Assembly (NCBI GenBank): GCA_902587755.1
Contig: CACIMN010000002.1
Location: 216,478 to 280,477, forward strand
From: an uncultured Pelagibacteraceae bacterium
GTDB lineage: Bacteria; Pseudomonadota; Alphaproteobacteria; Pelagibacterales; Pelagibacteraceae
Reading direction: 5' to 3'
Length of the DNA: 64,000 nucleotides
The notes under the pieces are model-generated. The model saw only the letters and a list, made by a program, of their open reading frames with translations, made no database searches and was not told where the DNA came from. The stretch's first letter is position 1; every line of letters begins with the position of its first letter. Of the stretch, positions 1 to 64,000 are shown piece after piece. The translations under genes were made by a program, and so were the position numbers.

Positions 1-367
1 AACCTTTTGATGACAAACCTCTAAAATCTTTAATTCTTGGTAATGCAATATTCACTAATCTATCTAAGAATTCATACATTCTATTTTTTCTTAAAGTTAC
101 TTTTAAACCAGCGTTTGATCCTTTTCTTGTTTTAAAGTTCGCAACTGATTTTTTAAATTTTGTTGTTACTGGTTTTTGTCCTGTAATTTTAGCCATATCT
201 TCTTCACATGATTTTAAAATCTTAGAATCTGAAGCATCTAAACCAAGACCCATATTTAAAATAACTTTCTCAATTCTTGGAGCCATATAAATATTCTTAA
301 AACCAAACTGGTCTTTTAATGCAGGTTGAATTTCTTTATTAAATATTTCTTTTAATCTTGGTGTCAT
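1..367 (-). CDS. rplE: Ribosomal protein L5, N-terminal part (cut by window edge)
   Basis: Translating the minus strand from the ATG at 367-365 gives a protein beginning [18 protein letters not shown] that stays open to the window edge, 122 codons. It carries typical L5 blocks such as the PRIEKVILNMGLG strand and the NIALPRIKDFRGL stretch near the cut. L5 binds 5S rRNA and helps form the central protuberance of the 50S subunit. The start overlaps the rplX stop by one base (TAATG), so it is probably translationally coupled as in the spc operon. The C-terminal third, about 60 residues, lies outside the window. Confidence 0.96.
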   Translation of the reverse strand, partial: MTPRLKEIFNKEIQPALKDQFGFKNIYMAPRIEKVILNMGLGLDASDSKILKSCEEDMAKITGQKPVTTKFKKSVANFKTRKGSNAGLKVTLRKNRMYEFLDRLVNIALPRIKDFRGLSSKG

Positions 368-612
368 TATTTTTTAGCCTCTTTTTTCTTAGCCGCTTTT
401 TCATCAATTAGTTTTAAGTTTGAAATATGTATAAAACTTTCTTTAGGAAAAATTCCACCTTTTTTCTCTTTGGTTGTTTTAACGTGCTTTTTAACCATGT
501 TTATTTCTTTAACCTTTGCTCTGTTATTAACTCTATCAATTTCAATAACTTCACCTTCTTTTTTTTTATCTTTTCCAGTTAAAACTCTAACTTTCAAACC
601 TTTTTTAATCAT
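367..612 (-). CDS. rplX: Ribosomal protein L24 (short form)
   Basis: An 81-residue basic protein beginning [20 protein letters not shown], which is the KOW-type start of L24, where VxVLTGKDKGKxG is conserved. L24 initiates 50S assembly by binding the 5' end of 23S rRNA. Bacterial L24 usually has about 100-105 residues, so this copy is about 20 shorter. It keeps the N-terminal KOW barrel and the [10 protein letters not shown] motif and ends in a Lys/Ala/Glu tail. It lies between rplN and rplE with one-base overlaps on both sides, the normal spc order. Confidence 0.95.
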
Positions 613-980
613 TATAAAACCTCCGGTGCCAATGAAATAATTTTCATTTGACCTCTGCTTCTTAATTCTCTTGTAACTGGACCAAAAATCCTTGTTCCAA
701 CCGGTTCTCCTTTGTCATCAACTAAAACAGCTGCATTATTATCAAATCTTACTTTAGAACCATCATTTCTATGAATTCCCTTTTTAACCCTTACAACTAC
801 AGCCTTATGGACAGATCCTTTTTTAACTTTTCCCTTAGGTATCGCCTCTTTAACTGAAATTACAATAGTATCACCAATGCTAGCGTATCTTCTTTTTGAT
901 CCACCTAATACCTTAATGCACTCTATTCTTTTTGCACCAGTATTGTCAGCTACTTGTAATTCTGTTTGAACACCAATCAT
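612..980 (-). CDS. rplN: Ribosomal protein L14
   Basis: 122 residues, the standard length. It starts [20 protein letters not shown], and the ADNTGAK motif is diagnostic for L14. The C-terminal region has [13 protein letters not shown] and ends [10 protein letters not shown], again typical. L14 sits at the subunit interface and contributes to bridges with the 16S rRNA. The gene shares one base with rpsQ and with rplX, so the three are clearly co-transcribed and probably coupled in translation. Confidence 0.98.
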
Positions 981-1216
981 TATTTTGTACTCTCCATAAC
1001 TTGAAATTTTTTATTTTTAGAAAAAGGTTTGCTCTCAATAATTGAAACTTTGTCACCAGTTTTGAACTTATTGTTTTCATCGTGAGCGTTATAGTTTTTT
1101 CTAACTCTGATTACTTTTTTTAAAACTGGGTGAGAATATTTACGTTCTACCATTACAGTAACCGTTTTATTTGGTTTGTCGCTTATAACTACACCTGTAA
1201 GTATTTTTTTAGGCAT
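980..1216 (-). CDS. rpsQ: Ribosomal protein S17
   Basis: 78 residues with the OB-fold S17 pattern: [20 protein letters not shown] near the N-terminus and [18 protein letters not shown] near the C-terminus. S17 is a primary 16S rRNA binder that nucleates assembly of the 30S body. The start overlaps the end of rpmC by 8 nt and the stop shares one base with the rplN start. Length and position (rpmC-rpsQ-rplN) are as expected for the S10/spc junction. Confidence 0.97.
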
Positions 1217-1400
1217 TTGCTTTTCCTTTTAAAATTGTTTTTAATCTTGCTATTGTTTTTCTAGTTTCCCCAATTTTAGAAGGGTTTGTTACTTGTGAAT
1301 TCATTTTTTGAAATCTGAAATTAAAAAGATCTTTTTTAAGTTTATCAATGTTCTTCACAATTTCGTCCTTTGATAATTTTTTAATTTCTTGTTTTTTCAT
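1209..1400 (-). CDS. rpmC: Ribosomal protein L29
   Basis: 63 residues, mostly helical and strongly basic. It has the L29 signature [19 protein letters not shown] and the [11 protein letters not shown] helix. L29 lies at the polypeptide exit tunnel next to L23 and is part of the docking platform for trigger factor and SRP. It is placed between rplP and rpsQ, starting on the rplP stop and running 8 nt into rpsQ, which is the conserved S10 operon order. Confidence 0.96.
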
Positions 1401-1810
1401 TATGCAAATCTCTTAATTGTTTTAGTCTTTATAGGTAATTTTGCTGATGCTTTGTATAAAGCTTCTTTTGCAATTTGTTCCGAAACACCATCAACTTCAA
1501 ATAATATCCTTCCTGGTTTTACTCTGCATGCGAAGTATTCTGGTGAACCCTTTCCTTTACCCATTCTGACTTCTATTGGTTTTTTTGAAACTGGTATATT
1601 TGGAAATATTCTTGTCCAAACTCTTCCTTGTCTTTTCATATGTCTTGTTAAAGCAACTCTTGCAGCTTCAATCTGTTTTCCAGTAACTCTTTCAGGTTGT
1701 AAAGCTTTTAATGCGTAAGCACCATAGTTAATAGTGCTTGCTCTTGCAGCATTACCATGAATTCTACCTTTATGCGCTTTTCTCCACTTTGTTCTTACTG
1801 GTTGAAGCAT
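1400..1810 (-). CDS. rplP: Ribosomal protein L16
   Basis: 136 residues, beginning [19 protein letters not shown] and carrying [16 protein letters not shown] and [19 protein letters not shown], all L16 signatures. L16 binds near the peptidyl transferase centre and the elbow of A-site tRNA. The usual length is about 137. The gene overlaps rpsC and rpmC by one base each. Antisense reading frames over this gene are only shadows of its codons. Confidence 0.98.
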
Positions 1811-2490
1811 TATTGTTTACCTTCCTTTGGTGTTACCTTGTTAGTCTCTTGACTAAATTCTCTAGCAAACACCTCACCTTTATAAATCCAAACTTTAATT
1901 CCAATAATTCCGTAAGTTGTAAGAGCTTCTGCCTCTGCATAATCTATATCAGCTCTTAGTGTATGTGATGGAATACTTCCATCTCTTAACCACTCTGTTC
2001 TTGCAATTTCATTTCCACCTAGTCGTCCACTAACTGAAACTTTTATTCCTTTGGCGCCCAATCTAATACATGATTGCATTGCTCTTTTCATGGCTCTTCT
2101 ATAAGAAATTCTTTTAACAAGCTGTTGTGCAATATTTTCTGCAACCAAATAAGAGTTTGTCTCAGGTTTTTTTACCTCTTTTATATTTAAATTTACTTCA
2201 TTTGAAGTTAATTTTGAGAGATTGTTTTTAATTTTGTCTATATCACTTCCTTTTTTTCCAATCACAAATCCTGGTCTAGAAGTATAAATTGTGACATAAC
2301 ACTTATTAGATGTTCTTTCGATCATTACCTTAGATACACCAGAGTTGATTACATTTTTCTTTATATATTCCCTTATTTTAAAATCTTCGATTAGGTAATT
2401 TCCAAAATCTTTTTTCTTAGCATACCATACAGAGTCCCATCCTCTGTTGACACCCAATCTAAAACCTACAGGATTAACTTTTTGCCCCAT
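1810..2490 (-). CDS. rpsC: Ribosomal protein S3
   Basis: 226 residues beginning [20 protein letters not shown], the classic S3 start. The KH domain shows [12 protein letters not shown], the GXXG loop, at about residues 77-88. The C-terminal half has [30 protein letters not shown] in the normal order. S3 forms part of the mRNA entry channel of the 30S head and its helicase site. Its first 17 bases overlap the end of rplV, a longer overlap than the 1-8 nt seen elsewhere in the cluster. Confidence 0.98.
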
Positions 2491-2872
2491 GCTTCTCCAT
2501 TTGTTTTGCTTCTGATAAAATTATTGTAACAGTTGACCAAGGTTTTAATATTGGTGCCGCTCTTCCTTTTGCTCTTGGTCTAAATCTTTTCATAACTATT
2601 TTTTTTCCACAATATGCCTCTTTAACTATTAATTTATCAATATCATATTGAAAGTTATTTTCTGCATTAGCAACCGCAGAGCTTATTGTTTTTCTAACAT
2701 CTCTAGTAACTCTCTTTTCTGAAAACTGTAAATCTCTAATTGCAACATCAACTTTTTTACCAACGATACTTCTAAGTATTGGATTTAACTTTCTAATACT
2801 GGATCTAATACCGTTATTAACAGACTTAACTGTTTTTTCCTTTGATTTATCTATTTTCTTTTTTTTCCCCAT
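2474..2872 (-). CDS. rplV: Ribosomal protein L22 with Lys-rich N-terminal extension
   Basis: 132 residues. The L22 core is clear: [22 protein letters not shown], then VANAENNF, then the beta-hairpin [13 protein letters not shown] that lines the exit tunnel. Bacterial L22 is usually near 110 residues; here about 20 extra residues at the N-terminus are rich in Lys and Ser ([16 protein letters not shown]). An internal start would leave an unusually large gap to rpsS, which ends 2 nt upstream, so the long form is preferred. The 3' end overlaps rpsC by 17 nt. Confidence 0.95.
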
Positions 2873-2874
2873 AA

Positions 2875-3171
2875 TTATTTCTTCTCTGCTGTTGCTGGTT
2901 TAGCTTTTTTATCAGCTGGTGTATGACCAAAGAACGTTCTTGTTGGTGCAAACTCACCTAATTTATGTCCAACCATATCTTCTGAAACAGTTATTGGTAT
3001 AAATTTTTTTCCATTATAAATTTGGAAACTTACCCCAACAAAATCAGGTAAAATTGTAGATTTTCTTGACCAAGTTTTAATAGGAATTTTCTTTGGATCA
3101 TCTTTATATTTGTCAACTTTCTTCATCAAGCTTTCTTCTACAAACGGACCTTTCCAAACTGCTCTAGCCAT
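2875..3171 (-). CDS. rpsS: Ribosomal protein S19
   Basis: 98 residues beginning [19 protein letters not shown], with [25 protein letters not shown] and [16 protein letters not shown], which are invariant S19 motifs. S19 sits in the 30S head, contacts S13 and bridges to the 50S. It has the usual family length plus a short Lys/Ala tail. The start shares one base with the rplB stop and there are 2 nt between its stop and the rplV start. Confidence 0.98.
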
Positions 3172-4010
3172 TACTTAGTATCCTTCCTCTTATTTCTTCT
3201 CTTAACTATAAATTTATCTGTTCTCTTATTATCTCGTGTTTTTAAACCTTTAGCAGATTGTCCTGTAGGCGAAACTGGATGTCTTCCTCCAGCAGATTTT
3301 CCTTCACCACCTCCATGTGGGTGATCAACTGGGTTTTTAACAACGCCTCTAGTATGAGGTCTTCTGCCCAACCATCTTGATCTACCTGCTTTTCCAATTT
3401 TAATATTTTTTTGATCTGGATTACTTAAAATTCCAATTGTTGCTAAGGCTCTTGAATCTATTTTTCTAACTTCGCCTGAGGCTAATTTTATTAAACTATA
3501 GTTTCCATCTAGACCACTAATAGTAACTGATGAACCAGCAGCTCTAGCGATTTTTCCACCACCACCTGGTTGTATTTCAACATTATGTATATTGATACCC
3601 ACTGGTATATCTTGTAATGGCATACAATTACCTACTTTAATTTCTTTTTTAGAACCGCTTTCAACTTTGTCTCCAACTTTAATTTTTTGTGGTGCTAAGA
3701 AATATGAGTGAGTACCATCCTCAAATTTAACTAGCATAATGTAACATGATCTATTTGGATCGTACTCTATTCTTTCAACCGTAGCTTCCATGTCGAATTT
3801 TTTTCGATAAAAATCCACGTGTCTGTACATTTTTTTATGTCCACCAGCTCTATTAATAGAGGTAATATGACCATTATTATTTCTTCCTTTCATCGCATTT
3901 TTAGGTGAAACTAAGGTCTTGAATGGTTTACCTTTCCATAAACCAGTTCTATCAACTAAAATGGTACCTCTTGTAGATTTTGTATATGGTTTAAAAGTTT
4001 TTAATGCCAT
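3171..4010 (-). CDS. rplB: Ribosomal protein L2
   Basis: 279 residues, close to the usual 275. Visible motifs are [15 protein letters not shown] at the N-terminus, [28 protein letters not shown] text ([14 protein letters not shown]), and the C-terminal [26 protein letters not shown]. The latter contains the conserved His implicated in peptidyl transferase activity. L2 is a primary 23S rRNA binder needed for subunit association. It lies between rplW, 3 nt away, and rpsS in the S10 order. Confidence 0.99.
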
Positions 4011-4013
4011 TTA

Positions 4014-4307
4014 TTAAATTCCTGTTGTTAGATCAATGCTTTGACCTTTTTTTAAAGTAATTATTGCTTTTTTATATCCAGATACTTTTACTTTTCTACC
4101 TCTAGTAACTTTTGTTCTGTTCTGTTTGTTAATAATATTTATCTTTGTCACATTAACTTTAAATATTTTTTCAATATTCTTTTTTAAGTTTTCCTTATTT
4201 GCTCCATCTGGAACTTTAAATACAATTTTATTTAATTCAGATAAGTTAGTTGATTTCTCAGTAACCACTGGAGAAAGAATTTTGTCGTATAAATGAATTT
4301 TTTCCAT
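4014..4307 (-). CDS. rplW: Ribosomal protein L23
   Basis: 97 residues with the L23 pattern: ILSPVVTEKSTNL near the N-terminus, then VFKVPDGANKENLKKNIEKIFKVNVTKIN, then TRGRKVKVSGYKKAIITLKKGQ. L23 borders the peptide exit tunnel and docks trigger factor and SRP. The length is normal. There is one base between it and rplD and 3 nt to rplB, so it belongs to the same transcript. Confidence 0.97.
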   Translation of the reverse strand: MEKIHLYDKILSPVVTEKSTNLSELNKIVFKVPDGANKENLKKNIEKIFKVNVTKINIINKQNRTKVTRGRKVKVSGYKKAIITLKKGQSIDLTTGI

Positions 4308-4308
4308 A

Positions 4309-4932
4309 TTATAAATATCTCTTTTCTAGTTCTTTTACAGAGCTTTCTGTGAAAACTACTTTTTTAAATTTAATAATGTCATAAGCGCTGAAATGATTTA
4401 CATCTGTAACTTTAACATTTGGAATATTTCTCACTGATTTTTCAATTTTTTCTTTAGAATTTTTATCTAAAATTATTAGTGAATTTGTAATTTCAAGTTT
4501 ATTAATAATTGAGTTCATCTCTTTTGTTTTTTTAATTTCAGAACTAAAATCATTTAATATTAATAAATTTTTGTTATTATTTTTTTCTGTAATTAATGAA
4601 GCTACGCTTTGTTTTTTTTCAGTTTTGTTTAGTTTTCTTTTTTTATAAGCCAATTCGCCTTTGGGTCCATGAGCAATACCACCGCCAACAAATATTGGGG
4701 CTTTTCTACTAGCATGCCTTGCACCACCAGTACCTTTTTGAGCATATATTTTTGAAGTTGGTCCTTTTACTTCATTTTGTTGCTTTGTTTTGGCATGTCT
4801 TCCTTTGTAATTAGCATTTGTTTTATAAAGAACAGCGCTAACTAATTTATAGTTAATTTTTGCAGAAAAAATCTTATCCAAAACTTCAATACTATCTTTT
4901 TTTCCGTCTATGCTAATTTTATCTAATTTCAT
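4309..4932 (-). CDS. rplD: Ribosomal protein L4
   Basis: 207 residues. The extended loop shows GRHAKTKQQNEVKGPTSKIYAQKGTGGARHASRKAPIFVGGGIAHGPK, which is the L4 tunnel loop. The C-terminal half has the expected alternating fold. L4 lines the exit tunnel and in enterobacteria also represses the S10 operon by acting on its leader. No S10-type leader is available here because rpsJ directly follows fusA, so that control loop probably does not exist in this organism. One base is shared with rplC. Confidence 0.97.
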   Translation of the reverse strand: MKLDKISIDGKKDSIEVLDKIFSAKINYKLVSAVLYKTNANYKGRHAKTKQQNEVKGPTSKIYAQKGTGGARHASRKAPIFVGGGIAHGPKGELAYKKRKLNKTEKKQSVASLITEKNNNKNLLILNDFSSEIKKTKEMNSIINKLEITNSLIILDKNSKEKIEKSVRNIPNVKVTDVNHFSAYDIIKFKKVVFTESSVKELEKRYL

Positions 4933-5642
4933 TATTTTTTCTTTTTCTCAGGTGTTTTTTTAGCTTCTTCAGCAGCTGCTTGTTTCTCACCAATTGTCAT
5001 TTTGCTTATATTTTTCACTGATTTTTTAACCATTACTTCAGAATTTTTTGAACCAGGTATTGATCCTTTTAAGTAAAGAAGTTCGTTTTCTAGGTCCGTT
5101 TTTATTATTTCAATATTTTGCATTGTTCTTAGCTTGTCACCCATATGACCAGCCATTTTTTTACCCTTAAAAACTTTTCCTGGATCTTGACTGTGCCCAG
5201 TTGAACCATGAGCTCTGTGTGATATTGAAACACCGTGACTGGCTCTTAAACCTCCAAAATTATGTCTTTTCATAGCACCTGCAAAACCTTTACCAATTGT
5301 CTTTGATCTTGTGTCTACAAATTTAATATCTTTAAATATTTCTAAACCAAACTCGTTTCCTTCTTTGTAAACAGATGTATCATTTACTCTAAATTCTTTT
5401 AATTTTTTCTTAGCTTCAGTATTTTTTTTAGCAAAAACACCTTTCATTGATTTTGTTAGTTTTGAATTTTTAATTTTTCCATATCCAAGCTGAACAGCTT
5501 TGTATCCTCTTTTTTCCTCCTCAATGACCTGAATAACTCTAGCTTTTTCAACCTTAAGTACAGTCACAGGAACTAATTGACCAGATTTATAGAACTCTCT
5601 AGTCATTCCTATTTTTTTTCCTAATAAAGATATCTCACTCAT
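4932..5642 (-). CDS. rplC: Ribosomal protein L3
   Basis: 236 residues. It begins MSEISLLGKKIGMTREF and carries TIGKGFAGAMKRHNFGGLRASHGVS and HRAHGSTGHSQDPGKVFKGKKMAGHMG, all characteristic of L3. The Gln in this region is the residue methylated by PrmB in other bacteria. L3 is one of the first proteins to bind 23S rRNA. Its C-terminus carries a roughly 25-residue Lys/Glu/Ala tail beyond the typical end. There are 2 nt between it and rpsJ. Confidence 0.98.
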   Translation of the reverse strand: MSEISLLGKKIGMTREFYKSGQLVPVTVLKVEKARVIQVIEEEKRGYKAVQLGYGKIKNSKLTKSMKGVFAKKNTEAKKKLKEFRVNDTSVYKEGNEFGLEIFKDIKFVDTRSKTIGKGFAGAMKRHNFGGLRASHGVSISHRAHGSTGHSQDPGKVFKGKKMAGHMGDKLRTMQNIEIIKTDLENELLYLKGSIPGSKNSEVMVKKSVKNISKMTIGEKQAAAEEAKKTPEKKKK

Positions 5643-5644
5643 GG

Positions 5645-5953
5645 TTAAATTTTTATCTCCACATCTACACCAGAAGCCAAATCAAGTTTCATCAAAGCTT
5701 CTACAGTTTGTGGTGTTGGTTCAATAATATCGATTAATCTTTTGTGTGTTCTTGATTCAAATTGTTCTCTACTTTTCTTATCTATGTGAGGTGATCTTAA
5801 TACAGTATATCTTTCAATTCTTGTAGGTAATGGAATAGGTCCCTTAATTGTAGCTCCAGTTCTTTTTACTGTGTTTACAATTTCCTCTGTAGAAGCATCT
5901 AGAACTTTATTATCGTAAGCTCTTAATTTTATTCTTATATTTTGCTTTTCCAT
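5645..5953 (-). CDS. rpsJ: Ribosomal protein S10 / NusE
   Basis: 102 residues beginning [21 protein letters not shown], with [19 protein letters not shown] and [23 protein letters not shown], which identify S10. It works in the 30S head and as NusE in transcription antitermination with NusB and NusG. Its start shares one base with the fusA stop. In E. coli, tufA would stand between fusA and rpsJ and an S10 operon promoter would precede rpsJ; here both are missing and the str and S10 clusters are fused. Confidence 0.98.
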
Positions 5954-8031
5954 TATCCTGCTACCTTTTTAGTTACTTCGTCTTGAACATTTTGAGGAAC
6001 TTTAGAATAATGATCAAAGAACATTGAATATTGCGCTCTACCTTGTGACATTGATCTAAGATTATTTATATAACCGAACATATTTGCTAGAGGAACCATA
6101 GCTGTAATTACAGTAGCATTTCCTCTTTGCTCTTGAGTACTAATTTGACCTCTTCTACTATTTAAATCACCAATAACATCTCCCATATAATCTTCAGGAG
6201 TAACAACTTCTACTCTCATTATTGGTTCTAAAAGTTTTAAACCACCTTGAGTACAAGCTTCTTTAAAACATGCCCTACTTGCAAGTTCAAAAGCTAAAAC
6301 GCTTGAGTCAACATCGTGATGTAAACCGTCAACAATAGTTACTTTGTAATCAATCATTGGGAAACCTGCTAAAATTCCAGTATCAGAGACAGTTTCAATG
6401 CCCTTTTCAACACCAGGAATAAATTCTTTTGGAATAGCTCCACCCTTTATAGCACTTTCAACTTCCCTTCCTTTACCTGGTTCTTGAGGTTCAACAAATA
6501 ATTTAACTTTAGCAAACTGACCAGCACCTCCACTTTGTTTTTTATGGATGTATTCGTACTCAGCAGATTTTTCTATAGTTTCTCTATAAGCAACTTGTGG
6601 AGCACCTACGTTTGCTTCAACTTTAAATTCTCTTTTCATACGATCAACAATAATATCTAAGTGAAGTTCGCCCATGCCTTTTATAATTGTTTGACCTGAC
6701 TCTTCATCTGAAGAAACTCTAAATGACGGATCCTCTTTTGCTAATCTTGCTAATGCTTCACCCATTTTTTCTTGGTCACCTTTTGTTTTTGGCTCTACAG
6801 CAATTTCAATTACTGGATCAGGAAACTCCATTGGCTCTAATAAAACTGGATTTTCCTTGTCACATAAAGTGTGACCAGTCATAGTATTTTTTAATCCTGC
6901 TAGCGAAACAATATCACCTGCGTTTGCCTCTTTAATATCTTCTCTTGAATTAGCATGCATTAAAAGCATACGGCCAACCCTTTCTTCTTTATCAGTTGAA
7001 GAGTTGTATACAGCAGTTCCAGACTTAATTGTTCCAGAATAAATTCTTACAAATGTTAACGAACCTACAAATGGATCGTTTGCAACTTTAAAGGCCAAAC
7101 CTGAGAAAGAAGAACCATCATCAAATTTCATCTCAACTTCATCTTCTGAACCAACTTTTGTGCCTTTAATTGAGCCAATATCTACTGGGCTTGGCAAGTA
7201 ATTTACAACTGCATCTAGTAAAGGTTGAACACCTTTATTTTTAAACGCAGATCCAGTTAAAACTGGGACAAAATTAAAATTCAATGTTCCTTTTCTTATA
7301 CACTTTACTAAATCTTCCTCCTTAATTTCCTCTCCATTTAAATAAGACTCCATTAATTTTTCGTCTTGCTCTACAGCAGTTTCAATTAATTCTGTTCTAT
7401 ATTTTTCTGTAATTTCTTTAAGATCTTTAGGAATATCTTTGTATTCCCATTCAGCACCTAATGCCTCATTTTTCCAAACTTGAGCTTTCATTTTAACTAA
7501 ATCAACAACTCCGGTTAAAGAGGCTTCAATTCCAATAGGAACTTGTAATACTAATGGCTTAGCACCCAATCTATCTTTAATCATGTCAACACATCTAAAG
7601 AAATCAGCACCTGTTCTATCTAGTTTATTTACAAAACAAATTCTTGGAACTTTATATTTATCCGCTTGTCTCCATACTGTTTCTGATTGTGGTTCAACAC
7701 CTGCTACACCATCAAAAACAGCTACGGCACCATCTAAAACTTTTAAAGATCTCTCTACTTCAATAGTAAAATCTACGTGACCTGGGGTATCAATGATATT
7801 AACTCTGTGATCATTCCAAAAACAAGTAGTTGCTGCAGAGGTAATTGTAATTCCTCTTTCTTGTTCTTGCTCCATCCAATCCATGGTTGCTGCACCATCA
7901 TGCACTTCACCAATTTTATGGCTCTTACCTGTATAATATAAAATTCTTTCTGTAGTAGTTGTTTTCCCAGCATCTATATGGGCCATGATGCCAATATTTC
8001 TATATTTATCTAATAAATGAGTTCTAGTCAT
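5953..8031 (-). CDS. fusA: Elongation factor G
   Basis: 692 residues, the normal EF-G length. The G1 motif AHIDAGKT is at residues 17-24, followed by DTPGHVDF (G3) and [10 protein letters not shown] (G4). The later domains show [16 protein letters not shown] and the C-terminal [20 protein letters not shown] catalyses GTP-dependent translocation and, with RRF, ribosome recycling. It lies 6 nt after rpsG and one base overlaps rpsJ. No second copy is visible in the window. Confidence 0.99.
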
Positions 8032-8037
8032 GTCTTA

Positions 8038-8508
8038 TTACCACCTAAAATGAGCAAATGCCTTGTTAGACTCTGCCATTTTATGTACATCCTCTCTTTT
8101 TTTAACAGCAGCTCCTTTTTTTTCATAAGCATCATAAAGCTCATTAAAAATTTTATCTGCCATATGTTTATCTTTTCTTTTTCTTGCTGATTCTACTAAC
8201 CATCTAATTGCTAAGGCTTGTGCTCTTTTACTTTTTACTTCAACAGGAACTTGATAAGTTGCACCACCTACTCTTCTAGATCTAACTTCTACTGTTGGTT
8301 TGATATTATTAATTGCTTCATTAAAAATATTAATTGGCTCATCTTTTGTTTTTGTTTTAATTTTATCGATAGCGTCATAAACTATTTTAGCAGCAATACC
8401 TCTTTTACCATCGTACATAATGTTGTTGATTAATTTTGGAATGATAGTTGATTTAAATTTTGGATCTGGAACTACATTTTTTTTTGGTTGAGTTTTTTTT
8501 CTAGACAT
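8038..8508 (-). CDS. rpsG: Ribosomal protein S7
   Basis: 156 residues, the standard bacterial length. Signatures are PDPKFKSTIIPKLINNIMYDGKRGIA, then PTVEVRSRRVGGATYQVPVEV and the C-terminal NKAFAHFRW. S7 organises the 16S 3' major domain and contacts mRNA in the E site. The start shares one base with the rpsL stop. It is followed by fusA as in the classical str operon (rpsL-rpsG-fusA). Confidence 0.98.
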   Translation of the reverse strand: MSRKKTQPKKNVVPDPKFKSTIIPKLINNIMYDGKRGIAAKIVYDAIDKIKTKTKDEPINIFNEAINNIKPTVEVRSRRVGGATYQVPVEVKSKRAQALAIRWLVESARKRKDKHMADKIFNELYDAYEKKGAAVKKREDVHKMAESNKAFAHFRW

Positions 8509-8879
8509 TATTTACCTTTTTTTGTTCCGTATAAAGATCTTCTTTTTTTCCTGTTTGCGACGCCTTGCGTATCTAGATTACCTCTAAGAATATGATATCG
8601 AACTCCTGGTAAATCTTTTACCCTACCACCTCTAATCAGTACTACCGAGTGTTCTTGAAGATTGTGACCTTCACCAGGAATATAAGCTGTAACCTCAAAC
8701 CCATTTGACAATCTTACTCTAGCAACTTTTCTTAAGGCAGAGTTTGGTTTCTTGGGAGTTGTTGTATAAACTTTTACACAAACACCTCTCTTTAAAGGCT
8801 GTTTTTGTAAAGCAGGAACTTTATTCCTTGCTACTGGTTTGGCTCTTTTTTTTCTTAACAACTGATTAATAGTTGGCAT
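8508..8879 (-). CDS. rpsL: Ribosomal protein S12
   Basis: 123 residues beginning [40 protein letters not shown] holds the Lys residues where streptomycin-resistance mutations occur, and [17 protein letters not shown] is the second such region; both have the wild-type sensitive sequence. S12 monitors codon-anticodon pairing at the decoding centre. It is the first gene after the only sizeable gap in the cluster (8880-9043), where a promoter can be seen, so it may head its own transcript as well as being read through from rpoC. Confidence 0.98.
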
Positions 8880-8986
8880 AAATTTTTAAATTAATTAATT
8901 TATTTTTAGATGAAAATAACTGACAGGTTATTTTGTGGCAGCGTTTAGTACTGCTAGAGCACTACATTCCAACCAAAAATATCGCC

Positions 8987-9014
8987 AAATTACTTATTAA
9001 TAACTCTTTGTCAA
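8987..9014 (-). promoter_or_regulatory. Predicted sigma70-type promoter before rpsL
   Basis: On the minus strand TTGACA (9014-9009) is followed by a 16-bp spacer and TAATTT (8992-8987). The -35 is a perfect consensus and the -10 is a moderate one. It lies in the 164-nt gap between rpoC and rpsL, the largest gap in the cluster, about 100 nt upstream of the rpsL ATG. It would allow the rpsL-rpsG-fusA-ribosomal part to be expressed apart from rpoBC. Confidence 0.55.
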
Positions 9015-9043
9015 ACTAAAACTGCTATTTTTAGGCAATTTTT

Positions 9044-12000
9044 TTACTGATTTATCTGTGTTTCTTCAGGTTCTGAGGACTCTATTTTATCCTGCTCTGC
9101 TAAGAAATTATTATCGTCTTCTAGAGCTTTATTATTCCATCTATTTTTAATATTACCAGTACCTGCCGGAACTAATCTTCCAACAATTACGTTCTCTTTT
9201 AAGCCATTTAATGGATCGACTTTTCCTTTAATTGCAGCATCTGTTAGTACCCTTGTAGTTTCTTGGAACGAAGCTGCTGAAATAAAAGACTCAGTTTGAA
9301 GTGAAGCTTTAGTGATACCCATTAGAACTCTTTCTCCAACTGCAGGTGTTTTACCCTCTGCAGCTAATTTTTCGTTAGAATTCTCAAACTTAATCCTATC
9401 AACTACTTCACCAGGTAAATAACTTGAGTCACCAGATACTTTAACCTCAACCTTTTTAAGCATTTGTCTTAAAATAGTTTCAATATGTTTATCGTTAATT
9501 ATTACACCTTGCAATCTATAAACTTCTTGGACTTGATTAACAAAATATTCAGTTAACTCTTTAATACCTAAAATTCTTAAAATATCATGTGGCAATGGTT
9601 GACCATCTAAAAGATATTCTCCTTTTTGAATCTTTTCACCTGGGTTAAAATTAATATGTTTACCTTTTGGAATTAAATAATTTGAAGGTTCTGATCCATC
9701 ATCAGGAACAATAGATACTCTTTGTTTACCTCTTACCTCTTTACCAAAAACAACATTACCATCATTTTCTGCAATGATCGCGCTATCTTTAGCTTTTCTA
9801 GCCTCAAATAACTCAGCAACTCTTGGAAGACCTCCAGTGATATCTTTTGTTTTTGTAGTTTCCTTTGGTAATCTTGCAATTACGTCACCTGCATAAACTT
9901 TTTGACCGTCTTTAATAGATAAAATCGAATCTGGTACTAAATAATATCTAGCTTCATTATCATCAGCTTTTTTAATTACATTTCCTTTTTCGTCTCTAAG
10001 AGTAATTCTAGGTTTTAAATCAGTACTTTTTGATTGGCCTCTCCAATCAATAACTGATTTAGAAGAAATTCCAGTTGCATCATCAGTAGTTTCTTGAATT
10101 GAAACGCCATCTATTAAATCTACATAACTGGCTGTACCACTTTTCTCTGCTATAACTGGGGTGGTATATGGATCCCATTCACATATTTTAGTATTTGCTT
10201 TTACTTTGTCTCCGTTGTTGAAAAATAGTCTTGATCCATAAGCGACTTTATAAACTGCTATCTGAACTCCTTTATCATCCTCTATAGAAAGTTGGGTATT
10301 TCTTCCCATAACAATTAGATTCTTTTTAGAGTCCTCTAAAATATTTGAGTTTATTATTTTTAATGTTCCATCGCTTTTTGTTACTATTTGAGAATCTTGT
10401 TTAACTGAAGCTGTTCCTCCTACGTGGAAAGTTCTCATTGTTAGCTGCGTTCCTGGTTCTCCAATTGATTGAGCAGAAATCATTCCAATAGCTTCACCTA
10501 CATGAACCATTTTACCTCTTGATAAATCTCGCCCATAGCATGTAGCACAAACACCTTCTTTGGAACTACATGTCATTACAGAATAAACTTTTATCGATTT
10601 AACACCTGCTGCATCAATTTTATCGCAACCTGCCTCATCAATCATTTCAGTTTTTTTAATAATTACTTCGCCCGATAAAGGGTTTTTAACTTCAGCTGCT
10701 GTAACCCTTCCTAATGCTCTTTCAGATAAACTAACTACAACATTACCACCCTCCAAAATTTCAGAAAGCTCAATAAATCCAGGATCATCACATTTAACTT
10801 TGGTTATTGTTAAGTCTTGAGCTACATCACATAGTCTTCTTGTTAAATATCCAGAACTTGCTGTTTTTAGAGCAGTATCTGCCAATCCTTTTCTAGCTCC
10901 GTGAGTTGAATTAAAGTACTCTAAAGCAGTTAATCCCTCTTTAAAGTTTGAAATAATAGGGCTTTCAATAATTTCCCCTGACGGCTTAGCAATCAGACCT
11001 CTCATACCAGCTAATTGTTTCATTTGAGCAGCAGATCCTCTAGCTCCGCTATCAGCCATCATAAATACAGAATTTATTTTTAATCCTTCATTAGTTTTTT
11101 CTGTAGCAGAAATCCCCTTCATCATTTCACCAGCAACTTTATCGGTACACTTAGACCAAGCATCAACAACTTTGTTATATTTTTCACCCCTTGTAATTAA
11201 ACCTTCAGCATATTGAGTTTCATAATCTGCAATTAGTTTTTTAGTATCATCAATTAATTGAGTTTTATTTTCTGGAATGACAAGATCATCCTTTCCAAAT
11301 GAAATTCCTGCTTTAAATGCATGCTTAAATCCTAAATCTTTTAGCTGATCACAGAAAATTACAGTTGTTTTTTGACCACAAAATCTAAATACTTCATCGA
11401 TTATTTCTGAAACAACTTTCTTGGGTAATAATCTATCTACTAAAGAAAACTTAATGTTGCTGTTCTTAGGTAATAAATTTGCTAATAAAAATCTTCCAGC
11501 TGTAGAAGTATATTTTTCCATTTTTTTATTCCCTTGATCATCTACAGTCTCAAATCTTGAAATAATAGTACTATGAACATTTATTTGATCAGAGGCTAGA
11601 GCAAATTCAATTTGATCTGAATTTGTAAAATATCCAGCTGGTTTATCAGATATAGGTTCTTGTGAAAGATAGTAAATTCCTAAAATCATATCCTGGCTTG
11701 GAACAATGATTGGTTTACCATTTGATGGAGAAAGAATATTATTTGTAGATAACATTAAAATTCTTGCTTCTAATTGTGCCTCTAAACTTAATGGAACATG
11801 AACTGCCATTTGGTCACCATCAAAATCAGCATTAAATGCTGCACAAGTTAAAGGGTGTAATTCAATTGCATCTCCTTCAATCAATTTTGGCTCAAATGCT
11901 TGAACACCAAGTCTATGAAGTGTTGGCGCTCTATTTAAAAGCACAGGATGCTCTCTAACAATTAATTCTAAAGCATCCCAAACTGCATTTGTTTCTTTTT

Positions 12001-13216
12001 CGACTAATTTTTTAGCTTGTTTGATTGTTGATGCTAATCCTAATTTATTTAATCTTGCATATAAAAACGGTTTAAACAATTCTAAAGCCATTTTCTTTGG
12101 TAAACCACACTCATGAAGTTTCAAATCAGGACCTACAACGATTACTGATCTTCCTGAGTAGTCAACTCTTTTACCTAATAGATTTTGTCTAAATCTTCCT
12201 TGTTTACCTTTTAACATTTCAGCAAGAGATTTAAGTGGTCGCTTACCTGTTCCTGTTATTACCCTGCCTCTTCTACCATTATCAAATAGAGCATCTACAG
12301 ACTCCTGAAGCATTCTTTTTTCATTTCTTACGATGATATCTGGAGCTTTAAGATCCATTAATCTTTTTAATCTATTATTTCTGTTAATTACTCTTCTGTA
12401 TAAATCGTTAAGATCTGAGGTGGCAAATCTTCCACCATCAAGAGGAACTAATGGTCTTAATTCTGGTGGTATAACTGGTACAACAGTCATAATCATCCAC
12501 TCAGGTTTTTGACCTGTTTCAATAAATGACTCTATTAATTTTAATCTTTTAATTGCTCTTTCTTCGTTAACTTTTGATTTGGTTTCTTTAATAAAGCTAA
12601 CAAGATTTTTTCTTTCTAATTCTAAATCTAAATTTTTCAGCATCTCAAGAACAGCTTCTGCTCCTATGCCAGCTGTAAAACTTTCTTCACCAAATTCATC
12701 CTGATATTTTGCTAATTCTTCCTCATTTAAGAGTTGATTTTTTTGTAAACCAGTTAAACCAGGTTCTACTACTATAAAGTTTTCAAAATAAAGAACTCTC
12801 TCTATTTCTTTTAATTTCATATCTACTGCTAAAGCAATTCTGCTTGGAAGAGACTTTAAGAACCAAATATGTGCTACTGGTGTAGCAAGGTTAATGTGAC
12901 CCATTCTTTCTCTTCTTACATTTGATTTTGTAACTTCAACACCACATTTCTCACATATAATTCCTCTAAATTTCATTCGTTTATACTTACCGCATAAACA
13001 CTCATAATCTTTTATTGGTCCAAAAATCCTTGCGCAGAATAAACCATCTTTTTCAGGTCTAAACGTTCTGTAATTAATTGTTTCAGGCTTTTTAATTTCC
13101 CCAAATGTCCAAGATTTAATCTTCTCTGGGCTTGCAAGTGAAATTTTGATGCTATTAAAATTTTGAGCTTCTGAAATTTCGCCACCCTTAAATAGATCTG
13201 TTAATTCTTTTTTCAT
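9044..13216 (-). CDS. rpoC: RNA polymerase beta-prime subunit
   Basis: 1390 residues, typical for a proteobacterial beta-prime chain. The first zinc site is C73, C75, C88 and C91 (YECLCG then ICEKCG). The catalytic magnesium loop [12 protein letters not shown] lies around residue 465. The second zinc cluster includes the Cys of KCDDPGF and [15 protein letters not shown]. It also has the trigger-loop region [16 protein letters not shown]. The start shares one base with the rpoB stop. The C-terminal tail is acidic ([11 protein letters not shown]). Confidence 0.99.
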
Positions 13217-16200
13217 TAATTAAGCTCCACATTTAATGCTAATGATTTAATCTCTTTGACTAAAACGTTAAATGATTCTGGTATCCCAGACTCAAAATTT
13301 TCCTCACCCTTAACTATTGTTTCGTAAACTTTTACTCTTCCTGCAACGTCATCAGATTTAACAGTTAAAATTTCCTGCAATGTATATGATGCACCATATG
13401 CTTCAAGAGCCCAAACTTCCATTTCACCAAATCTTTGACCACCTAATTGTGCCTTACCACCAAGTGGTTGTTGAGTAACTAAACTATAAGGTCCGGTAGA
13501 TCTCGCATGAATTTTATCCTCAACTAGGTGATGAAGTTTTAGCATGTAAATTATTCCAACAGTAACAGGTCTATCAAATTTCTCCCCTGTTCTTCCATCC
13601 CATAAATAAGTTTGGCCAGATCCAGGCAAATTTGCTAGTTCAAGCATCTCAGTAACATTTTTTTCTTTAGCACCATCAAAAACAGGCGTTGAGATTGCGA
13701 TACCATTTTTTAAATTTTCACAAAGATCCTTAAATTCGCTCTTACTTAACTTGTCAACTTTGTCTTTAAAAATTTCTTCTCCGTAAACAGATTTTAAGAA
13801 TTTTTCAATTTTTTCTGTTCTTTCAATTTTTTTATTATTTTCATTAACTAAATTTTTAACTTGTTCTCCAAATTCTTTACATGCCCAACCCAGGTGTGTC
13901 TCTAAAATTTGCCCAACGTTCATCCTGCTTGGAACACCCAGGGGATTTAGTACAATATCAACTGGTCTTCCATCTTCTCTATATGGCATATCTTCAACAG
14001 GTACGATTTTACTTACAACACCTTTGTTTCCATGTCTTCCAGACATTTTATCACCAGGTCTTAATCTTCTTTTTATAGCAACGAATACTTTTACCATTTT
14101 CATGACACTTGGTAATAAATCATCACCACTTCTAATTTTTAAAACTTTATCCTCAAATCTTTCAGTTATGTCTTGTTTTGCCTTATTAAATTGATCTTTT
14201 AACTGTGTTAATGTTGCTTCATCATTTATATTACCTACTGTGATTTTGAAAACATCATTAATTGATAGTTTATTAATTGTGTCAAAATCTAACTTAGTTC
14301 CCTTGGATAATTCTTTTACATTTTTAGTTAAAGAGGATCCTGACAGGAATTGTGAAGCTCTTTGCTTAATACTTCTTTCTAATATTTCTTCCTCAACAAT
14401 TTTATCTTGTTGAACTTGTTCAATTTCAGCTCTTTCAATAGTTATTGATCTTTCGTCTTTCTCAATTCCATGTCTATTGAATACTCTTACATCAACTACT
14501 GTTCCACTTGATCCTCTAGACATTCTTAGAGATGTGTCTGTTACATCTATAGCTTTTTCTCCAAAAATTGATCTTAATAATTTTTCTTCAGGACCAGATG
14601 CTGAGTCACCTTTTGGAGTAACTTTACCTACTAAAATATCTCCAGCATTTACTTCTGCACCAATATAAACTATTCCTGACTCATCAAGGTTTTTTAAAGC
14701 CTCTTCATTTACATTTGGTATATCTCTTGTTATTTCTTCTTCACCAAGTTTAGTATCTCTTGCCATTATTTCATATTCTACAATATGAACAGACGTAAAT
14801 ACGTCATCAGTAACGCATCTTTCTGAAATTAAGATTGAGTCTTCAAAGTTGTAACCTTGCCATGGCATAAATGCTACGGTAACATTTTTACCCAAAGCAA
14901 GCTCACCTAATTTTGTTGATGGGCCATCTGCAATAATATCACCTGATTTTACTTTGTCTCCAACTCTAACAAGTGGTCTTTGGTTAATACAAGTATTTTG
15001 ATTTGATCTTTTAAATTTTTGTAGATTATATATATCTACACCAGACTTACTAAAGTCTGTTTCCTCAGTTACTTTAATTACAATTCTTTTACCATCTATC
15101 TTATCAACGACACCATCACGTTTAGCAACAATAGTTACACCTGAATCTAGAGCAACATCACTTTCTATACCTGTGCCAACAAGTGGAGATTCAGGCTTCA
15201 ACAATGGAACTGCTTGTCTCATCATATTTGATCCCATCAATGCTCTATTCGCATCATCATTTTCTAAAAATGGAATTAAGGATGCTGCAACCGAAACTAA
15301 TTGTTTTGGTGATACGTCAATATAATCAATTGAATCAGGTTTAGCTAAAAGAAAGTTTAGATTTTGTCTGCATGAAACTAACTCCTCAGTAATTTTACCA
15401 TTTTTATCAAGTTTTGTATTTGCTTGAGCAATTGTAAATTTAGTTTCTTCCATTGCTGATAAGTATTCAACTTTATCTTGAACAACACCGTCTTTTACTT
15501 TTTTATAAGGGCTTTCAATAAAGCCATACTTGTTTATTTTTGCATATGTAGATAAACTGTTAATCAAACCAATATTTGGACCTTCAGGCGTCTCAATTGG
15601 GCAAATTCTTCCATAGTGAGTTGGATGGACATCCCTGACTTCAAAACCTGCTCTTTCTCTTGTTAAACCTCCCGGACCTAATGCGGAAACTCTTCTTTTA
15701 TGAGTAATTTCAGATAAAGGATTTGTTTGATCCATAAACTGAGATAGTTGTGAACTTGCAAAAAAATCTTTTAATGAAACTGTTAATGGTTTTGCATTAA
15801 TTAAATCTTGTGGCATTGCTGACTCAACATCTAAAGTTGTCATTTTTTCTTTGATAGCTCTTTCCATTCTGTAAACACCAATTCTAGCTTGATTTTCAAC
15901 TAATTCTCCAACAGAACGAACCCTTCTATTACCCAGGTGATCTATGTCATCAACTTCATCTTTACCATCACGTAAATCCAACATTTTGTGAATTATTGCT
16001 ATGATATCATCATTTCTTAATATTGTTATTTTGTCTGAACATTCTTGATTTAACCTTGAGTTCATTTTTACCCTACCAACGTCTGACAAATCATATCTAT
16101 CTGAGCTAAAAAAAAGATTATTAAATATTTGTGTAGCTATCTCTATAGTTGGTGGCTCACCAGGTCTCAACATTTTATAGATTTCTGTGATTGCTTCGTC

Positions 16201-17304
16201 TTTAGTATTATTTTTATCAGCTAGAATAGTTGTAAGAAGGTAAGGTCCCTTGTTTATAGAGTTTGTGATAGAAATTTTAAGTGAATGTATATTTGCGTCT
16301 AAAATTTGTTGAATTATTGTATCATTTAATTCAGTACCAATTTTAAATACACCATTTTCTTCTTCATTAACTTTAACATCTCTATGTAAAAACTTCCCAA
16401 ATAATGATTCTCTTGAAACTAATATGTCTTTAAGTCCATCATTGGCTAATTTTTTTGCACTTAAGAAATTAATTTTGTCTCCTAATTTAATTACTACATC
16501 ACCAGTCTTTGCATCAACTACTTCTTCTGATAAATTTTTAGCTTTGTAGTTTTCTGGATTAAATTTAGTTTTCCATTTTTCTGTTTTTGGATCAAAAGTA
16601 TATTGTTCATTCTCATAGAACTCATCTACTATTTCTGATTTTGTGTAGCCTAAAGCTAATAATAGAGTCGACGAAAAAATTTTCTTTTTTCGATCAATCT
16701 TAAAATATAGAAAATCTTTAACATCATATTCAAAATCTAACCAAGAACCTCTGTTAGGTATTACTCTGCAATTAAATAAAAGTTTACCACTTGCATGAGT
16801 TTTTCCTTTATCATGATCAAAAAATACACCGGGGCTTCTATGCATTTGGTTCACAACAACTCTTTGAACACCATTAGTAATAAAAGTTCCACTATTAGTC
16901 ATCATGGGTACTTCACCCATATAAACTTCTTGTTCCTTTGCAGATAAAATATCTTTTGTATTGTTTTCTTGATCTATTTCATACACTACTAATCTTAAAG
17001 TACATTTAAGAGCCGATGAATATGTAAGACCTCTTGCTATACACTCTTCAACATCAAATTTCGGTTTTTCTAATCTGTATGAAACATACTCTAATGTTGC
17101 TTTATCATTTAAATCTTCGATTGGAAAAATACTCTTGAATACTCTATCAAAGCCTTTTGTAAGTTCAGCTTCTTCAGCACTAAACTCTGTTAATTCTTTA
17201 TAAGAATTTTTTTGTACTTCAATTAAGTTAGGGATGGATAAACTTTCCTTTAGTTTACCAAAACTTTTTCTTATATTTTTCTTTTCAGTAAAAGATAATT
17301 GCAT
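13216..17304 (-). CDS. rpoB: RNA polymerase beta subunit
   Basis: 1362 residues, beginning [17 protein letters not shown] as in other alphaproteobacterial RpoB. The rifampicin pocket reads [31 protein letters not shown] and has the sensitive wild-type residues. The C-terminal part holds [15 protein letters not shown] and [34 protein letters not shown]. It forms one half of the active-centre cleft. It follows rplL after 57 nt containing a strong hairpin and overlaps rpoC by one base. Confidence 0.99.
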
Positions 17305-17314
17305 TTATGTTTAT

Positions 17315-17343
17315 AAATACTGATTAAAAAATAATCAGTATTT
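17315..17343 (-). promoter_or_regulatory. Perfect hairpin between rplL and rpoB (candidate processing site or attenuator)
   Basis: The 57-nt gap between rplL and rpoB contains a perfect 12-bp inverted repeat, AAATACTGATTA at 17315-17326 and TAATCAGTATTT at 17332-17343, with a 5-nt A loop. No run of T follows on the minus strand, so it is not a classical intrinsic terminator. In E. coli the rplL-rpoB gap holds both a partial attenuator and an RNase III cleavage hairpin that set the ratio of ribosomal to polymerase expression. Function here is inferred from position only. Confidence 0.6.
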
Positions 17344-17361
17344 GAATTCTTTCTATTTAAT

Positions 17362-17727
17362 TTATTTAAGTTCTACTTTAGCGCCAGCAGCTTCTAACTT
17401 AGCTTTGATCTCTTCAGCGTCTTTTTTATTTACACCTGATTTAACTTCTTTTGGTGCTCCCTCTACAAGATCTTTAGCTTCTTTTAAACCTAATGAAGTA
17501 GCTGCTCTTACTTCTTTGATAACATTAATTTTTTTATCACCTGCAGAAACTAACATGATTGTAAAATCATCTTTATCTTCTGCTGGAGCCGCACCACCTA
17601 CTGCTGCTGGAGCTGCTGCTGCCATTGGAGTTACACCCCATTTTTCTTCTAATTGTTTTGAAAGTTCAGCTGCCTCTGCAACTGTCAAACTTGATAAGTC
17701 TTCAATAATTTTATTTAGGTCAGGCAT
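17362..17727 (-). CDS. rplL: Ribosomal protein L7/L12
   Basis: 121 residues. It has an N-terminal dimerisation helix ([23 protein letters not shown]), an Ala-rich hinge at about residues 35-52, and the C-terminal factor-binding domain with [22 protein letters not shown]. This is the stalk protein that recruits the translational GTPases and is present in several copies per ribosome. It follows rplJ after 5 nt and precedes the hairpin before rpoB. Confidence 0.98.
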
Positions 17728-17732
17728 ATTTA

Positions 17733-18254
17733 TTACTCTTTGGGTTGTGTTTCAGAATTTTCTGCGGACAAACTACTCATTTTTTCTGAATGTGCAAGCA
17801 AAATACTGATTAATTTAGATGCAGAAGCGTTCAAAATACCCACAATATTGGCTCTCGCTTCATCTAATGTAGGCAAACTAGCTACATTTTGTACACCGGC
17901 CTGATCTAAGACCTCGTTATCCATAATTCCACCAATTAATTTCAAGTTTTCGTTATCTTTTGCAAATTTTGAGAGAATCCTTGCAGACATTATGGCATCT
18001 TCTCCAAATGCAACTGCTGTGGGACCAGTAAATAAATTTGACAAATCTTTACACTTTGTTTTTTCTAAAGCTAATTTTGTGATCCTATTTTTTGTTATTT
18101 TGAAAATTATTCCATGTTCTCTCATTTTCGTTCTCAATTCATCTAATTGAGTCATAGTTAAACCTTGATAATGAGTAACCATTACAGCTTTACTTTTTTC
18201 AAACTTACTAGTCATTTCCTTAATATAATTTTTTTTTTGTTCTTTGTTCATCAT
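17733..18254 (-). CDS. rplJ: Ribosomal protein L10
   Basis: 173 residues. [26 protein letters not shown] and [12 protein letters not shown] match the L10 rRNA-binding domain, and the C-terminal helix ([24 protein letters not shown]) is where L7/L12 dimers attach. The start chosen, [14 protein letters not shown], leaves only 2 nt after rplA. E. coli controls rplJL by L10 binding to a long leader; there is no room for such a leader here. Confidence 0.96.
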
Positions 18255-18256
18255 AA

Positions 18257-18946
18257 CTATATCGATTTCCCTAATTTAACTTTATATGAAACACCCATTG
18301 TTGATGTAGCAAATACACTTCTAATTAAGTCACCTTTTAAAGTATTGTTTGATTTTTCTTTCTCTAAAGCATCTAAAATCGCATTGTAATTTTTTAGCAA
18401 TTGATCATCACTAAAAGATTTTTTACCAATACTAACTCCAATATTTCCATCTTTATCATTTCTAATTTCTACTTGACCAGATTTAGCATTAGTTACAGCT
18501 TCTTTAATATTTTCAGAAACTGAACCAAGTTTGGGATTCGGCATCAAACCCTTTGGACCTAAAACTTTCCCTAATTTAGAAAGTTTAATCATCATTCCTG
18601 GTGTACAAATTAATTTTTCAAAATCCAGCTCTCCACCTTTAATTCTTTCTACGAACTCATCACCACCTACGATATCAGCACCAGCATCTTTTGCGTCTTT
18701 TGCTTTGTTATCTTCACAAATTACAGCAACTTTTACTTTCTTACCTGTTCCACCAGGTAAATTAACTACTGTTCTTATATTAACTTCGCTTTTCTTTTGC
18801 TTGTTATTTATTTGAAAATTTAAATCTAAAGATTCGTCAAATTTGGTTGTGCAATTTTTCTTAAGTTCAGGTAACAACTTCTCTATATACTCCGAGTTTA
18901 AGTCTTTTGTCATTTCGGGTAATTTTTTATATCTTTTTGAAGCCAT
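18257..18946 (-). CDS. rplA: Ribosomal protein L1
   Basis: 229 residues, the normal size. It has VRTVVNLPGGTGK-type text (NIRTVVNLPGGTGKKVKVAV), KLGKVLGPKGLMPNPKLGSV, and the C-terminal LIRSVFATSTMGVSYKVKL. L1 forms the mobile stalk near the E site and in enterobacteria represses the rplKA messenger. It shares one base with rplK and has 2 nt to rplJ. Confidence 0.97.
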   Translation of the reverse strand: MASKRYKKLPEMTKDLNSEYIEKLLPELKKNCTTKFDESLDLNFQINNKQKKSEVNIRTVVNLPGGTGKKVKVAVICEDNKAKDAKDAGADIVGGDEFVERIKGGELDFEKLICTPGMMIKLSKLGKVLGPKGLMPNPKLGSVSENIKEAVTNAKSGQVEIRNDKDGNIGVSIGKKSFSDDQLLKNYNAILDALEKEKSNNTLKGDLIRSVFATSTMGVSYKVKLGKSI

Positions 18947-19371
18947 TATTCTTTTACCTCAATACCCATTGATCTAGCCGATCCAGCTATAATTTTTATA
19001 GCTTCTTCAATGTCAAAAGCATTTAAGTCATTCATTTTTTCTTTTGCTATACTTTCTAATTGTTTTTTTGTAATTGAAGCAACAATATTTCTCCCAGGTT
19101 CTTTTGAACCACCTTTAAGTTTTACTGCCTCTTTTATATAAAAAGATGCTGGGGGTGATTTAATTTTAAAATCAAATTTTTTATCTTTATAAACAGTAAT
19201 TTCAACTGGAACAGGTTTACCTGCCATCGATTTAGTTTTGTCATTAAAGGCTTTACAAAATTCCATAATATTTACACCACGTTGACCTAATGCAGGACCA
19301 ACTGGTGGTGCTGGATTAGCCTGACCGCCTTTAATTTGTAATTTAATAAATCCGCTTATTTCTTTTGCCAT
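18946..19371 (-). CDS. rplK: Ribosomal protein L11
   Basis: 141 residues. [29 protein letters not shown] is the N-terminal signature; the C-terminal RNA-binding domain ends [12 protein letters not shown]11 binds the GTPase-associated centre of 23S rRNA and is needed for stringent-response sensing by RelA-type proteins. It shares one base each with nusG and rplA, giving the standard order nusG-rplK-rplA. Confidence 0.98.
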
Positions 19372-19901
19372 TAACTTACTTTCTCAACCTGATTATATTC
19401 TAAATCTACAGGTGTAGGACGACCAAATATAGAAACTGACACCTTAAGTCTAGCTTTTTCTTCATCAATTTCTTCAATCATTCCTGTAAATGAGGCAAAT
19501 GGACCGTCTACAACCTGAACTTTTTCTCCAACACTGTAATCAACGCCAGATTTTGGCTGGGCTACACCATCCTTTATCTGGCCTAAAATTTTCTCCACTT
19601 CTTTATCTGACACCGGCACCGGGATACCCTTAGTACCCAAAAAACCGCTAACTCTCTTTATATTTTTAATCATATGATAAATATTATTATCCATTTCACT
19701 TTTAATTAATACATATCCAGGAAAGTATTTCTTTTTTCTTTGAACTCTTTTGCCTCTCTTAACCTCAGTAACATCGTGGGTAGGTACAATAATCTCTTCA
19801 AACTTATCAGCAATTTTAGCTTTATCTGCCTCTTCTTTAATTAAAGAGGCTACTTTATTTTCAAAACTAGAATGAGACTGAACAATATACCAATTTTTCA
19901 T
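19371..19901 (-). CDS. nusG: Transcription termination/antitermination factor NusG
   Basis: 176 residues. The NGN domain begins [19 protein letters not shown] and includes [15 protein letters not shown]. The C-terminal KOW domain has [22 protein letters not shown]. NusG binds RNA polymerase and couples it to ribosomes through S10 (rpsJ in this same cluster) and to Rho. It follows secE after 2 nt. Confidence 0.98.
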
Positions 19902-19903
19902 TA

Positions 19904-20095
19904 TTATAAGCTCACTTTAAGCAAAAGTTCTAGAAAAAATTTCAAAACCTGATCTAAAAGTAGAAAAAATAAAGACATGACAACAGCCATTGCAAATACC
20001 ATCAATGCGCCTTGCAATGTTTCCTTCCAAGTAGGCCACGTAACTTTAAATGCCTCTTGCTTTACTTCTTGTATAAATTTTATTGGATTTCTCAT
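19904..20095 (-). CDS. secE: Preprotein translocase subunit SecE
   Basis: 63 residues, the minimal one-helix form found outside the enterobacteria. An amphipathic N-terminal helix with the conserved EVKKVTWP-like motif (FIQEVKQEAFKVTWPTWKETL) precedes one transmembrane segment at about residues 33-50. SecE clamps SecY in the inner membrane. It lies between tRNA-Trp and nusG, the very conserved trnW-secE-nusG arrangement. Confidence 0.96.
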   Translation of the reverse strand: MRNPIKFIQEVKQEAFKVTWPTWKETLQGALMVFAMAVVMSLFFLLLDQVLKFFLELLLKVSL

Positions 20096-20113
20096 ATTTT
20101 CATAAGTTCAAAT

Positions 20114-20189
20114 TGGCAGGAGCGGAGGGACTCGAACCCTCAGCCTCCGGTTTTGGAGACCGGCGCTCTACCAATTGAGCTACACTCCT
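20114..20189 (-). tRNA. tRNA-Trp(CCA)
   Basis: 76 nt on the minus strand. The acceptor AGGAGTG pairs with CGCTCCT, the anticodon stem CCGGT/ACCGG closes loop CTCCAAA (anticodon CCA), and a T-arm with GGTTCGAGTCC is present. CCA is encoded in the DNA at 20116-20114. It sits between tuf and secE, as in many proteobacteria. A hairpin overlapping the tuf stop lies just upstream of its 5' end. Confidence 0.97.
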
Positions 20190-20191
20190 AT

Positions 20192-20210
20192 TTATAGAGC
20201 TACTCTATAA
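20192..20210 (-). promoter_or_regulatory. Hairpin overlapping the tuf stop codon, before tRNA-Trp
   Basis: TTATAGAG and CTCTATAA form a perfect 8-bp stem with a 3-nt loop that is the TAG stop of tuf. It ends 3 nt before the tRNA-Trp 5' end. It has no T tract, so it is more likely to protect the tuf 3' end or guide tRNA release by RNase than to terminate. The role is inferred. Confidence 0.4.
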
Positions 20211-21390
20211 TTTTAGTTACTACTCCTGCTCCAACAGTTCTTCCACCTTCCCTAATTGCGAAGTTTAATTTCTCTGACATAGCGATTGGAGTAATTAGTT
20301 TAACAGTGAATTTAGCATCATCACCTGGCATAACCATTTCTGTACCAGCAGGTAACTCTACTTCACCTGTAACATCTGTTGTTCTAAAATAAAACTGAGG
20401 TCTGTATTTAGTAAAGAAAGGAGTGTGTCTTCCACCCTCATCTTTTTTAAGTACATAAGCTTGAGCTTCAAATTTAGTATGTGGAGTAATTGAGCCAGGT
20501 TTACAAAGAACTTGACCTCTTTCGATATCAGTTCTCTCAATACCTCTCAATAAAATTCCAACATTATCACCAGCTTCACCTGAGTCTAAAAGCTTTCTAA
20601 ACATTTCAACTCCAGTACAAACTGATTTTTTGGTTTCTCTAATTCCAACTATTTCAACTTCTTCACCAGTTTTAATTACGCCAGACTCAACTCTTCCAGT
20701 GGCAACTGTTCCTCTTCCAGAAATTGAGAATACATCCTCAACTGGCATCAAGAATGGTTTATCAACTTCTCTAGCTGGTTGTGGAATATGTTCATCAACA
20801 GCTTTCATCAATTCTAAAATAGAATTTTTTCCAATTTCATCATCTCTTCCTTCAACTGCTGCTAATGCAGAACCTTTAACTATAGGTGTTTTGTCACCAG
20901 GATATTTATAAGAAGTTAAAAGTTCTCTAATTTCTTCTTCAACAAGTTCTATCATTTCTTTATCATCAACTTGATCTACCTTGTTAAGATAAACAACAAT
21001 TGCAGGAATACCAACTTGTCTTCCTAAAAGAATATGCTCTCTTGTTTGTGGCATTGGACCATCTGCTGCGTTAACAACTAAGATTGCTCCATCCATTTGT
21101 GCTGCACCAGTGATCATATTTTTAACATAATCGGCGTGACCAGGACAGTCTACATGAGCATAATGTCTTTTCTCAGTTTCATACTCAACGTGTGCTGTTG
21201 AAATTGTAATACCTCTTTCTTTTTCTTCTGGTGCTTTATCGATCTGATCATAAGCAACTGCAGTTCCACCACCAGCTTGTGCCAACACATTTGTGATTGC
21301 GGCAGTAAGAGTTGTTTTACCATGGTCGACATGACCTATAGTCCCAATGTTACAATGGGGTTTATTTCTTACAAATTTTTCTTTTGACAT
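20200..21390 (-). CDS. tuf: Elongation factor Tu (single copy in window)
   Basis: 396 residues. G1 is GHVDHGKT at residues 19-26, G3 is DCPGHADY, and G4 is NKVD. Domain 2 has [13 protein letters not shown] and domain 3 ends [17 protein letters not shown]. It delivers aminoacyl-tRNA to the ribosome. The position after tRNA-Tyr and tRNA-Gly and before tRNA-Trp-secE matches E. coli tufB; the tufA position between fusA and rpsJ is empty here. Confidence 0.99.
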
Positions 21391-21434
21391 TATATTTACC
21401 TCAGTTTTTTTTGTTTCTTCTAATTTTAATTTCT

Positions 21435-21508
21435 TGGAGCGGGTAAAGGGAATCGAACCCTTACATCCAGCTTGGAAGGCTAGCGTTCTACCATTGAACT
21501 ACACCCGC
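21435..21508 (-). tRNA. tRNA-Gly(TCC)
   Basis: 74 nt including encoded CCA. The minus-strand sequence starts GCGGGTGTAGTTCAATGG; acceptor GCGGGTG pairs with the 3' TACCCGC side, the anticodon loop is CTTCCAA (anticodon TCC), and the T-loop is GGTTCGATTCC. It lies between tRNA-Tyr and tuf, the conserved tyr-gly-(thr)-tuf order without the Thr copy. Confidence 0.96.
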
Positions 21509-21553
21509 ACAACCCCAAGAGTAACACTCCATGCTATTTAAAATCTCATTAAA

Positions 21554-21639
21554 TGGTGGAGGGGGAAAGATTCGAACTTTCGAAGACCGAAGTCAACGGG
21601 TTTACAGCCCGCCCCATTTGACCGCTCTGGAACCCCTCC
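21554..21639 (-). tRNA. tRNA-Tyr(GTA)
   Basis: 86 nt, a class II tRNA with a long variable arm. The acceptor GGAGGGG pairs with CCCCTCC, the anticodon stem GCGGG/CCCGT closes loop CTGTAAA (anticodon GTA), and CCA is encoded. It is the first RNA of the large minus-strand block. A GGGGA/TCCCC hairpin (21643-21656) directly precedes it in the leader. Confidence 0.96.
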
Positions 21640-21686
21640 TTTGGGGAAGTGTCCCCTTGTTCAATAAAGCTTCAAATAACATGCGT

Positions 21687-21714
21687 TTTATATATTTTAT
21701 TTATGCAAATGCAA
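21687..21714 (-). promoter_or_regulatory. Predicted promoter for the tRNA-tuf-rif-str-S10 block
   Basis: On the minus strand TTGCAT (21714-21709), a 16-bp spacer and TATAAA (21692-21687) lie about 50 nt upstream of tRNA-Tyr, with no other gene between. The A/T-rich spacer and near-consensus boxes fit a strong sigma70 promoter driving the whole cluster. Confidence 0.5.
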
Positions 21715-21768
21715 CACGTGATTTAGTAAGAAAATATTAAAAAAACCGTGTAAAACACATATTAATTT

Positions 21769-22512
21769 ATGAATAAATCATCTTTTTTCATTGTTGGACA
21801 ACATGCAGTAATCGGGGCTCTGAGAAACCCTAAAAGGAAGGTTTTAAGAGTCTTTTTAACTGAAGAGTCTAAAAAAAATATTCATAGAAAAAACCCCAAT
21901 AAAAATATTTTAGAAGATGTAAAGGTTTACTTTAAATCAAAAAAAGAATTAGACAAATATACCTCTAAAGAACAGTTGATACATAATGGATACGTTGCTG
22001 AAGTGGAACACTTAGATCAACCAGATCTAAAACAATTTATTAAAGGTAAAAATAATTTAACTTTTGTATGTCTAGATGAGGTTACAGATCCAAGAAACAT
22101 TGGTTCATTGATAAGAAGTGCTGCATCATTTGATATAGATGGATTAATAATTAAAGAAAGACATTTTCCTCAAGAAAGTAAGCTTATGTATAAATCAGCA
22201 AGTGGATGCATGGAACATGTAAATATATTTCAAGTATCAAACATTAATTCCACCTTAAAAAATTTAAGAGAAAAAAATTTTTGGGTTTATGGTTTTGATG
22301 CAAAAGGTAAAAAAAATTTTACAGACATAAAATGGGAAGGAAATAATATCCTTCTATTTGGATCTGAAGGGTTTGGAATGAGAAAGCATACGAGTAAATA
22401 TGCAGATTTTTTTGTTAAAATTAATATTAGTGAGGACATAGAAAGTTTAAATATTTCAAATAGTGCTGCAATTGTGTTTCATCACCTTAGTTATTTAAAA
22501 AAAAAGTGTTGA
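21769..22512 (+). CDS. rlmB: TrmH/SpoU-family rRNA 2'-O-methyltransferase (RlmB-like)
   Basis: 247 residues. An N-terminal substrate-binding domain (FFIVGQHAVIGALRN, residues about 6-20) is followed by the SpoU trefoil-knot motifs: CLDEVTDPRNIGSLIRSA (motif 1), LLFGSEGFGM (motif 2) and NISNSAAIVFHHL (motif 3). This arrangement matches RlmB, which methylates G2251 of 23S rRNA in the P loop. It is divergent from the tRNA-tuf block and is followed 33 nt later by tRNA-Thr. A closely related tRNA methylase function cannot be excluded. Confidence 0.85.
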   Translation: MNKSSFFIVGQHAVIGALRNPKRKVLRVFLTEESKKNIHRKNPNKNILEDVKVYFKSKKELDKYTSKEQLIHNGYVAEVEHLDQPDLKQFIKGKNNLTFVCLDEVTDPRNIGSLIRSAASFDIDGLIIKERHFPQESKLMYKSASGCMEHVNIFQVSNINSTLKNLREKNFWVYGFDAKGKKNFTDIKWEGNNILLFGSEGFGMRKHTSKYADFFVKINISEDIESLNISNSAAIVFHHLSYLKKKC

Positions 22513-22545
22513 TTATTAAACAAATAGTTAATAATTATTACGCAT

Positions 22546-22621
22546 GCCCTTGTAGCTCAGCTGGTAGAGCAATTGATTTGTAATCAATAGGTCCGCGGTT
22601 CGAATCCGTGCGGGGGCACCA
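22546..22621 (+). tRNA. tRNA-Thr(TGT)
   Basis: 76 nt with encoded CCA. The acceptor GCCCTTG pairs with CGGGGGC through two G-T pairs, the anticodon stem ATTGA/TCAAT closes TTTGTAA (anticodon TGT), and the T-arm is GCGGTTCGAATCCGTGC. It stands alone on the plus strand after rlmB and may be co-transcribed with it. The next gene converges on it from the other strand. Confidence 0.96.
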
Positions 22622-22638
22622 TCATAAAAAAATTCAAA

Positions 22639-23484
22639 TTACTTATTTGGTTTAAAGATTAACCAATTCATTTCACAGGGCCGCCCTTCCGACATCATCA
22701 ACCATCTTTCATCATCAGGCAAAAATTTTATTTCATCAAAATCAAAAGGGTTTCTACCTGTATTTTTTAATTTTTCACAGGAGAAATTATTATTCATCAT
22801 TTTATAAAACTCTGAAATTTTTTCCTTATCTTTGTAATAATCTTCGTGATTTTCTATTAAATGAAAGCTTTCTTTAATAAAATTTAAATTATCTGGATTA
22901 TAAAGATCAAATTCATATCCCTCAATATCAACTAAAAATAAAGTTTTTTTAATTTGATCATGGTTTAATTCTTTAAAAACTAAATTGAAATTTGCCTCAT
23001 TAAAAATTTTTATTTTATTTTCAACATCATTAAGTTTTGAATTTTTTTTAAGTATCTCCCTAGTATTTTCATTAATTTCAAAACAGATACATTTTTCAAA
23101 ATAATTATTTTTTAATAGACCAATAGCGTGATATCCTTCACCAGATCCAAAATTTACCAAGTACTTTAAATCATGATCTTTTTTTAATTGTACAATTTTA
23201 TTTTGAACTTGTTCTTCATAAATACCAAGTAATTTAGGAGATAAATCACAATCAATCAAATTTTTCCAATTTTGATCTTTAGATAGTTTTAATGATTTGT
23301 ATAATCCAGCTCTAACAATACCATTTGTTAAATCAAAAATTTTATTATCTAAGTAAGATTTTTTTTTATGAATGAACGAGCTATATCTAGTTTTTAAACC
23401 AATTTTTTTCAAAAAATAATGAACTAAATAACCAACACCTCTATGTTCAAATTTTAAATAAATTTTTTTAAAATAATTCATCAA
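22639..23484 (-). CDS. FkbM-type SAM-dependent methyltransferase
   Basis: 281 residues. A Rossmann motif I-like stretch YLVNFGSGEGYHAIGLLKN lies at about residues 108-126, CICFEINENTREILKKN follows as motif II, and FLVDIEGYEFDLYN is the DxEGxE signature of FkbM methyltransferases. These enzymes O-methylate sugars or other small molecules, often in surface polysaccharide synthesis, but the substrate cannot be read here. There is no signal peptide or membrane segment. It converges on tRNA-Thr, with 17 nt between. Its product class is often strain-variable. Confidence 0.7.
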   Translation of the reverse strand: MMNYFKKIYLKFEHRGVGYLVHYFLKKIGLKTRYSSFIHKKKSYLDNKIFDLTNGIVRAGLYKSLKLSKDQNWKNLIDCDLSPKLLGIYEEQVQNKIVQLKKDHDLKYLVNFGSGEGYHAIGLLKNNYFEKCICFEINENTREILKKNSKLNDVENKIKIFNEANFNLVFKELNHDQIKKTLFLVDIEGYEFDLYNPDNLNFIKESFHLIENHEDYYKDKEKISEFYKMMNNNFSCEKLKNTGRNPFDFDEIKFLPDDERWLMMSEGRPCEMNWLIFKPNK

Positions 23485-23503
23485 TAGATACTCAGCTCAA
23501 AAT

Positions 23504-23641
23504 TTACCAGGCTGTTAATTTCCAGCACTCACTTACGTCCTCAATACGAACATAACAACCTAGAAAAGACATAATTTTAAAAGCACAGAAACCTCCAACC
23601 AAAATAATTATCATCAACACAAAAGGATTAATTTTTTTCAT
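23504..23641 (-). CDS. Small single-span membrane protein (45 aa, hypothetical)
   Basis: A short open frame begins ATG at 23641-23639 and ends TAA at 23506-23504. It encodes a basic start (MKKINPF), a hydrophobic segment at about residues 7-25 (VLMIIILVGGFCAF), and a short polar tail ending CWKLTAW. It starts 3 nt after the nadK stop, a spacing typical of this genome's operons, and fills what would otherwise be a 160-nt gap. I do not recognise the family. It may be a real small inner-membrane protein or chance; conservation in related genomes would decide. Confidence 0.45.
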   Translation of the reverse strand: MKKINPFVLMIIILVGGFCAFKIMSFLGCYVRIEDVSECWKLTAW

Positions 23642-23644
23642 TCA

Positions 23645-24415
23645 CTAACTAGTCTCTCTTCTAATTTGTTCAATTTTAATCTTTTTTTGTAGACTTCTAT
23701 TTTTGTCATAAAGAAGGTTAAACTTTATTTTATTATTAGTTTTAATTACGATTGATTTAGCGTTTCTTACTTCTAAATTATCTGCTACTGCACTAATAGG
23801 TCTCTTAGATGGGTTTAAGTTGGTTATGACTATTTTTGATTTATCATTTACAATTTTACCCTTCCATCTTCTGGGTCTAAATGCACTTATTGGAGATATT
23901 GATAGTTTTTTTGAATGAAGACTTAAAATAGGTCCATGAACTGAAAGATTATAAGCTGTACTTCCTGCTGGAGTTGATACAAGCACACCATCTGAAACTA
24001 ATTTTTTAATTATTTGTCTTGAACCTTGTTTAATTGATAATGAAGCTGCTTGTCTGCTTTGTCTCAGTACAGAAACTTCATTTATTGCTATTGATCTTTT
24101 AATTAGATTATTTTTATTCTTAACAATCATTTCTAAAGAAGAAATTGAAACCAAATTTGCTTTTGATAAATTTTTAATAATATCTTTTGAGGAAAATTTA
24201 TTCATAAGAAAACCATAATTCCCTGAATTAATTCCATAAAAATGTTTTATAGAGTTTTTATTCTTTTTAAGTGTTTGAAGCATAAAACCATCTCCACCAA
24301 TCACTATAATAAGATTCTCTTTTTTAAAATTACTAGACTTAATTTTTTTTAATAATAAATTTTTAATCTTTGACGATTTTTTATTTTTATCTGAAATAAT
24401 TTGAAGTTTACTCAT
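23645..24415 (-). CDS. nadK: NAD kinase
   Basis: 256 residues. The GGDG motif is at residues 40-43 (IVIGGDGFML), followed by GINSGNYGFLMN and the TPAGSTAYNLSVHGPIL block that binds NAD. The enzyme phosphorylates NAD to NADP with ATP or polyphosphate. The ATG lies only 4 nt from the CCA end of a tRNA-Leu 3' half, so before the island arrived nadK probably sat directly downstream of an intact tRNA-Leu and shared its transcript. The Lys-rich second quarter is shorter than in enterobacterial NadK (about 290 residues). Confidence 0.9.
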   Translation of the reverse strand: MSKLQIISDKNKKSSKIKNLLLKKIKSSNFKKENLIIVIGGDGFMLQTLKKNKNSIKHFYGINSGNYGFLMNKFSSKDIIKNLSKANLVSISSLEMIVKNKNNLIKRSIAINEVSVLRQSRQAASLSIKQGSRQIIKKLVSDGVLVSTPAGSTAYNLSVHGPILSLHSKKLSISPISAFRPRRWKGKIVNDKSKIVITNLNPSKRPISAVADNLEVRNAKSIVIKTNNKIKFNLLYDKNRSLQKKIKIEQIRRETS

Positions 24416-24419
24416 TTAA

Positions 24420-24475
24420 TGGTGCCCTCGGCCAGACTCGAACTGGCACTCCGCAAGCGGCAAGGATTTTAAGTC
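24420..24475 (-). pseudogene. tRNA-Leu(TAA) 3' half (left island boundary)
   Basis: 56 bp identical to the 3' part of the intact tRNA-Leu at 25667-25752, from the encoded CCA through the T-arm and variable arm to the anticodon loop (ttttaagtc on the plus strand). After that the sequence diverges abruptly (tactcccgttg), so the 5' half, D-arm and acceptor partner are missing and it cannot fold as a tRNA. This is the junction expected when an element integrates at the anticodon loop: the chromosomal 3' half stays next to nadK. Call it attL-like. Confidence 0.9.
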
Positions 24476-24535
24476 TACTCCCGTTGTCATTCGCCAAGTC
24501 AATTCAAGCTTTTTAATTTTTTTCATTTTTTTTCA

Positions 24536-24571
24536 GTGCACATTAATGCACATTTTTGTGCATTAGTGCAC
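24536..24571. repeat. Imperfect palindrome of TGCACA units in module 1
   Basis: GTGCACATTAATGCACA, a TTTT centre and TGTGCATTAGTGCAC form an imperfect inverted repeat, and TGCACATT recurs at a 10-bp period on the left arm. It lies between the tRNA 3' half and the stop of the module 1 gene. It could be a bidirectional terminator without T tract or a recombinase arm-type binding array; the second fits the similar arrays in modules 2 and 3. Confidence 0.55.
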
Positions 24572-24601
24572 ATTGTTTTAGTTGGTAGTTGTAGGTAGAC
24601 C

Positions 24602-24630
24602 ATAAGTCCTTCACGTCTACCAAGTTCATA
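24602..24630 (-). repeat. Degenerate tRNA-Leu 5'-half remnant
   Basis: Plus-strand ataagtccttcacgtctacc followed by aagttcata resembles the 5' half of the tRNA-Leu (ttaagtcctttgtgtctacc then aatttcacc), with about five substitutions. It also forms a hairpin with ggtagac at 24594-24600. It may be an old attachment-site copy left by an earlier insertion, or an attP-like site. The similarity is short, so chance is not excluded. Confidence 0.4.
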
Positions 24631-24644
24631 AATCATATAAATTC

Positions 24645-25649
24645 CTATAAACTCACTTTATATTGTAATGGTGTGAGATTAAAATTTTCCTCAACACTAC
24701 CTTTTTTCATATACATCTTACCTATCATTTTTTCAGGTAAAAATTCGTAAACTCTGTAGATATAAAAATTTTTTTTGTTTTCTTTAGAAAAATTTAATTC
24801 ACCAGGGCTAATATAAAAATCTGTACCAATTGGACCCTTTGTTGTCTTAACCTCAATAAATCTCTCTGTACCATCTTCATTGTAAGATAAAATATCATAA
24901 CCAGCAGAGTCATTTGATAATGAAACATGTTTTATTTTATCTATTAATTCTTCTTTATTCATCTTTTGTAATCTTTCTTTTTCATAATCCATTATATACA
25001 GCTCACCTTTATCACCTATGTCTTTAAGTTTTTTATCTGACTCGGGATTGTTAAAAACCTTCAATTGTTTAAACTTATCTCTTTTAACCCCTTCTCTTTT
25101 CTTCTTTGTCTTTTTTTCAGGAGCATCACTAACTATAAATTTCTCTTGCTGGACTTGCTTTTCAATGTTCAGACCAGTTTCTAATTTAATATCGAGTTCA
25201 TTCAGTAAGGCTTCATCAATTGGCCAATTCATTAACTGCCAATTAAAGTTTACTGGCTCATTATCTTTTCCACTGTCCTCATCGTGATTTAAGTATTTAA
25301 GTGTCCCTAAATAGTAGTAATCTTGATTTGTATTAGCTCTATAAAATAAAAAAATATTATTACTTACTTCATCATGATTTATTAAATCTATAATCTTTTG
25401 TGTTTTTAAAGTATTCTTTGGTTGTGATTGCCATCTGAAAACACCATCTTCAGTAAAACCTTCATCAAACTCATGTTCACCTACAACAGTTCCTGCTGTA
25501 ACCATGAAAACAAAATCATTTGAATTTTCTACTCTAACTAATCCTTGTAGACCCCAAGTACCAGCAGACTTTATAAATTTTGTGTTAGGTGAAAGAGTGC
25601 CATGAATTTCTTCACGACTATATGAACTGTAGAGCTCAAGCTTTTTCAT
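24645..25649 (-). CDS. DUF3427-DUF3883 protein (predicted PD-(D/E)XK nuclease-like)
   Basis: 334 residues from the ATG at 25649. A longer frame reaches 25703, but its first 18 codons are tRNA-Leu sequence, so that start is rejected. Residues about 5-145 match the DUF3427 pattern (SYSREEIHG, DGVFRWQSQPKN, NFNWQLMNWP), usually seen at the end of helicase/endonuclease proteins. A Lys-rich linker is at 178-195. Residues about 210-305 match DUF3883: GDKGE (E216), SAGYDI (D252) and FIEVKTTKG (E266, K268), the layout of a PD-(D/E)XK nuclease fold. There is no helicase domain. It is the only cargo of module 1; a defence or DNA-processing role is plausible but inferred. Confidence 0.7.
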   Translation of the reverse strand: MKKLELYSSYSREEIHGTLSPNTKFIKSAGTWGLQGLVRVENSNDFVFMVTAGTVVGEHEFDEGFTEDGVFRWQSQPKNTLKTQKIIDLINHDEVSNNIFLFYRANTNQDYYYLGTLKYLNHDEDSGKDNEPVNFNWQLMNWPIDEALLNELDIKLETGLNIEKQVQQEKFIVSDAPEKKTKKKREGVKRDKFKQLKVFNNPESDKKLKDIGDKGELYIMDYEKERLQKMNKEELIDKIKHVSLSNDSAGYDILSYNEDGTERFIEVKTTKGPIGTDFYISPGELNFSKENKKNFYIYRVYEFLPEKMIGKMYMKKGSVEENFNLTPLQYKVSL

Positions 25650-25666
25650 GTTAGTAGATTTGTGTG

Positions 25667-25752
25667 TGGTGCCCTCGGCCAGACTCGAACTGGCACTCCG
25701 CAAGCGGCAAGGATTTTAAGTCCTTTGTGTCTACCAATTTCACCACGAGGGC
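25667..25752 (-). tRNA. tRNA-Leu(TAA), intact copy inside the island
   Basis: 86 nt, class II. The acceptor GCCCTCG pairs perfectly with CGAGGGC, the anticodon stem AAGGA/TCCTT closes CTTAAAA (anticodon TAA), and the long variable arm, T-arm GCCAG/CTGGC and encoded CCA are all present. It is the only complete copy in the window and therefore probably the functional gene. Its upstream DNA differs from that of the two 5' halves at 27217 and 32864, so it uses a promoter brought by module 2, which keeps a loose likeness (TAAACACA then AATGCCCTCG). Confidence 0.96.
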
Positions 25753-25815
25753 ATTATTTGAACTGTGTTTACTTACTTTTTTTATCATTAAAAATCAAAT
25801 TTTTTATTTATCATT

Positions 25816-25837
25816 ACTACACTAGAACTACACTAGT
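25816..25837 (+). repeat. Module 2 left repeat: two 11-bp units
   Basis: actacactagaactacactagt consists of two ACTACACTAG units at an 11-bp period. A 21/22 identical copy in the same orientation lies at 27141-27162, on the other side of the module 2 gene, and an inverted single unit at 27108-27119. The 11-bp period puts the units on one face of the helix, as expected for binding sites of a dimeric or cooperative protein. Confidence 0.75.
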
Positions 25838-25856
25838 CAAATAATCCTCTTTTTCA

Positions 25857-27077
25857 TTAAGTTGGTGAAAATATTTGCTCCATCACATAAAATAATATTT
25901 CTTGAACACCTAAATTTACAGCGTATCTAATAAATATATCCTTTTCATTAATATTCAATTGCTCTTCGGTATAAGGAGTTTGATAAGATAGACTTAGAGT
26001 ATAAAATCTAAATTGTTCATAACTAAGTATCGTTCCGTTGCCTGAACCAATTAAATTTGGACTAATATTTTTTTTATGATCACGTTTGATTTCTGATATG
26101 ACTTTTTTAAATCTTTTATCTTTAGATCCTTCAGTATATTTTGTCTTTTCATAATGAATTGCTGAAAAAAAGTCCCCTGTACCATCATATTCATACTGTT
26201 CAGAATATTCATTTTTTAGGTCATAAACATAATAGTTTTCACCTTTTAGAAATAAAAAATGAGAAAGTTTGCTTTTGTATATACTGTTTTCAATTGTATC
26301 TAATAAGTTATGACTTCTAATGCTGTCAATTTTATAAAATTTCTCATAAAAATCTGAAATAAGTTTTTTTATATATCTGTTATTATAAATTACTTTAGTA
26401 AAGTGATTAATCTTATACTTAATTATTGAGTCTGAAAATGGATCTTTTGGTTTTGCTTTTTTTTCTTCAAATGGACCGAGATCACATATAATTTTTACTG
26501 ATGCTAAAAGATAACCGTATATAAAAGCATCAGAAAAAAGTTTTTCCCATTTCTTTCCTGTTATTATTTTTTCTTGATCTGAGGGTCCTTTAAAAAATGG
26601 AATTTTTGTTTTATTACAATAACTATAATAATAATAGTTTTTTGGATTATGATTGTTGCTATAAAATGTTTGTTTACCAGGAAGAGCGTACTCTTGACCA
26701 TATTTTGTCTGTTGTTTAAACGGAAATGTTCTATCATCTTCAGATTTTTGAGGTGTTTTATCAACCGATAATTTTAATAAATTGTATATATTTTCCTTAA
26801 ATTTTTTACTTTGACCTTCGGTCTCAAACGATCCTTTTTTAAAATCTTTAAAAAATTTTTCATAAAAATGTTCTGTAATTTTTAATTTATTTCCACCCCA
26901 AGCATTATTACCTGCTGTGAAATAATTTAACTCTATCTCTCTAGCAAATGATTTTGTTACAGATTTCCACACGTCAAACTTTGCTTCAGAAATTTTAGGA
27001 GTAGTTTTTTTAATTTCTTTTTTTATTAATTCTCTTATTTTTTTATTTTTTTCCTTAATATCTTTTTCTAAAATCAT
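25857..27077 (-). CDS. Hypothetical protein, only cargo of island module 2
   Basis: 406 residues; I do not recognise a family. The N-terminus is a charged Lys/Glu helix (residues 1-30), residues about 130-170 are Tyr/Asn/Lys-rich with a YYYYSY run, and the C-terminal third is mixed. There is no signal peptide, membrane segment, zinc motif or nucleotide-binding loop that I can see, so it is probably a soluble cytoplasmic protein. It is a single gene in the same orientation as the tRNA, flanked on both sides by the 22-bp module repeats. Its place beside a nuclease-like gene makes defence a thought, not a conclusion. Confidence 0.75.
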   Translation of the reverse strand: MILEKDIKEKNKKIRELIKKEIKKTTPKISEAKFDVWKSVTKSFAREIELNYFTAGNNAWGGNKLKITEHFYEKFFKDFKKGSFETEGQSKKFKENIYNLLKLSVDKTPQKSEDDRTFPFKQQTKYGQEYALPGKQTFYSNNHNPKNYYYYSYCNKTKIPFFKGPSDQEKIITGKKWEKLFSDAFIYGYLLASVKIICDLGPFEEKKAKPKDPFSDSIIKYKINHFTKVIYNNRYIKKLISDFYEKFYKIDSIRSHNLLDTIENSIYKSKLSHFLFLKGENYYVYDLKNEYSEQYEYDGTGDFFSAIHYEKTKYTEGSKDKRFKKVISEIKRDHKKNISPNLIGSGNGTILSYEQFRFYTLSLSYQTPYTEEQLNINEKDIFIRYAVNLGVQEILFYVMEQIFSPT

Positions 27078-27107
27078 ATTAGTGTACCTAATTTATATCG
27101 TTCTACC

Positions 27108-27119
27108 TCTAGTGTAGTA
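27108..27119 (-). repeat. Inverted unit of the module 2 repeat
   Basis: tctagtgtagta is the exact reverse complement of tactacactaga found at 25815-25826. It lies 31 bp downstream of the module 2 gene start and 22 bp before the direct copy at 27141, so this end has both orientations. Confidence 0.55.
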
Positions 27120-27140
27120 AAACATTTCGTCATTCTACCA

Positions 27141-27162
27141 ACTACATTAGAACTACACTAGT
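27141..27162 (+). repeat. Module 2 right repeat: two 11-bp units
   Basis: actacattagaactacactagt matches the left repeat at 25816-25837 in 21 of 22 positions, same orientation. The pair brackets the module 2 gene and nothing else, at 20 bp from its stop and 64 bp from its start. Confidence 0.75.
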
Positions 27163-27216
27163 TCAATTTTATCAAAAAATGTTGAGTTTATTAGTGAAAC
27201 CTTAGATTTGAATACT

Positions 27217-27303
27217 TTTTAAGTCCTTTGTGTCTACCAATTTCACCACGAGGGCATTAATGAATTTCATTTGTGTTTAAGCTAATATTTATAATTGAAC
27301 AAG
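27217..27303 (-). pseudogene. tRNA-Leu 5' half plus upstream DNA, copy c (87-bp repeat)
   Basis: Bases 27217-27255 equal the tRNA-Leu from its anticodon loop to its 5' end, and 27256-27303 are 48 nt of upstream DNA. The whole 87 bp is identical to 32864-32950. The 3' half is absent (preceded by gaatac), so no tRNA can form. The duplicated upstream part probably contains the original tRNA promoter, pointing into the module 2 gene. Perfect identity suggests a recent event. Confidence 0.9.
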
Positions 27304-27338
27304 ATTAATAAGTAAAATTTTTTAATTTATCCCTCAAG

Positions 27339-27357
27339 GTACAAGTTTAGTACAAGT
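27339..27357 (+). repeat. Module 3 left repeat: two 11-bp units
   Basis: gtacaagtttagtacaagt has GTACAAGT twice at an 11-bp period. A copy with 18 of 19 matches and the same orientation is at 32719-32737. Together they bracket the two-gene cargo of module 3. The sequence differs from the module 2 repeat but the period and placement are the same. Confidence 0.75.
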
Positions 27358-27381
27358 TCTCCTATAATATCCTTAAAAAAA

Positions 27382-30300
27382 TTAATCGCCTGGATTTACT
27401 GTGACTGTTAAACCACTAGCAGCCTCAGCTTCAGCAACTGCTTTTTTATGCTCACCACATGCTGCTTCTGCTTGGCCACCTGAATTATTACATCCCCACT
27501 CTGAATTAGCGGCTGCATCTGTCAAACCTGTGTAAACAACTTTTTGACTCCCAGTTACATTTACACCTGTTCTTCCAACTATTACTGCTATTGAACCATC
27601 AGAATTTTGAACTAATTGAACAACATTCTTTTCTGCTCTTACACCTTCGACAATTTCATGCGCAGCAGCCTGAACAACTTGAGTAACTTCTTTTGCAGCT
27701 TCTGTAGCAGCTGATGAAGCGGCACTAGCAGCTTCACTTGCAGCTGATGCAACCTCCGTTGTTGAAGATGCAGCTGCTTTAGCCGCATTTACAGCATCTA
27801 CAACTTGTTGCTCAGCAGCAACTTGACCTCTCGCTTGTTCAAGCATTGCCTCAACATTTTGACCTGATGCTTTCGCAGCTTCTAATCTTGCAACAGAATC
27901 TTTCGCTTTTTGTAGTAGTGCTTCTGCACCACCCTCTTCCATAATATTAAACTTTCCACTAAAAAATTCTTTTGTAACTTCTCCTGTTGCTTCACCAATT
28001 GCACTGTCTAAGACTAAACCTTTAGTATTTACAGTAGCTGCAGCTAAAGCATCATCATAACCAAATGGCGACTCAACTCCATCGGCAATTTGTTTGTTAA
28101 AAGTTTCTAACTCCGATTTAGAAATATTAAATGCACAATCTCCTCCTGAACACATTCCACCTTGATTAATGTCCCCTGTTCTTACAAAAACATATCCTGA
28201 AGCTGCAACCTTTTTTCCTAAATCTCCACTAGGTCCACATTGATCACCACTACAAATAATTCCTCCATACAAAGCATTTCCTGTATGACTATCTATTACC
28301 TGTCTTCCAGTTTTTGGATCAATAAGTGAATAGGTTCCCTCAGTCATTTCATCAGTAGCAACGAGACCTTTTGCTGTTTCAAGACCAAACATACCTGAAT
28401 TAATTTTTTCAGCAGCTATTTCAGATAATTGTATGTTTAAATCACCTGTAGCATCAATTTTACCTACACTTAAAATTTGTTCTCTTGTTACTGCTCCAGC
28501 TAAATAGACTTGGTTACCTCTAGTAAATGTACCTACAGGAGCTTCAAAATCACCAACATCATCAGTTAAAGTATCAGTATCGACTATTCTCATTAAATCA
28601 GTTCCTTCAATTTGAACTATTGATTTATTTTCTAGTTTTGCAACAGCTTCAACAATTTTTTCATTTACATTAATTCCTGATTTAATTGCTTGTGTCATTG
28701 CAAGATCAGCTTTGATTTCAATTGCATTGTTAAGCTCTTGGTTCAATTTAGATATTTGATTTGAAATATCTGGAGTTTCAGTTTCAAGAGTTGTTAATTC
28801 ATTTGTAAGAGATGCTAATTGAGAATTAATTTCTGTTGATTGATCCTCATAAGCTTTCAATTGACTATCTAATTGAGCTATTTGACTTTCAAATTGGACT
28901 TTTAATGCATTAGCTTCATCAGTTGCTTTTCCCTGACTTTCGATTTGATTTGCAATAGTAGTTAATTGAGTATTAAGTTTAGAATCTAAGTCTGCTCTTT
29001 GACCTTCAAGTTCATTCATTTTATCACTTAAAGGATTTAATTGTTCTTGAAGTGAAGCTAAGTTTTGAGTTTTTTCAGCAATTAAACTTTCTTTAGAGCT
29101 AAATTGATTTGATAAATCACTAATCTGATTTTGAATTTCACTTTCTGAGGTTTTAAGTGAAGTTAATTCATTTTCTAATCTTGATATCTCTGTAGTTAAA
29201 TTTTTACTTTGTTCTTTAGTTAAATTTAATTCATTTGATAAACTTTCAGCTTTTGCGTTTAAAGCATCGATAAGAACATTACTTTCACCAAATACACCTT
29301 TTAATTCACCCTCAAGTTCTGCTCTGTTTGCTGTATCAAGAGCTAAAGGATCATTGTAATATGCGTTTATGTATTCAAAGTCATCTACAAAGCCATATTT
29401 TTTAGATCTAACAATAGCTGCTGTTTTAATATTTGAAGCTTCCCAATATGGTCCTGTCATATATTCACTAACAGGTTTTTCTCCAAGCTCACCTAATTCT
29501 TTTAAAGCCATTTCTACAGCATAAGATTCATCTAAATTTCCATTGCTAGCAATATCTACTAATTTTGCTCTTAGCTTAACTGGATCTAAATCTGCAACAA
29601 AATCAGCATCATCCTCAAAAGTTGGTATCTCTTTTAAAATACCACTGATTTTACTTTTATATTCGCTTAAATCTTTGGATTCCTCGGCAACAATTTGTTC
29701 ATATTGTTTTTTAGCATCTTGAACAGCGTTAATTAAATTATCCCTTGCTTGTCTTGTTGCATTATTTTTAATTGACGAAATTTCATTATGTAAATTATTT
29801 ATCTTATTTATATTTTGAAAAGTAGGATCCTCAAAGGTTGCAAATCTTTCATAAAACATATTAATTCTTTGATCAACTAGGTTCTGCCTTTTGTTAACCC
29901 AGTTAGAATTTCCCCAATCAGGATTGGAGTTAAGTTGACTTATTTGGCTTTCAATATCTTGAAATCTTGCTGTAGCATCTTGAATTTGTTTTTCATATTC
30001 AGCATATAATTGATCTCTATTTTTATCAAAATCATTTATTTCTCTCTGTAATTCAGCTATCTGATTTTGTTTTATTCCTATTTGCTCGTTGTCTATCAAT
30101 TTTTCAACTTCTTTATTTATTGCCTCAAACTCTGGTGTTCCAGGTGTTCCTGATCCATAATTAAATAAATATGTTCTAAGATTTCTAATTTGATCTAAAT
30201 CTTTTGTTTTTTCTTTTATGTTTTCATTAATTTGTTGTTTTACATTATTTAATTCTATTGAAGCATAAACAGCTTCTTGGATAGCTCTATCTTCTGCTAC

Positions 30301-31830
30301 AATTACATTTATATCTCCATCTGTAATTTTATTAAAATACCAACCATCAGGTAATATTGCTTGTGGATTTTTTTCTAATGCTTTGTAGATTTGTTTTGTA
30401 ATTGATTTTTGTTTATCCCAATCATCATTTTCAATTGCAGTTAATCCTTCATTAATAAAATCTTGAGAAAAACCAACTAATTTTGAGTATTTTTCAAGTT
30501 CAAAAGCTCTATATTGTTTTGGATCTGGATTTAAAATAGCTTGTACTTCTCTAACTGCATACTCGGCTTGAATATCATAGTTATCTGCATTTACGTTTCC
30601 TAATGCAGAATAGTAATATTGAAACGCTTCAACTTCTTTGTCTAAAGCTCTATCAAAATCTCTTTGAGCAAAGTCTCTCTGCAAAGTAACAGTTTCTAAT
30701 TTTTCATTTAATTCATTTAATTTTCCACCTAAATCAGTATTTTTTAATTGATCTAATTCTAATTCTTTTTTTGAAAATATACTTTGATTTACTGATAGTT
30801 GTTCATTTAAATTTTTAATATTATTCTGCAATTGAGACTTAGATGCAATATCATTAGCCAATTCTAAATTTAAGCCTTGAACCTGTTCTTGAAGTGAATT
30901 TGATTGTTCTTCAGCTGTTTTTATTTGATTTGTAAGATCACTTAATTGACTATTAAATTGATCTGCTAACTCTTTACTTTTGTTGATTTCCTCATCAGAT
31001 AAAATTGTTGAAGATTGTTTTAAAATCTCCTCATTATATTTAGCTAAAAGATCAGTTTTTTGATTTTTTAGATCTGTGATTTGACCTGATAAAGGATCAA
31101 TTTTTGTTTGTAGTTCATTTAATGAATTTTTTTTATCTAGAATTTCTAAATTATTAGCCTGAAGTTTTTGTTCAAGTGTTGAGATATTTGTATTTATCTC
31201 GTCATCAGAAATTATTTGTTTACCATCATCTGTAAGAATGTCACCTTTCCAAGAATTTGCCCATTCTTCTTTAGTCCAAGTTGACATTTCTTTTTTCTTT
31301 TCAACAGCGATAGCAACATCAATGGTCTCAATACCAATCTGATCTAGTGTTTCAACTATTCCAAAAGCATCTAATCCTTCCTCACTGATATCAACCATAC
31401 CTGAAATTAAATCATTTAATTTTTCTTCTTTTACTTCTTTCATCTCTGCAGTGATTTCATTCACAATTTTCATATTTTCTTCACCAAAGCTTCCCATATC
31501 TGCTTTTGACATATCTGATGAAAATTCTTGGGGCACTAATGCGTTAGTACCAGCTAATGATTTTTCGATAAATTCTAAAGCTTTAATAGCACTCTCTTCA
31601 TTACCGTCCTCTAAAGATTCTTTTACAAATTCAGTTACTTTATCTATTTGCTCAAAAGCTTTATCCATTTTAACTGCTTCAATAACTTCGCTTGTATCAA
31701 CATCATTAAAATCTTTTTTAGCAGCATCAATTGAATCAACAATATCTCTTAATTCCTGATCAAGTGCTATTGATGGATTGGAAAAAAATAAAAATAATAA
31801 TGTTAAAAAATATAAATTAATTTTTCTCAT
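27382..31830 (-). CDS. Giant secreted coiled-coil protein
   Basis: 1482 residues. A Sec signal peptide is likely at residues 1-22 (hydrophobic LYFLTLLFLFF, then SNPSIA before LDQ). Two long heptad regions lie at about 215-390 and 855-1040. They contain an internal duplication: about 237-345 resembles 923-1034 (KIDPLSGQITDLKNQ against QLNPLSDKMNELEGQ, and ADQFNSQLSDLTNQIK against KVQFESQIAQLDSQLK). A globular part at about 1060-1290 has paired cysteines C1193/C1198 and C1227/C1232 in CSGDQC and CSGGDC. An Ala-rich helix covers about 1300-1395 and the tail has C1447 and C1458. It overlaps the upstream gene by 4 nt (ATGA). Family not recognised; likely a periplasmic or surface fibre. Confidence 0.75.
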   Translation of the reverse strand: MRKINLYFLTLLFLFFSNPSIALDQELRDIVDSIDAAKKDFNDVDTSEVIEAVKMDKAFEQIDKVTEFVKESLEDGNEESAIKALEFIEKSLAGTNALVPQEFSSDMSKADMGSFGEENMKIVNEITAEMKEVKEEKLNDLISGMVDISEEGLDAFGIVETLDQIGIETIDVAIAVEKKKEMSTWTKEEWANSWKGDILTDDGKQIISDDEINTNISTLEQKLQANNLEILDKKNSLNELQTKIDPLSGQITDLKNQKTDLLAKYNEEILKQSSTILSDEEINKSKELADQFNSQLSDLTNQIKTAEEQSNSLQEQVQGLNLELANDIASKSQLQNNIKNLNEQLSVNQSIFSKKELELDQLKNTDLGGKLNELNEKLETVTLQRDFAQRDFDRALDKEVEAFQYYYSALGNVNADNYDIQAEYAVREVQAILNPDPKQYRAFELEKYSKLVGFSQDFINEGLTAIENDDWDKQKSITKQIYKALEKNPQAILPDGWYFNKITDGDINVIVAEDRAIQEAVYASIELNNVKQQINENIKEKTKDLDQIRNLRTYLFNYGSGTPGTPEFEAINKEVEKLIDNEQIGIKQNQIAELQREINDFDKNRDQLYAEYEKQIQDATARFQDIESQISQLNSNPDWGNSNWVNKRQNLVDQRINMFYERFATFEDPTFQNINKINNLHNEISSIKNNATRQARDNLINAVQDAKKQYEQIVAEESKDLSEYKSKISGILKEIPTFEDDADFVADLDPVKLRAKLVDIASNGNLDESYAVEMALKELGELGEKPVSEYMTGPYWEASNIKTAAIVRSKKYGFVDDFEYINAYYNDPLALDTANRAELEGELKGVFGESNVLIDALNAKAESLSNELNLTKEQSKNLTTEISRLENELTSLKTSESEIQNQISDLSNQFSSKESLIAEKTQNLASLQEQLNPLSDKMNELEGQRADLDSKLNTQLTTIANQIESQGKATDEANALKVQFESQIAQLDSQLKAYEDQSTEINSQLASLTNELTTLETETPDISNQISKLNQELNNAIEIKADLAMTQAIKSGINVNEKIVEAVAKLENKSIVQIEGTDLMRIVDTDTLTDDVGDFEAPVGTFTRGNQVYLAGAVTREQILSVGKIDATGDLNIQLSEIAAEKINSGMFGLETAKGLVATDEMTEGTYSLIDPKTGRQVIDSHTGNALYGGIICSGDQCGPSGDLGKKVAASGYVFVRTGDINQGGMCSGGDCAFNISKSELETFNKQIADGVESPFGYDDALAAATVNTKGLVLDSAIGEATGEVTKEFFSGKFNIMEEGGAEALLQKAKDSVARLEAAKASGQNVEAMLEQARGQVAAEQQVVDAVNAAKAAASSTTEVASAASEAASAASSAATEAAKEVTQVVQAAAHEIVEGVRAEKNVVQLVQNSDGSIAVIVGRTGVNVTGSQKVVYTGLTDAAANSEWGCNNSGGQAEAACGEHKKAVAEAEAASGLTVTVNPGD

Positions 31831-32690
31831 GATTTATCTTTAGTTGATTTTTTTTCCTCAGCTCTTTCCTCTAGTTTTTTCTTTAAATTAGATATTGTTG
31901 CTTTATAAATATCAAGTTTATCTTGTCTGTCTTTAATATCTTTATTAACTGTAATATTGTTGTCAGTTGGAACACCCATTTCTAAAAATTCTCCTAACAG
32001 CCAAAATTTTTGAATAGCCTCTTTGACTGGTGTATCCATGTCCATACCAAGAGCCTTTCGCATATTTTTTCTTCCATCATTCATTCCAAATAAAGATCTA
32101 ATTGCATCTTCGTCTCTTTTCTTTTTTGAAAATAATCCTTTCTTATAATCATCTTCTTTAAATCTTTTAATCGCTTTTCTAGTGTCGTATAATCTTGATG
32201 CATAGAACACTTCATACATAGCCATTGATTTGATCATTTTTCCTGGATACTTTTGACCCCAAGATGGGCTTTTGCCAAAATTACCCCACATGTAGGATCC
32301 TGCTTTTTGACCAACACATTTCATTCCTTTTCCACATCCTACAAATTTTTTTAACATTCCTTCTGTATAAAAAGATTTATCGAACTTAATTATTTCACCA
32401 AGTTCCTCTATTTTTTTTAAAGTAATTTCATCTTTATCTTTATCTTTTTTACCAAATAATTTTTTGTCATTGGTTTTTTTGCTTTTTATAGAAAATTTCT
32501 TTTTGGTATTACTTTTTTTCTCTTTTGTGGGATTTTCTAAAAATTCTATTGATTTTTCATATTCTACTTTTGAAATTCCACCAGCTTCATAGATTTTTTT
32601 TAATTCTTCTTTTTTTTGATCAATAGTTTTTGCAACTGCACTAAAAGATATTAAGACTGACACAATTATACAAAAAACAAATTTTCGCAT
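31827..32690 (-). CDS. Secreted Lys-rich protein with SHOCT-like N-terminus, partner of the coiled-coil protein
   Basis: 287 residues. Signal peptide at 1-20 (FVFCIIVSVLISFSAVA before K). Residues about 25-50 (KEELKKIYEAGGISKVEYEKSIEFL) resemble the short SHOCT helix pair. A Lys-rich linker at about 53-90 follows, then a compact region with FVGCGKGMKCVGQ (two Cys) and aromatic GSYMWGNFGKSPSWGQKYPGK, and a basic C-terminal helix. It overlaps the 1482-residue gene by 4 nt, which implies coupled translation and a shared job outside the cytoplasm. No known function. Confidence 0.7.
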   Translation of the reverse strand: MRKFVFCIIVSVLISFSAVAKTIDQKKEELKKIYEAGGISKVEYEKSIEFLENPTKEKKSNTKKKFSIKSKKTNDKKLFGKKDKDKDEITLKKIEELGEIIKFDKSFYTEGMLKKFVGCGKGMKCVGQKAGSYMWGNFGKSPSWGQKYPGKMIKSMAMYEVFYASRLYDTRKAIKRFKEDDYKKGLFSKKKRDEDAIRSLFGMNDGRKNMRKALGMDMDTPVKEAIQKFWLLGEFLEMGVPTDNNITVNKDIKDRQDKLDIYKATISNLKKKLEERAEEKKSTKDKS

Positions 32691-32718
32691 AAGAAATAAT
32701 ATTATTTTATCTTTCTAA

Positions 32719-32737
32719 GTACAAGTTTAGTATAAGT
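32719..32737 (+). repeat. Module 3 right repeat: two 11-bp units
   Basis: gtacaagtttagtataagt matches 27339-27357 in 18 of 19 positions, same orientation. It lies 28 bp upstream of the start of the 287-residue gene and so brackets the cargo pair. Confidence 0.75.
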
Positions 32738-32816
32738 CTGCACAAATTAATTAAGACTTATTTTCTAAACTTAATTGAAAGCCAATTTAAAATTGGGAGA
32801 TTTTAAAGGATGTTTA

Positions 32817-32846
32817 GACTACCTTGGACTACCACGGACTGACTCA
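32817..32846 (+). repeat. Three 10-bp GACTACC-type tandem units beside the right boundary
   Basis: gactaccttg, gactaccacg and gactgactca follow one another at exactly 10 bp. They stand 17 bp from the tRNA-Leu 5' half, inside the island. Arrays of 10-bp direct repeats near a core site are typical of tyrosine recombinase arm sites, but here this is only a resemblance. Confidence 0.5.
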
Positions 32847-32863
32847 TTTGTGAATCCCTCGGC

Positions 32864-32950
32864 TTTTAAGTCCTTTGTGTCTACCAATTTCACCACGAGG
32901 GCATTAATGAATTTCATTTGTGTTTAAGCTAATATTTATAATTGAACAAG
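32864..32950 (-). pseudogene. tRNA-Leu 5' half plus upstream DNA, copy d (right island boundary)
   Basis: Identical over 87 bp to 27217-27303. The tRNA part (32864-32902) runs from anticodon loop to 5' end. Being next to the core gene at 33001, this is the best candidate for the original upstream region of the chromosomal tRNA-Leu, attR-like. Just left of the break stands ccctcggc, which also occurs in the tRNA 3' end, so this copy may be an internally deleted tRNA, not a clean half. Confidence 0.85.
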
Positions 32951-33000
32951 GATAATATGTAAAATTGTTATTTATTTAAATATTTTATAAATATTAACTG

Positions 33001-33804
33001 ATGGAAAAAGCTTTCAAAGTTTTAATATTTACGGATCTTGATGGATCACTTCTTCATAGAGATACATTCAGATTTGATGAAATAAAAGATTATTTAAAAG
33101 AGATTATCTCTAAAGGAATTTTTATAATACCTAACACTAGCAAAACGGATAAAGAGATTCTAGAATTTAATAACGAATTAGGAATAAAAATACCTTATAT
33201 CTCTGAAAATGGAGCTTCAATTAATGGCTTAGATTTGTTAAATAAAGATTTACCTCAACAATTAATACTTAGCAGAGAAAAGGAAACTCTTTTAAATATT
33301 TTTAAAAAAACAGTTTCATCAAACCTACAAAATAAATGTAAATGGTTATCTGAAATGGATGAGGATAGACAGAGTTTAATTTTAGGTTTAAAATATCAAA
33401 AACTCAAAAGTGCTTTATATCGTAAATATACTGTTCCTTTTATATTTAACGGAAATAAAAATGAGAAAAAACAATTAGCAAAAATTTTAAAAAATAAAGG
33501 TCTTTTCTTACAAGAAGGTGGTAGAGTTATTCATTTAACCGATAGAGTGAATAAAGCTAAAGCACTTCAAGTATTTGTCAGATTTTTTAAAAAAATTAAC
33601 AAGAATGTTATAACAATAGCAGTTGGGGATAATTACAATGATTTAGACATGTTGAGAACCAGTGATTTTCCTTGCTTAGTATTCAATGATAAATTCACTT
33701 TAGATGAAATTCCTATAAATAATTTAATAACTACAAATAAGCCATCACCTGAGGGCTGGGCAGATGTGATTAAAATGGCCCTAGTTAAAATAAATAAAAA
33801 TTAA
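33001..33804 (+). CDS. gpgP: HAD phosphatase of the mannosyl/glucosyl-3-phosphoglycerate phosphatase family
   Basis: 267 residues. HAD motif I is FTDLDGSLLH with D12 and D14, motif II is IIPNTSKTDKE, and motif IV is AVGDNYNDLDML. ISENGASI follows motif II as in the COG3769 mannosyl-3-phosphoglycerate phosphatases. The next gene, 11 nt downstream, is a glucosyl-3-phosphoglycerate synthase, so the natural substrate is most likely glucosyl-3-phosphoglycerate, giving the compatible solute glucosylglycerate. The mannosyl alternative is possible from this protein alone. It is the first core gene right of the island. Confidence 0.78.
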   Translation: MEKAFKVLIFTDLDGSLLHRDTFRFDEIKDYLKEIISKGIFIIPNTSKTDKEILEFNNELGIKIPYISENGASINGLDLLNKDLPQQLILSREKETLLNIFKKTVSSNLQNKCKWLSEMDEDRQSLILGLKYQKLKSALYRKYTVPFIFNGNKNEKKQLAKILKNKGLFLQEGGRVIHLTDRVNKAKALQVFVRFFKKINKNVITIAVGDNYNDLDMLRTSDFPCLVFNDKFTLDEIPINNLITTNKPSPEGWADVIKMALVKINKN

Positions 33805-33815
33805 TAAAATGTTTT

Positions 33816-35036
33816 ATGAGCGATTTTTCACAAAATGGTATTATATCTACCCTTCATGATTTTGGAACAAAGTCAACCAAGCAAATAGAACAAGAGCTTT
33901 TAAATTTTTCAAAAGAAAGAAAAATGGAACTAATACTTCCTTGTCTTTATAGTGAATTAGATGGAGATGCGTTACCAAATATAGTTTCTGAAATTGCAAA
34001 AACTAACTATTTGCATCATATTATAATAGGTCTAGATCAGGCTAGTGAAAAGCAAGCAAGAAAAGCTTGGAATTTTTTTGAAAAATTAGAAACGCCATTT
34101 ACAATATTATGGAATGATGGTCCAAATTTAAAGAAATTAGATAAGGAATTACAAGAGAAAGCATTAGCACCAAATGAAAAAGGTAAAGGTAGAAATGTTT
34201 GGTATTGTATTGGAATGTCTATAGCAAGAAATAGTGCTAGATCAGTAGCTTTACATGATTGTGATATTAAAACCTATGATCGTAGGATGTTAGCAAAATT
34301 ATTTTACCCTGTAGTCAATCCCTTGTTCAATTTTGAATTTTGTAAAGGTTTCTATCCAAGAGTTGCTGATTACAAGATGAATGGAAGAGTTGCAAGGCTT
34401 CTGGTATCACCATTATTAAATGCATTAGAAAAAACTATTGGTAATAGTGAATATTTAAATTTTATGAAATCATTTAAATATCCACTAGCTGGAGAATTTT
34501 CTTTTAGAAGAAATATCCTTCCAGAATTAAGAATTTCGTCGGACTGGGGAATAGAAATTGGAATATTATCAGAAATGCAAAGAAATTTCTCACCACAAAA
34601 TATTTGTCAAGTTGATTTAGCTGATACATACGATCATAAACATCAAGATTTATCGATAGATGATGAAAACAAAGGTTTATCAAGAATGTCTATTGATATA
34701 ATTAAAACTTTTATAAAGAAGCTTGCAACTCAAGGTCACTCCTTCAGTAGAGAGGAATTAAGGTCATTGAAAGCAACATATTATAGATCAGCTCTTGATT
34801 TAATAGATGCTTATCGTAGTGATGCAGAGATGAATGGTTTAAAATTTGACTCTCATTCTGAGGAAAAAGCAGTTGAGTTATTCTCAAGAAATATAATTAA
34901 AGCTGGAGAAGATTTTTATTTAAATCCGATGGATGCTCCTTTTATACCAACTTGGAGTAGAGTTAAAAGTGCTATACCTGATTTTTTAATAAGATTAGAG
35001 AAAGCTGTAAATGAAGATAATAAATATTACTTATAA
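33816..35036 (+). CDS. gpgS: Glucosyl-3-phosphoglycerate synthase (GT81-like)
   Basis: 406 residues. A GT-A fold is suggested by ELILPCLYSELDG near residue 38, ALHDCDIKTYD with the DxD pair D148/D150, and the acceptor region KSFKYPLAGEFSFRR. The family transfers glucose from a nucleotide sugar to 3-phosphoglycerate; the product is dephosphorylated by the preceding phosphatase to glucosylglycerate. In marine bacteria this solute serves in osmotic adjustment, particularly when nitrogen is scarce, because it replaces amino-acid solutes. It ends 4 nt from the convergent next gene. Confidence 0.78.
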   Translation: MSDFSQNGIISTLHDFGTKSTKQIEQELLNFSKERKMELILPCLYSELDGDALPNIVSEIAKTNYLHHIIIGLDQASEKQARKAWNFFEKLETPFTILWNDGPNLKKLDKELQEKALAPNEKGKGRNVWYCIGMSIARNSARSVALHDCDIKTYDRRMLAKLFYPVVNPLFNFEFCKGFYPRVADYKMNGRVARLLVSPLLNALEKTIGNSEYLNFMKSFKYPLAGEFSFRRNILPELRISSDWGIEIGILSEMQRNFSPQNICQVDLADTYDHKHQDLSIDDENKGLSRMSIDIIKTFIKKLATQGHSFSREELRSLKATYYRSALDLIDAYRSDAEMNGLKFDSHSEEKAVELFSRNIIKAGEDFYLNPMDAPFIPTWSRVKSAIPDFLIRLEKAVNEDNKYYL

Positions 35037-35040
35037 AAAT

Positions 35041-36336
35041 TTAATTAATTAAATTATATTGATAATTTCTGGCCTCTATTACTTCTTTAGGTAAATTAAG
35101 ATTAACATCATCTAACTTAATAATTTCATCCTTACTAATGTCTTTTTTTAAAATCGCATTATCAGTAAGACCCAAAGGTAATATTTTTTCTTTTTTTGAT
35201 TTTTCTGAAGTGATCAATTTACCTCTTGCACAAAATCCACCTTCACCATCAAGTTTTTCACCTTTTTTTAAATCTTTTTTTGCAATACTAGCAACTTCGG
35301 CATTATAATTTTTTGTAAAACCAGTTGCTCTATTGTCTAAAGCTATAGAGTATATAGATTGAGCAAGTTCTAATCCAATATAATGATATGGTCTCCATAT
35401 TGCTGAATAATTTCCTGAAGAATCTGTAACCATTCCGTAATCTTTAAAACAATTTTTTACGTATTCGTTCTTTGCTTTTAAAACAATGTAAACTCCCCAT
35501 CTTAAATCATTTTCAATATCTTTTTTTTCTAAATCGATACTTGAAATTACCTCTACCTGGCCTTCACTATCAATTAGTCCTCCATCTTTTTTAGGTATCA
35601 TCTTCTTGGCAATATCATAAACACCAACTGGAGGAAAAGTTAAGCCATTACTTGGACATTTTAGATTTGCAGCATTACTTACTGCACACATTTCTATGGC
35701 TGATTTATCTCCACACAAAAAACTATTAAACATTTTTGGGTTCATTCCAGATTCATTTTCTGCTCTTTCTTTAGTTAAACCATAATGTCCCCAAACTGTA
35801 TCGGGTGTGGAATATTCAAATGTTGGATGATACTTAGTACCTTTTCCCGCACAAATAACCTCAAAACCATTTAACCTTGCCCATTCAATTTGCTCTAAAA
35901 TTAATGAAGGTTGATCACCATATGCCATTGAACAAATAACATTGTAGTTTTTAGCCAAATCTGAAAGATATTTCCCGCATGTAATATCAGCTTCAACATT
36001 CACCAAAATTACATTCTTTTTATTTTTTATTATTTTACATGCATGCACTGTTCCAATAATTGGATTTCCTGTAGCTTCTATAAAAATTTCTATATTTCTA
36101 TCTAAAACTTCATCTAATGAGTTTGAAAAATTTATTTGTTCTGTGGTTTCAGAGCTAAGACCACTATTTAAACAATTTTTTTTAGCTTGAGCAATATTAA
36201 TATCAACAATGCTATCAATTTGTATTTTATCTAAATGATTATATTGTGCCAAAAACATGCTAACAAATTTTCCACATCCAATAAAAGCTATTTTAATTGG
36301 ATCAATTCTGGTCTCTAATTTTGTATGTAAAAACAT
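35041..36336 (-). CDS. COG4091-type NAD(P)-dependent oxidoreductase with SAF domain
   Basis: 431 residues. A Rossmann start IKIAFIGCGKFVSMFLAQY at about residues 16-34 is followed by IFIEATGNPIIGTVHA and VNVEADITCG, the pattern of homoserine-dehydrogenase-like proteins of COG4091. The C-terminal part (about 335-425) has KKDLKKGEKLDGEGGFCARG and LPLGLTDNAILKKDISKDE, an SAF domain. This family is often labelled homoserine dehydrogenase or FlgA-like, but its substrate is not settled. It is followed on the same strand by a gamma-glutamylcyclotransferase-like gene upstream by 6 nt. Confidence 0.65.
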   Translation of the reverse strand: MFLHTKLETRIDPIKIAFIGCGKFVSMFLAQYNHLDKIQIDSIVDINIAQAKKNCLNSGLSSETTEQINFSNSLDEVLDRNIEIFIEATGNPIIGTVHACKIIKNKKNVILVNVEADITCGKYLSDLAKNYNVICSMAYGDQPSLILEQIEWARLNGFEVICAGKGTKYHPTFEYSTPDTVWGHYGLTKERAENESGMNPKMFNSFLCGDKSAIEMCAVSNAANLKCPSNGLTFPPVGVYDIAKKMIPKKDGGLIDSEGQVEVISSIDLEKKDIENDLRWGVYIVLKAKNEYVKNCFKDYGMVTDSSGNYSAIWRPYHYIGLELAQSIYSIALDNRATGFTKNYNAEVASIAKKDLKKGEKLDGEGGFCARGKLITSEKSKKEKILPLGLTDNAILKKDISKDEIIKLDDVNLNLPKEVIEARNYQYNLIN

Positions 36337-36342
36337 TTAAAG

Positions 36343-36744
36343 TTATGTTTGTAACGCTTTAATTAAAAACTTTTTATCAAGTTTACAATCTTGATAACCT
36401 TTTTTTACAACATTTAAATATCTTTCCGTTGGAAATTTGAATTGAGATTTTTTAACCATTGTATAAGTCATCACTTTTTTTCCATAATAATAGAAATAAT
36501 GTTTTTTATATAGGATTGGAAAATCTTCATACACATCTAACTTTTTCTCATCACTTTTAGAAATTTCAAATAAAGCACCAGGTACAATTGAATTTTTTTT
36601 TGCCTCAATATCTGCAGCTCTATATTTGCTTCTAAATGTTAGTTTAAAATCTTTTAAATTTATTTTTTTTAAAAAAATACTGTCCTTACATCTACGTTTC
36701 ATTTGAAAGTGGTGAAGATTACTACCATAAGCAAAATACAACAT
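36343..36744 (-). CDS. Gamma-glutamylcyclotransferase-like protein
   Basis: 133 residues. The nucleotide-free GGCT fold is marked by FAYGSNL at residues 4-10, VPGALFEI at 54-61 and YEDFP with the probable catalytic E73. Family members convert gamma-glutamyl amino acids or glutathione to 5-oxoproline, but several relatives have other amide-cleaving roles. One base is shared with the upstream CinA-like gene, so they form one operon of three with the COG4091 gene. Confidence 0.75.
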   Translation of the reverse strand: MLYFAYGSNLHHFQMKRRCKDSIFLKKINLKDFKLTFRSKYRAADIEAKKNSIVPGALFEISKSDEKKLDVYEDFPILYKKHYFYYYGKKVMTYTMVKKSQFKFPTERYLNVVKKGYQDCKLDKKFLIKALQT

Positions 36745-37493
36745 TAACGATCCACTACTTCTATATTTTTCTCATTTACAAATTTTAAAATTTGAGAATT
36801 ACAACTATTAATTTTACTTTGATCTTCAGATCTAATTACTATTGAAACACCTAATTTTCCAGCATGAAAAAAAGGATAACTACCAATTTCAACATCCTTA
36901 TTATCATTTTGCACTTTAGTTAAAGAGTTAGCTATCTCACTTTCAACTGTTTTTAAACTTATTGTTAGGCTTTTAATAGGTTCTCCACCAACAATTTCAT
37001 TTGTTAAACCTCCTAACATAGATTTCAAAATAGAGGGAACACCAGGTAAAGAAAAAACATTTTCAACATTAAATCCTGGGGCACCACTTGTTGGATTTAA
37101 AATTAATTTTGCATTTTCTGGCATCCATGCCATTTTTTGTCGTCCTTCGTTAAATTCGCCTGGATGATAATATGTGTCTAAAATTTTAAAAGCTTCTTTG
37201 TGAACTTCATATTTTATTCCAAAGGCCTTTGATACAGACTGAGCTGTAATATCATCATGTGTCGGACCAATACCACCAGTTGTAAAAACGTAATCATAAG
37301 TAGATCTAAGAAAATTTAGCGTTTCTACAATTGTATTTTCAATATCTGGAATTACTCTTACTTCAGCAACATTAACACCAATAGAATTTAACCAAATTGC
37401 TAAGGTAGAGGTATTAGTGTCTTGGGTTCGACCAGATAATATCTCATTACCAATAATTAATATTGATGCATTAACTTTTACTTTTTTACTCAT
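36744..37493 (-). CDS. CinA N-terminal-type molybdopterin-binding (MoCF) domain protein
   Basis: 249 residues. ASILIIGNEILSGRTQDTNT at the N-terminus, FTTGGIGPTHDDITAQSVSKAFG, and PENAKLILNPTSGAPGFNVENVFSLPGVP are the MoeA/MogA-like signature of COG1058. Full CinA has a C-terminal deamidase domain of about 160 residues which is missing here, so this is the single-domain form. COG1058 members include ADP-ribose pyrophosphatases linked to NAD recycling. Only 20 nt separate it from the divergent sfsA. Confidence 0.8.
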   Translation of the reverse strand: MSKKVKVNASILIIGNEILSGRTQDTNTSTLAIWLNSIGVNVAEVRVIPDIENTIVETLNFLRSTYDYVFTTGGIGPTHDDITAQSVSKAFGIKYEVHKEAFKILDTYYHPGEFNEGRQKMAWMPENAKLILNPTSGAPGFNVENVFSLPGVPSILKSMLGGLTNEIVGGEPIKSLTISLKTVESEIANSLTKVQNDNKDVEIGSYPFFHAGKLGVSIVIRSEDQSKINSCNSQILKFVNEKNIEVVDR

Positions 37494-37513
37494 ATGAAAT
37501 ATATAATTTAGTA

Positions 37514-38212
37514 ATGGAATTTACCAAGTCTTTAGCAAAAGGCAAACTAATCAAACGTTATAAAAGGTTTTTTACTGATGTAAAACTTGGCAAAGAAATT
37601 GTTACAGCTCATTGTCCTAATACAGGATCGATGAAAGGACTGTTAGATGAAGGCAATGAAGTTTATTTACTTCCTAATAATGATCCAAAGCGAAAACTTA
37701 AGTATGGGCTTGAGATTATAAAATCTAGGAAAAATTTAGTTGGTGTAAACACTCATATGGCAAACAGAATAGTTGAGCATGGTCTTAAAAATAATTTAAT
37801 GGAAGAACTTAAAAATAACGACTCTATAAAACCAGAAGTTTTTTTTAACAAAGAAACTAGATTTGATTTTTTATTAGAAAAAAAGAATCAAAAAACTTTT
37901 GTTGAGGTAAAAAATGTTACATTATTTAGAAATAAAGATACTGCTGAATTTCCAGATGCACCAACAACTAGAGGAATTAAGCATTTATTAACCCTTATTC
38001 ATGCCATAAATAAAGGATATAAAACCTTCTTAATATTTTTAGTTCAAATTCAAAATATGAAATATTTTAAAATAGCTAAAGATATAGACGGAGAATATTA
38101 CAACGCTTACCTAAAAGCTAAAAAAGCTGGTGTAAATTTTTTAGCATATAGATGTGATATAAGTTCTAAAAGAATTTTTATAGATAAGAAATTAAAAATT
38201 ATTAATGACTGA
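37514..38212 (+). CDS. sfsA: Sugar fermentation stimulation protein A homologue
   Basis: 232 residues. The N-terminus AKGKLIKRYKRFFTDVKLG, the HCPNTGSMKGL motif (residues about 34-44), FVEVKNVTL and FPDAPTTRGIKHL all identify SfsA. The C-terminal domain has an EVK pair within a PD-(D/E)XK-like fold and an N-terminal OB fold. DNA binding has been reported in E. coli but its role is still unclear. It is the first gene of a long plus-strand run and overlaps map by 8 nt. Confidence 0.88.
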   Translation: MEFTKSLAKGKLIKRYKRFFTDVKLGKEIVTAHCPNTGSMKGLLDEGNEVYLLPNNDPKRKLKYGLEIIKSRKNLVGVNTHMANRIVEHGLKNNLMEELKNNDSIKPEVFFNKETRFDFLLEKKNQKTFVEVKNVTLFRNKDTAEFPDAPTTRGIKHLLTLIHAINKGYKTFLIFLVQIQNMKYFKIAKDIDGEYYNAYLKAKKAGVNFLAYRCDISSKRIFIDKKLKIIND

Positions 38213-38975
38213 TTATAAAGAGAAATTTGAAAAAATGAGAGTCGCAGGAAATTTAGCTGCAAGAACTTTAGATATGTTAACTAAAAATATAAGAGAAGGC
38301 GTCTCAACAAATTACATTGATAAGTTAGGCTATGAATTTATAAGAGATAATGGTGGATACTCTGCCCCACTATATTATAGAGGTTTTACAAAATCTTTAT
38401 GCACATCTTTAAATCATGTAGTATGTCATGGAATACCATCTGATAGAATTTTACAAGAAGGTGATGCTGTAAATGTAGATGTAACAGCAATTGTTGATGA
38501 TCATTATGGTGATACAAGTAGAATGTTTTGCATTGGAAAAACTTCAATAAAGTTAAACAATCTTATAGACACTACTTACGAGTCAATGATGAGAGCTATC
38601 AAAATTTTAAAACCAGGAATAAAATTAGGAGATATAGGTTATGAGATACAATCTTTTGTAGAAGAAAAAGGTTTTTCAGTCGTTAGAGATTTTTGTGGTC
38701 ATGGAATTAGCACAACTTTTCATGAACCACCAAATATTCTGCATTATGGAACTAAAAATTCTGGAATGGAACTTAATCCTGGAATGACATTTACTATAGA
38801 ACCAATGATTAATTCAGGTAAATATGATGTCAAAATGTTGAATGATGGCTGGACAGCTGTTACAAAAGATAAATCTTTATCTGCACAATTTGAACATACG
38901 TTAGGAATTACTGAAAATGGTTATGAAATCTTTACAGAATCTGCTAAAGGATATTCAAAGCCTCCATACTTATAA
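38205..38975 (+). CDS. map: Methionine aminopeptidase, type I
   Basis: 256 residues. The metal ligands are visible in NVDVTAIVDDHYGDTSRMF (two Asp), the His of FCGHGISTTFHEPPNI, the Glu of FTIEPMI and the final Glu of AQFEHTLGI. NHVVCHGIP also fits. It removes the initiator Met from nascent proteins. There is no N-terminal SH3 or zinc extension. It overlaps sfsA by 8 nt and is followed by purB after 3 nt, an order that seems to be about compaction and not about shared function. Confidence 0.95.
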   Translation: MTDYKEKFEKMRVAGNLAARTLDMLTKNIREGVSTNYIDKLGYEFIRDNGGYSAPLYYRGFTKSLCTSLNHVVCHGIPSDRILQEGDAVNVDVTAIVDDHYGDTSRMFCIGKTSIKLNNLIDTTYESMMRAIKILKPGIKLGDIGYEIQSFVEEKGFSVVRDFCGHGISTTFHEPPNILHYGTKNSGMELNPGMTFTIEPMINSGKYDVKMLNDGWTAVTKDKSLSAQFEHTLGITENGYEIFTESAKGYSKPPYL

Positions 38976-38978
38976 TTA

Positions 38979-40271
38979 ATGATTAAAAGATACTCGCGAA
39001 AAGAATTAACTGACATTTGGTCAGAAGAAAATAAATACAAAATCTGGTTAGATGTTGAAGTTGCAGCAGCTGAAGCAATGGAAAAACTTGGTCAAATTCC
39101 AAGAGGTGTTGCCTCGGTTGTAAGAAAAAAAGCAAAAATTAATGTAAGTAGAATTCATAAAATTGAATCTGAAGTAAAACATGATGTAATAGCATTTCTT
39201 ACTTCTGTTACTGAAAAAGCTGGAATTAAAGCACGTTACCTACATCAAGGAATGACATCATCCGATGTTTTGGATACTACTTTTAATATTCAGTTAGTTC
39301 AATCAGGTAAAATTATTTTAAAAGATATTGACCAGATTTTAAAAGTTTTAAGAAAACAGGCAAAAAAATACAAATTTACACCTTGTATGGGTAGAAGCCA
39401 CGGTATTCATGCTGAGCCAATTACATTCGGTTTAAAATTAGCTTCTTTTTATGAGGAATTTAAAAGAAACAGAAATAGATTAAAAGATGCGATTGATGAA
39501 GTATCAACTTGTGCAATATCTGGTGCAGTTGGAACGTTTGCTAACATTAATCCAAATGTTGAAAAATATGTCGCTAAAAAATTAGGTCTGAAAGTTGAAC
39601 CAATTTCCACACAAGTAATTCCAAGAGATAGACATGCATTTTATTTTTCTGTTTTAGGTATTGTTGCAGGATCTATTGAAAGAGTGGCAGTTGAAATAAG
39701 GCACCTACAACGAACTGAAGTTTATGAAATACAAGAATTTTTTTCTAAAAATCAAAAAGGCTCTTCTGCAATGCCTCATAAAAAAAATCCAATCTTAAGT
39801 GAAAATCTTACTGGTTTAGCTAGGATGGTTAGAAGTACAGTTGTACCAGCACTTGAAAACATAGCACTTTGGCATGAAAGAGACATTTCTCATTCAAGTG
39901 TTGAAAGAAATATTGGACCAGATGCCAATATAACAACTGATTTTGCTTTGGTAAGACTTACAAATATTTTAGATAACATGATTGTATATCCAAAAAAAAT
40001 GCTTGAAAACTTAAATTTAACAAAAGGTTTAATTTTTTCTCAAGAAGTTATGTTAGAATTAACTAAAACAGGTTTAAGCAGAGAAAAATCTTATAGATTG
40101 GTTCAATCTTATGCAAAAAAATGTTTTGCAGAGAATTTAAACCTAATTGACGTCATTTCATCTGATAAGTTTATAACGAATAAAATTTCACAAAAAAAAC
40201 TAAAATCTATATTTAATTATTCTAAACACTTTAAAAACGTAAATTTGATCTTTAGAAGAGTTTTTAAATAA
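38979..40271 (+). CDS. purB: Adenylosuccinate lyase
   Basis: 430 residues. The fumarase/aspartase superfamily signature [10 protein letters not shown] lies at about residue 265, with [12 protein letters not shown] and [14 protein letters not shown] further upstream. It performs two steps of purine synthesis, SAICAR to AICAR and adenylosuccinate to AMP. The length is the usual short (430) type, closer to Bacillus than to the E. coli 456-residue type. It heads the run purB-purC-purS-purQ-purL and shares one base with purC. Confidence 0.96.
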
Positions 40272-41056
40272 TGAAAAAAGGTAAAAAATTATACGAAGGA
40301 AAAGCTAAAATCATTTATGCAACAAATGATAAAAACTTAGTTATCCAATATTTTAAAGATGATGCTACTGCATTTAATAATCAAAAAAAAACTACCATTG
40401 AAGGTAAAGGTGTACTAAATAACAGAATTTCTGAACACATACTCTCTAACCTCTCTCAAATAGGAATTAAAAATCATTTAGTTAAAAGATTAAATATGCG
40501 CGAGCAAATTATAAAACTTGTAGAAATAATTCCGATCGAATTTATTGTGAGAAATGTTGCAACGGGTTCAATTACTAAAAGATTAGGTATTGAGGATGGC
40601 ACTGTTTTGAAAGAACCGCTAATTGAATACTGCTTAAAGGATGACAAGCTTGGAGATCCATTAATATCAGAAGAGCATATTTTAGCATTTGATTGGGCAT
40701 CAAAAACTGAAATAGATAAAGTTAAAAAAATGATTTTACGAATTAATGATTTTATGATTGGGATGTTTAGGGGTGTTGGAATTAAACTTATTGATTTTAA
40801 ATTAGAATTTGGAAGAATTAAAATTGATGGAAAAAACGAAGTTATTTTAGCAGACGAAATTAGTCCTGATACTTGTAGATTATGGGACAGTATTACAGAA
40901 AAAAAATTGGATAAAGATCGATTTAGAAAAGATCTGGGTAATTTAATCCCAGCCTATACAGAAGTCGCAAAAAGACTTGGTATACTCCATGAACAATCTA
41001 ACGTTTCAGCAGTAAATGTAACTAAATTATCTTCGGTAAAAAGTAAGAAAAAATGA
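40271..41056 (+). CDS. purC: SAICAR synthetase
   Basis: 261 residues. [12 protein letters not shown] is at the N-terminus, [21 protein letters not shown] is in the middle and [15 protein letters not shown] holds the second signature. It condenses CAIR with aspartate using ATP. The tail beyond residue 240 is Ser/Lys-rich and slightly longer than usual. It overlaps purS by 4 nt (ATGA), showing tight translational coupling to the FGAM synthase genes. Confidence 0.96.
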
Positions 41057-41295
41057 AAATTTCAGTAATCATAACTTTAAAAAAAGATGTGCTTGATCCA
41101 CAAGGAAAAGTAATTCATCAAACTCTAGATGGAATGGGTTTTGATGATGTTAATGAAGTTAGACAAGGTAAATATTTTGAAATAGATACTAAAGAAAATG
41201 ATAACGACAAAGCAAAAGCAAAAGTTGAAGAAATGTGTAAAAAACTTTTAGCAAATCTTGTAATAGAAAATTATAAAATTATTGATCTAAATTAA
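41053..41295 (+). CDS. purS: FGAM synthase, small subunit PurS
   Basis: 80 residues. [23 protein letters not shown] and the [17 protein letters not shown] segment match PurS. PurS dimers bridge PurL and PurQ and help channel ammonia. Its presence shows that FGAM synthase here is the three-subunit type of Gram-positives and alphaproteobacteria, not the single large enzyme of enterobacteria. It has 3 nt to purQ and a 4-nt overlap with purC. Confidence 0.95.
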
Positions 41296-41298
41296 TTA

Positions 41299-41982
41299 AT
41301 GAAATCATCAGTTATTACTTTTCCTGGTTCAAATTGTGATAGAGACATGGATGTTGCTCTAAAAAAATTTGGATTTAAAAATAAAATGGTTTGGCATGCT
41401 GATACTGAATTGCCAAAAAGTGATTTGGTTGTATTGCCAGGTGGTTTTTCATATGGGGACTACTTAAGATGTGGAAGTATGGCTTCTAAATCAAAAATAA
41501 TGAAATCTGTAATTAATTTTGCAAATTCAGGAGGTATGGTTATGGGTATCTGTAATGGATTTCAAATATTGGTAGAAACTGGTTTGGTTCCAGGTGTTTT
41601 ACTGAGAAACAAATATTTAGAATTTATTTGTAAAAATGTTTTTGTAAAAATTAATGATAAAAAAAATAAATATTTTAAAAATGTTGATAACGAGGTTTTA
41701 GAATTTCATATAGCTCATAATGAAGGAAATTATTTTTGTACTAATGATCAATTAAAAGAAATTGAAGATAATAATCAAATAGCTATTAACTATTGTGATG
41801 AAAATGGAAAAATAGAAGATCAATTTAATCCTAATGGATCCATAAATAATATCGCTGGAATATTTAATAAGGAAAAAAATGTTTTAGGAATGATGCCCCA
41901 CCCTGAAAGAATGATAGATACATCTCTATCTGGTGAAGATGGATCATTATTTTTTAAAAACTTAATAAATAACTTAAAATGA
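41299..41982 (+). CDS. purQ: FGAM synthase, glutaminase subunit PurQ
   Basis: 227 residues with a class I glutamine amidotransferase fold. VLPGGFSYGDYLR is followed by GICNGFQIL with the nucleophile C85, and MMPHPERM supplies the His/Glu. It releases ammonia from glutamine for PurL. It overlaps purL by 4 nt, so the two subunits are made in equal amounts. Confidence 0.97.
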   Translation: MKSSVITFPGSNCDRDMDVALKKFGFKNKMVWHADTELPKSDLVVLPGGFSYGDYLRCGSMASKSKIMKSVINFANSGGMVMGICNGFQILVETGLVPGVLLRNKYLEFICKNVFVKINDKKNKYFKNVDNEVLEFHIAHNEGNYFCTNDQLKEIEDNNQIAINYCDENGKIEDQFNPNGSINNIAGIFNKEKNVLGMMPHPERMIDTSLSGEDGSLFFKNLINNLK

Positions 41983-44171
41983 TTGTAAACGAACAAGTAG
42001 CAGTTGATCATGGCTTAAATAAAGATGAATACGCTAAAATTTGTGATCTGTTAAATAGAACTCCTAATATCACAGAACTAGGTATTTTTTCTGCAATGTG
42101 GAATGAGCATTGTTCTTATAAATCATCTAGATTACATTTAAAAAAACTACCTACTAAAGGAAAAAAGGTTATCCAAGGTCCTGGCGAAAATGCTGGTGTT
42201 ATTGATATTGAGGATAATGATGCAATAGTTTTTAAAATAGAAAGCCACAATCACCCCTCTTTTATTGAACCTTATCAAGGTGCTGCAACTGGTGTTGGAG
42301 GTATAATGAGAGATGTGTTTACAATGGGTGCCAGACCAATAGCAAATTTAAATTCTATCCATTTTGGATCACCACAGCATAAAAAAACTAAAAATTTATT
42401 AAGAGGTGTTGTTCATGGAATAGGTGGTTATGGAAATTGCATGGGTGTTCCTACAATTGCTGGTCAAACAAGTTTTGATAGTTCTTATAACGGAAATATT
42501 TTAGTTAACGCTATGACGTTAGGATTAGTCAAAAAAAATAAGATATTTTACTCAAAAGCAGCAGGTTTAAATAAACCAGTTATTTATGTTGGGTCTAAAA
42601 CTGGAAGAGACGGAATACATGGTGCGAGTATGGCTTCAGCTAGTTTTGATGAAAAAATAGAAGAAAAAAAACCAACGGTTCAAGTTGGAGATCCTTTTAC
42701 AGAAAAACTTTTGCTTGAAGCTTGTTTAGAATTAATGGCTGGAGACTCAATTATAGCGATTCAAGACATGGGCGCTGCAGGATTAACTTCTTCAAGTATT
42801 GAAATGGCTTCAAAAGGAAACCTTGGAATTGAAATTAATTTAAACAAAGTGCCATGTAGAGAAACTAAAATGACTCCTTATGAAATAATGCTTTCAGAGA
42901 GCCAGGAAAGAATGTTGATAGTTTTGGAAAACGGTAAAGAAGAACAAGCAAAAAAAATATTTGATAAATGGAACTTAGATTTTGCTGTAATTGGTAAAAC
43001 TACTAAATCAAAAAGAATAGAACTTTATTTTAATCAAGAAAAGGTTGCGGATATTCCAGTAAATACATTGGTTGAAAAATCTCCTATGTATGATCGAAAG
43101 TGGAAAAAAGCAAAGTTACCTAAAAAAAATAAAATTAAAAAAGAAGATATTAAACATTTAAAAATTATTGATGTATTAAAAAAAATTTTAGCAAACCCAA
43201 ATGTATGTAGTAAAGAATGGATCTGGCAACAGTATGATCATACCGTCATGGGAGATACAATTCAGAAACCTGGTGGTGATGCAGGTGTTATAAGAATTCA
43301 TGGAACAGATAAAGCTGTAGCCGCATCAGTAGACTCCTCTGCAGTTTATTGTTGGGCACATCCTCTAACAGGTGGAAAACAAGTAGTTTGTGAAAGTTTC
43401 AGAAACCTTATATCTGTTGGCGCTAAACCAATTGCTATTACCAATTGTTTAAATTTTGGTAGTCCAGAAAACGATGAAAATATGGGTGAGTTTGTTGAAT
43501 GTGTCCAGGGTATTGGTGAGGCAAGTGATTATTTAAAATTCCCAGTGGTTTCTGGAAATGTATCTTTCTATAACCAAACAAAAGATCAAGGTATAAAGCC
43601 TACACCAGCAATTGGTGGTGTTGGTTTAATAAAGGATTATAAAAATATGATCACTATGGATTTTAAGGAAGTTAATAATCTAGTTTTAGTAATTGGAAAA
43701 ACAGAAGGACATATTGATCAAAGTCTATTCGCAAGAAATATTTTAGATGAGAAAAATGGACCACCACCTGAAATAAATTTATTTAATGAAAAAAACAATG
43801 GAGAAACAGTATTAAAATTGATTGATAATAAATTAATTAAAAGTTCACATGATGTTTCTTTGGGTGGCATAATTACTGCAGTAGCAAAAATGTGTATTAA
43901 AGGAAAAAAAGGCATAAATATTAAAAAACCTAAATATCTTATTAATGAAATGGAATACTTATTTTCTGAAGATCAAGGAAGGTATATTATTGAAATTAAC
44001 AAAAAAGATTTTAAAAAAGTAGCAGATATATTGAATAAAAATGCAGTCCATTTTGATGAACTTGGTACAATTAGTGAAAATGAACTATATATTAACGATA
44101 AGACAAAAGTTACAATTGACGAATTATCAACTTCTAATAAAAGTTGGCTTAGAAACTATATGAGTAAATAA
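41979..44171 (+). CDS. purL: FGAM synthase, large subunit PurL (small form)
   Basis: 730 residues, the small PurL form that needs PurS and PurQ. MWNEHCSYKSSR, ESHNHPSFIEPYQGAATGVGGIMRDVFTMGA and the second-half GGDAGVIRIHG and NCLNFGSPE motifs show the duplicated AIR-synthase fold. It amidates FGAR to FGAM with ATP. It shares one base with bolA. With purB, C, S and Q it supplies five purine steps from this single operon; purF, D, M, N and H are not in the window. Confidence 0.97.
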   Translation: MIVNEQVAVDHGLNKDEYAKICDLLNRTPNITELGIFSAMWNEHCSYKSSRLHLKKLPTKGKKVIQGPGENAGVIDIEDNDAIVFKIESHNHPSFIEPYQGAATGVGGIMRDVFTMGARPIANLNSIHFGSPQHKKTKNLLRGVVHGIGGYGNCMGVPTIAGQTSFDSSYNGNILVNAMTLGLVKKNKIFYSKAAGLNKPVIYVGSKTGRDGIHGASMASASFDEKIEEKKPTVQVGDPFTEKLLLEACLELMAGDSIIAIQDMGAAGLTSSSIEMASKGNLGIEINLNKVPCRETKMTPYEIMLSESQERMLIVLENGKEEQAKKIFDKWNLDFAVIGKTTKSKRIELYFNQEKVADIPVNTLVEKSPMYDRKWKKAKLPKKNKIKKEDIKHLKIIDVLKKILANPNVCSKEWIWQQYDHTVMGDTIQKPGGDAGVIRIHGTDKAVAASVDSSAVYCWAHPLTGGKQVVCESFRNLISVGAKPIAITNCLNFGSPENDENMGEFVECVQGIGEASDYLKFPVVSGNVSFYNQTKDQGIKPTPAIGGVGLIKDYKNMITMDFKEVNNLVLVIGKTEGHIDQSLFARNILDEKNGPPPEINLFNEKNNGETVLKLIDNKLIKSSHDVSLGGIITAVAKMCIKGKKGINIKKPKYLINEMEYLFSEDQGRYIIEINKKDFKKVADILNKNAVHFDELGTISENELYINDKTKVTIDELSTSNKSWLRNYMSK

Positions 44172-44401
44172 TGGCAATGGATTTAAAAGAAATTGAAAAT
44201 TTTATAAAAGAAGCATTGCCAGATGCAGTTATAGAAATCCAAGATTTAGCAGGTGATGGGAATCATTATTCAGCAACTATAACTTCATCTAAATTTTCAG
44301 GTAAAAGTAAAATTGAACAACATAAAATGGTTTATAATTCATTAAAAGGTAGAATGGGAAATGAATTACATGCTTTAGCAATTAAAACAAAGGAGAGTTA
44401 A
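44171..44401 (+). CDS. BolA-family protein
   Basis: 76 residues, one domain. IENFIKEALPDAVIEIQDLAGDGNHYSATITSSKFSGKSKIEQHKMVYNSL matches the BolA class II fold with the conserved His at the end (KIEQHKMVY). It is followed immediately by the CGFS glutaredoxin, the usual partner; together they bind a [2Fe-2S] cluster and act in iron-sulfur delivery or iron sensing. Its start overlaps the purL stop by one base. Confidence 0.9.
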   Translation: MAMDLKEIENFIKEALPDAVIEIQDLAGDGNHYSATITSSKFSGKSKIEQHKMVYNSLKGRMGNELHALAIKTKES

Positions 44402-44740
44402 ATGGATCAACAGACAAATAAATTGATTAAAAATGAAATAGAAAACAACGATGTTTGTTTATTTATGAAAGGTACACCTGACGCTCCACAATGTGGTTTT
44501 TCGATGGCCACTTCTAATATATTAAAAGTTCTTGAAGTAAATTTTAAAGGTGTAAATGTTTTAGAAAATCAAAATTTGAGAGAGGGAATTAAAGTTTTTA
44601 GTGATTGGCCAACTATACCTCAACTTTATGTAAAAAACGAATTTATTGGTGGATGTGATATAGTTAAAGAAATGTATGAGAGTGGTGAACTAACAAAACT
44701 TTTTGAGAGTAAAAATATAAATTTTAAGGCTAAAAGCTAA
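44402..44740 (+). CDS. grxD: Monothiol glutaredoxin, CGFS type
   Basis: 112 residues. The active site is QCGFSMAT with C31, the conserved TPDAPQCGFS and WPTIPQLYVKNEFIGGCDIV are the family hallmarks. It is a single-domain Grx4-type protein that carries [2Fe-2S] clusters, normally in complex with BolA, encoded directly upstream. It ends exactly where the convergent rpsD ends, with no gap. Confidence 0.95.
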   Translation: MDQQTNKLIKNEIENNDVCLFMKGTPDAPQCGFSMATSNILKVLEVNFKGVNVLENQNLREGIKVFSDWPTIPQLYVKNEFIGGCDIVKEMYESGELTKLFESKNINFKAKS

Positions 44741-45358
44741 TTACCTAGAATAGTATTCAATTACTAAATTAGGTTCCATAACAATTGGATATGGAACTTC
44801 CTCAAATTTTGGAACTCTAACAAATTTAAATTTTTTATTTTTTTCATCCATCTGAATATATTCTGGAGTTTCTCTTTCCTTATTCGCAAGAGCAATATCG
44901 ATGATTGCAAGTTGCTTAGATTTGTCTCTTATTTCAATTGAGTCCTCTTCTCTAACTAAATAACTTCCTATGTTTACTTTTTTGCCATTTACTTTGACAT
45001 GACCATGATTAATTAATTGTCTAGCTGAAAAAATTGTTGTTGCAAATTTTGCTCTATAGATCACAGCATCTAATCTTCTTTCTAGAAGTCCGATTAAGTT
45101 TTCACCAGTATCACCTTTAAGCATCACTGCTTTTTTGTAAATATTTCTAAATTGTCTCTCGTTTATATTGCCATAATAAGCTTTTAACTTTTGTTTCGCT
45201 TGAAGTTGAATTCCATAATCGGAGGGTTTTGAGGTTTTGGTTTGGCCATGCTGACCTGGTCCATAAGCTCTAGTATTAAAAGGACTTTTAGGTCTGCCCC
45301 AAAGATTTACTTTTAATCTTCTGTCTACTTTATGCTTAGAGTTTAATCTTTTTGTCAT
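44741..45358 (-). CDS. rpsD: Ribosomal protein S4
   Basis: 205 residues. [22 protein letters not shown] is typical for S4 of the type without zinc cysteines, and the S4 RNA-binding domain is [43 protein letters not shown]4 nucleates 30S assembly and in many bacteria represses the alpha operon. It is separate from the main ribosomal cluster, with its own promoter at 45371-45398, and is convergent with grxD. Confidence 0.98.
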
Positions 45359-45370
45359 TTAATAATGGGC

Positions 45371-45398
45371 TTTATAAACTTACTCTTAATTTTGTCAA
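45371..45398 (-). promoter_or_regulatory. Predicted promoter of rpsD
   Basis: On the minus strand TTGACA (45398-45393) is followed by a 16-bp spacer and TATAAA (45376-45371). Both boxes are near consensus. The gap to trmJ is only 40 nt and the promoter fills it exactly, which leaves about 13 nt between the -10 and the ATG and so a very short leader, with no space for an S4-binding leader structure. Confidence 0.65.
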
Positions 45399-46112
45399 TC
45401 AACGTTTTTTACCTAAACTGGCAAATACACCTGATAAAATACGTGTTTCTTTAGTTGATAATTCCATTCTATAAAAAATATTCCTTAAGTTTTCTAACAT
45501 TATCGGCTTCTTATCTTTTGTTTTAAAAAAATTAATATCTTCAAGATTATTAATACAAAGATTTGCCATAGCAACAATTTCTTTTTTAGATGCTGATTTC
45601 ACTTTATTTGATTTTTTAAAATAAGATACTTTTGAATTGATTATACTTGATACATATTGTGCAATTATTATTAAGCTGTGAGATAAATTTAATGATTTAA
45701 AATCAGGATTTGTTGGAATTTGAAGGGTATAATTTGCATAACTTATTTCATTATTTGATAAACCTGATGCCTCTGACCCAAATAAAAAGGCTACATTTTT
45801 TTTGTAATTTATTTTTTTTAAATCTTCTAATTGAATATGTTTAATATTTTTATTTCTAAATCGTGCAGATGTTGCGATTACAACGTCAATATTCTTTAAA
45901 GATTTTTCTATATTTTCAAAACACTTAGCTTTATTGATTATATTTTTAGCTCCTACGGAAGTTGCTAAAATTTTATCATTTGGAAAAATTGGTTTGGGAT
46001 CAACAATAATAAGTTTGCTAAAATTAAAATTTTTTATTGCCCTTGCACAGGCTCCAATATTTTCAGAAAGTTGAGGCTTATGTAAAATAAAAGAAATATT
46101 ATTAACTGACAT
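45399..46112 (-). CDS. trmJ: SpoU-family tRNA methyltransferase, TrmJ-like
   Basis: 237 residues. SFILHKPQLSENIGACARAIKNF is motif 1, VAFLFGSEASGLSNNEI is motif 2 and IPTNPDFKSLNLSHSLIIIAQYV is motif 3. The IPTNPDFKSLNLSH variant is typical of TrmJ, which 2'-O-methylates position 32 of tRNAs. The C-terminal 70 residues are helical as in TrmJ. It follows the DUF1989 gene with a one-base overlap. Confidence 0.8.
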   Translation of the reverse strand: MSVNNISFILHKPQLSENIGACARAIKNFNFSKLIIVDPKPIFPNDKILATSVGAKNIINKAKCFENIEKSLKNIDVVIATSARFRNKNIKHIQLEDLKKINYKKNVAFLFGSEASGLSNNEISYANYTLQIPTNPDFKSLNLSHSLIIIAQYVSSIINSKVSYFKKSNKVKSASKKEIVAMANLCINNLEDINFFKTKDKKPIMLENLRNIFYRMELSTKETRILSGVFASLGKKR

Positions 46113-46975
46113 TAATCTATGCCATGATTTCTGTTGTAATTTGAAATGACTGATGGTTTGATATTATTTAAATATTTAGACTCTATAGTCCAAATTGAAA
46201 CTTTTAAGGGATAACATTTTGCTACATCAGATGAATGTTCAGATCCACAATCACCGCCTGGACAAGCAGAAAGGGCACCTAATAAATCTGTTTCAGCAAA
46301 AAATTCCAAATAATCACCTGGTCTAACAGGACTTGCTTTCATAAAGTATTGTTTTGTATCATTAGTAAATCCAGTTAACATAAATACATTTAATACATCA
46401 TGAACTATTTTTTCAGCATGGTCTAATTGAATATTTTTTTCTTTTACTAAAGCTCTTGTTAAATTTGAATGACAACAATAGTGATAATCATTATCACTTA
46501 AAAGTTTTGATGTATAAGGATCACATCTTGTACCAATTACATCATGCACCGATCCTCCATCCTCGTCATAATCATACCAATCTAAAGTATCCCAGGTAAT
46601 CGTTGCAAGAGATCTTAGATATGGAAAACTACTAAACATTTTATCTCCTACCGAAAGATGTGTTCCATAGAGAGCTCTTGTTTTTCCTGAATAAAATTTT
46701 TCTTCTAAATTTTTTAAATTGAATAAATTTAAATCTCCTACTTGTGGACCATCAACACTTTCAATTCTAAAAAACTCTCCAAATTTTACCTCAAATGTTT
46801 TTGCATCTCTAGGAGGAATAATAACCTCATCTTTTTTAACTAAGTGTTTTCTAGCAGAATGTAAAATACTTAAATTTTTTTCCTCAATGTTTGTATTTGG
46901 ATAGCAAACTATTGGTTTAGCTCTTACTCTTGTTTCCAAGTCTAATGGTTTCTCTGAAAATTTCTTAATTTTCAT
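46112..46975 (-). CDS. DUF1989 / urea-carboxylase-associated family protein
   Basis: 287 residues. VIIPPRDAKTFEVKFGEFFRI, QVGDLNLFN, GTHLSVGDKMFSSFPYLRSLATITWDT, then DVIGTRCDPYTSK and CPGGDCG, match the DUF1989 family found beside urea carboxylase and aminomethyltransferase genes. Conserved Cys and His could bind a metal. The function is unknown; some relatives are implicated in C1 and nitrogen metabolism. Here it sits between a tRNA methylase and citramalate synthase, which offers no pathway clue. Confidence 0.75.
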   Translation of the reverse strand: MKIKKFSEKPLDLETRVRAKPIVCYPNTNIEEKNLSILHSARKHLVKKDEVIIPPRDAKTFEVKFGEFFRIESVDGPQVGDLNLFNLKNLEEKFYSGKTRALYGTHLSVGDKMFSSFPYLRSLATITWDTLDWYDYDEDGGSVHDVIGTRCDPYTSKLLSDNDYHYCCHSNLTRALVKEKNIQLDHAEKIVHDVLNVFMLTGFTNDTKQYFMKASPVRPGDYLEFFAETDLLGALSACPGGDCGSEHSSDVAKCYPLKVSIWTIESKYLNNIKPSVISNYNRNHGID

Positions 46976-46977
46976 TT

Positions 46978-48579
46978 TTACAAACTTCCAGGAGCTTTAT
47001 CCTTAAATAACTTATAATCTAGACTATCCACTAAAGCTTTGAAAGATGCATCAATAATGTTTGGAGACACCCCAATAGTGAACCAATTAATACCTTTAGA
47101 GTCTGTGCTCTCGATACTTACTCTTGTTACAGCCTCAGTACCAGTATTTAAAATTCTAACTTTATAATCAACAAGTCTTAAATCTTTTAAATATTCTGAA
47201 TATTTAGCAAGCTTACTTACATTTCTCCTAATTGCATTATCCAAAGCATTAACTGGGCCGTTTCCTTGACCTTCACACAAAATTTTTTCTCCATCTACTT
47301 CTAATTGAGCTTTTGCGTGTGAAATTATTTCTCCTGCATTATCTTTTTTAACTGAAACGTCATATTCATTAATAGAAATATATCTGGGTATCTCACCAAT
47401 TAATCTTCTGGCTAACAATTCAAAAGACGCATCAGCACCATCATAACTGTAGCCAATAAATTCTCTATCTTTTACTTCTTCTAAAAGTTTTTTAATTTTT
47501 GGATCACTTTTTTCAACATTTATTCCTATAAGTTTTAATCTAGACATAATATTTGATTGTCCAGATTGATCTGAAACAACTATGTTTCGTGAATTTCCAA
47601 CTTCTTCAGGATTAATATGTTCATAAGTCTTTGGATCTTTTTGAACAGCAGAAACGTGCATGCCACCTTTGTGTGAAAAAGCTGAAGCACCAACATAAGG
47701 AAGATGCTTGTTTGGTTTTCTATTTAATAATTCATCTAATAACCTTGAGCATTGAGTTAAATTTTTTAAGTTTTCGCGTTTGATATTTAGTTCATAGTTT
47801 TCATAAAAATCTTTTTTTAAAAAAAACGTAGGTATTAGTGATACTAAATTTGCATTTCCACATCTCTCTCCTAATCCATTTAATGTACCCTGTACTTGTC
47901 TAACTCCTGCTTGAACAGCAACTAGACTATTAGCAACAGCATTTTCAGTATCATTATGAGCATGGATACCTAAATTTTTACCAGGAATATGATTAATAAC
48001 TTCTCTAACAATCTTATCTACTTCATGAGGAAGAGTTCCACCATTTGTATCACATAAAACAATCCATCTAGCACCATTATCATAGGCAGCTTTTAAACAA
48101 GAAATTGCATATTCAGAGTTCGATTTGTACCCATCAAAGAAATGTTCTGCATCAAACATGAACTCTTTTCCAGATTTAACTATATGTTTTGCACTTTCAC
48201 TTATATTTGAAAGATTTTCATCATTTGAAATACCAAGGGCGACATCCACCTGAAAATCCCATGATTTACCAAACAAACATACTGATGAACTTTTTGAATT
48301 TATCAATGAGGATAGCATTGGATCATTCTCAGCACTATGTTCGGTTTTTTTTGTCATACCAAATGCAGTTAACTTTGCAGATTTAAAATTATGTTCTTTA
48401 TTGAAAAATTCGGTATCTGTAGGATTTGCTCCTGGCCATCCTCCTTCAATATAATCGACACCTAAAGTATCAAGAGAAGATGATATCTTTTCTTTGTCAT
48501 CAATTGAAAAATCTACACCTTGAGTTTGTGCACCATCACGTAATGTAGTATCAAATATGTATAATCGATCTTTACTCAT
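46978..48579 (-). CDS. cimA: (R)-citramalate synthase
   Basis: 533 residues. DTTLRDGAQTQG at residues 10-21 and the HAHNDTENAVANSL metal-ligand stretch show the HMG-CoA-lyase-like TIM barrel; VQGTLNGLGERCGN is also typical. The C-terminal 150 residues form the LeuA-type allosteric domain. The long citramalate type (EGGWPGANPTDTEFF) differs from 2-isopropylmalate synthase. It condenses pyruvate with acetyl-CoA, opening a threonine-independent route to isoleucine. It overlaps cysS by 4 nt. Confidence 0.88.
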   Translation of the reverse strand: MSKDRLYIFDTTLRDGAQTQGVDFSIDDKEKISSSLDTLGVDYIEGGWPGANPTDTEFFNKEHNFKSAKLTAFGMTKKTEHSAENDPMLSSLINSKSSSVCLFGKSWDFQVDVALGISNDENLSNISESAKHIVKSGKEFMFDAEHFFDGYKSNSEYAISCLKAAYDNGARWIVLCDTNGGTLPHEVDKIVREVINHIPGKNLGIHAHNDTENAVANSLVAVQAGVRQVQGTLNGLGERCGNANLVSLIPTFFLKKDFYENYELNIKRENLKNLTQCSRLLDELLNRKPNKHLPYVGASAFSHKGGMHVSAVQKDPKTYEHINPEEVGNSRNIVVSDQSGQSNIMSRLKLIGINVEKSDPKIKKLLEEVKDREFIGYSYDGADASFELLARRLIGEIPRYISINEYDVSVKKDNAGEIISHAKAQLEVDGEKILCEGQGNGPVNALDNAIRRNVSKLAKYSEYLKDLRLVDYKVRILNTGTEAVTRVSIESTDSKGINWFTIGVSPNIIDASFKALVDSLDYKLFKDKAPGSL

Positions 48580-49931
48580 TTAAATTTCCAGACCGTTTTA
48601 CCATCTTTGTCCTCTATTAAAACACCTTTGTCTAAAAGATCTTTTCTAATTTTATCAGCTTCGTCGTAATTTTTATTAATTCTAGCTTTATTTCTTTGAT
48701 TAATTTTAAATAAAATTTCACTTTCGGAAATTGAAACTTTGCTTTTTTTAAAATTAAGCCAATCCTCTTTAGTTTCATTCAATAATCCAACAAAATGACA
48801 TGCTGAAATAAATATTCTTTTATCCTCATTAGATCCTTTTGATGCTTTCTCATATAATTTGTGCAAATTAGTTATATAGCCTGGAGTATTTAAATCATCG
48901 AGAAGAGGTTTTAAAATTTCGTATGAAATTCTTAGTTGTTTTTCAATTTTTACATAAACATTATACCATTTATTAATTGTATTTTCGCTATCATCTAAAA
49001 GTTTATCATTCCAATCAAGTGGTTGTCGGTAATGTGCACTCATTAAAGCCAGTCTTAAAACTTGACCGCTTTTAATATTTCTAAAATCTTTAATTTTTAA
49101 AATATTACCTTGAGATTTTGCCATTTTTTCATTGGACATTGTGATAAAAGCATTATGTAACCAATAATTAGCAAACACTTTACTATCATTTGCACATCTT
49201 GATTGAGCAATTTCATTTTCGTGATGAGGAAATAATAAATCAACACCTCCTCCATGAATATCAAATTCTTTTCCTAAATATTTTTTAGACATTGCCGAAC
49301 ATTCTAAATGCCAACCAGGTCTTCCTTTTCCCCAAGGTGAGTCCCATGATGGTTCATCTGTTTCTGATGGTTTCCAAAGAACAAAATCTTCAGGATTTTT
49401 TTTATTATCACTTACTTCAATTCTTGACCCTGCAACCAATTCATCTAATTTTTTATTTGATAACTGCCCATAATCTTTAAATTTTTTTACTTCGAAATAG
49501 ACATGCATATTATTTTCATATGCAAATCCTTTTTTAATTAGTTCAGAGATCATTTCTATCATCTCAGAAATATGATCTGTCGCTTTTGGTTCGTGATTCG
49601 GTTTTTCACAATTTAGATAAATACAATCTTTGTTAAAGCTTTGAGTAATTTTTTTTGTAAGATCTAAAATTGAAATATTATTTTCCTGTGATGATTTTAT
49701 TATTTTATCATCTACATCAGTGATATTTCTGACATATGTTACATTTGGATATTCATTTTTTAAAACTTTAAAAAGAATATCAAATATAACAACTGGTCTA
49801 GCATTACCAACATGTGGATCGTCATAAACAGTTGGACCACAAACATACATTCTTACATTGTTTTTATCTTTAGGAATAAATTTTTCTTTTTTATTAGTAA
49901 GATTATTCGTTAAAAAAATATCTAAACTCAT
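48576..49931 (-). CDS. cysS: Cysteinyl-tRNA synthetase
   Basis: 451 residues, class I. MYVCGPTVYDDPHVGNARPV holds the zinc Cys at residue 31 and the HIGH-type motif HVGN at 40-43. WHLECSAMSKKYLG and HGGGVDLLFPHHENE supply the other zinc ligands and KMAKSQGN is the KMSKS motif. The C-terminal anticodon-binding part is a little short compared with E. coli (461). It charges tRNA-Cys. It is followed by cimA with a 4-nt overlap. Confidence 0.97.
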   Translation of the reverse strand: MSLDIFLTNNLTNKKEKFIPKDKNNVRMYVCGPTVYDDPHVGNARPVVIFDILFKVLKNEYPNVTYVRNITDVDDKIIKSSQENNISILDLTKKITQSFNKDCIYLNCEKPNHEPKATDHISEMIEMISELIKKGFAYENNMHVYFEVKKFKDYGQLSNKKLDELVAGSRIEVSDNKKNPEDFVLWKPSETDEPSWDSPWGKGRPGWHLECSAMSKKYLGKEFDIHGGGVDLLFPHHENEIAQSRCANDSKVFANYWLHNAFITMSNEKMAKSQGNILKIKDFRNIKSGQVLRLALMSAHYRQPLDWNDKLLDDSENTINKWYNVYVKIEKQLRISYEILKPLLDDLNTPGYITNLHKLYEKASKGSNEDKRIFISACHFVGLLNETKEDWLNFKKSKVSISESEILFKINQRNKARINKNYDEADKIRKDLLDKGVLIEDKDGKTVWKFK

Positions 49932-49976
49932 AGTTGAAGAAATATACTTAAATTATAGATTTGTGAATCTATTTGA

Positions 49977-50714
49977 TTAATTTGGAATTATGCACACTGG
50001 AATTGGCTCCATTTTATGCATATTTTGTTTTCTAATGTTTTCGTATTTTACACGATTCGGAGAATTTGGATTTTCCATTGCTTCTTCTAATTCATTATAT
50101 TTCAATCCAAGTTGACCTTCATCAGTTCTACCATCATCCCATAATCCATCAGTTGGAGGTGCATCAATAATCTCTTGTAAAATTCCAAGCTCTTTGCCTA
50201 ATTCCCATACTTGGGTTTTATTACAATCAGCTATTGGTGAAATATCTACACCTCCATCACCATACTTTGTATAAAACCCTACTCCAAAATCCTCAACTTT
50301 ATTACCTGTTCCTACAACAATTCCTTTGTTGGCGGCAGCCACTTGGTAAAGAGTAGTCATTCTAAGTCTTGCTCTTGAATTAGCCATACCATGCTCACTA
50401 TCAAATTTAGATAAACTAGCATTAAATGCTAAAAATAATTCATCTAGATTAATTGTATGGGCCTCAACATTTTTGAAATTTTTAATTAACCAATCTTGAT
50501 GTTTTAAACTCAAATCATGTTGATGAGATTTTTGTTTTATTGGCATTGATAAAACAATCGTTTTTAAACCAGTCATTGCACTAAGTGTGCTTGATACTGA
50601 TGAATCAATACCTCCAGAAATTCCTATAATTAATGACTCGGCCTTTGTTGGCATGTTATTTACATAATCTTTAATCCAATTAGAAATAAATTTTACTTTT
50701 TCAGAAGGTTGCAT
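49977..50714 (-). CDS. nadE: NAD synthase, ammonia-dependent type
   Basis: 245 residues. The PP-loop is GISGGIDSSV at residues 31-40, and NKVEDFGVGFYTKYGDGGVDISPI is the second signature. No N-terminal glutaminase domain is present, so it uses free ammonia. It makes NAD from deamido-NAD; nadK in the same window makes NADP from it. It stands alone between cysS and the DAHP synthase with short gaps on both sides. Confidence 0.92.
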   Translation of the reverse strand: MQPSEKVKFISNWIKDYVNNMPTKAESLIIGISGGIDSSVSSTLSAMTGLKTIVLSMPIKQKSHQHDLSLKHQDWLIKNFKNVEAHTINLDELFLAFNASLSKFDSEHGMANSRARLRMTTLYQVAAANKGIVVGTGNKVEDFGVGFYTKYGDGGVDISPIADCNKTQVWELGKELGILQEIIDAPPTDGLWDDGRTDEGQLGLKYNELEEAMENPNSPNRVKYENIRKQNMHKMEPIPVCIIPN

Positions 50715-50752
50715 AATTAAAAAATATTTATTATTTGTAATTTTACAATGTA

Positions 50753-52138
50753 TTAAGATGCCGCTCTGTCTGCATTTTTTGAATATGAGCTATTCTTTTT
50801 TATCTCATCAGATATCAAAAATGCAAGTTCTAGTGCTTGATTTCCATTAAGTCTTGGATCACAATGAGTATGATATCTGGAAGATAAATCTTTTTCAGAT
50901 ATTTTTTGAGCACCTCCTATACATTCAGTTACATCTTGACCAGTTAATTCAATATGAAGACCTCCAGCATAACTTCCTTCACTTTGATGGCATGAAAAAA
51001 CTTCTTTTACTTCTTTTAAAACTCTATTGAACGGCCTAGTTTTGAAACCTGTTGCAGCTTTGATTGTATTTCCATGGCAGGGATCACATGACCAAATCAC
51101 ATTTAATCCCTCTTTTCTAATTGCTCTGATTAATTTAGGTAAAAATTTTGATACATTATCTGATCCAAATCTAGATATTAATGTAATTTTACCTTTTTCA
51201 TTTTTTGGATTAATACGATTACAAAGATTTATTAAATCATCAGCTTTTAAAGTTGGTCCACATTTAATGCCAATTGGATTTTCTATACCTCTGCAAAATT
51301 CAACATGACCACCATCTAATTGTCTAGTTCTGTCACCAATCCAAACAAAATGAGCAGAAGTATCATGATTTTCACCTGTGGTAGAGTCTGTTCTAGTCAT
51401 AGATTCCTCAAAGGGTAATAGTAAAGCTTCATGTGATGTCCAAAAATTTACTGTGTACAATCTATTATTAAAATCTGAGGTAATTCCACATGCTCTCATG
51501 AAAGCAATGGCATCAGCAATTTTATCTTCAAGATCTTTAAATTTTTTAGCTTGCGAGCTTTGATTAATATAATCTAAATTCCATAAGTGGACTTTATTTA
51601 AATCCGCAAAACCTCCTTTTGAAAAAGCTCTAATAAGATTAAGAGTTGCAGCTGATTGCGAATAAGCTTTAAATAATCTTTTAGGGTCTGGAACTCTTGC
51701 CTTTTCAGTAAATTCCATTGCATTTATGTTATCACCTAAGTAACTAGGCAGTTCTACACCATCTTTTATTTCAGTTGGAGCACTTCTGGGTTTTGAAAAC
51801 TGTCCGGCTATTCTTCCGACTTTAACAACTGGTAAAGATGCTGAATAAGTCAAAACTAATGACATTTGCAACATAAGTTTAAATGTATCTCTAATATTAT
51901 CTGGGTTAAATTCTGCAAAACTTTCAGCACAGTCTCCACCTTGAAGTAAAAATGCTTTTCCATCTACAACATCAGCTAACTGACTTTTAAGATGTCTTGT
52001 TTCGCCTGCAAAGACTAAAGGAGGAAATGTTCCTATCTTATCCAAAACCTTATCTAATTCTTTTTTATCTGGATAATCAGGTATGTGTTTTACTGGATAC
52101 TTTCTCCAACTATTTTTTTTCCAATTTTTCATATTCAA
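50753..52138 (-). CDS. Class II 3-deoxy-7-phosphoheptulonate synthase
   Basis: 461 residues. The class II (plant/mycobacterial) form is recognisable by WKKNSWRKYPVKHIPDYP, PPLVFAGETRHLKSQLADV, FLLQGGDCAESFAEF, and ENPIGIKCGPTLK. It condenses PEP with erythrose-4-phosphate at the start of aromatic synthesis. A second Met at residue 3 is an equally good start. No class I homologue or other aro gene is near, so it is a lone entry enzyme in this window. Confidence 0.93.
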   Translation of the reverse strand: MNMKNWKKNSWRKYPVKHIPDYPDKKELDKVLDKIGTFPPLVFAGETRHLKSQLADVVDGKAFLLQGGDCAESFAEFNPDNIRDTFKLMLQMSLVLTYSASLPVVKVGRIAGQFSKPRSAPTEIKDGVELPSYLGDNINAMEFTEKARVPDPKRLFKAYSQSAATLNLIRAFSKGGFADLNKVHLWNLDYINQSSQAKKFKDLEDKIADAIAFMRACGITSDFNNRLYTVNFWTSHEALLLPFEESMTRTDSTTGENHDTSAHFVWIGDRTRQLDGGHVEFCRGIENPIGIKCGPTLKADDLINLCNRINPKNEKGKITLISRFGSDNVSKFLPKLIRAIRKEGLNVIWSCDPCHGNTIKAATGFKTRPFNRVLKEVKEVFSCHQSEGSYAGGLHIELTGQDVTECIGGAQKISEKDLSSRYHTHCDPRLNGNQALELAFLISDEIKKNSSYSKNADRAAS

Positions 52139-52167
52139 CTCAGGGGTGTTTTAGCAGAGTTTAAAGT

Positions 52168-53988
52168 TTATTCAACAGTGACAGATTTAGCCAAATTTCT
52201 TGGCTTATCAATATCATAACCTTTTTTTAAAGCAGAGTAATACGCAAGTTTTTGAAGTGGAATTGTCAAAAGGAATGGAAGTAAGTCATCATTTGTATTT
52301 TCAACCTCTATAGTTTCCCAAATATTTTCAGAGATAATCTCATCTTTACTTTTGTTAGTTATTAATAATACTTTCGCTCCTCTTGATATAACTTCCTGCA
52401 TATTTGAAATTGTTTTTTTATAATAGTTATCTCGAGGAGCTAAAACTACCACAGGCATACCCTCTTCAATTAAAGCCAATGGTCCATGTTTCATTTCCCC
52501 TGCTGGATATCCTTCTGCATGAACATATGAAAGTTCTTTTAATTTTAATGCACCTTCTAAAGCAATTGGATATGAATAACCTCTACCTAAAAACATTGAA
52601 CCCTTTGCTTCATTAAATGTTGAAGATATTGCTTGGATGTCATTATCAAGTAATAGTGTTTTTTCTATCAATTTAGGTAAATCTTTTAAGTGTTTAATTT
52701 TTTCTTGATAATCTTTTTTCTCTATTTCATTTCTTAATGATCCAATTTTTAAAGCTAAAATATACAATACAAGTATTTGACCTAGAAATGCTTTTGTTGA
52801 TGCTACTCCTATCTCAGGACCACAATGAATTGGTAATACAAAATTAGAGTCTCTAGCTATTGAACTTTCAATTACATTTACTATAGCGCAGGTTTTCATG
52901 TTATTTTTATTACAAATATCTAATGCAGCATATGTATCTGCAGTTTCTCCAGATTGTGAAACAAAAACGTATAAAGTGTCACTTTTAAATCTATTTTTTC
53001 TATATCTAAATTCTGAGGCTATATCTATATTAACATCAATAGTAGTAAGTTCTTCAAACCAATACTTTGCCATTAAACAAGAATGGTATGCAGTTCCACA
53101 TCCTACTAAAGTTATAGATTTAATTTCTTGTATTTTCCAAGGAAAGTTAAATATATTTATCTCATTGTTAACATTATCTATATATTCTTTAATTCCAGTT
53201 TTAATAGTTGTTGGCTGTTCTTCAATTTCTTTTGCCATAAAATGCTTAAAATCTCCTTTATCATAATTTGCTTCATCTGATGATAATTCTAATATTTTCT
53301 TATTAACTTTTTTTCCTTCTTCATTAAAAAAAATAACCTGGTCTTTTTTGACAACACAAAATTCTCCATCATCTAAATAAGTAATCTTATTTGTCATTGA
53401 TTTTAAAGCGTAAGAATCTGAACCTAGATAGTTTTCATTTGGGCCATAACCAACTGCCAAGGGTGATCCTCTTCTTGCACCAACTATTAAATCGGACTTA
53501 TTTTTAAAAACAATTCCAAGAGCAAAACTCCCATGAAGCTGTTTTAGAGTTTTAGTAATAGCTGTTTCAAGTTCTGAAGTTTTTAAATTCTCAGTTATCA
53601 AATGGACAATCACTTCAGTATCTGTTTGAGATTTAAAGTTATATCCTTTATTAATTAAATATTTTTTTAATATTGTTGAATTTTCAATTATTCCATTATG
53701 AACAACAGATACATTTTCTGATGAATGTGGATGAGCATTTACACTATTAGGAATACCATGGGTTGCCCATCTGACATGTCCAATTCCAATGTTACCTTTT
53801 AAATTTTTTAAATCAAAATTATTTTCTAAATTGTCTACTCTTCCCTCAGATTTTACTTCATTAATTGATCCATTCGAAAGTGTTGCTATACCTGCTGAGT
53901 CATAACCTCTGTATTCTAATTTTTTCAAAGAATTTATTATATTTGCAGAGACAGGTTTGTTACTTGATATTCCAATAATTCCACACAT
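52168..53988 (-). CDS. glmS: Glutamine-fructose-6-phosphate aminotransferase
   Basis: 606 residues. The Ntn glutaminase domain begins MCGIIGI with C2 as nucleophile, then EYRGYDSAGIA and HVRWATHG. Two SIS domains follow (VGCGTAYHSC, FVSQSGETADT, GRGYSYPIALEGALKLKE), and the C-terminus is KSVTVE. It makes glucosamine-6-phosphate for peptidoglycan and LPS. It stands 3 nt downstream of a GlmU acetyltransferase-domain gene, so amino-sugar steps are coupled. No glmS ribozyme leader is possible because the upstream gene abuts. Confidence 0.97.
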   Translation of the reverse strand: MCGIIGISSNKPVSANIINSLKKLEYRGYDSAGIATLSNGSINEVKSEGRVDNLENNFDLKNLKGNIGIGHVRWATHGIPNSVNAHPHSSENVSVVHNGIIENSTILKKYLINKGYNFKSQTDTEVIVHLITENLKTSELETAITKTLKQLHGSFALGIVFKNKSDLIVGARRGSPLAVGYGPNENYLGSDSYALKSMTNKITYLDDGEFCVVKKDQVIFFNEEGKKVNKKILELSSDEANYDKGDFKHFMAKEIEEQPTTIKTGIKEYIDNVNNEINIFNFPWKIQEIKSITLVGCGTAYHSCLMAKYWFEELTTIDVNIDIASEFRYRKNRFKSDTLYVFVSQSGETADTYAALDICNKNNMKTCAIVNVIESSIARDSNFVLPIHCGPEIGVASTKAFLGQILVLYILALKIGSLRNEIEKKDYQEKIKHLKDLPKLIEKTLLLDNDIQAISSTFNEAKGSMFLGRGYSYPIALEGALKLKELSYVHAEGYPAGEMKHGPLALIEEGMPVVVLAPRDNYYKKTISNMQEVISRGAKVLLITNKSKDEIISENIWETIEVENTNDDLLPFLLTIPLQKLAYYSALKKGYDIDKPRNLAKSVTVE

Positions 53989-53991
53989 AGA

Positions 53992-54603
53992 TTATTTTTT
54001 CTTTCTTTTGTAATTTTTTACTTCTAATTGTGGCGCTCTTGTTATCGCTAAAGATTTTTTTTTAACATTTTTAGTTATTACTGATCCAGCTCCAACAGTA
54101 CTATCTTGATTTATTGTAATTGGAGCAACCAATGAAGAATTTGAACCTATGAATACTTTGTCTTTAATTTTAGTTTTATTTTTATTTACACCATTATAGT
54201 TACAAGTAATAGTGCCCGCGCCTATATTCACTGATTTTCCAATTATAGCGTCTCCTACATAAGACAAATGATTTATTTTAGATTTATTTCCTAATGTACT
54301 TTTTTTAATTTCAACAAAATTACCTACTTTAGAACCTGCTTTCAAAATTGTTTTGGGCCTAATTCTAGCATAAGGACCAATTTCAACTTTACTCTCAATT
54401 GTACAAGCTTCTAAATGTGAAAAAGATTTTATAATTACATTATCCCCAATTTTAACCTTAGAGCCTATAACAACATAAGGTTCTATAGTTACCTTCTTAC
54501 CAATTTTAGTATCTTTAGAAAAAAAAATAGTTTCAGGACCTATCATCTTGACTCCTGATTTTATAAATTTTTCTCTTAGTTTTTTTTGATTTATAACTTC
54601 CAT
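53992..54603 (-). CDS. Stand-alone C-terminal acetyltransferase domain of GlmU
   Basis: 203 residues. It matches only the linker and left-handed beta-helix part of Glm[15 protein letters not shown], then hexapeptide turns, [35 protein letters not shown] with H112 (the catalytic His position), and [15 protein letters not shown]. The N-terminal uridylyltransferase domain (about 230 residues) is absent, and the divergent gph starts only 68 nt upstream, so it is not just a missed start. It should acetylate glucosamine-1-phosphate with acetyl-CoA; the UTP step needs another gene. Confidence 0.82.
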
Positions 54604-54671
54604 TTAGAATTGATTTACATTAAGAATATGTCTTAATTAATTCACAATTTATTTCTTTAAAATACTTTTAA

Positions 54672-55337
54672 ATGAAACAAAAATTTACAATTTTATTTGA
54701 TTTGGACGGCACATTGGTAGATACCGCTCCAGATTTAATACGTGCCCATAACCATGTAATGAGAAAATTTGGCTATCCAACAAAAACTTTGGGTGAACTA
54801 AAAAATGCTGTTGGCAAAGGTGCAAAAGCTATGATGGCAAAAGCTAATGGTCAATGGAAATGGTTTGATGAAAAAATTCAAAATGAAATGACTGATGAAT
54901 TTCTGTCTTATTATGGAAAAAATATTTTACACGAAAGTAAATTAATTAACGGTGTAAAAGAATTCTTAAATTGGTGTAAAAATGAGAATATTTCTATGGC
55001 AGTGTGTACTAATAAAACTGAACATTTAGCTGTTGATCTTTTAAAAAAAATTGGGATTTATGATTATTTTGAATATGTTGCTGGATATAATACTTTTGAA
55101 TATTGCAAACCAGATCCTCGTCATTTAACAACAACTTTAGAAATTTTAGATGGTGATAAAAAAAAATCGATTATGATAGGTGATAGTGAAACAGATGCTA
55201 ATGCTGCTAAGGCAGCTGAAATTCCAATAATTTTACTAAAATATGGATATACAGAAAAAAGGTCTGAAGAAATTTATCATAATCACATAATTAAAGACTT
55301 TGTTGGTATTGAGAATATAATATCTGAATATCTTTAA
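54672..55337 (+). CDS. gph: Phosphoglycolate phosphatase-type HAD hydrolase
   Basis: 221 residues. HAD motif I is FDLDGTLVDTAPDL at about residues 8-21, motif II is AVCTNKTEHL, and motif IV is MIGDSETDANAAKAA. PDPRHLTTTLE is also as in Gph. It removes phosphate from 2-phosphoglycolate formed during DNA repair and photorespiration-like reactions. Many close HADs have other substrates, so the specific activity is less sure than the fold. It is divergent from the GlmU-domain gene. Confidence 0.8.
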   Translation: MKQKFTILFDLDGTLVDTAPDLIRAHNHVMRKFGYPTKTLGELKNAVGKGAKAMMAKANGQWKWFDEKIQNEMTDEFLSYYGKNILHESKLINGVKEFLNWCKNENISMAVCTNKTEHLAVDLLKKIGIYDYFEYVAGYNTFEYCKPDPRHLTTTLEILDGDKKKSIMIGDSETDANAAKAAEIPIILLKYGYTEKRSEEIYHNHIIKDFVGIENIISEYL

Positions 55338-55389
55338 TATTGATTAATTTATTTTACCTATTAAAACAAAATCACAACTAGGAGTTATT

Positions 55390-56892
55390 TTGTTATTACA
55401 TACAGTTAAGGTATATCCATCAAAAATTAATCTTCCAAAGAAAAAACAGCTTGCTTGGAAAATAGCTGAGATAGCAAGTGATAATGCTAAATTAAACAAA
55501 GATGCTACAGAGATGGTTATCAATAGAATAATTGATAATGCATCTGTAGCTATAGCCTCATTAAATAGAAAACCAGTAATATCATCACGAGAGATGGCGT
55601 TAAAACATTATAGAAAAAATGGTGCAACATTATTTGGTATTAGCTCAAAATTGAAATTTGATTGCGAATGGGCTGCATGGTCAAATGGAACAGCAGTTAG
55701 AGAGTTAGATTTTCATGATACTTTCCTAGCTGCAGATTATAGTCATCCAGGTGATAATATCCCTCCCCTTATAAGTGTTGCACAACAAAATAAAAAAAGT
55801 GGATTAGACTTATTAAGGGGTATAATTACCTCATACGAAGTTCAGGTTAATTTAGTTAAAGGTATTTGTTTACATAAGCATAAAGTTGATCACATAGCCC
55901 ATTTGGGACCTAGTGTAGCTGCTGGATTAGGAACTATGTTAAAATTAAATACTGAAACTATTTATCAAGCTATTCAACAAGCACTCCACACAACAATATC
56001 TACTAGACAATCTAGAAAAGGAGAAATTTCTAGCTGGAAAGCCTACGCTCCAGCTCATGCTGGGAAACTTGCAATTGAAGCGGTAGATAGAGCTATGAGG
56101 GGTGAAGGAGCACCAAGTCCCATTTATGAAGGTGAAGATAGTATTATTGCTAGAATACTAGACGGTAAAAGAGCTAATTACAAAGTTCCTTTACCAACGA
56201 AAGGTGAAAGTAAAAAAGCCATATTAGAAACCTACACTAAAGAATATTCTGCAGAATATCAATCTCAAGCGCTAATTGATCTAGCAAAGAGACTTAAAAC
56301 AAAAATACCTAATTTAAACTTAATTAAAAGAATTGATATTTTTACAAGTCATCATACTCATTATGTAATTGGAACAGGTGCTAACGATCCACAAAAAATG
56401 GATCCTAATGCTAGTAGAGAAACTTTAGACCACTCAATAATGTATATTTTTGCTGTAGCTCTAGAGGATGGAGATTGGCATCATGTTAAATCTTATACAA
56501 AAGCTAGAGCTAATAGAAAAAGTACAATTAAAATTTGGAAATCAATTAAAACATATGAAGATAAAAAGTGGACAAAGAAATATCATGATCCAAATCCGAA
56601 ACACAAATCATTTGGTGCTAAAGTAGTAGTCACTTTAAATAACAAAAAAAAAATAATTGAGGAATTAGATAAAGCTGATGCTCACCCATATGGGGCTAGA
56701 CCGTTTAAGAGGAAAAATTATATAAATAAATTTTTAACTTTAACTGATGGTATTATAGATAAAAAAGAGAGTGATCGTTTTTTAAAATCAGTACAAAACT
56801 TAAAAAATTTAAAACCAGGACAACTTGATAAATTAAATATTGTGGTTAGAAAAAGTAAATTAAAGAGAAATTTAAAAAAAGGAATTTTTTAA
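55390..56892 (+). CDS. prpD: 2-methylcitrate dehydratase PrpD
   Basis: 500 residues with a TTG start (55390). AGGAG at 55380-55384 lies 5 nt upstream, which fixes this start; no ATG is nearby. [34 protein letters not shown] is the PrpD/MmgE signature, and [23 protein letters not shown] follows. It dehydrates 2-methylcitrate to 2-methylaconitate. It opens a tight operon with prpB and prpC, one-base overlaps at both junctions. The whole set recycles propionyl-CoA, for instance from DMSP or odd-chain compounds. Confidence 0.94.
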
Positions 56893-57788
56893 TGCACTTT
56901 GTTGAAAAAGAACCGAGTCAAAAAAGATTAGATTTTGATCAAAAATTAAAATCAAATAAAATTTTAAGAATACCAGGAGCCTATAACCCTCTAACTGCAA
57001 AATTGATTGAGGAAATCGGATATGATGCTGTTTATGTTTCTGGTGGTGTAATGGCTAATGATCTTGGATTTCCTGATATTGGATTAACAACCTTACAAGA
57101 TGTAAGTACAAGATCTTATTTAATTTCAAGAGTTACAAATCTTCCAACAATTGTTGATATAGATACAGGTTTTAGATCATGTAAAGAAACAGTAGAAACA
57201 TTTGAGGAATTTGGAATAACAGGGGTACACTTAGAAGATCAAATCGAAAGAAAGAGATGTGGCCACCTAGAAAATAAAGAACTTATTTCAACTGATTCTA
57301 TGGTTAAAAAAATTAAAGAATGTGTTGCTACAAAAAAAGATCAAAATTTTAAAATTATAGCGCGTTCAGACGCCAAAAGTGTTGAAGGAATCGATAAAAT
57401 GATTGAAAGATGTAAAGCCTATATTGATGCAGGTGCAGAAATTATATTTCCTGAGGCGTTACAAGATGAGAAAGATTTTGAAAAAGTTAGAAAAGAATTA
57501 TCAGTTTATCTATTAGCTAATATGACTGAATTTGGTAAATCAAAATTATTTAATTATAAAGAGTTAGAAAATTTAGGTTATAATATTGTGATTTATCCTG
57601 TAACTACCCAACGATTGGCAATGAAAAATGTAGAAGACGGATTAAGAGACATTTATGCAAATGGACATCAAAATAATATAATTGATAAAATGCAAACAAG
57701 AAAAAGATTGTATGAATTAGTCGATTATGAAAAATATAATTCATTAGATGAAAAAATTTATAATTTTAGTACTGAGGGACATGAATAA
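56892..57788 (+). CDS. prpB: 2-methylisocitrate lyase
   Basis: 298 residues. It belongs to the isocitrate lyase/PEP mutase superfamily: YVSGGVMANDLGFPDIGLTTLQDV, IVDIDTGF, HLEDQIERKRCGHLENKEL with the catalytic KRCGH, and IARSDAKSVEGID. It cleaves 2-methylisocitrate to succinate and pyruvate. It shares one base each with prpD and prpC. Confidence 0.95.
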   Translation: MHFVEKEPSQKRLDFDQKLKSNKILRIPGAYNPLTAKLIEEIGYDAVYVSGGVMANDLGFPDIGLTTLQDVSTRSYLISRVTNLPTIVDIDTGFRSCKETVETFEEFGITGVHLEDQIERKRCGHLENKELISTDSMVKKIKECVATKKDQNFKIIARSDAKSVEGIDKMIERCKAYIDAGAEIIFPEALQDEKDFEKVRKELSVYLLANMTEFGKSKLFNYKELENLGYNIVIYPVTTQRLAMKNVEDGLRDIYANGHQNNIIDKMQTRKRLYELVDYEKYNSLDEKIYNFSTEGHE

Positions 57789-58912
57789 TGAGTGATGATA
57801 TTAAGAAAGGATTACTTGGTATTGTTGTAGATGAAACTGAAGTTTCAAAAGTAATGCCAGAAATTAATTCTCTTACTTACAGAGGATACGCTGCTCAAGA
57901 TTTATGTGAATACTGTAGATTTGAAGAAGTAGCTTATTTAATTTTGAATAAAGACCTGCCAAATACTATTCAACTTAGACAATTTGAAAAAGAAGAAAAA
58001 AATAATAGAGAACTTACAAAAAATTTATATGAAATAATAAGACATATGCCCAAGAAATCCCACCCAATGGATGTAGCAAGAACTGCTGTGAGTGTTATGG
58101 GGTTGGAGGATAAAGAAACAACAGACTCTTCACCTGAAGCAAATATGAGAAAAGCTTTGAGAATTTTTGCAAAAACTCCAACTGCGCTTGCTGCTTTTTA
58201 CAGAATTAGAAAAGGTAAAAAAATTATTAAACCAAAAAAAACACTTACCTTTGCTGAAAATTTTTTCTACATGTGTTTTGGAAAAGTGCCTCAAAAAGAG
58301 ATAGTGAAAGCTTTTGATGTCTCGTTAATTTTATATGCTGAGCATAGTTTTAATGTATCTACATTCACTGCCAGAACAATTACTAGTAGCCTTTCTGATA
58401 TACATGGTGCAATAACAGGAGCAATTGCTAGTTTAAAGGGTCCTCTGCATGGTGGAGCAAACGAAGAAGTGATGCATATGATGAATAAAATTAAAAAACC
58501 AGAAAATGCTCTTAAATGGATAAATAATGCTCTCAAAAACAAGGAAGTAGTTATGGGATTTGGTCATAGAGTTTATAAATCAGGCGATTCAAGAGTTCCA
58601 ACTATGAGAAAATACTTTGGTAAAGTTTCTAAAATTAAAAAAGATAAAAAATTTGAAAAAATCTACGACATTGTTGAAAAAGTAATGATCACAGAAAAAA
58701 ATATTTATCCAAATGTAGATTATCCAACAGGACCAACTTACCATCTTATGGGTTTTGATACTGATTTTTTTACACCAATATTTGTAATTTCAAGAATAAC
58801 AGGCTGGTCAGCTCATATAATGGAACAACACGCAGCAAATAAACTTATTAGACCTTTGGCGAGCTACAAAGGAAACAAGCATAGAAAAGTGATGCAATTA
58901 AATCAAAGATAA
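57788..58912 (+). CDS. prpC: 2-methylcitrate synthase
   Basis: 374 residues, the short citrate synthase type. LTYRGYAAQDLCEYCRFEEVAYLIL is the N-terminal signature, EHSFNVSTFTARTITSS, GPLHGGANEEVMHM and GFGHRVYKSGDSR hold the active-site residues, and WSAHIMEQ follows. It condenses propionyl-CoA with oxaloacetate. Placement with prpD and prpB favours methylcitrate synthase over citrate synthase. It converges on the methyltransferase gene with only 1 nt between. Confidence 0.93.
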   Translation: MSDDIKKGLLGIVVDETEVSKVMPEINSLTYRGYAAQDLCEYCRFEEVAYLILNKDLPNTIQLRQFEKEEKNNRELTKNLYEIIRHMPKKSHPMDVARTAVSVMGLEDKETTDSSPEANMRKALRIFAKTPTALAAFYRIRKGKKIIKPKKTLTFAENFFYMCFGKVPQKEIVKAFDVSLILYAEHSFNVSTFTARTITSSLSDIHGAITGAIASLKGPLHGGANEEVMHMMNKIKKPENALKWINNALKNKEVVMGFGHRVYKSGDSRVPTMRKYFGKVSKIKKDKKFEKIYDIVEKVMITEKNIYPNVDYPTGPTYHLMGFDTDFFTPIFVISRITGWSAHIMEQHAANKLIRPLASYKGNKHRKVMQLNQR

Positions 58913-58913
58913 C

Positions 58914-59543
58914 CTAATTTTTTTCTATTTTAGCAAATCTATCATTACATATTATTGAGCATTTTAATCCATGCTCAGATGAGAACTCGTCTATAGCTTT
59001 TTTTACTCCAGGTGCATATGATAGATCATAATCGTCACAAAGAACGGTACCACCATTAACAATAACTTCTCTGCAGCAATTTAAATCATTTTTTACTGTT
59101 TGATAATCATGGCCTCCATCGAGAAATACATAATCAATTTTAGACATATCAATTTTTTTTAATATTACGTTTGAATTGCCTTTGATTAATGAAACATTAT
59201 TTTTAAATTTTTTTAAAAGATCTTCTACAGCTTCTAAACTATATGGATTTAATTTTTTAATATACTTAAAATAAATATTTTTAAATGGGTTAGAAAATTT
59301 CGTGTTAGGAATTACTTCATCTTTATTTTCTGTATTTTGCTCAAATAAATCTAGACCTACATATTTGAATTCATTTCCGTGCAAACTATTAAGTAATTCA
59401 CAAACATTACGGGCAGTAACTCCATGAAAAACTCCAACTTCAAGAAATACTTTAGGTTTATTGATGGCAACTTCTTTTAAAAAAAATTCACCAACACCAT
59501 TTTGCTTTAAACTGGTTTTTCGGAAATATTTTTTATATTTCAA
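58914..59543 (-). CDS. Class I SAM-dependent methyltransferase (substrate unknown)
   Basis: About 209 residues from a TTG at 59543, which begins 1 nt after the nrdB stop. An ATG at 59612 would add 23 residues but overlap nrdB by 68 nt, so the TTG start seems better. FLEVGVFHGVTARNVCELL is motif I, YVGLDLFE is motif II, and YVFLDGGHDYQTVKNDLNC is the DGxHxYxxV motif of the Methyltransf_24 family. GGTVLCDDYD follows. Relatives methylate sugars or small molecules. It sits between prpC and nrdB with no clear link to either. Confidence 0.7.
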   Translation of the reverse strand: MKYKKYFRKTSLKQNGVGEFFLKEVAINKPKVFLEVGVFHGVTARNVCELLNSLHGNEFKYVGLDLFEQNTENKDEVIPNTKFSNPFKNIYFKYIKKLNPYSLEAVEDLLKKFKNNVSLIKGNSNVILKKIDMSKIDYVFLDGGHDYQTVKNDLNCCREVIVNGGTVLCDDYDLSYAPGVKKAIDEFSSEHGLKCSIICNDRFAKIEKN

Positions 59544-59544
59544 T

Positions 59545-60561
59545 TTAACTAAATGCTTCTGCCCAAGTACCCTGAGTTGATGCTTTAGAATATTCAGTTG
59601 CACGACCTTCAAAGAAATTCATGTGTTCGACAGCATTTAACATAGTATCTAACCACGTTAATGGATTTTTTTGAATATCATAAATAGGCTCTAAGCCAAG
59701 CTGGTTTAATCGTCTATTTGCAATGAATCTAATATAATCTTTAACTTCCTGTGCTGTTAAACCTTCCATTGGACCCATTTCAAAAGCTAGATCAATAAAA
59801 GCATCCTCGTGGTCAACAATAATTCTGCATGCCTCATAAAGTTCTTTTTTAAGTTTAGGTGTCCAAATTTCAGGATTTTCTTTAATAAACTCCTTAAAAA
59901 TTCTGATCATAGAATTGCAATGAAGTGTTTCGTCTCTCACAGACCAAGTAACTATCTGTCCCATTCCTTTCATTTTATTGTGTCTAGGAAAATTCAATAA
60001 GATAGCAAAACTTGCAAATAACTGTAATCCCTCTGTAAAAGCACTAAACACAGCAACTGTTTTTGCAATATCTTCTTTAGAATTTACATTAAATCCTTGC
60101 ATGTAATCGTACTTATCTTTCATCTCTTTATATTTCATGAATGCTGAATATTCTGACTCTGGCATTCCAATCGTGTCTAAAAGATGAGAATAAGCTGCTA
60201 CATGAACTGTTTCCATCGCAGCAAAAGCTGTCATCATCATTAACACTTCTGTTGGTTTAAAAACAGTTGTGTAATGTCTTAGGTAACAATTGTTCACCTC
60301 TACATCAGCTTGAGTAAAAAACCTGAAAATTTGAGTTAATAGATTTTTTTCAGGTTGCGTAAGGTTCTTTTGCCAATCTCTAACATCATCTCCTAAAGGA
60401 ACTTCTTCTGGTAACCAATGAATTCTTTGCTGAGTTAACCAGGCATCATAACACCATGGATATCTAAATGGTTTGTAAACTGGGTTTTCTACTAACAAGC
60501 CCATTTTTTTTGGTTGAATAATCTCTTTATTAATTTTTTCTGCTACTGACATGATAGACAC
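59545..60561 (-). CDS. nrdB: Ribonucleotide reductase class Ia, small subunit
   Basis: 338 residues. The di-iron and radical site is recognisable in FAAMETVHVAAYSHLLDT, with ExxH and a Tyr three residues later, the stable tyrosyl radical position. SVRDETLHCNSM and IVDHEDAFIDLAFE provide further Glu and His ligands. It forms the tyrosyl radical required by NrdA. The start shown overlaps nrdA by 19 nt; the Met at residue 4 would reduce that to 10 nt. Confidence 0.95.
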   Translation of the reverse strand: MSIMSVAEKINKEIIQPKKMGLLVENPVYKPFRYPWCYDAWLTQQRIHWLPEEVPLGDDVRDWQKNLTQPEKNLLTQIFRFFTQADVEVNNCYLRHYTTVFKPTEVLMMMTAFAAMETVHVAAYSHLLDTIGMPESEYSAFMKYKEMKDKYDYMQGFNVNSKEDIAKTVAVFSAFTEGLQLFASFAILLNFPRHNKMKGMGQIVTWSVRDETLHCNSMIRIFKEFIKENPEIWTPKLKKELYEACRIIVDHEDAFIDLAFEMGPMEGLTAQEVKDYIRFIANRRLNQLGLEPIYDIQKNPLTWLDTMLNAVEHMNFFEGRATEYSKASTQGTWAEAFS

Positions 60562-62483
60562 TCCTCGTACTCTGGCTCTTCGTTGGTTGGTTGATTTTTA
60601 GATTTATAAACATTGGCTGTGATATCAGTTGATCTAGCATCATTGATATTTTCAGCTCGTTGAATTGATTTTGATCTACAGTAATAAAGGCTCTTTAAGC
60701 CTTTTTTCCATGCATCAAAATGAATTTTATGTAATTCTTTTTTATGAACATCGGCTGGTAAAAATAAATTTACCGACTGAGCTTGTGAAATAAATGGAGT
60801 TCTGTCACCACTTAGTTCAATTATCCAATTTTGATTAAGTTCAAAAGCTGTTTTAAATACATCTTTCTCTAAATCTGTTAAGAAATCTAGATGACTAACA
60901 GATCCTTGATTGGTAGTGATTGTAGACCATGTTTCGTCGTCATTTTTACCATGACTTTGTAGTATTTCCTCCAAATATCTATTTCTAACATTGAAAGATC
61001 CTGATAAAGTTTTGTGAGTGTAGCTATTAGCAGCAACAGGCTCTACTCCTGGTGATGCTCCACCACAAATAATTGAAATTGAAGCAGTTGGAGCTATTGC
61101 TGTCTTGTTAGAAAATCTTTCTTTGTAACCATACTCAGCTGCATCTGGACATGCACCTCTCTCTTCAGCTAAATCTTTAGACGCTTGGTTTACTTTTTCA
61201 TGTATGTTTTTAAATATTTTTTTATTCCATGATTTTGCCATTACAGACTCTAGAGGAATTCTATTCTTTTGTAAAAATGAATGAAAGCCCATAACACCTA
61301 ATCCAACACTTCTCTCTCTTTCTGCTGAATATTTTGCATCTTTAAACTGATCTGGTGCTTTATTTATAAAGTCAGATAAAACATTGTCTAAGAATCTCAT
61401 CACATCACTAATCATATCTGGATCATCTTTCCATTCATCATATTTTTCCAAATTTAATGAAGACAAGCAACACACTGCTGTTCTATCTCTTCCATCTTTA
61501 TCAATTCCTGTTGGTAAAGTTATTTCACTACATAAATTAGAGGTTTTCACTGTAAGATTTGCCAACTTGTGGTGTTGAGGAATTTGCCTGTTAACTGTAT
61601 CAATATAAATTATATATGGTTCTCCAGTTTCAATTCTTGCAGTTAATAATCTTATCCATAAATTTCTCGCAGAAATAGTTTGTTGAACACTTCCATCAGC
61701 AGGACTTTTTAATGCCCACTGCTCATCTGTTTCAACTGCTCTCATAAATGCATCAGAAACTAAAACACCATGATGTAAGTTTAATGCTTTTCTATTTGGG
61801 TCCCCACCTGTTGGTCTTCTCATTTCAATAAATTCTTCAATCTCTGGATGATCAATAGGAAGATAACAAGCTGCTGAGCCTCTTCTTAACGAACCTTGAC
61901 TAATGGCCATAGTTAAAGAGTCCATAACTTTTATAAAAGGAATTATTCCAGAAGTTTTTCCAACTCTTCCAATTTTTTCACCAATTGATCTTAAATTACC
62001 CCAGTAACTTCCAATACCCCCTCCTTTGGCTGCTAACCAAACATTCTCACTCCACAAATCAAGAATGCCTCCTAAGCTATCTGAGGCTTCATTTAAAAAA
62101 CATGAGATTGGCAAACCTCTCTTTGTTCCACCATTTGATAAAACTGGTGTTGCAGGCATAAACCAAAGATTGCTAATATAGTTATAAATTCTTTGAGCAT
62201 GTAGATTATCATCTGAATATGTACTTGCTACTCTTGCAAATAAATCTTGGTAAGATTCATTTAAACCAAGGTATCTATCTTTTAAAGTTGCTTTACCAAA
62301 GTCTGTAAGATTCGCATCTTTTGAACGGTCAATTTTAATTATGATACCTTTGTCGTTTTGAAATAATTCTGTCTCGTTATTTAAAGAGAAAAGGTCAGGC
62401 TTATTTATTTTAGAAACTTCTTTAACATTGGGGCTATATTCGGAGACAGCTTTTTTGAGGGCTTGAGAAAGAATCTTATTCAT
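60543..62483 (-). CDS. nrdA: Ribonucleotide reductase class Ia, large subunit (no ATP-cone)
   Basis: 646 residues, about 110 fewer than E. coli NrdA. PVLSNGGTKRGLPISCFLNEA holds the first redox Cys, SNLCSEITLPTG the catalytic Cys region, PTASISIICGGASPGVEP the substrate loop, and ECLSCQ the C-terminal re-reducing pair. The N-terminus lacks an ATP-cone, so overall dATP inhibition through that domain is not expected. It makes dNDPs with NrdB. An NrdR-type promoter lies upstream (62518-62564). Confidence 0.95.
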   Translation of the reverse strand: MNKILSQALKKAVSEYSPNVKEVSKINKPDLFSLNNETELFQNDKGIIIKIDRSKDANLTDFGKATLKDRYLGLNESYQDLFARVASTYSDDNLHAQRIYNYISNLWFMPATPVLSNGGTKRGLPISCFLNEASDSLGGILDLWSENVWLAAKGGGIGSYWGNLRSIGEKIGRVGKTSGIIPFIKVMDSLTMAISQGSLRRGSAACYLPIDHPEIEEFIEMRRPTGGDPNRKALNLHHGVLVSDAFMRAVETDEQWALKSPADGSVQQTISARNLWIRLLTARIETGEPYIIYIDTVNRQIPQHHKLANLTVKTSNLCSEITLPTGIDKDGRDRTAVCCLSSLNLEKYDEWKDDPDMISDVMRFLDNVLSDFINKAPDQFKDAKYSAERERSVGLGVMGFHSFLQKNRIPLESVMAKSWNKKIFKNIHEKVNQASKDLAEERGACPDAAEYGYKERFSNKTAIAPTASISIICGGASPGVEPVAANSYTHKTLSGSFNVRNRYLEEILQSHGKNDDETWSTITTNQGSVSHLDFLTDLEKDVFKTAFELNQNWIIELSGDRTPFISQAQSVNLFLPADVHKKELHKIHFDAWKKGLKSLYYCRSKSIQRAENINDARSTDITANVYKSKNQPTNEEPEYEECLSCQ

Positions 62484-62517
62484 AAAAATTTAATATATTT
62501 TGTTATTAGTACGAAAA

Positions 62518-62564
62518 CAACTATATGTTGTAGGCGTTTGCTGTAAATATACTATATAAACATT
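62518..62564. promoter_or_regulatory. Two NrdR-box-like sites over the nrdA promoter
   Basis: Box 1, caaCtAtATgTtGtag at 62518-62533, matches 11 of 12 core positions of the NrdR consensus acaCwAtATaTwGtgt. Box 2, ataCtAtATaaacatt at 62549-62564, is weaker. The two are exactly 31 bp apart, the spacing usual for NrdR pairs. On the minus strand a promoter TTTACA (62547-62542), 16-bp spacer, TATAGT (62525-62520) lies here, with the -10 inside box 1, so binding would block nrdAB. Confidence 0.6.
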
Positions 62565-62663
62565 TAAACAACAGAACATTTATAGAACGCGACAAAATGA
62601 TAATCAACAAAAAAATAAATTTTTTTGCAAGAAATTAACAAAAAAAGAGTAAGAAAATAGGTA

Positions 62664-64000
62664 ATGAATCAAAATGTAAAAATAGACCCATTTGGCTTTA
62701 GAGAATATGACGCCCGATGGTTGTATAAAAAAGATATAAACCAATCTGGAATAGAGAATCTTGGCAAAGGATTAGGATCACAAATAAAAATTCACACAAA
62801 AAAAGACAATCCTAGAATTATCGTAGGCCATGATTACCGTTCCTATAGTGAAGAAATAAAAACTGCTCTCAAAAAAGGATTAATATCTACAGGATGCAAT
62901 ATAGAGGATATTGGTCTGTCATTATCTCCCATGGTTTATTTTGCGCAATTTAATTTGGATGCAGATGCGGTTGCTATGGTTACAGCAAGTCATAATGAAA
63001 ATGGGTGGACTGGTGTCAAAATGGGAATCAAAAAAGGACTAACTCATGCACCTGAAGAAATGAAAGAACTAAAAGAAATTACCTTAAATAAAAAGTTCAC
63101 AAAAGGCGAAGGTAATGAAAAACAAATAAAGGATTTTGATAAAATTTATAAGGATGACTTAATAAGTAAAAATAAAATTAAGAAAAAAATAAAAGCTGTG
63201 GTAGCTTGTGGAAATGGAACAGCAGGTATTTTTGCCCCAGATATTCTAAGGGGTATTGGATGTGAGGTAATAGAATTAGATTGTAATCTAGATTGGAATT
63301 TTCCTAAATACAATCCAAATCCAGAGGATATGGAAATGCTTCACGAAATAGTAAAAGTAGTTAAAGAAAACAATGCTGATATAGGTTTTGGATTTGATGG
63401 TGATGGAGATAGGGTTGGTGTTATTGACGATAAAGGTAATGAAATATTTTCAGATAAAATTGGTCTTCTAATTGCTAGAAATTTATCAGGTAAACATAAA
63501 AATTCAAAATTTGTAGTAGATGTAAAATCAACAGGTTTATATTCAAAAGATAAAATCTTGTTAGAAAACAACTGTGAAACAATTTATTGGAAAACAGGTC
63601 ATTCTCATATTAAAAGAAAAGTGAACACTGAAAAAGCTTTGGCAGGTTTTGAAAAAAGTGGTCATTTCTTTTTTAATCAACCTTTAGGATATGGTTATGA
63701 TGATGGAATTAACTCAGCAATTCAAGTTTGTCACTTATTAGATAATCAAAATAAAAAAATGAGTGAAATTATTGGTGAATTACCTAGTACATTCCAAACA
63801 CCAACAATGGCACCTTTTTGCAAAGATGAAGAGAAATATATTGTTGTTGAAGAGCTAGTTAAGCAAATTAAAAATTTAAAAGAAAACAAAACTGAAATTG
63901 ATGGTCAAGTTATTAATGATATTTTAACAGTTAATGGAGTTAGATTTTCATTTGGAGATGGTTCTTGGGGACTTATAAGAGCATCTTCAAACAAACCATC
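62664..64000 (+). CDS. Phosphomannomutase/phosphoglucomutase (3' end beyond window)
   Basis: 445 complete codons from the ATG at 62664 to the window edge, without a stop. The active serine is S109 in VTASHNENGWTG, and the metal loop is GFDGDGDR with D245, D247 and D249. PFGFREYDARWLY and GHDYRSYS are the N-terminal family marks. GFEKSGHFFF is the sugar-binding loop with Glu and Ser. The E-N-G-W-T-G form after the serine is typical of the ExoC-type alphaproteobacterial phosphohexomutases. It would link hexose phosphates to surface sugars. It diverges from nrdA. Confidence 0.9.
   Translation, partial: MNQNVKIDPFGFREYDARWLYKKDINQSGIENLGKGLGSQIKIHTKKDNPRIIVGHDYRSYSEEIKTALKKGLISTGCNIEDIGLSLSPMVYFAQFNLDADAVAMVTASHNENGWTGVKMGIKKGLTHAPEEMKELKEITLNKKFTKGEGNEKQIKDFDKIYKDDLISKNKIKKKIKAVVACGNGTAGIFAPDILRGIGCEVIELDCNLDWNFPKYNPNPEDMEMLHEIVKVVKENNADIGFGFDGDGDRVGVIDDKGNEIFSDKIGLLIARNLSGKHKNSKFVVDVKSTGLYSKDKILLENNCETIYWKTGHSHIKRKVNTEKALAGFEKSGHFFFNQPLGYGYDDGINSAIQVCHLLDNQNKKMSEIIGELPSTFQTPTMAPFCKDEEKYIVVEELVKQIKNLKENKTEIDGQVINDILTVNGVRFSFGDGSWGLIRASSNKP

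Follow-up and report, generated by a model that had tools for sequence, protein, structure and literature searches.

The window, a stretch of 64,000 nucleotides from an uncultured Pelagibacteraceae (SAR11) genome, contains a tRNA-Leu(TAA) gene beside nadK that is cut at a 9-bp core in its anticodon loop by three inserts, designated units A, B and C. The core, TTTTAAGTC, starts at 24467, 25714, 27217 and 32864 on the minus strand. The left host flank is nadK (23645..24415, minus strand; Pfam NAD_kinase_C), next to which a tRNA-Leu 3′ half with its core (24420..24475, minus strand; core 24467-24475) forms the left end of the array; its 56 bp are identical to 25667-25722, the 3′ half of an intact tRNA-Leu(TAA) gene recognised by ARAGORN (25667..25752, minus strand; core 25714-25722), of which no other intact copy was found. 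A core and 5′ half (27217-27255) with its upstream region (27217..27322, minus strand) marks the left end of C, and another (32864-32902, with upstream region 32864..32969, minus strand) closes the array on the right, followed by a HAD phosphatase gene (33001..33804, plus strand; Pfam Hydrolase_3), named gpgP-like after the sequence-only reading. These two 5′ halves are 96% identical over 106 bp, so that the repeat extends beyond the tRNA into the upstream region, which that reading had missed. In the whole assembly (96% complete, searched with up to 3 mismatches), the 5′ half occurs at three places only and the 3′ half at two only, and this confinement to the array indicates that the arrangement is not due to chance. 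When the outer halves are joined, they give a tRNA of 86 nt with the same sequence as the intact copy. All four tRNA pieces with their common core, and the rebuilding of one tRNA from the outer halves, were thus confirmed as first described.

Units B and C each carry arm-type repeats on both sides of the core, as in lambda-type attachment sites. Unit B (25723..27225; 1,503 bp) brings a 5′ half with its own upstream region, and its arms, ACTACACTAGAACTACACTAG on the P′ side (25816..25836, plus strand) and ACTACATTAGAACTACACTAG on the P side (27141..27161, plus strand), match at 19/20 positions (B word, ACTACACTAG). Its cargo gene encodes 406 aa (25857..27077, minus strand) with no Pfam match and 52 homologs; the structural model of this protein (pTM 0.90) had no PDB match at E 0.001 or better, the best having E 1.6. 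Unit C (27226..32872; 5,647 bp) has lambda-like ends with the words GTACAAGTTTAGTACAAGTT on the P′ side (27339..27358, plus strand) and GTACAAGTTTAGTATAAGTC on the P side (32719..32738, plus strand; C word in the window, GTACAAGT), together with three GACT repeats (32816..32840, plus strand) that are predicted excisionase sites. Its cargo comprises a 1,482-aa coiled-coil-like protein (27382..31830, minus strand), with weak coiled-coil matches only, under the Pfam cut-offs, and a 287-aa protein (31827..32690, minus strand) with no Pfam match, relatives of which occur in 35 of 399 genomes of the genus including its own (best other, 41%).

Unit A (24476..25722; 1,247 bp) has the opposite, prophage-type polarity, bringing a 3′ half, and its core-TAC junction is common to two prophages and three mini-units. 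TGCAC/GTGCA repeats, predicted to be arm sites, lie on one side only (24535..24572), next to a tRNA-like hairpin (24594..24621) conserved in A-type mini-units. The cargo gene (24645..25649, minus strand) encodes a 334-aa protein with DUF3427 and NOV_C domains, which resembles the candidate defence family PDC-S36. A gene of G092 is 96.4% identical to it, and the A gene is 96% identical between lineages whose nadK genes are 75% identical. A and B as a single element with an internal tRNA was considered and rejected, as the ends of B match each other at 19/20 positions and the repeats of A differ.

No Pfam integrase or transfer match was found in A, B or C, and ten integrase queries gave no match in B and C. 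Within these tests, the earlier statement that the window lacks an integrase stands: the genome has a single PF00589 match, an open frame of 325 aa located beyond the window, and a query with the helper-type integrase from contig L071 (see below) gave no match in the genome. In 39 relatives, no PF00589 match fell by coordinates within the fetched nadK stretches; since the L071 integrase scores below the Pfam cut-off, a PF00589 search can miss this type. The sole PF00589 match might be taken as a chromosomal Xer-like recombinase that moves the units and makes a helper unnecessary, but dedicated integrases occur at the same site in relatives and, to our knowledge, end repeats of this kind are not expected for Xer, leaving this explanation very improbable.

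The sequence-only reading had named vacant sites, or sites occupied by other cargo, as support for insertion at this gene, and both exist. Two relatives, G050 and G093, have an empty site that is collinear with the window flanks once these are joined, and content differs widely among 75 nadK loci, which excludes an arrangement fixed in all relatives. At least one further core with 5′ half was found at 32 of these 75 loci (44 units); nucleotide comparison found no more of the window elsewhere than individual genes or unit ends. In SAR11 genomes 55 units of the B/C kind were delimited, and in 51 of them, spanning 0.3-6.4 kb, no known integrase type was found (hereafter satellites). The nadK loci derive from matches in 78 other genomes, 74 of which were fetched (G042, G059, G061 and G117 were left out); L057, L100 and L109, whose sites differ from the 39-bp half at more than 3 positions, and L144, the same genome as L157, were dropped ahead of the counts. 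L114-L116 have one site each with a 3′ half too diverged for the criterion used, and L101 has no site because a prophage splits its tRNA. An assembly artefact is scarcely credible: the array does hold repeats of 39-106 bp that could have been wrongly joined, but many genomes assembled independently of one another, among them single-cell ones, show the same build.

Comparison of the units revealed a regular architecture: a typical unit has two tandem words near -147 and +83, repeated with a period of 11 bp, and three GACT repeats near -50. On the P′ side, 38/53 units have a perfect 9-mer tandem at period 11, and 0/53 have one at any of the other periods between 7 and 16. The words are mostly alike within one unit and variable between units (for example TGTGCTGGT in the satellite attP of L040 and GGTACTGGT in that of L060 unit 1): P and P′ of the same unit match at 17/20 or better in 39/49 chromosomal units, a level reached by 20.5% of cross pairs, and the observed mean match was reached by none of 10,000 permutations. 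The own P′ is nonetheless the best or tied match for P in only 21/44 units. Ten of the 49 units fall below 17/20, namely two of B type with arms elsewhere (matching at 19 and 20), two integrase-bearing and six unmatched, and some of these may therefore have recombined or decayed. In principle, such arrays could be built and shuffled without a site-specific recombinase, by homologous recombination at the tRNA 5′-half repeats of roughly 100 bp, given that the units share 39-bp repeats and a conserved upstream stretch, that some have unlike ends and that two end types are found with the A gene. This process leaves unexplained both the paired words of 11-bp period at fixed distances and the presence at this site of similarly built units with an integrase, and we regard it as quite improbable.

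Candidate helpers were found at the tRNA-Leu of relatives, comprising integrase-primase elements and two prophages. The integrase lies inside a unit at the same tRNA in G120, G168, AG-909-L14 (L153) and SAG-MED01, in the last of which the integrase-bearing unit adjoins two satellites. Contigs L071 and L086 have terminal direct repeats and an attP and are apparent circles related to these elements; the L071 circle has an integrase, a primase and a RusA-like gene, with no structural and no conjugation gene recognised. The prophages, in G072 and G376, have the A-type junction and TGCAC repeats. The P′ word of AG-414-K15 (L110) equals that of L035, L040 and L157 unit 2 at 20/20 bases, and 19/20 matches link L153 with L060 unit 1 and L142 with four satellites. 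The best satellite matches of seven helpers are 20, 19, 19, 18, 18, 17 and 15; under a strict null in which satellite letters were resampled by column, 4% of draws gave at least 19 and 0.8% gave 20. The end words would predict which helper serves which cassette, with single pairings only suggestive at these null frequencies. L110 and L153 differ in their words, and their integrases differ mainly in the first 150 columns. The words of helpers L142 and L071 are common with those of satellites having a core-proximal arm of another type. No helper with the exact word of C was found, and none was found for B. Circle-like contigs were seen for integrase-bearing elements only, with none for integrase-less units. 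As an exact pattern, the C end word was absent from viral contigs, and those of B and A each occurred in one viral contig, with no tRNA core in the stretch examined. The L071 integrase had no match among 50,697 phage records. Among phages, KT997847 gave the best match to the integrase of the G072 prophage; its tRNA-Leu-like gene lies some 8 kb away from the integrase gene, and this phage did not serve as an attP.

The open reading frames of the satellites lie on the tRNA strand in 123/126 cases (123:3); past the last core the ratio is 357:242. L048 shares an 831-aa cargo with L065 and L122 at 96% identity, together with the same end word, at nadK identities of 74-75%; sequence comparison indicates that satellite cargo has moved between lineages. 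This bears on the possibility that the units are decayed, now fixed elements or prophages that lost their integrases, so that the array would be a graveyard and not a set of mobile satellites. Consistent with decay are the 51/55 units with no known integrase type, the six units with unmatched ends, the old 3′-end remains adjoining nadK in L046 and L060, and the description of CIMEs as decay products (PMC5704250). Yet most units keep words and spacing intact at both ends, near-identical cargo with one end word sits in those distant lineages, and the host-like tRNA upstream region of the satellites differs from that of integrase-bearing elements, so that the satellites did not arise by simple deletion from the helpers seen. 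We consider decay unlikely, while giving it real weight.

We favour, as very probable, a tandem array of three units without recognised integrase, each likely integrated by a tyrosine recombinase supplied in trans, with the kind of helper differing from unit to unit. The earlier proposal of a helper in trans is supported by the attL/attR-like ends, kept as pairs in B and C and as one-sided repeats in A, and by the candidate helper integrases at the same tRNA; ends like those of self-sufficient elements and prophages make it likely that the cassettes were moved by borrowed recombinases. Successive insertion also stands, with the refinement that the half rebuilt was the 5′ one, with its promoter-like upstream region, for B and C and, as in the prophages, the 3′ one for A, which implies more than one recombinase system on the same core. 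The tandem 11-bp words would be arm-type sites read by the N-terminal domain of the integrase, the three GACT repeats would bind an excisionase, and satellites would be moved in trans by helpers, for C probably an integrase-primase element like those of L110 and L153 and for A a temperate phage. From the anatomy, C probably entered first, B next and A last, each into the tRNA restored by its predecessor. With each insertion, a tRNA promoter and 5′ half would come to lie ahead of the cargo; the strand bias suggests that they transcribe it, so that remnant tRNA promoters probably drive expression of the cassettes. Counting against this, scanning the array for consensus promoters gave 22 sites, fewer than the 42.6 in shuffles. 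More tentatively, and with roughly even chances of being right, we propose an integron-like capture without integrons, in which co-oriented cassettes gain a tRNA promoter and the paired 11-bp word code diversifies with the helper N-terminal domain, perhaps as helpers escape satellites that copy their words.

Known systems share several of these traits. CIMEs, tandem accretion and the integrase-less ssrA islands of Dehalococcoides are described as keeping attL/attR, stacking at one site and being thought to move with neighbours (PMC5704250, PMC3146451). The present units resemble CIMEs, as described there, in showing no integration or transfer genes, keeping attL/attR and stacking, and differ in that one- to three-gene units are commonest, words are variable and mostly paired within units, most units rebuild a tRNA 5′ half together with the region ahead of it, and nearly all cargo lies on one strand. 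Additive flexible genomic islands likewise combine a conserved tRNA target with variable cassettes and partial tRNA repeats, whereas arm-type words, paired ends and helper elements do not figure in their descriptions in these reports (PMC4119200, PMC7771536, PMC10872708). A likeness to minimal satellite-like elements at tRNA genes of marine picoplankton was drawn earlier. Tycheposons also bring cargo to tRNA genes of marine picoplankton (PMC10872708, PMC11389934), and are described as 4-200 kb elements with a tyrosine recombinase (PMC10872708), in contrast to the size and integrase content of 51/55 units here and to the window units, in which none was found. Integron and CALIN cassettes are described as small, in CALINs without integrase and mobilised in trans, and use an outside promoter (PMC11389934, PMC4119200); the present units have lambda-like ends at tRNA-Leu where those cassettes have attC sites. 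PICI and PICMI phage satellites (see also PMC10803314) are described as small and helper-dependent (PMC11389934; compare the L071 circle with no structural gene recognised), whereas the window units show no integrase. In the temperate pelagiphages HTVC105P and S35C6, a core with 5′ half adjoins the phage integrase gene; these are complete phages with pre-core sequence unlike that of B and C, and their integrase differs from that of the prophages at this tRNA-Leu. The closest known kinds are CIMEs and additive islands; the variable paired end words and the integron-like orientation are new.

SAR11 are among the most abundant marine bacteria. Their specific gene-transfer mechanisms were called unknown in a 2020 study (PMC7542561), and a 2007 study of their hypervariable regions reported finding no attC sites (PMC2217521). 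The locus described here would provide a concrete machine for gene transfer, with tRNA-Leu as landing pad, integrase-less cassettes and candidate helpers in named single-cell genomes; its end words are legible in the sequence and open to testing in a laboratory strain.

On the minus strand of the window there is one intact tRNA-Leu(TAA), flanked on the left by a 3′ half and on the right by two 5′ halves, and all of these pieces join at the same 9-bp core, TTTTAAGTC, so that the tRNA pieces and shared anticodon-loop core claimed in the sequence-only reading were all located. The halves have no further sites in their own assembly (96% complete) at up to 3 mismatches, which leaves the intact gene as the single copy found. 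Joining the outer halves, which had been claimed to rebuild one tRNA, indeed gives a gene identical to the intact copy. Two relatives align collinearly with the joined flanks: L032 (81.6% over 1,262 columns) and L033 (83.2% over 1,249).

Among 121 genus genomes, nadK was matched in 79 (own included) and the gpgP-like gene in 36; 74 nadK loci were read, which with the window makes 75. The empty tRNA-Leu sites that the sequence-only reading had asked for in SAR11 genomes are present in G050 and G093, with nadK to gpgP-like gaps of 187 bp and 188 bp, respectively. In 19 loci picked for having the two genes near each other on one contig, this gap ranges from that of G050, the shortest, to ~25 kb (G009), and in G054 and G077 the genes lie on one contig more than 100 kb apart. 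ARAGORN detected the tRNA in all of the first 39 loci, and at least one further core with a 5′ half (up to 3 mismatches) occurs in 32 of the 75 loci, amounting to 44 units, which bears out the expected variation in content at this site. In the window and in L046, L060, L103, L118, L120 and L130, the intact tRNA has been displaced from its place beside nadK, and by eye decayed 3′-end remains adjoin nadK in L046 and L060.

Typical units of the kind of B and C have, ahead of the core, a tandem pair of words at about −147 and three copies of GACT at about −50; behind the core follow the 5′ half, a conserved tRNA-upstream stretch and two tandem words near +83. Of 53 units (49 chromosomal and 4 free elements), 38 have a perfect 9-mer tandem of period 11 on this P′ side, and none has one at any of the other periods between 7 and 16. 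The end word varies from unit to unit, but within one unit the P and P′ ends mostly agree: own ends match at 17/20 or better in 39 of 49 chromosomal units versus 20.5% of cross pairs, and none of 10,000 permutations reached the observed mean own-end match. Because many words are alike, the own P′ is the best or tied partner in only 21 of the 44 units compared. The ten exceptions below 17/20 comprise two B-type, two integrase-bearing and six unmatched units, and the two B-type ones have arms closer to the core, matching at 19 and 20 of 20. This pairing of end words shows B and C to be separate recombination units. A 267-bp unit (L104, 849–1116) has matched ends and no ORF of at least 80 aa, a MITE-like minimum.

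The word of the unit B family, ACTACACTAGAACTACACTAG, has exact matches in 7 of 399 genus genomes; in four of these it is paired, with a spacing of 0.87–1.28 kb. For the B protein (25857–27077), 52 homologs were found, and a WGR domain is present in some of them; its structure model is confident (pTM 0.90) and, compared with the PDB, gave no match better than E 1.6; the model possibly represents a new fold. Unit C has the typical layout, and its word, GTACAAGT, is common to the satellites (units with no known integrase) L045, L060 unit 2 and L157 unit 3. Most of unit C is a 1,482-aa coiled-coil-like protein (27382–31830), whose best phage-family match (E 1e-5), likely compositional, is to a tape-measure model and covers the coiled coil. 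Two further units, L060 2998–8684 and L157 14614–20166 (word GGTACAAGT), hold many apparently interrelated ORFs of ~175 aa, two pairs of which are 95–97% identical between the two genomes.

Unit A, unlike the B/C kind, carries a 3′ half, a core-TAC junction and TGCAC repeats on one side. The junction was found in 6 of 399 genus genomes: its own, prophages in G072 and G376, and mini-units in G180, G198 and G398. The prophages, read at their near ends, encode an integrase and a large protein, a putative terminase by sequence reading. By these features, and by the junction shared with prophages and mini-units, unit A is probably of temperate-phage type, either a minimal satellite or a remnant. 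The second half of the A protein (334 aa, 24645–25649, minus strand) matches the candidate defence family PDC-S36 at 9e-42. Immediately after its stop codon, a hairpin at 24594–24621 resembles tRNA-Leu from its D-arm to its anticodon; it recurs in the A-type mini-units L176, L177 and L179, and not in the two prophages. In phage KT997847 (L148), the DNA polymerase gene is followed, from record position 14653, by a tRNA-Leu-like gene with 82% identity to the SAR11 3′ half.

Candidate helpers, integrase-bearing elements at the same tRNA, were recovered from genomes and IMG/VR, 23 contigs of which contain the exact 39-bp half. Matches to the integrase of IMG/VR contig L071 occur in 7 of 399 genus genomes, in one of them only a weak one, and an integrase of this family lies inside a 7.8–10.2 kb unit at this tRNA in G120 (AG-414-K15, locus L110), G168 (AG-903-K07), AG-909-L14 (locus L153) and G202 (SAG-MED01). 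Two IMG/VR contigs, L071 (7,799 bases) and L086 (7,972 bases), hold an attP and look circular; their terminal repeats measure 99 bp in L071 and 123 bp in L086, where the repeat does not lie at att, although such repeats also fit head-to-tail copies. The gene matches of L071 are to an integrase, a primase and a RusA-like protein, with no structural genes recognised among them.

The P′ of L110 equals those of L035, L040 and L157 unit 2 (20/20); L153 matches L060 unit 1 at 19 and L052 at 18, L142 matches four satellites at 19, and the best satellite match of L090 is 15. Judged against a strict null, the individual pairings are only suggestive. The core-proximal arm of unit C resembles those of L110 and L153, and none of the candidate helpers recovered has the unit C word. 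L110 and L153 have different end words, and their integrases have 42–60% identity per 50-column block over the first three blocks versus 88–98% in each later full block; six of seven other protein pairs are 91–100% identical, and one adjoining the integrase 63%. Such divergence would be expected if the integrase N-terminal domain reads the word. In L155 (AG-439-C21), a helper-integrase relative at 10001–11638 is preceded by an apparent tRNA-Ser 5′ half that stops close to its anticodon; tRNAs other than tRNA-Leu may therefore serve the same system.

Already established as kinds of element are CIMEs, the tRNA cassettes found in additive islands, and tycheposons. In the openly accessible literature searched, we found no description of this SAR11 system, nor of its paired variable words and strand bias.

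In 51 units with no known integrase, 123 of 126 ORFs of at least 80 aa lie on the tRNA strand, which is uniform in 47 of the 50 ORF-holding units; beyond the last core the strand ratio is 357:242. The core lies a median of ~175 bp from the first start codon (range 5–415, 52 units), indicating that cargo mostly begins behind the tRNA upstream region and 5′ half, from which it would be expressed; a simple promoter scan of the array gave no support for such expression. In G092 the A gene has 96.4% identity, against 75% for nadK, and lies within a different end type. Likewise, an 831-aa cargo of L048 recurs at 96% identity in L065 and L122, at nadK identities of 74–75%; all three have word ACGTCTAGT. 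Cargo identity so far above that of nadK shows transfer of cargo between lineages.
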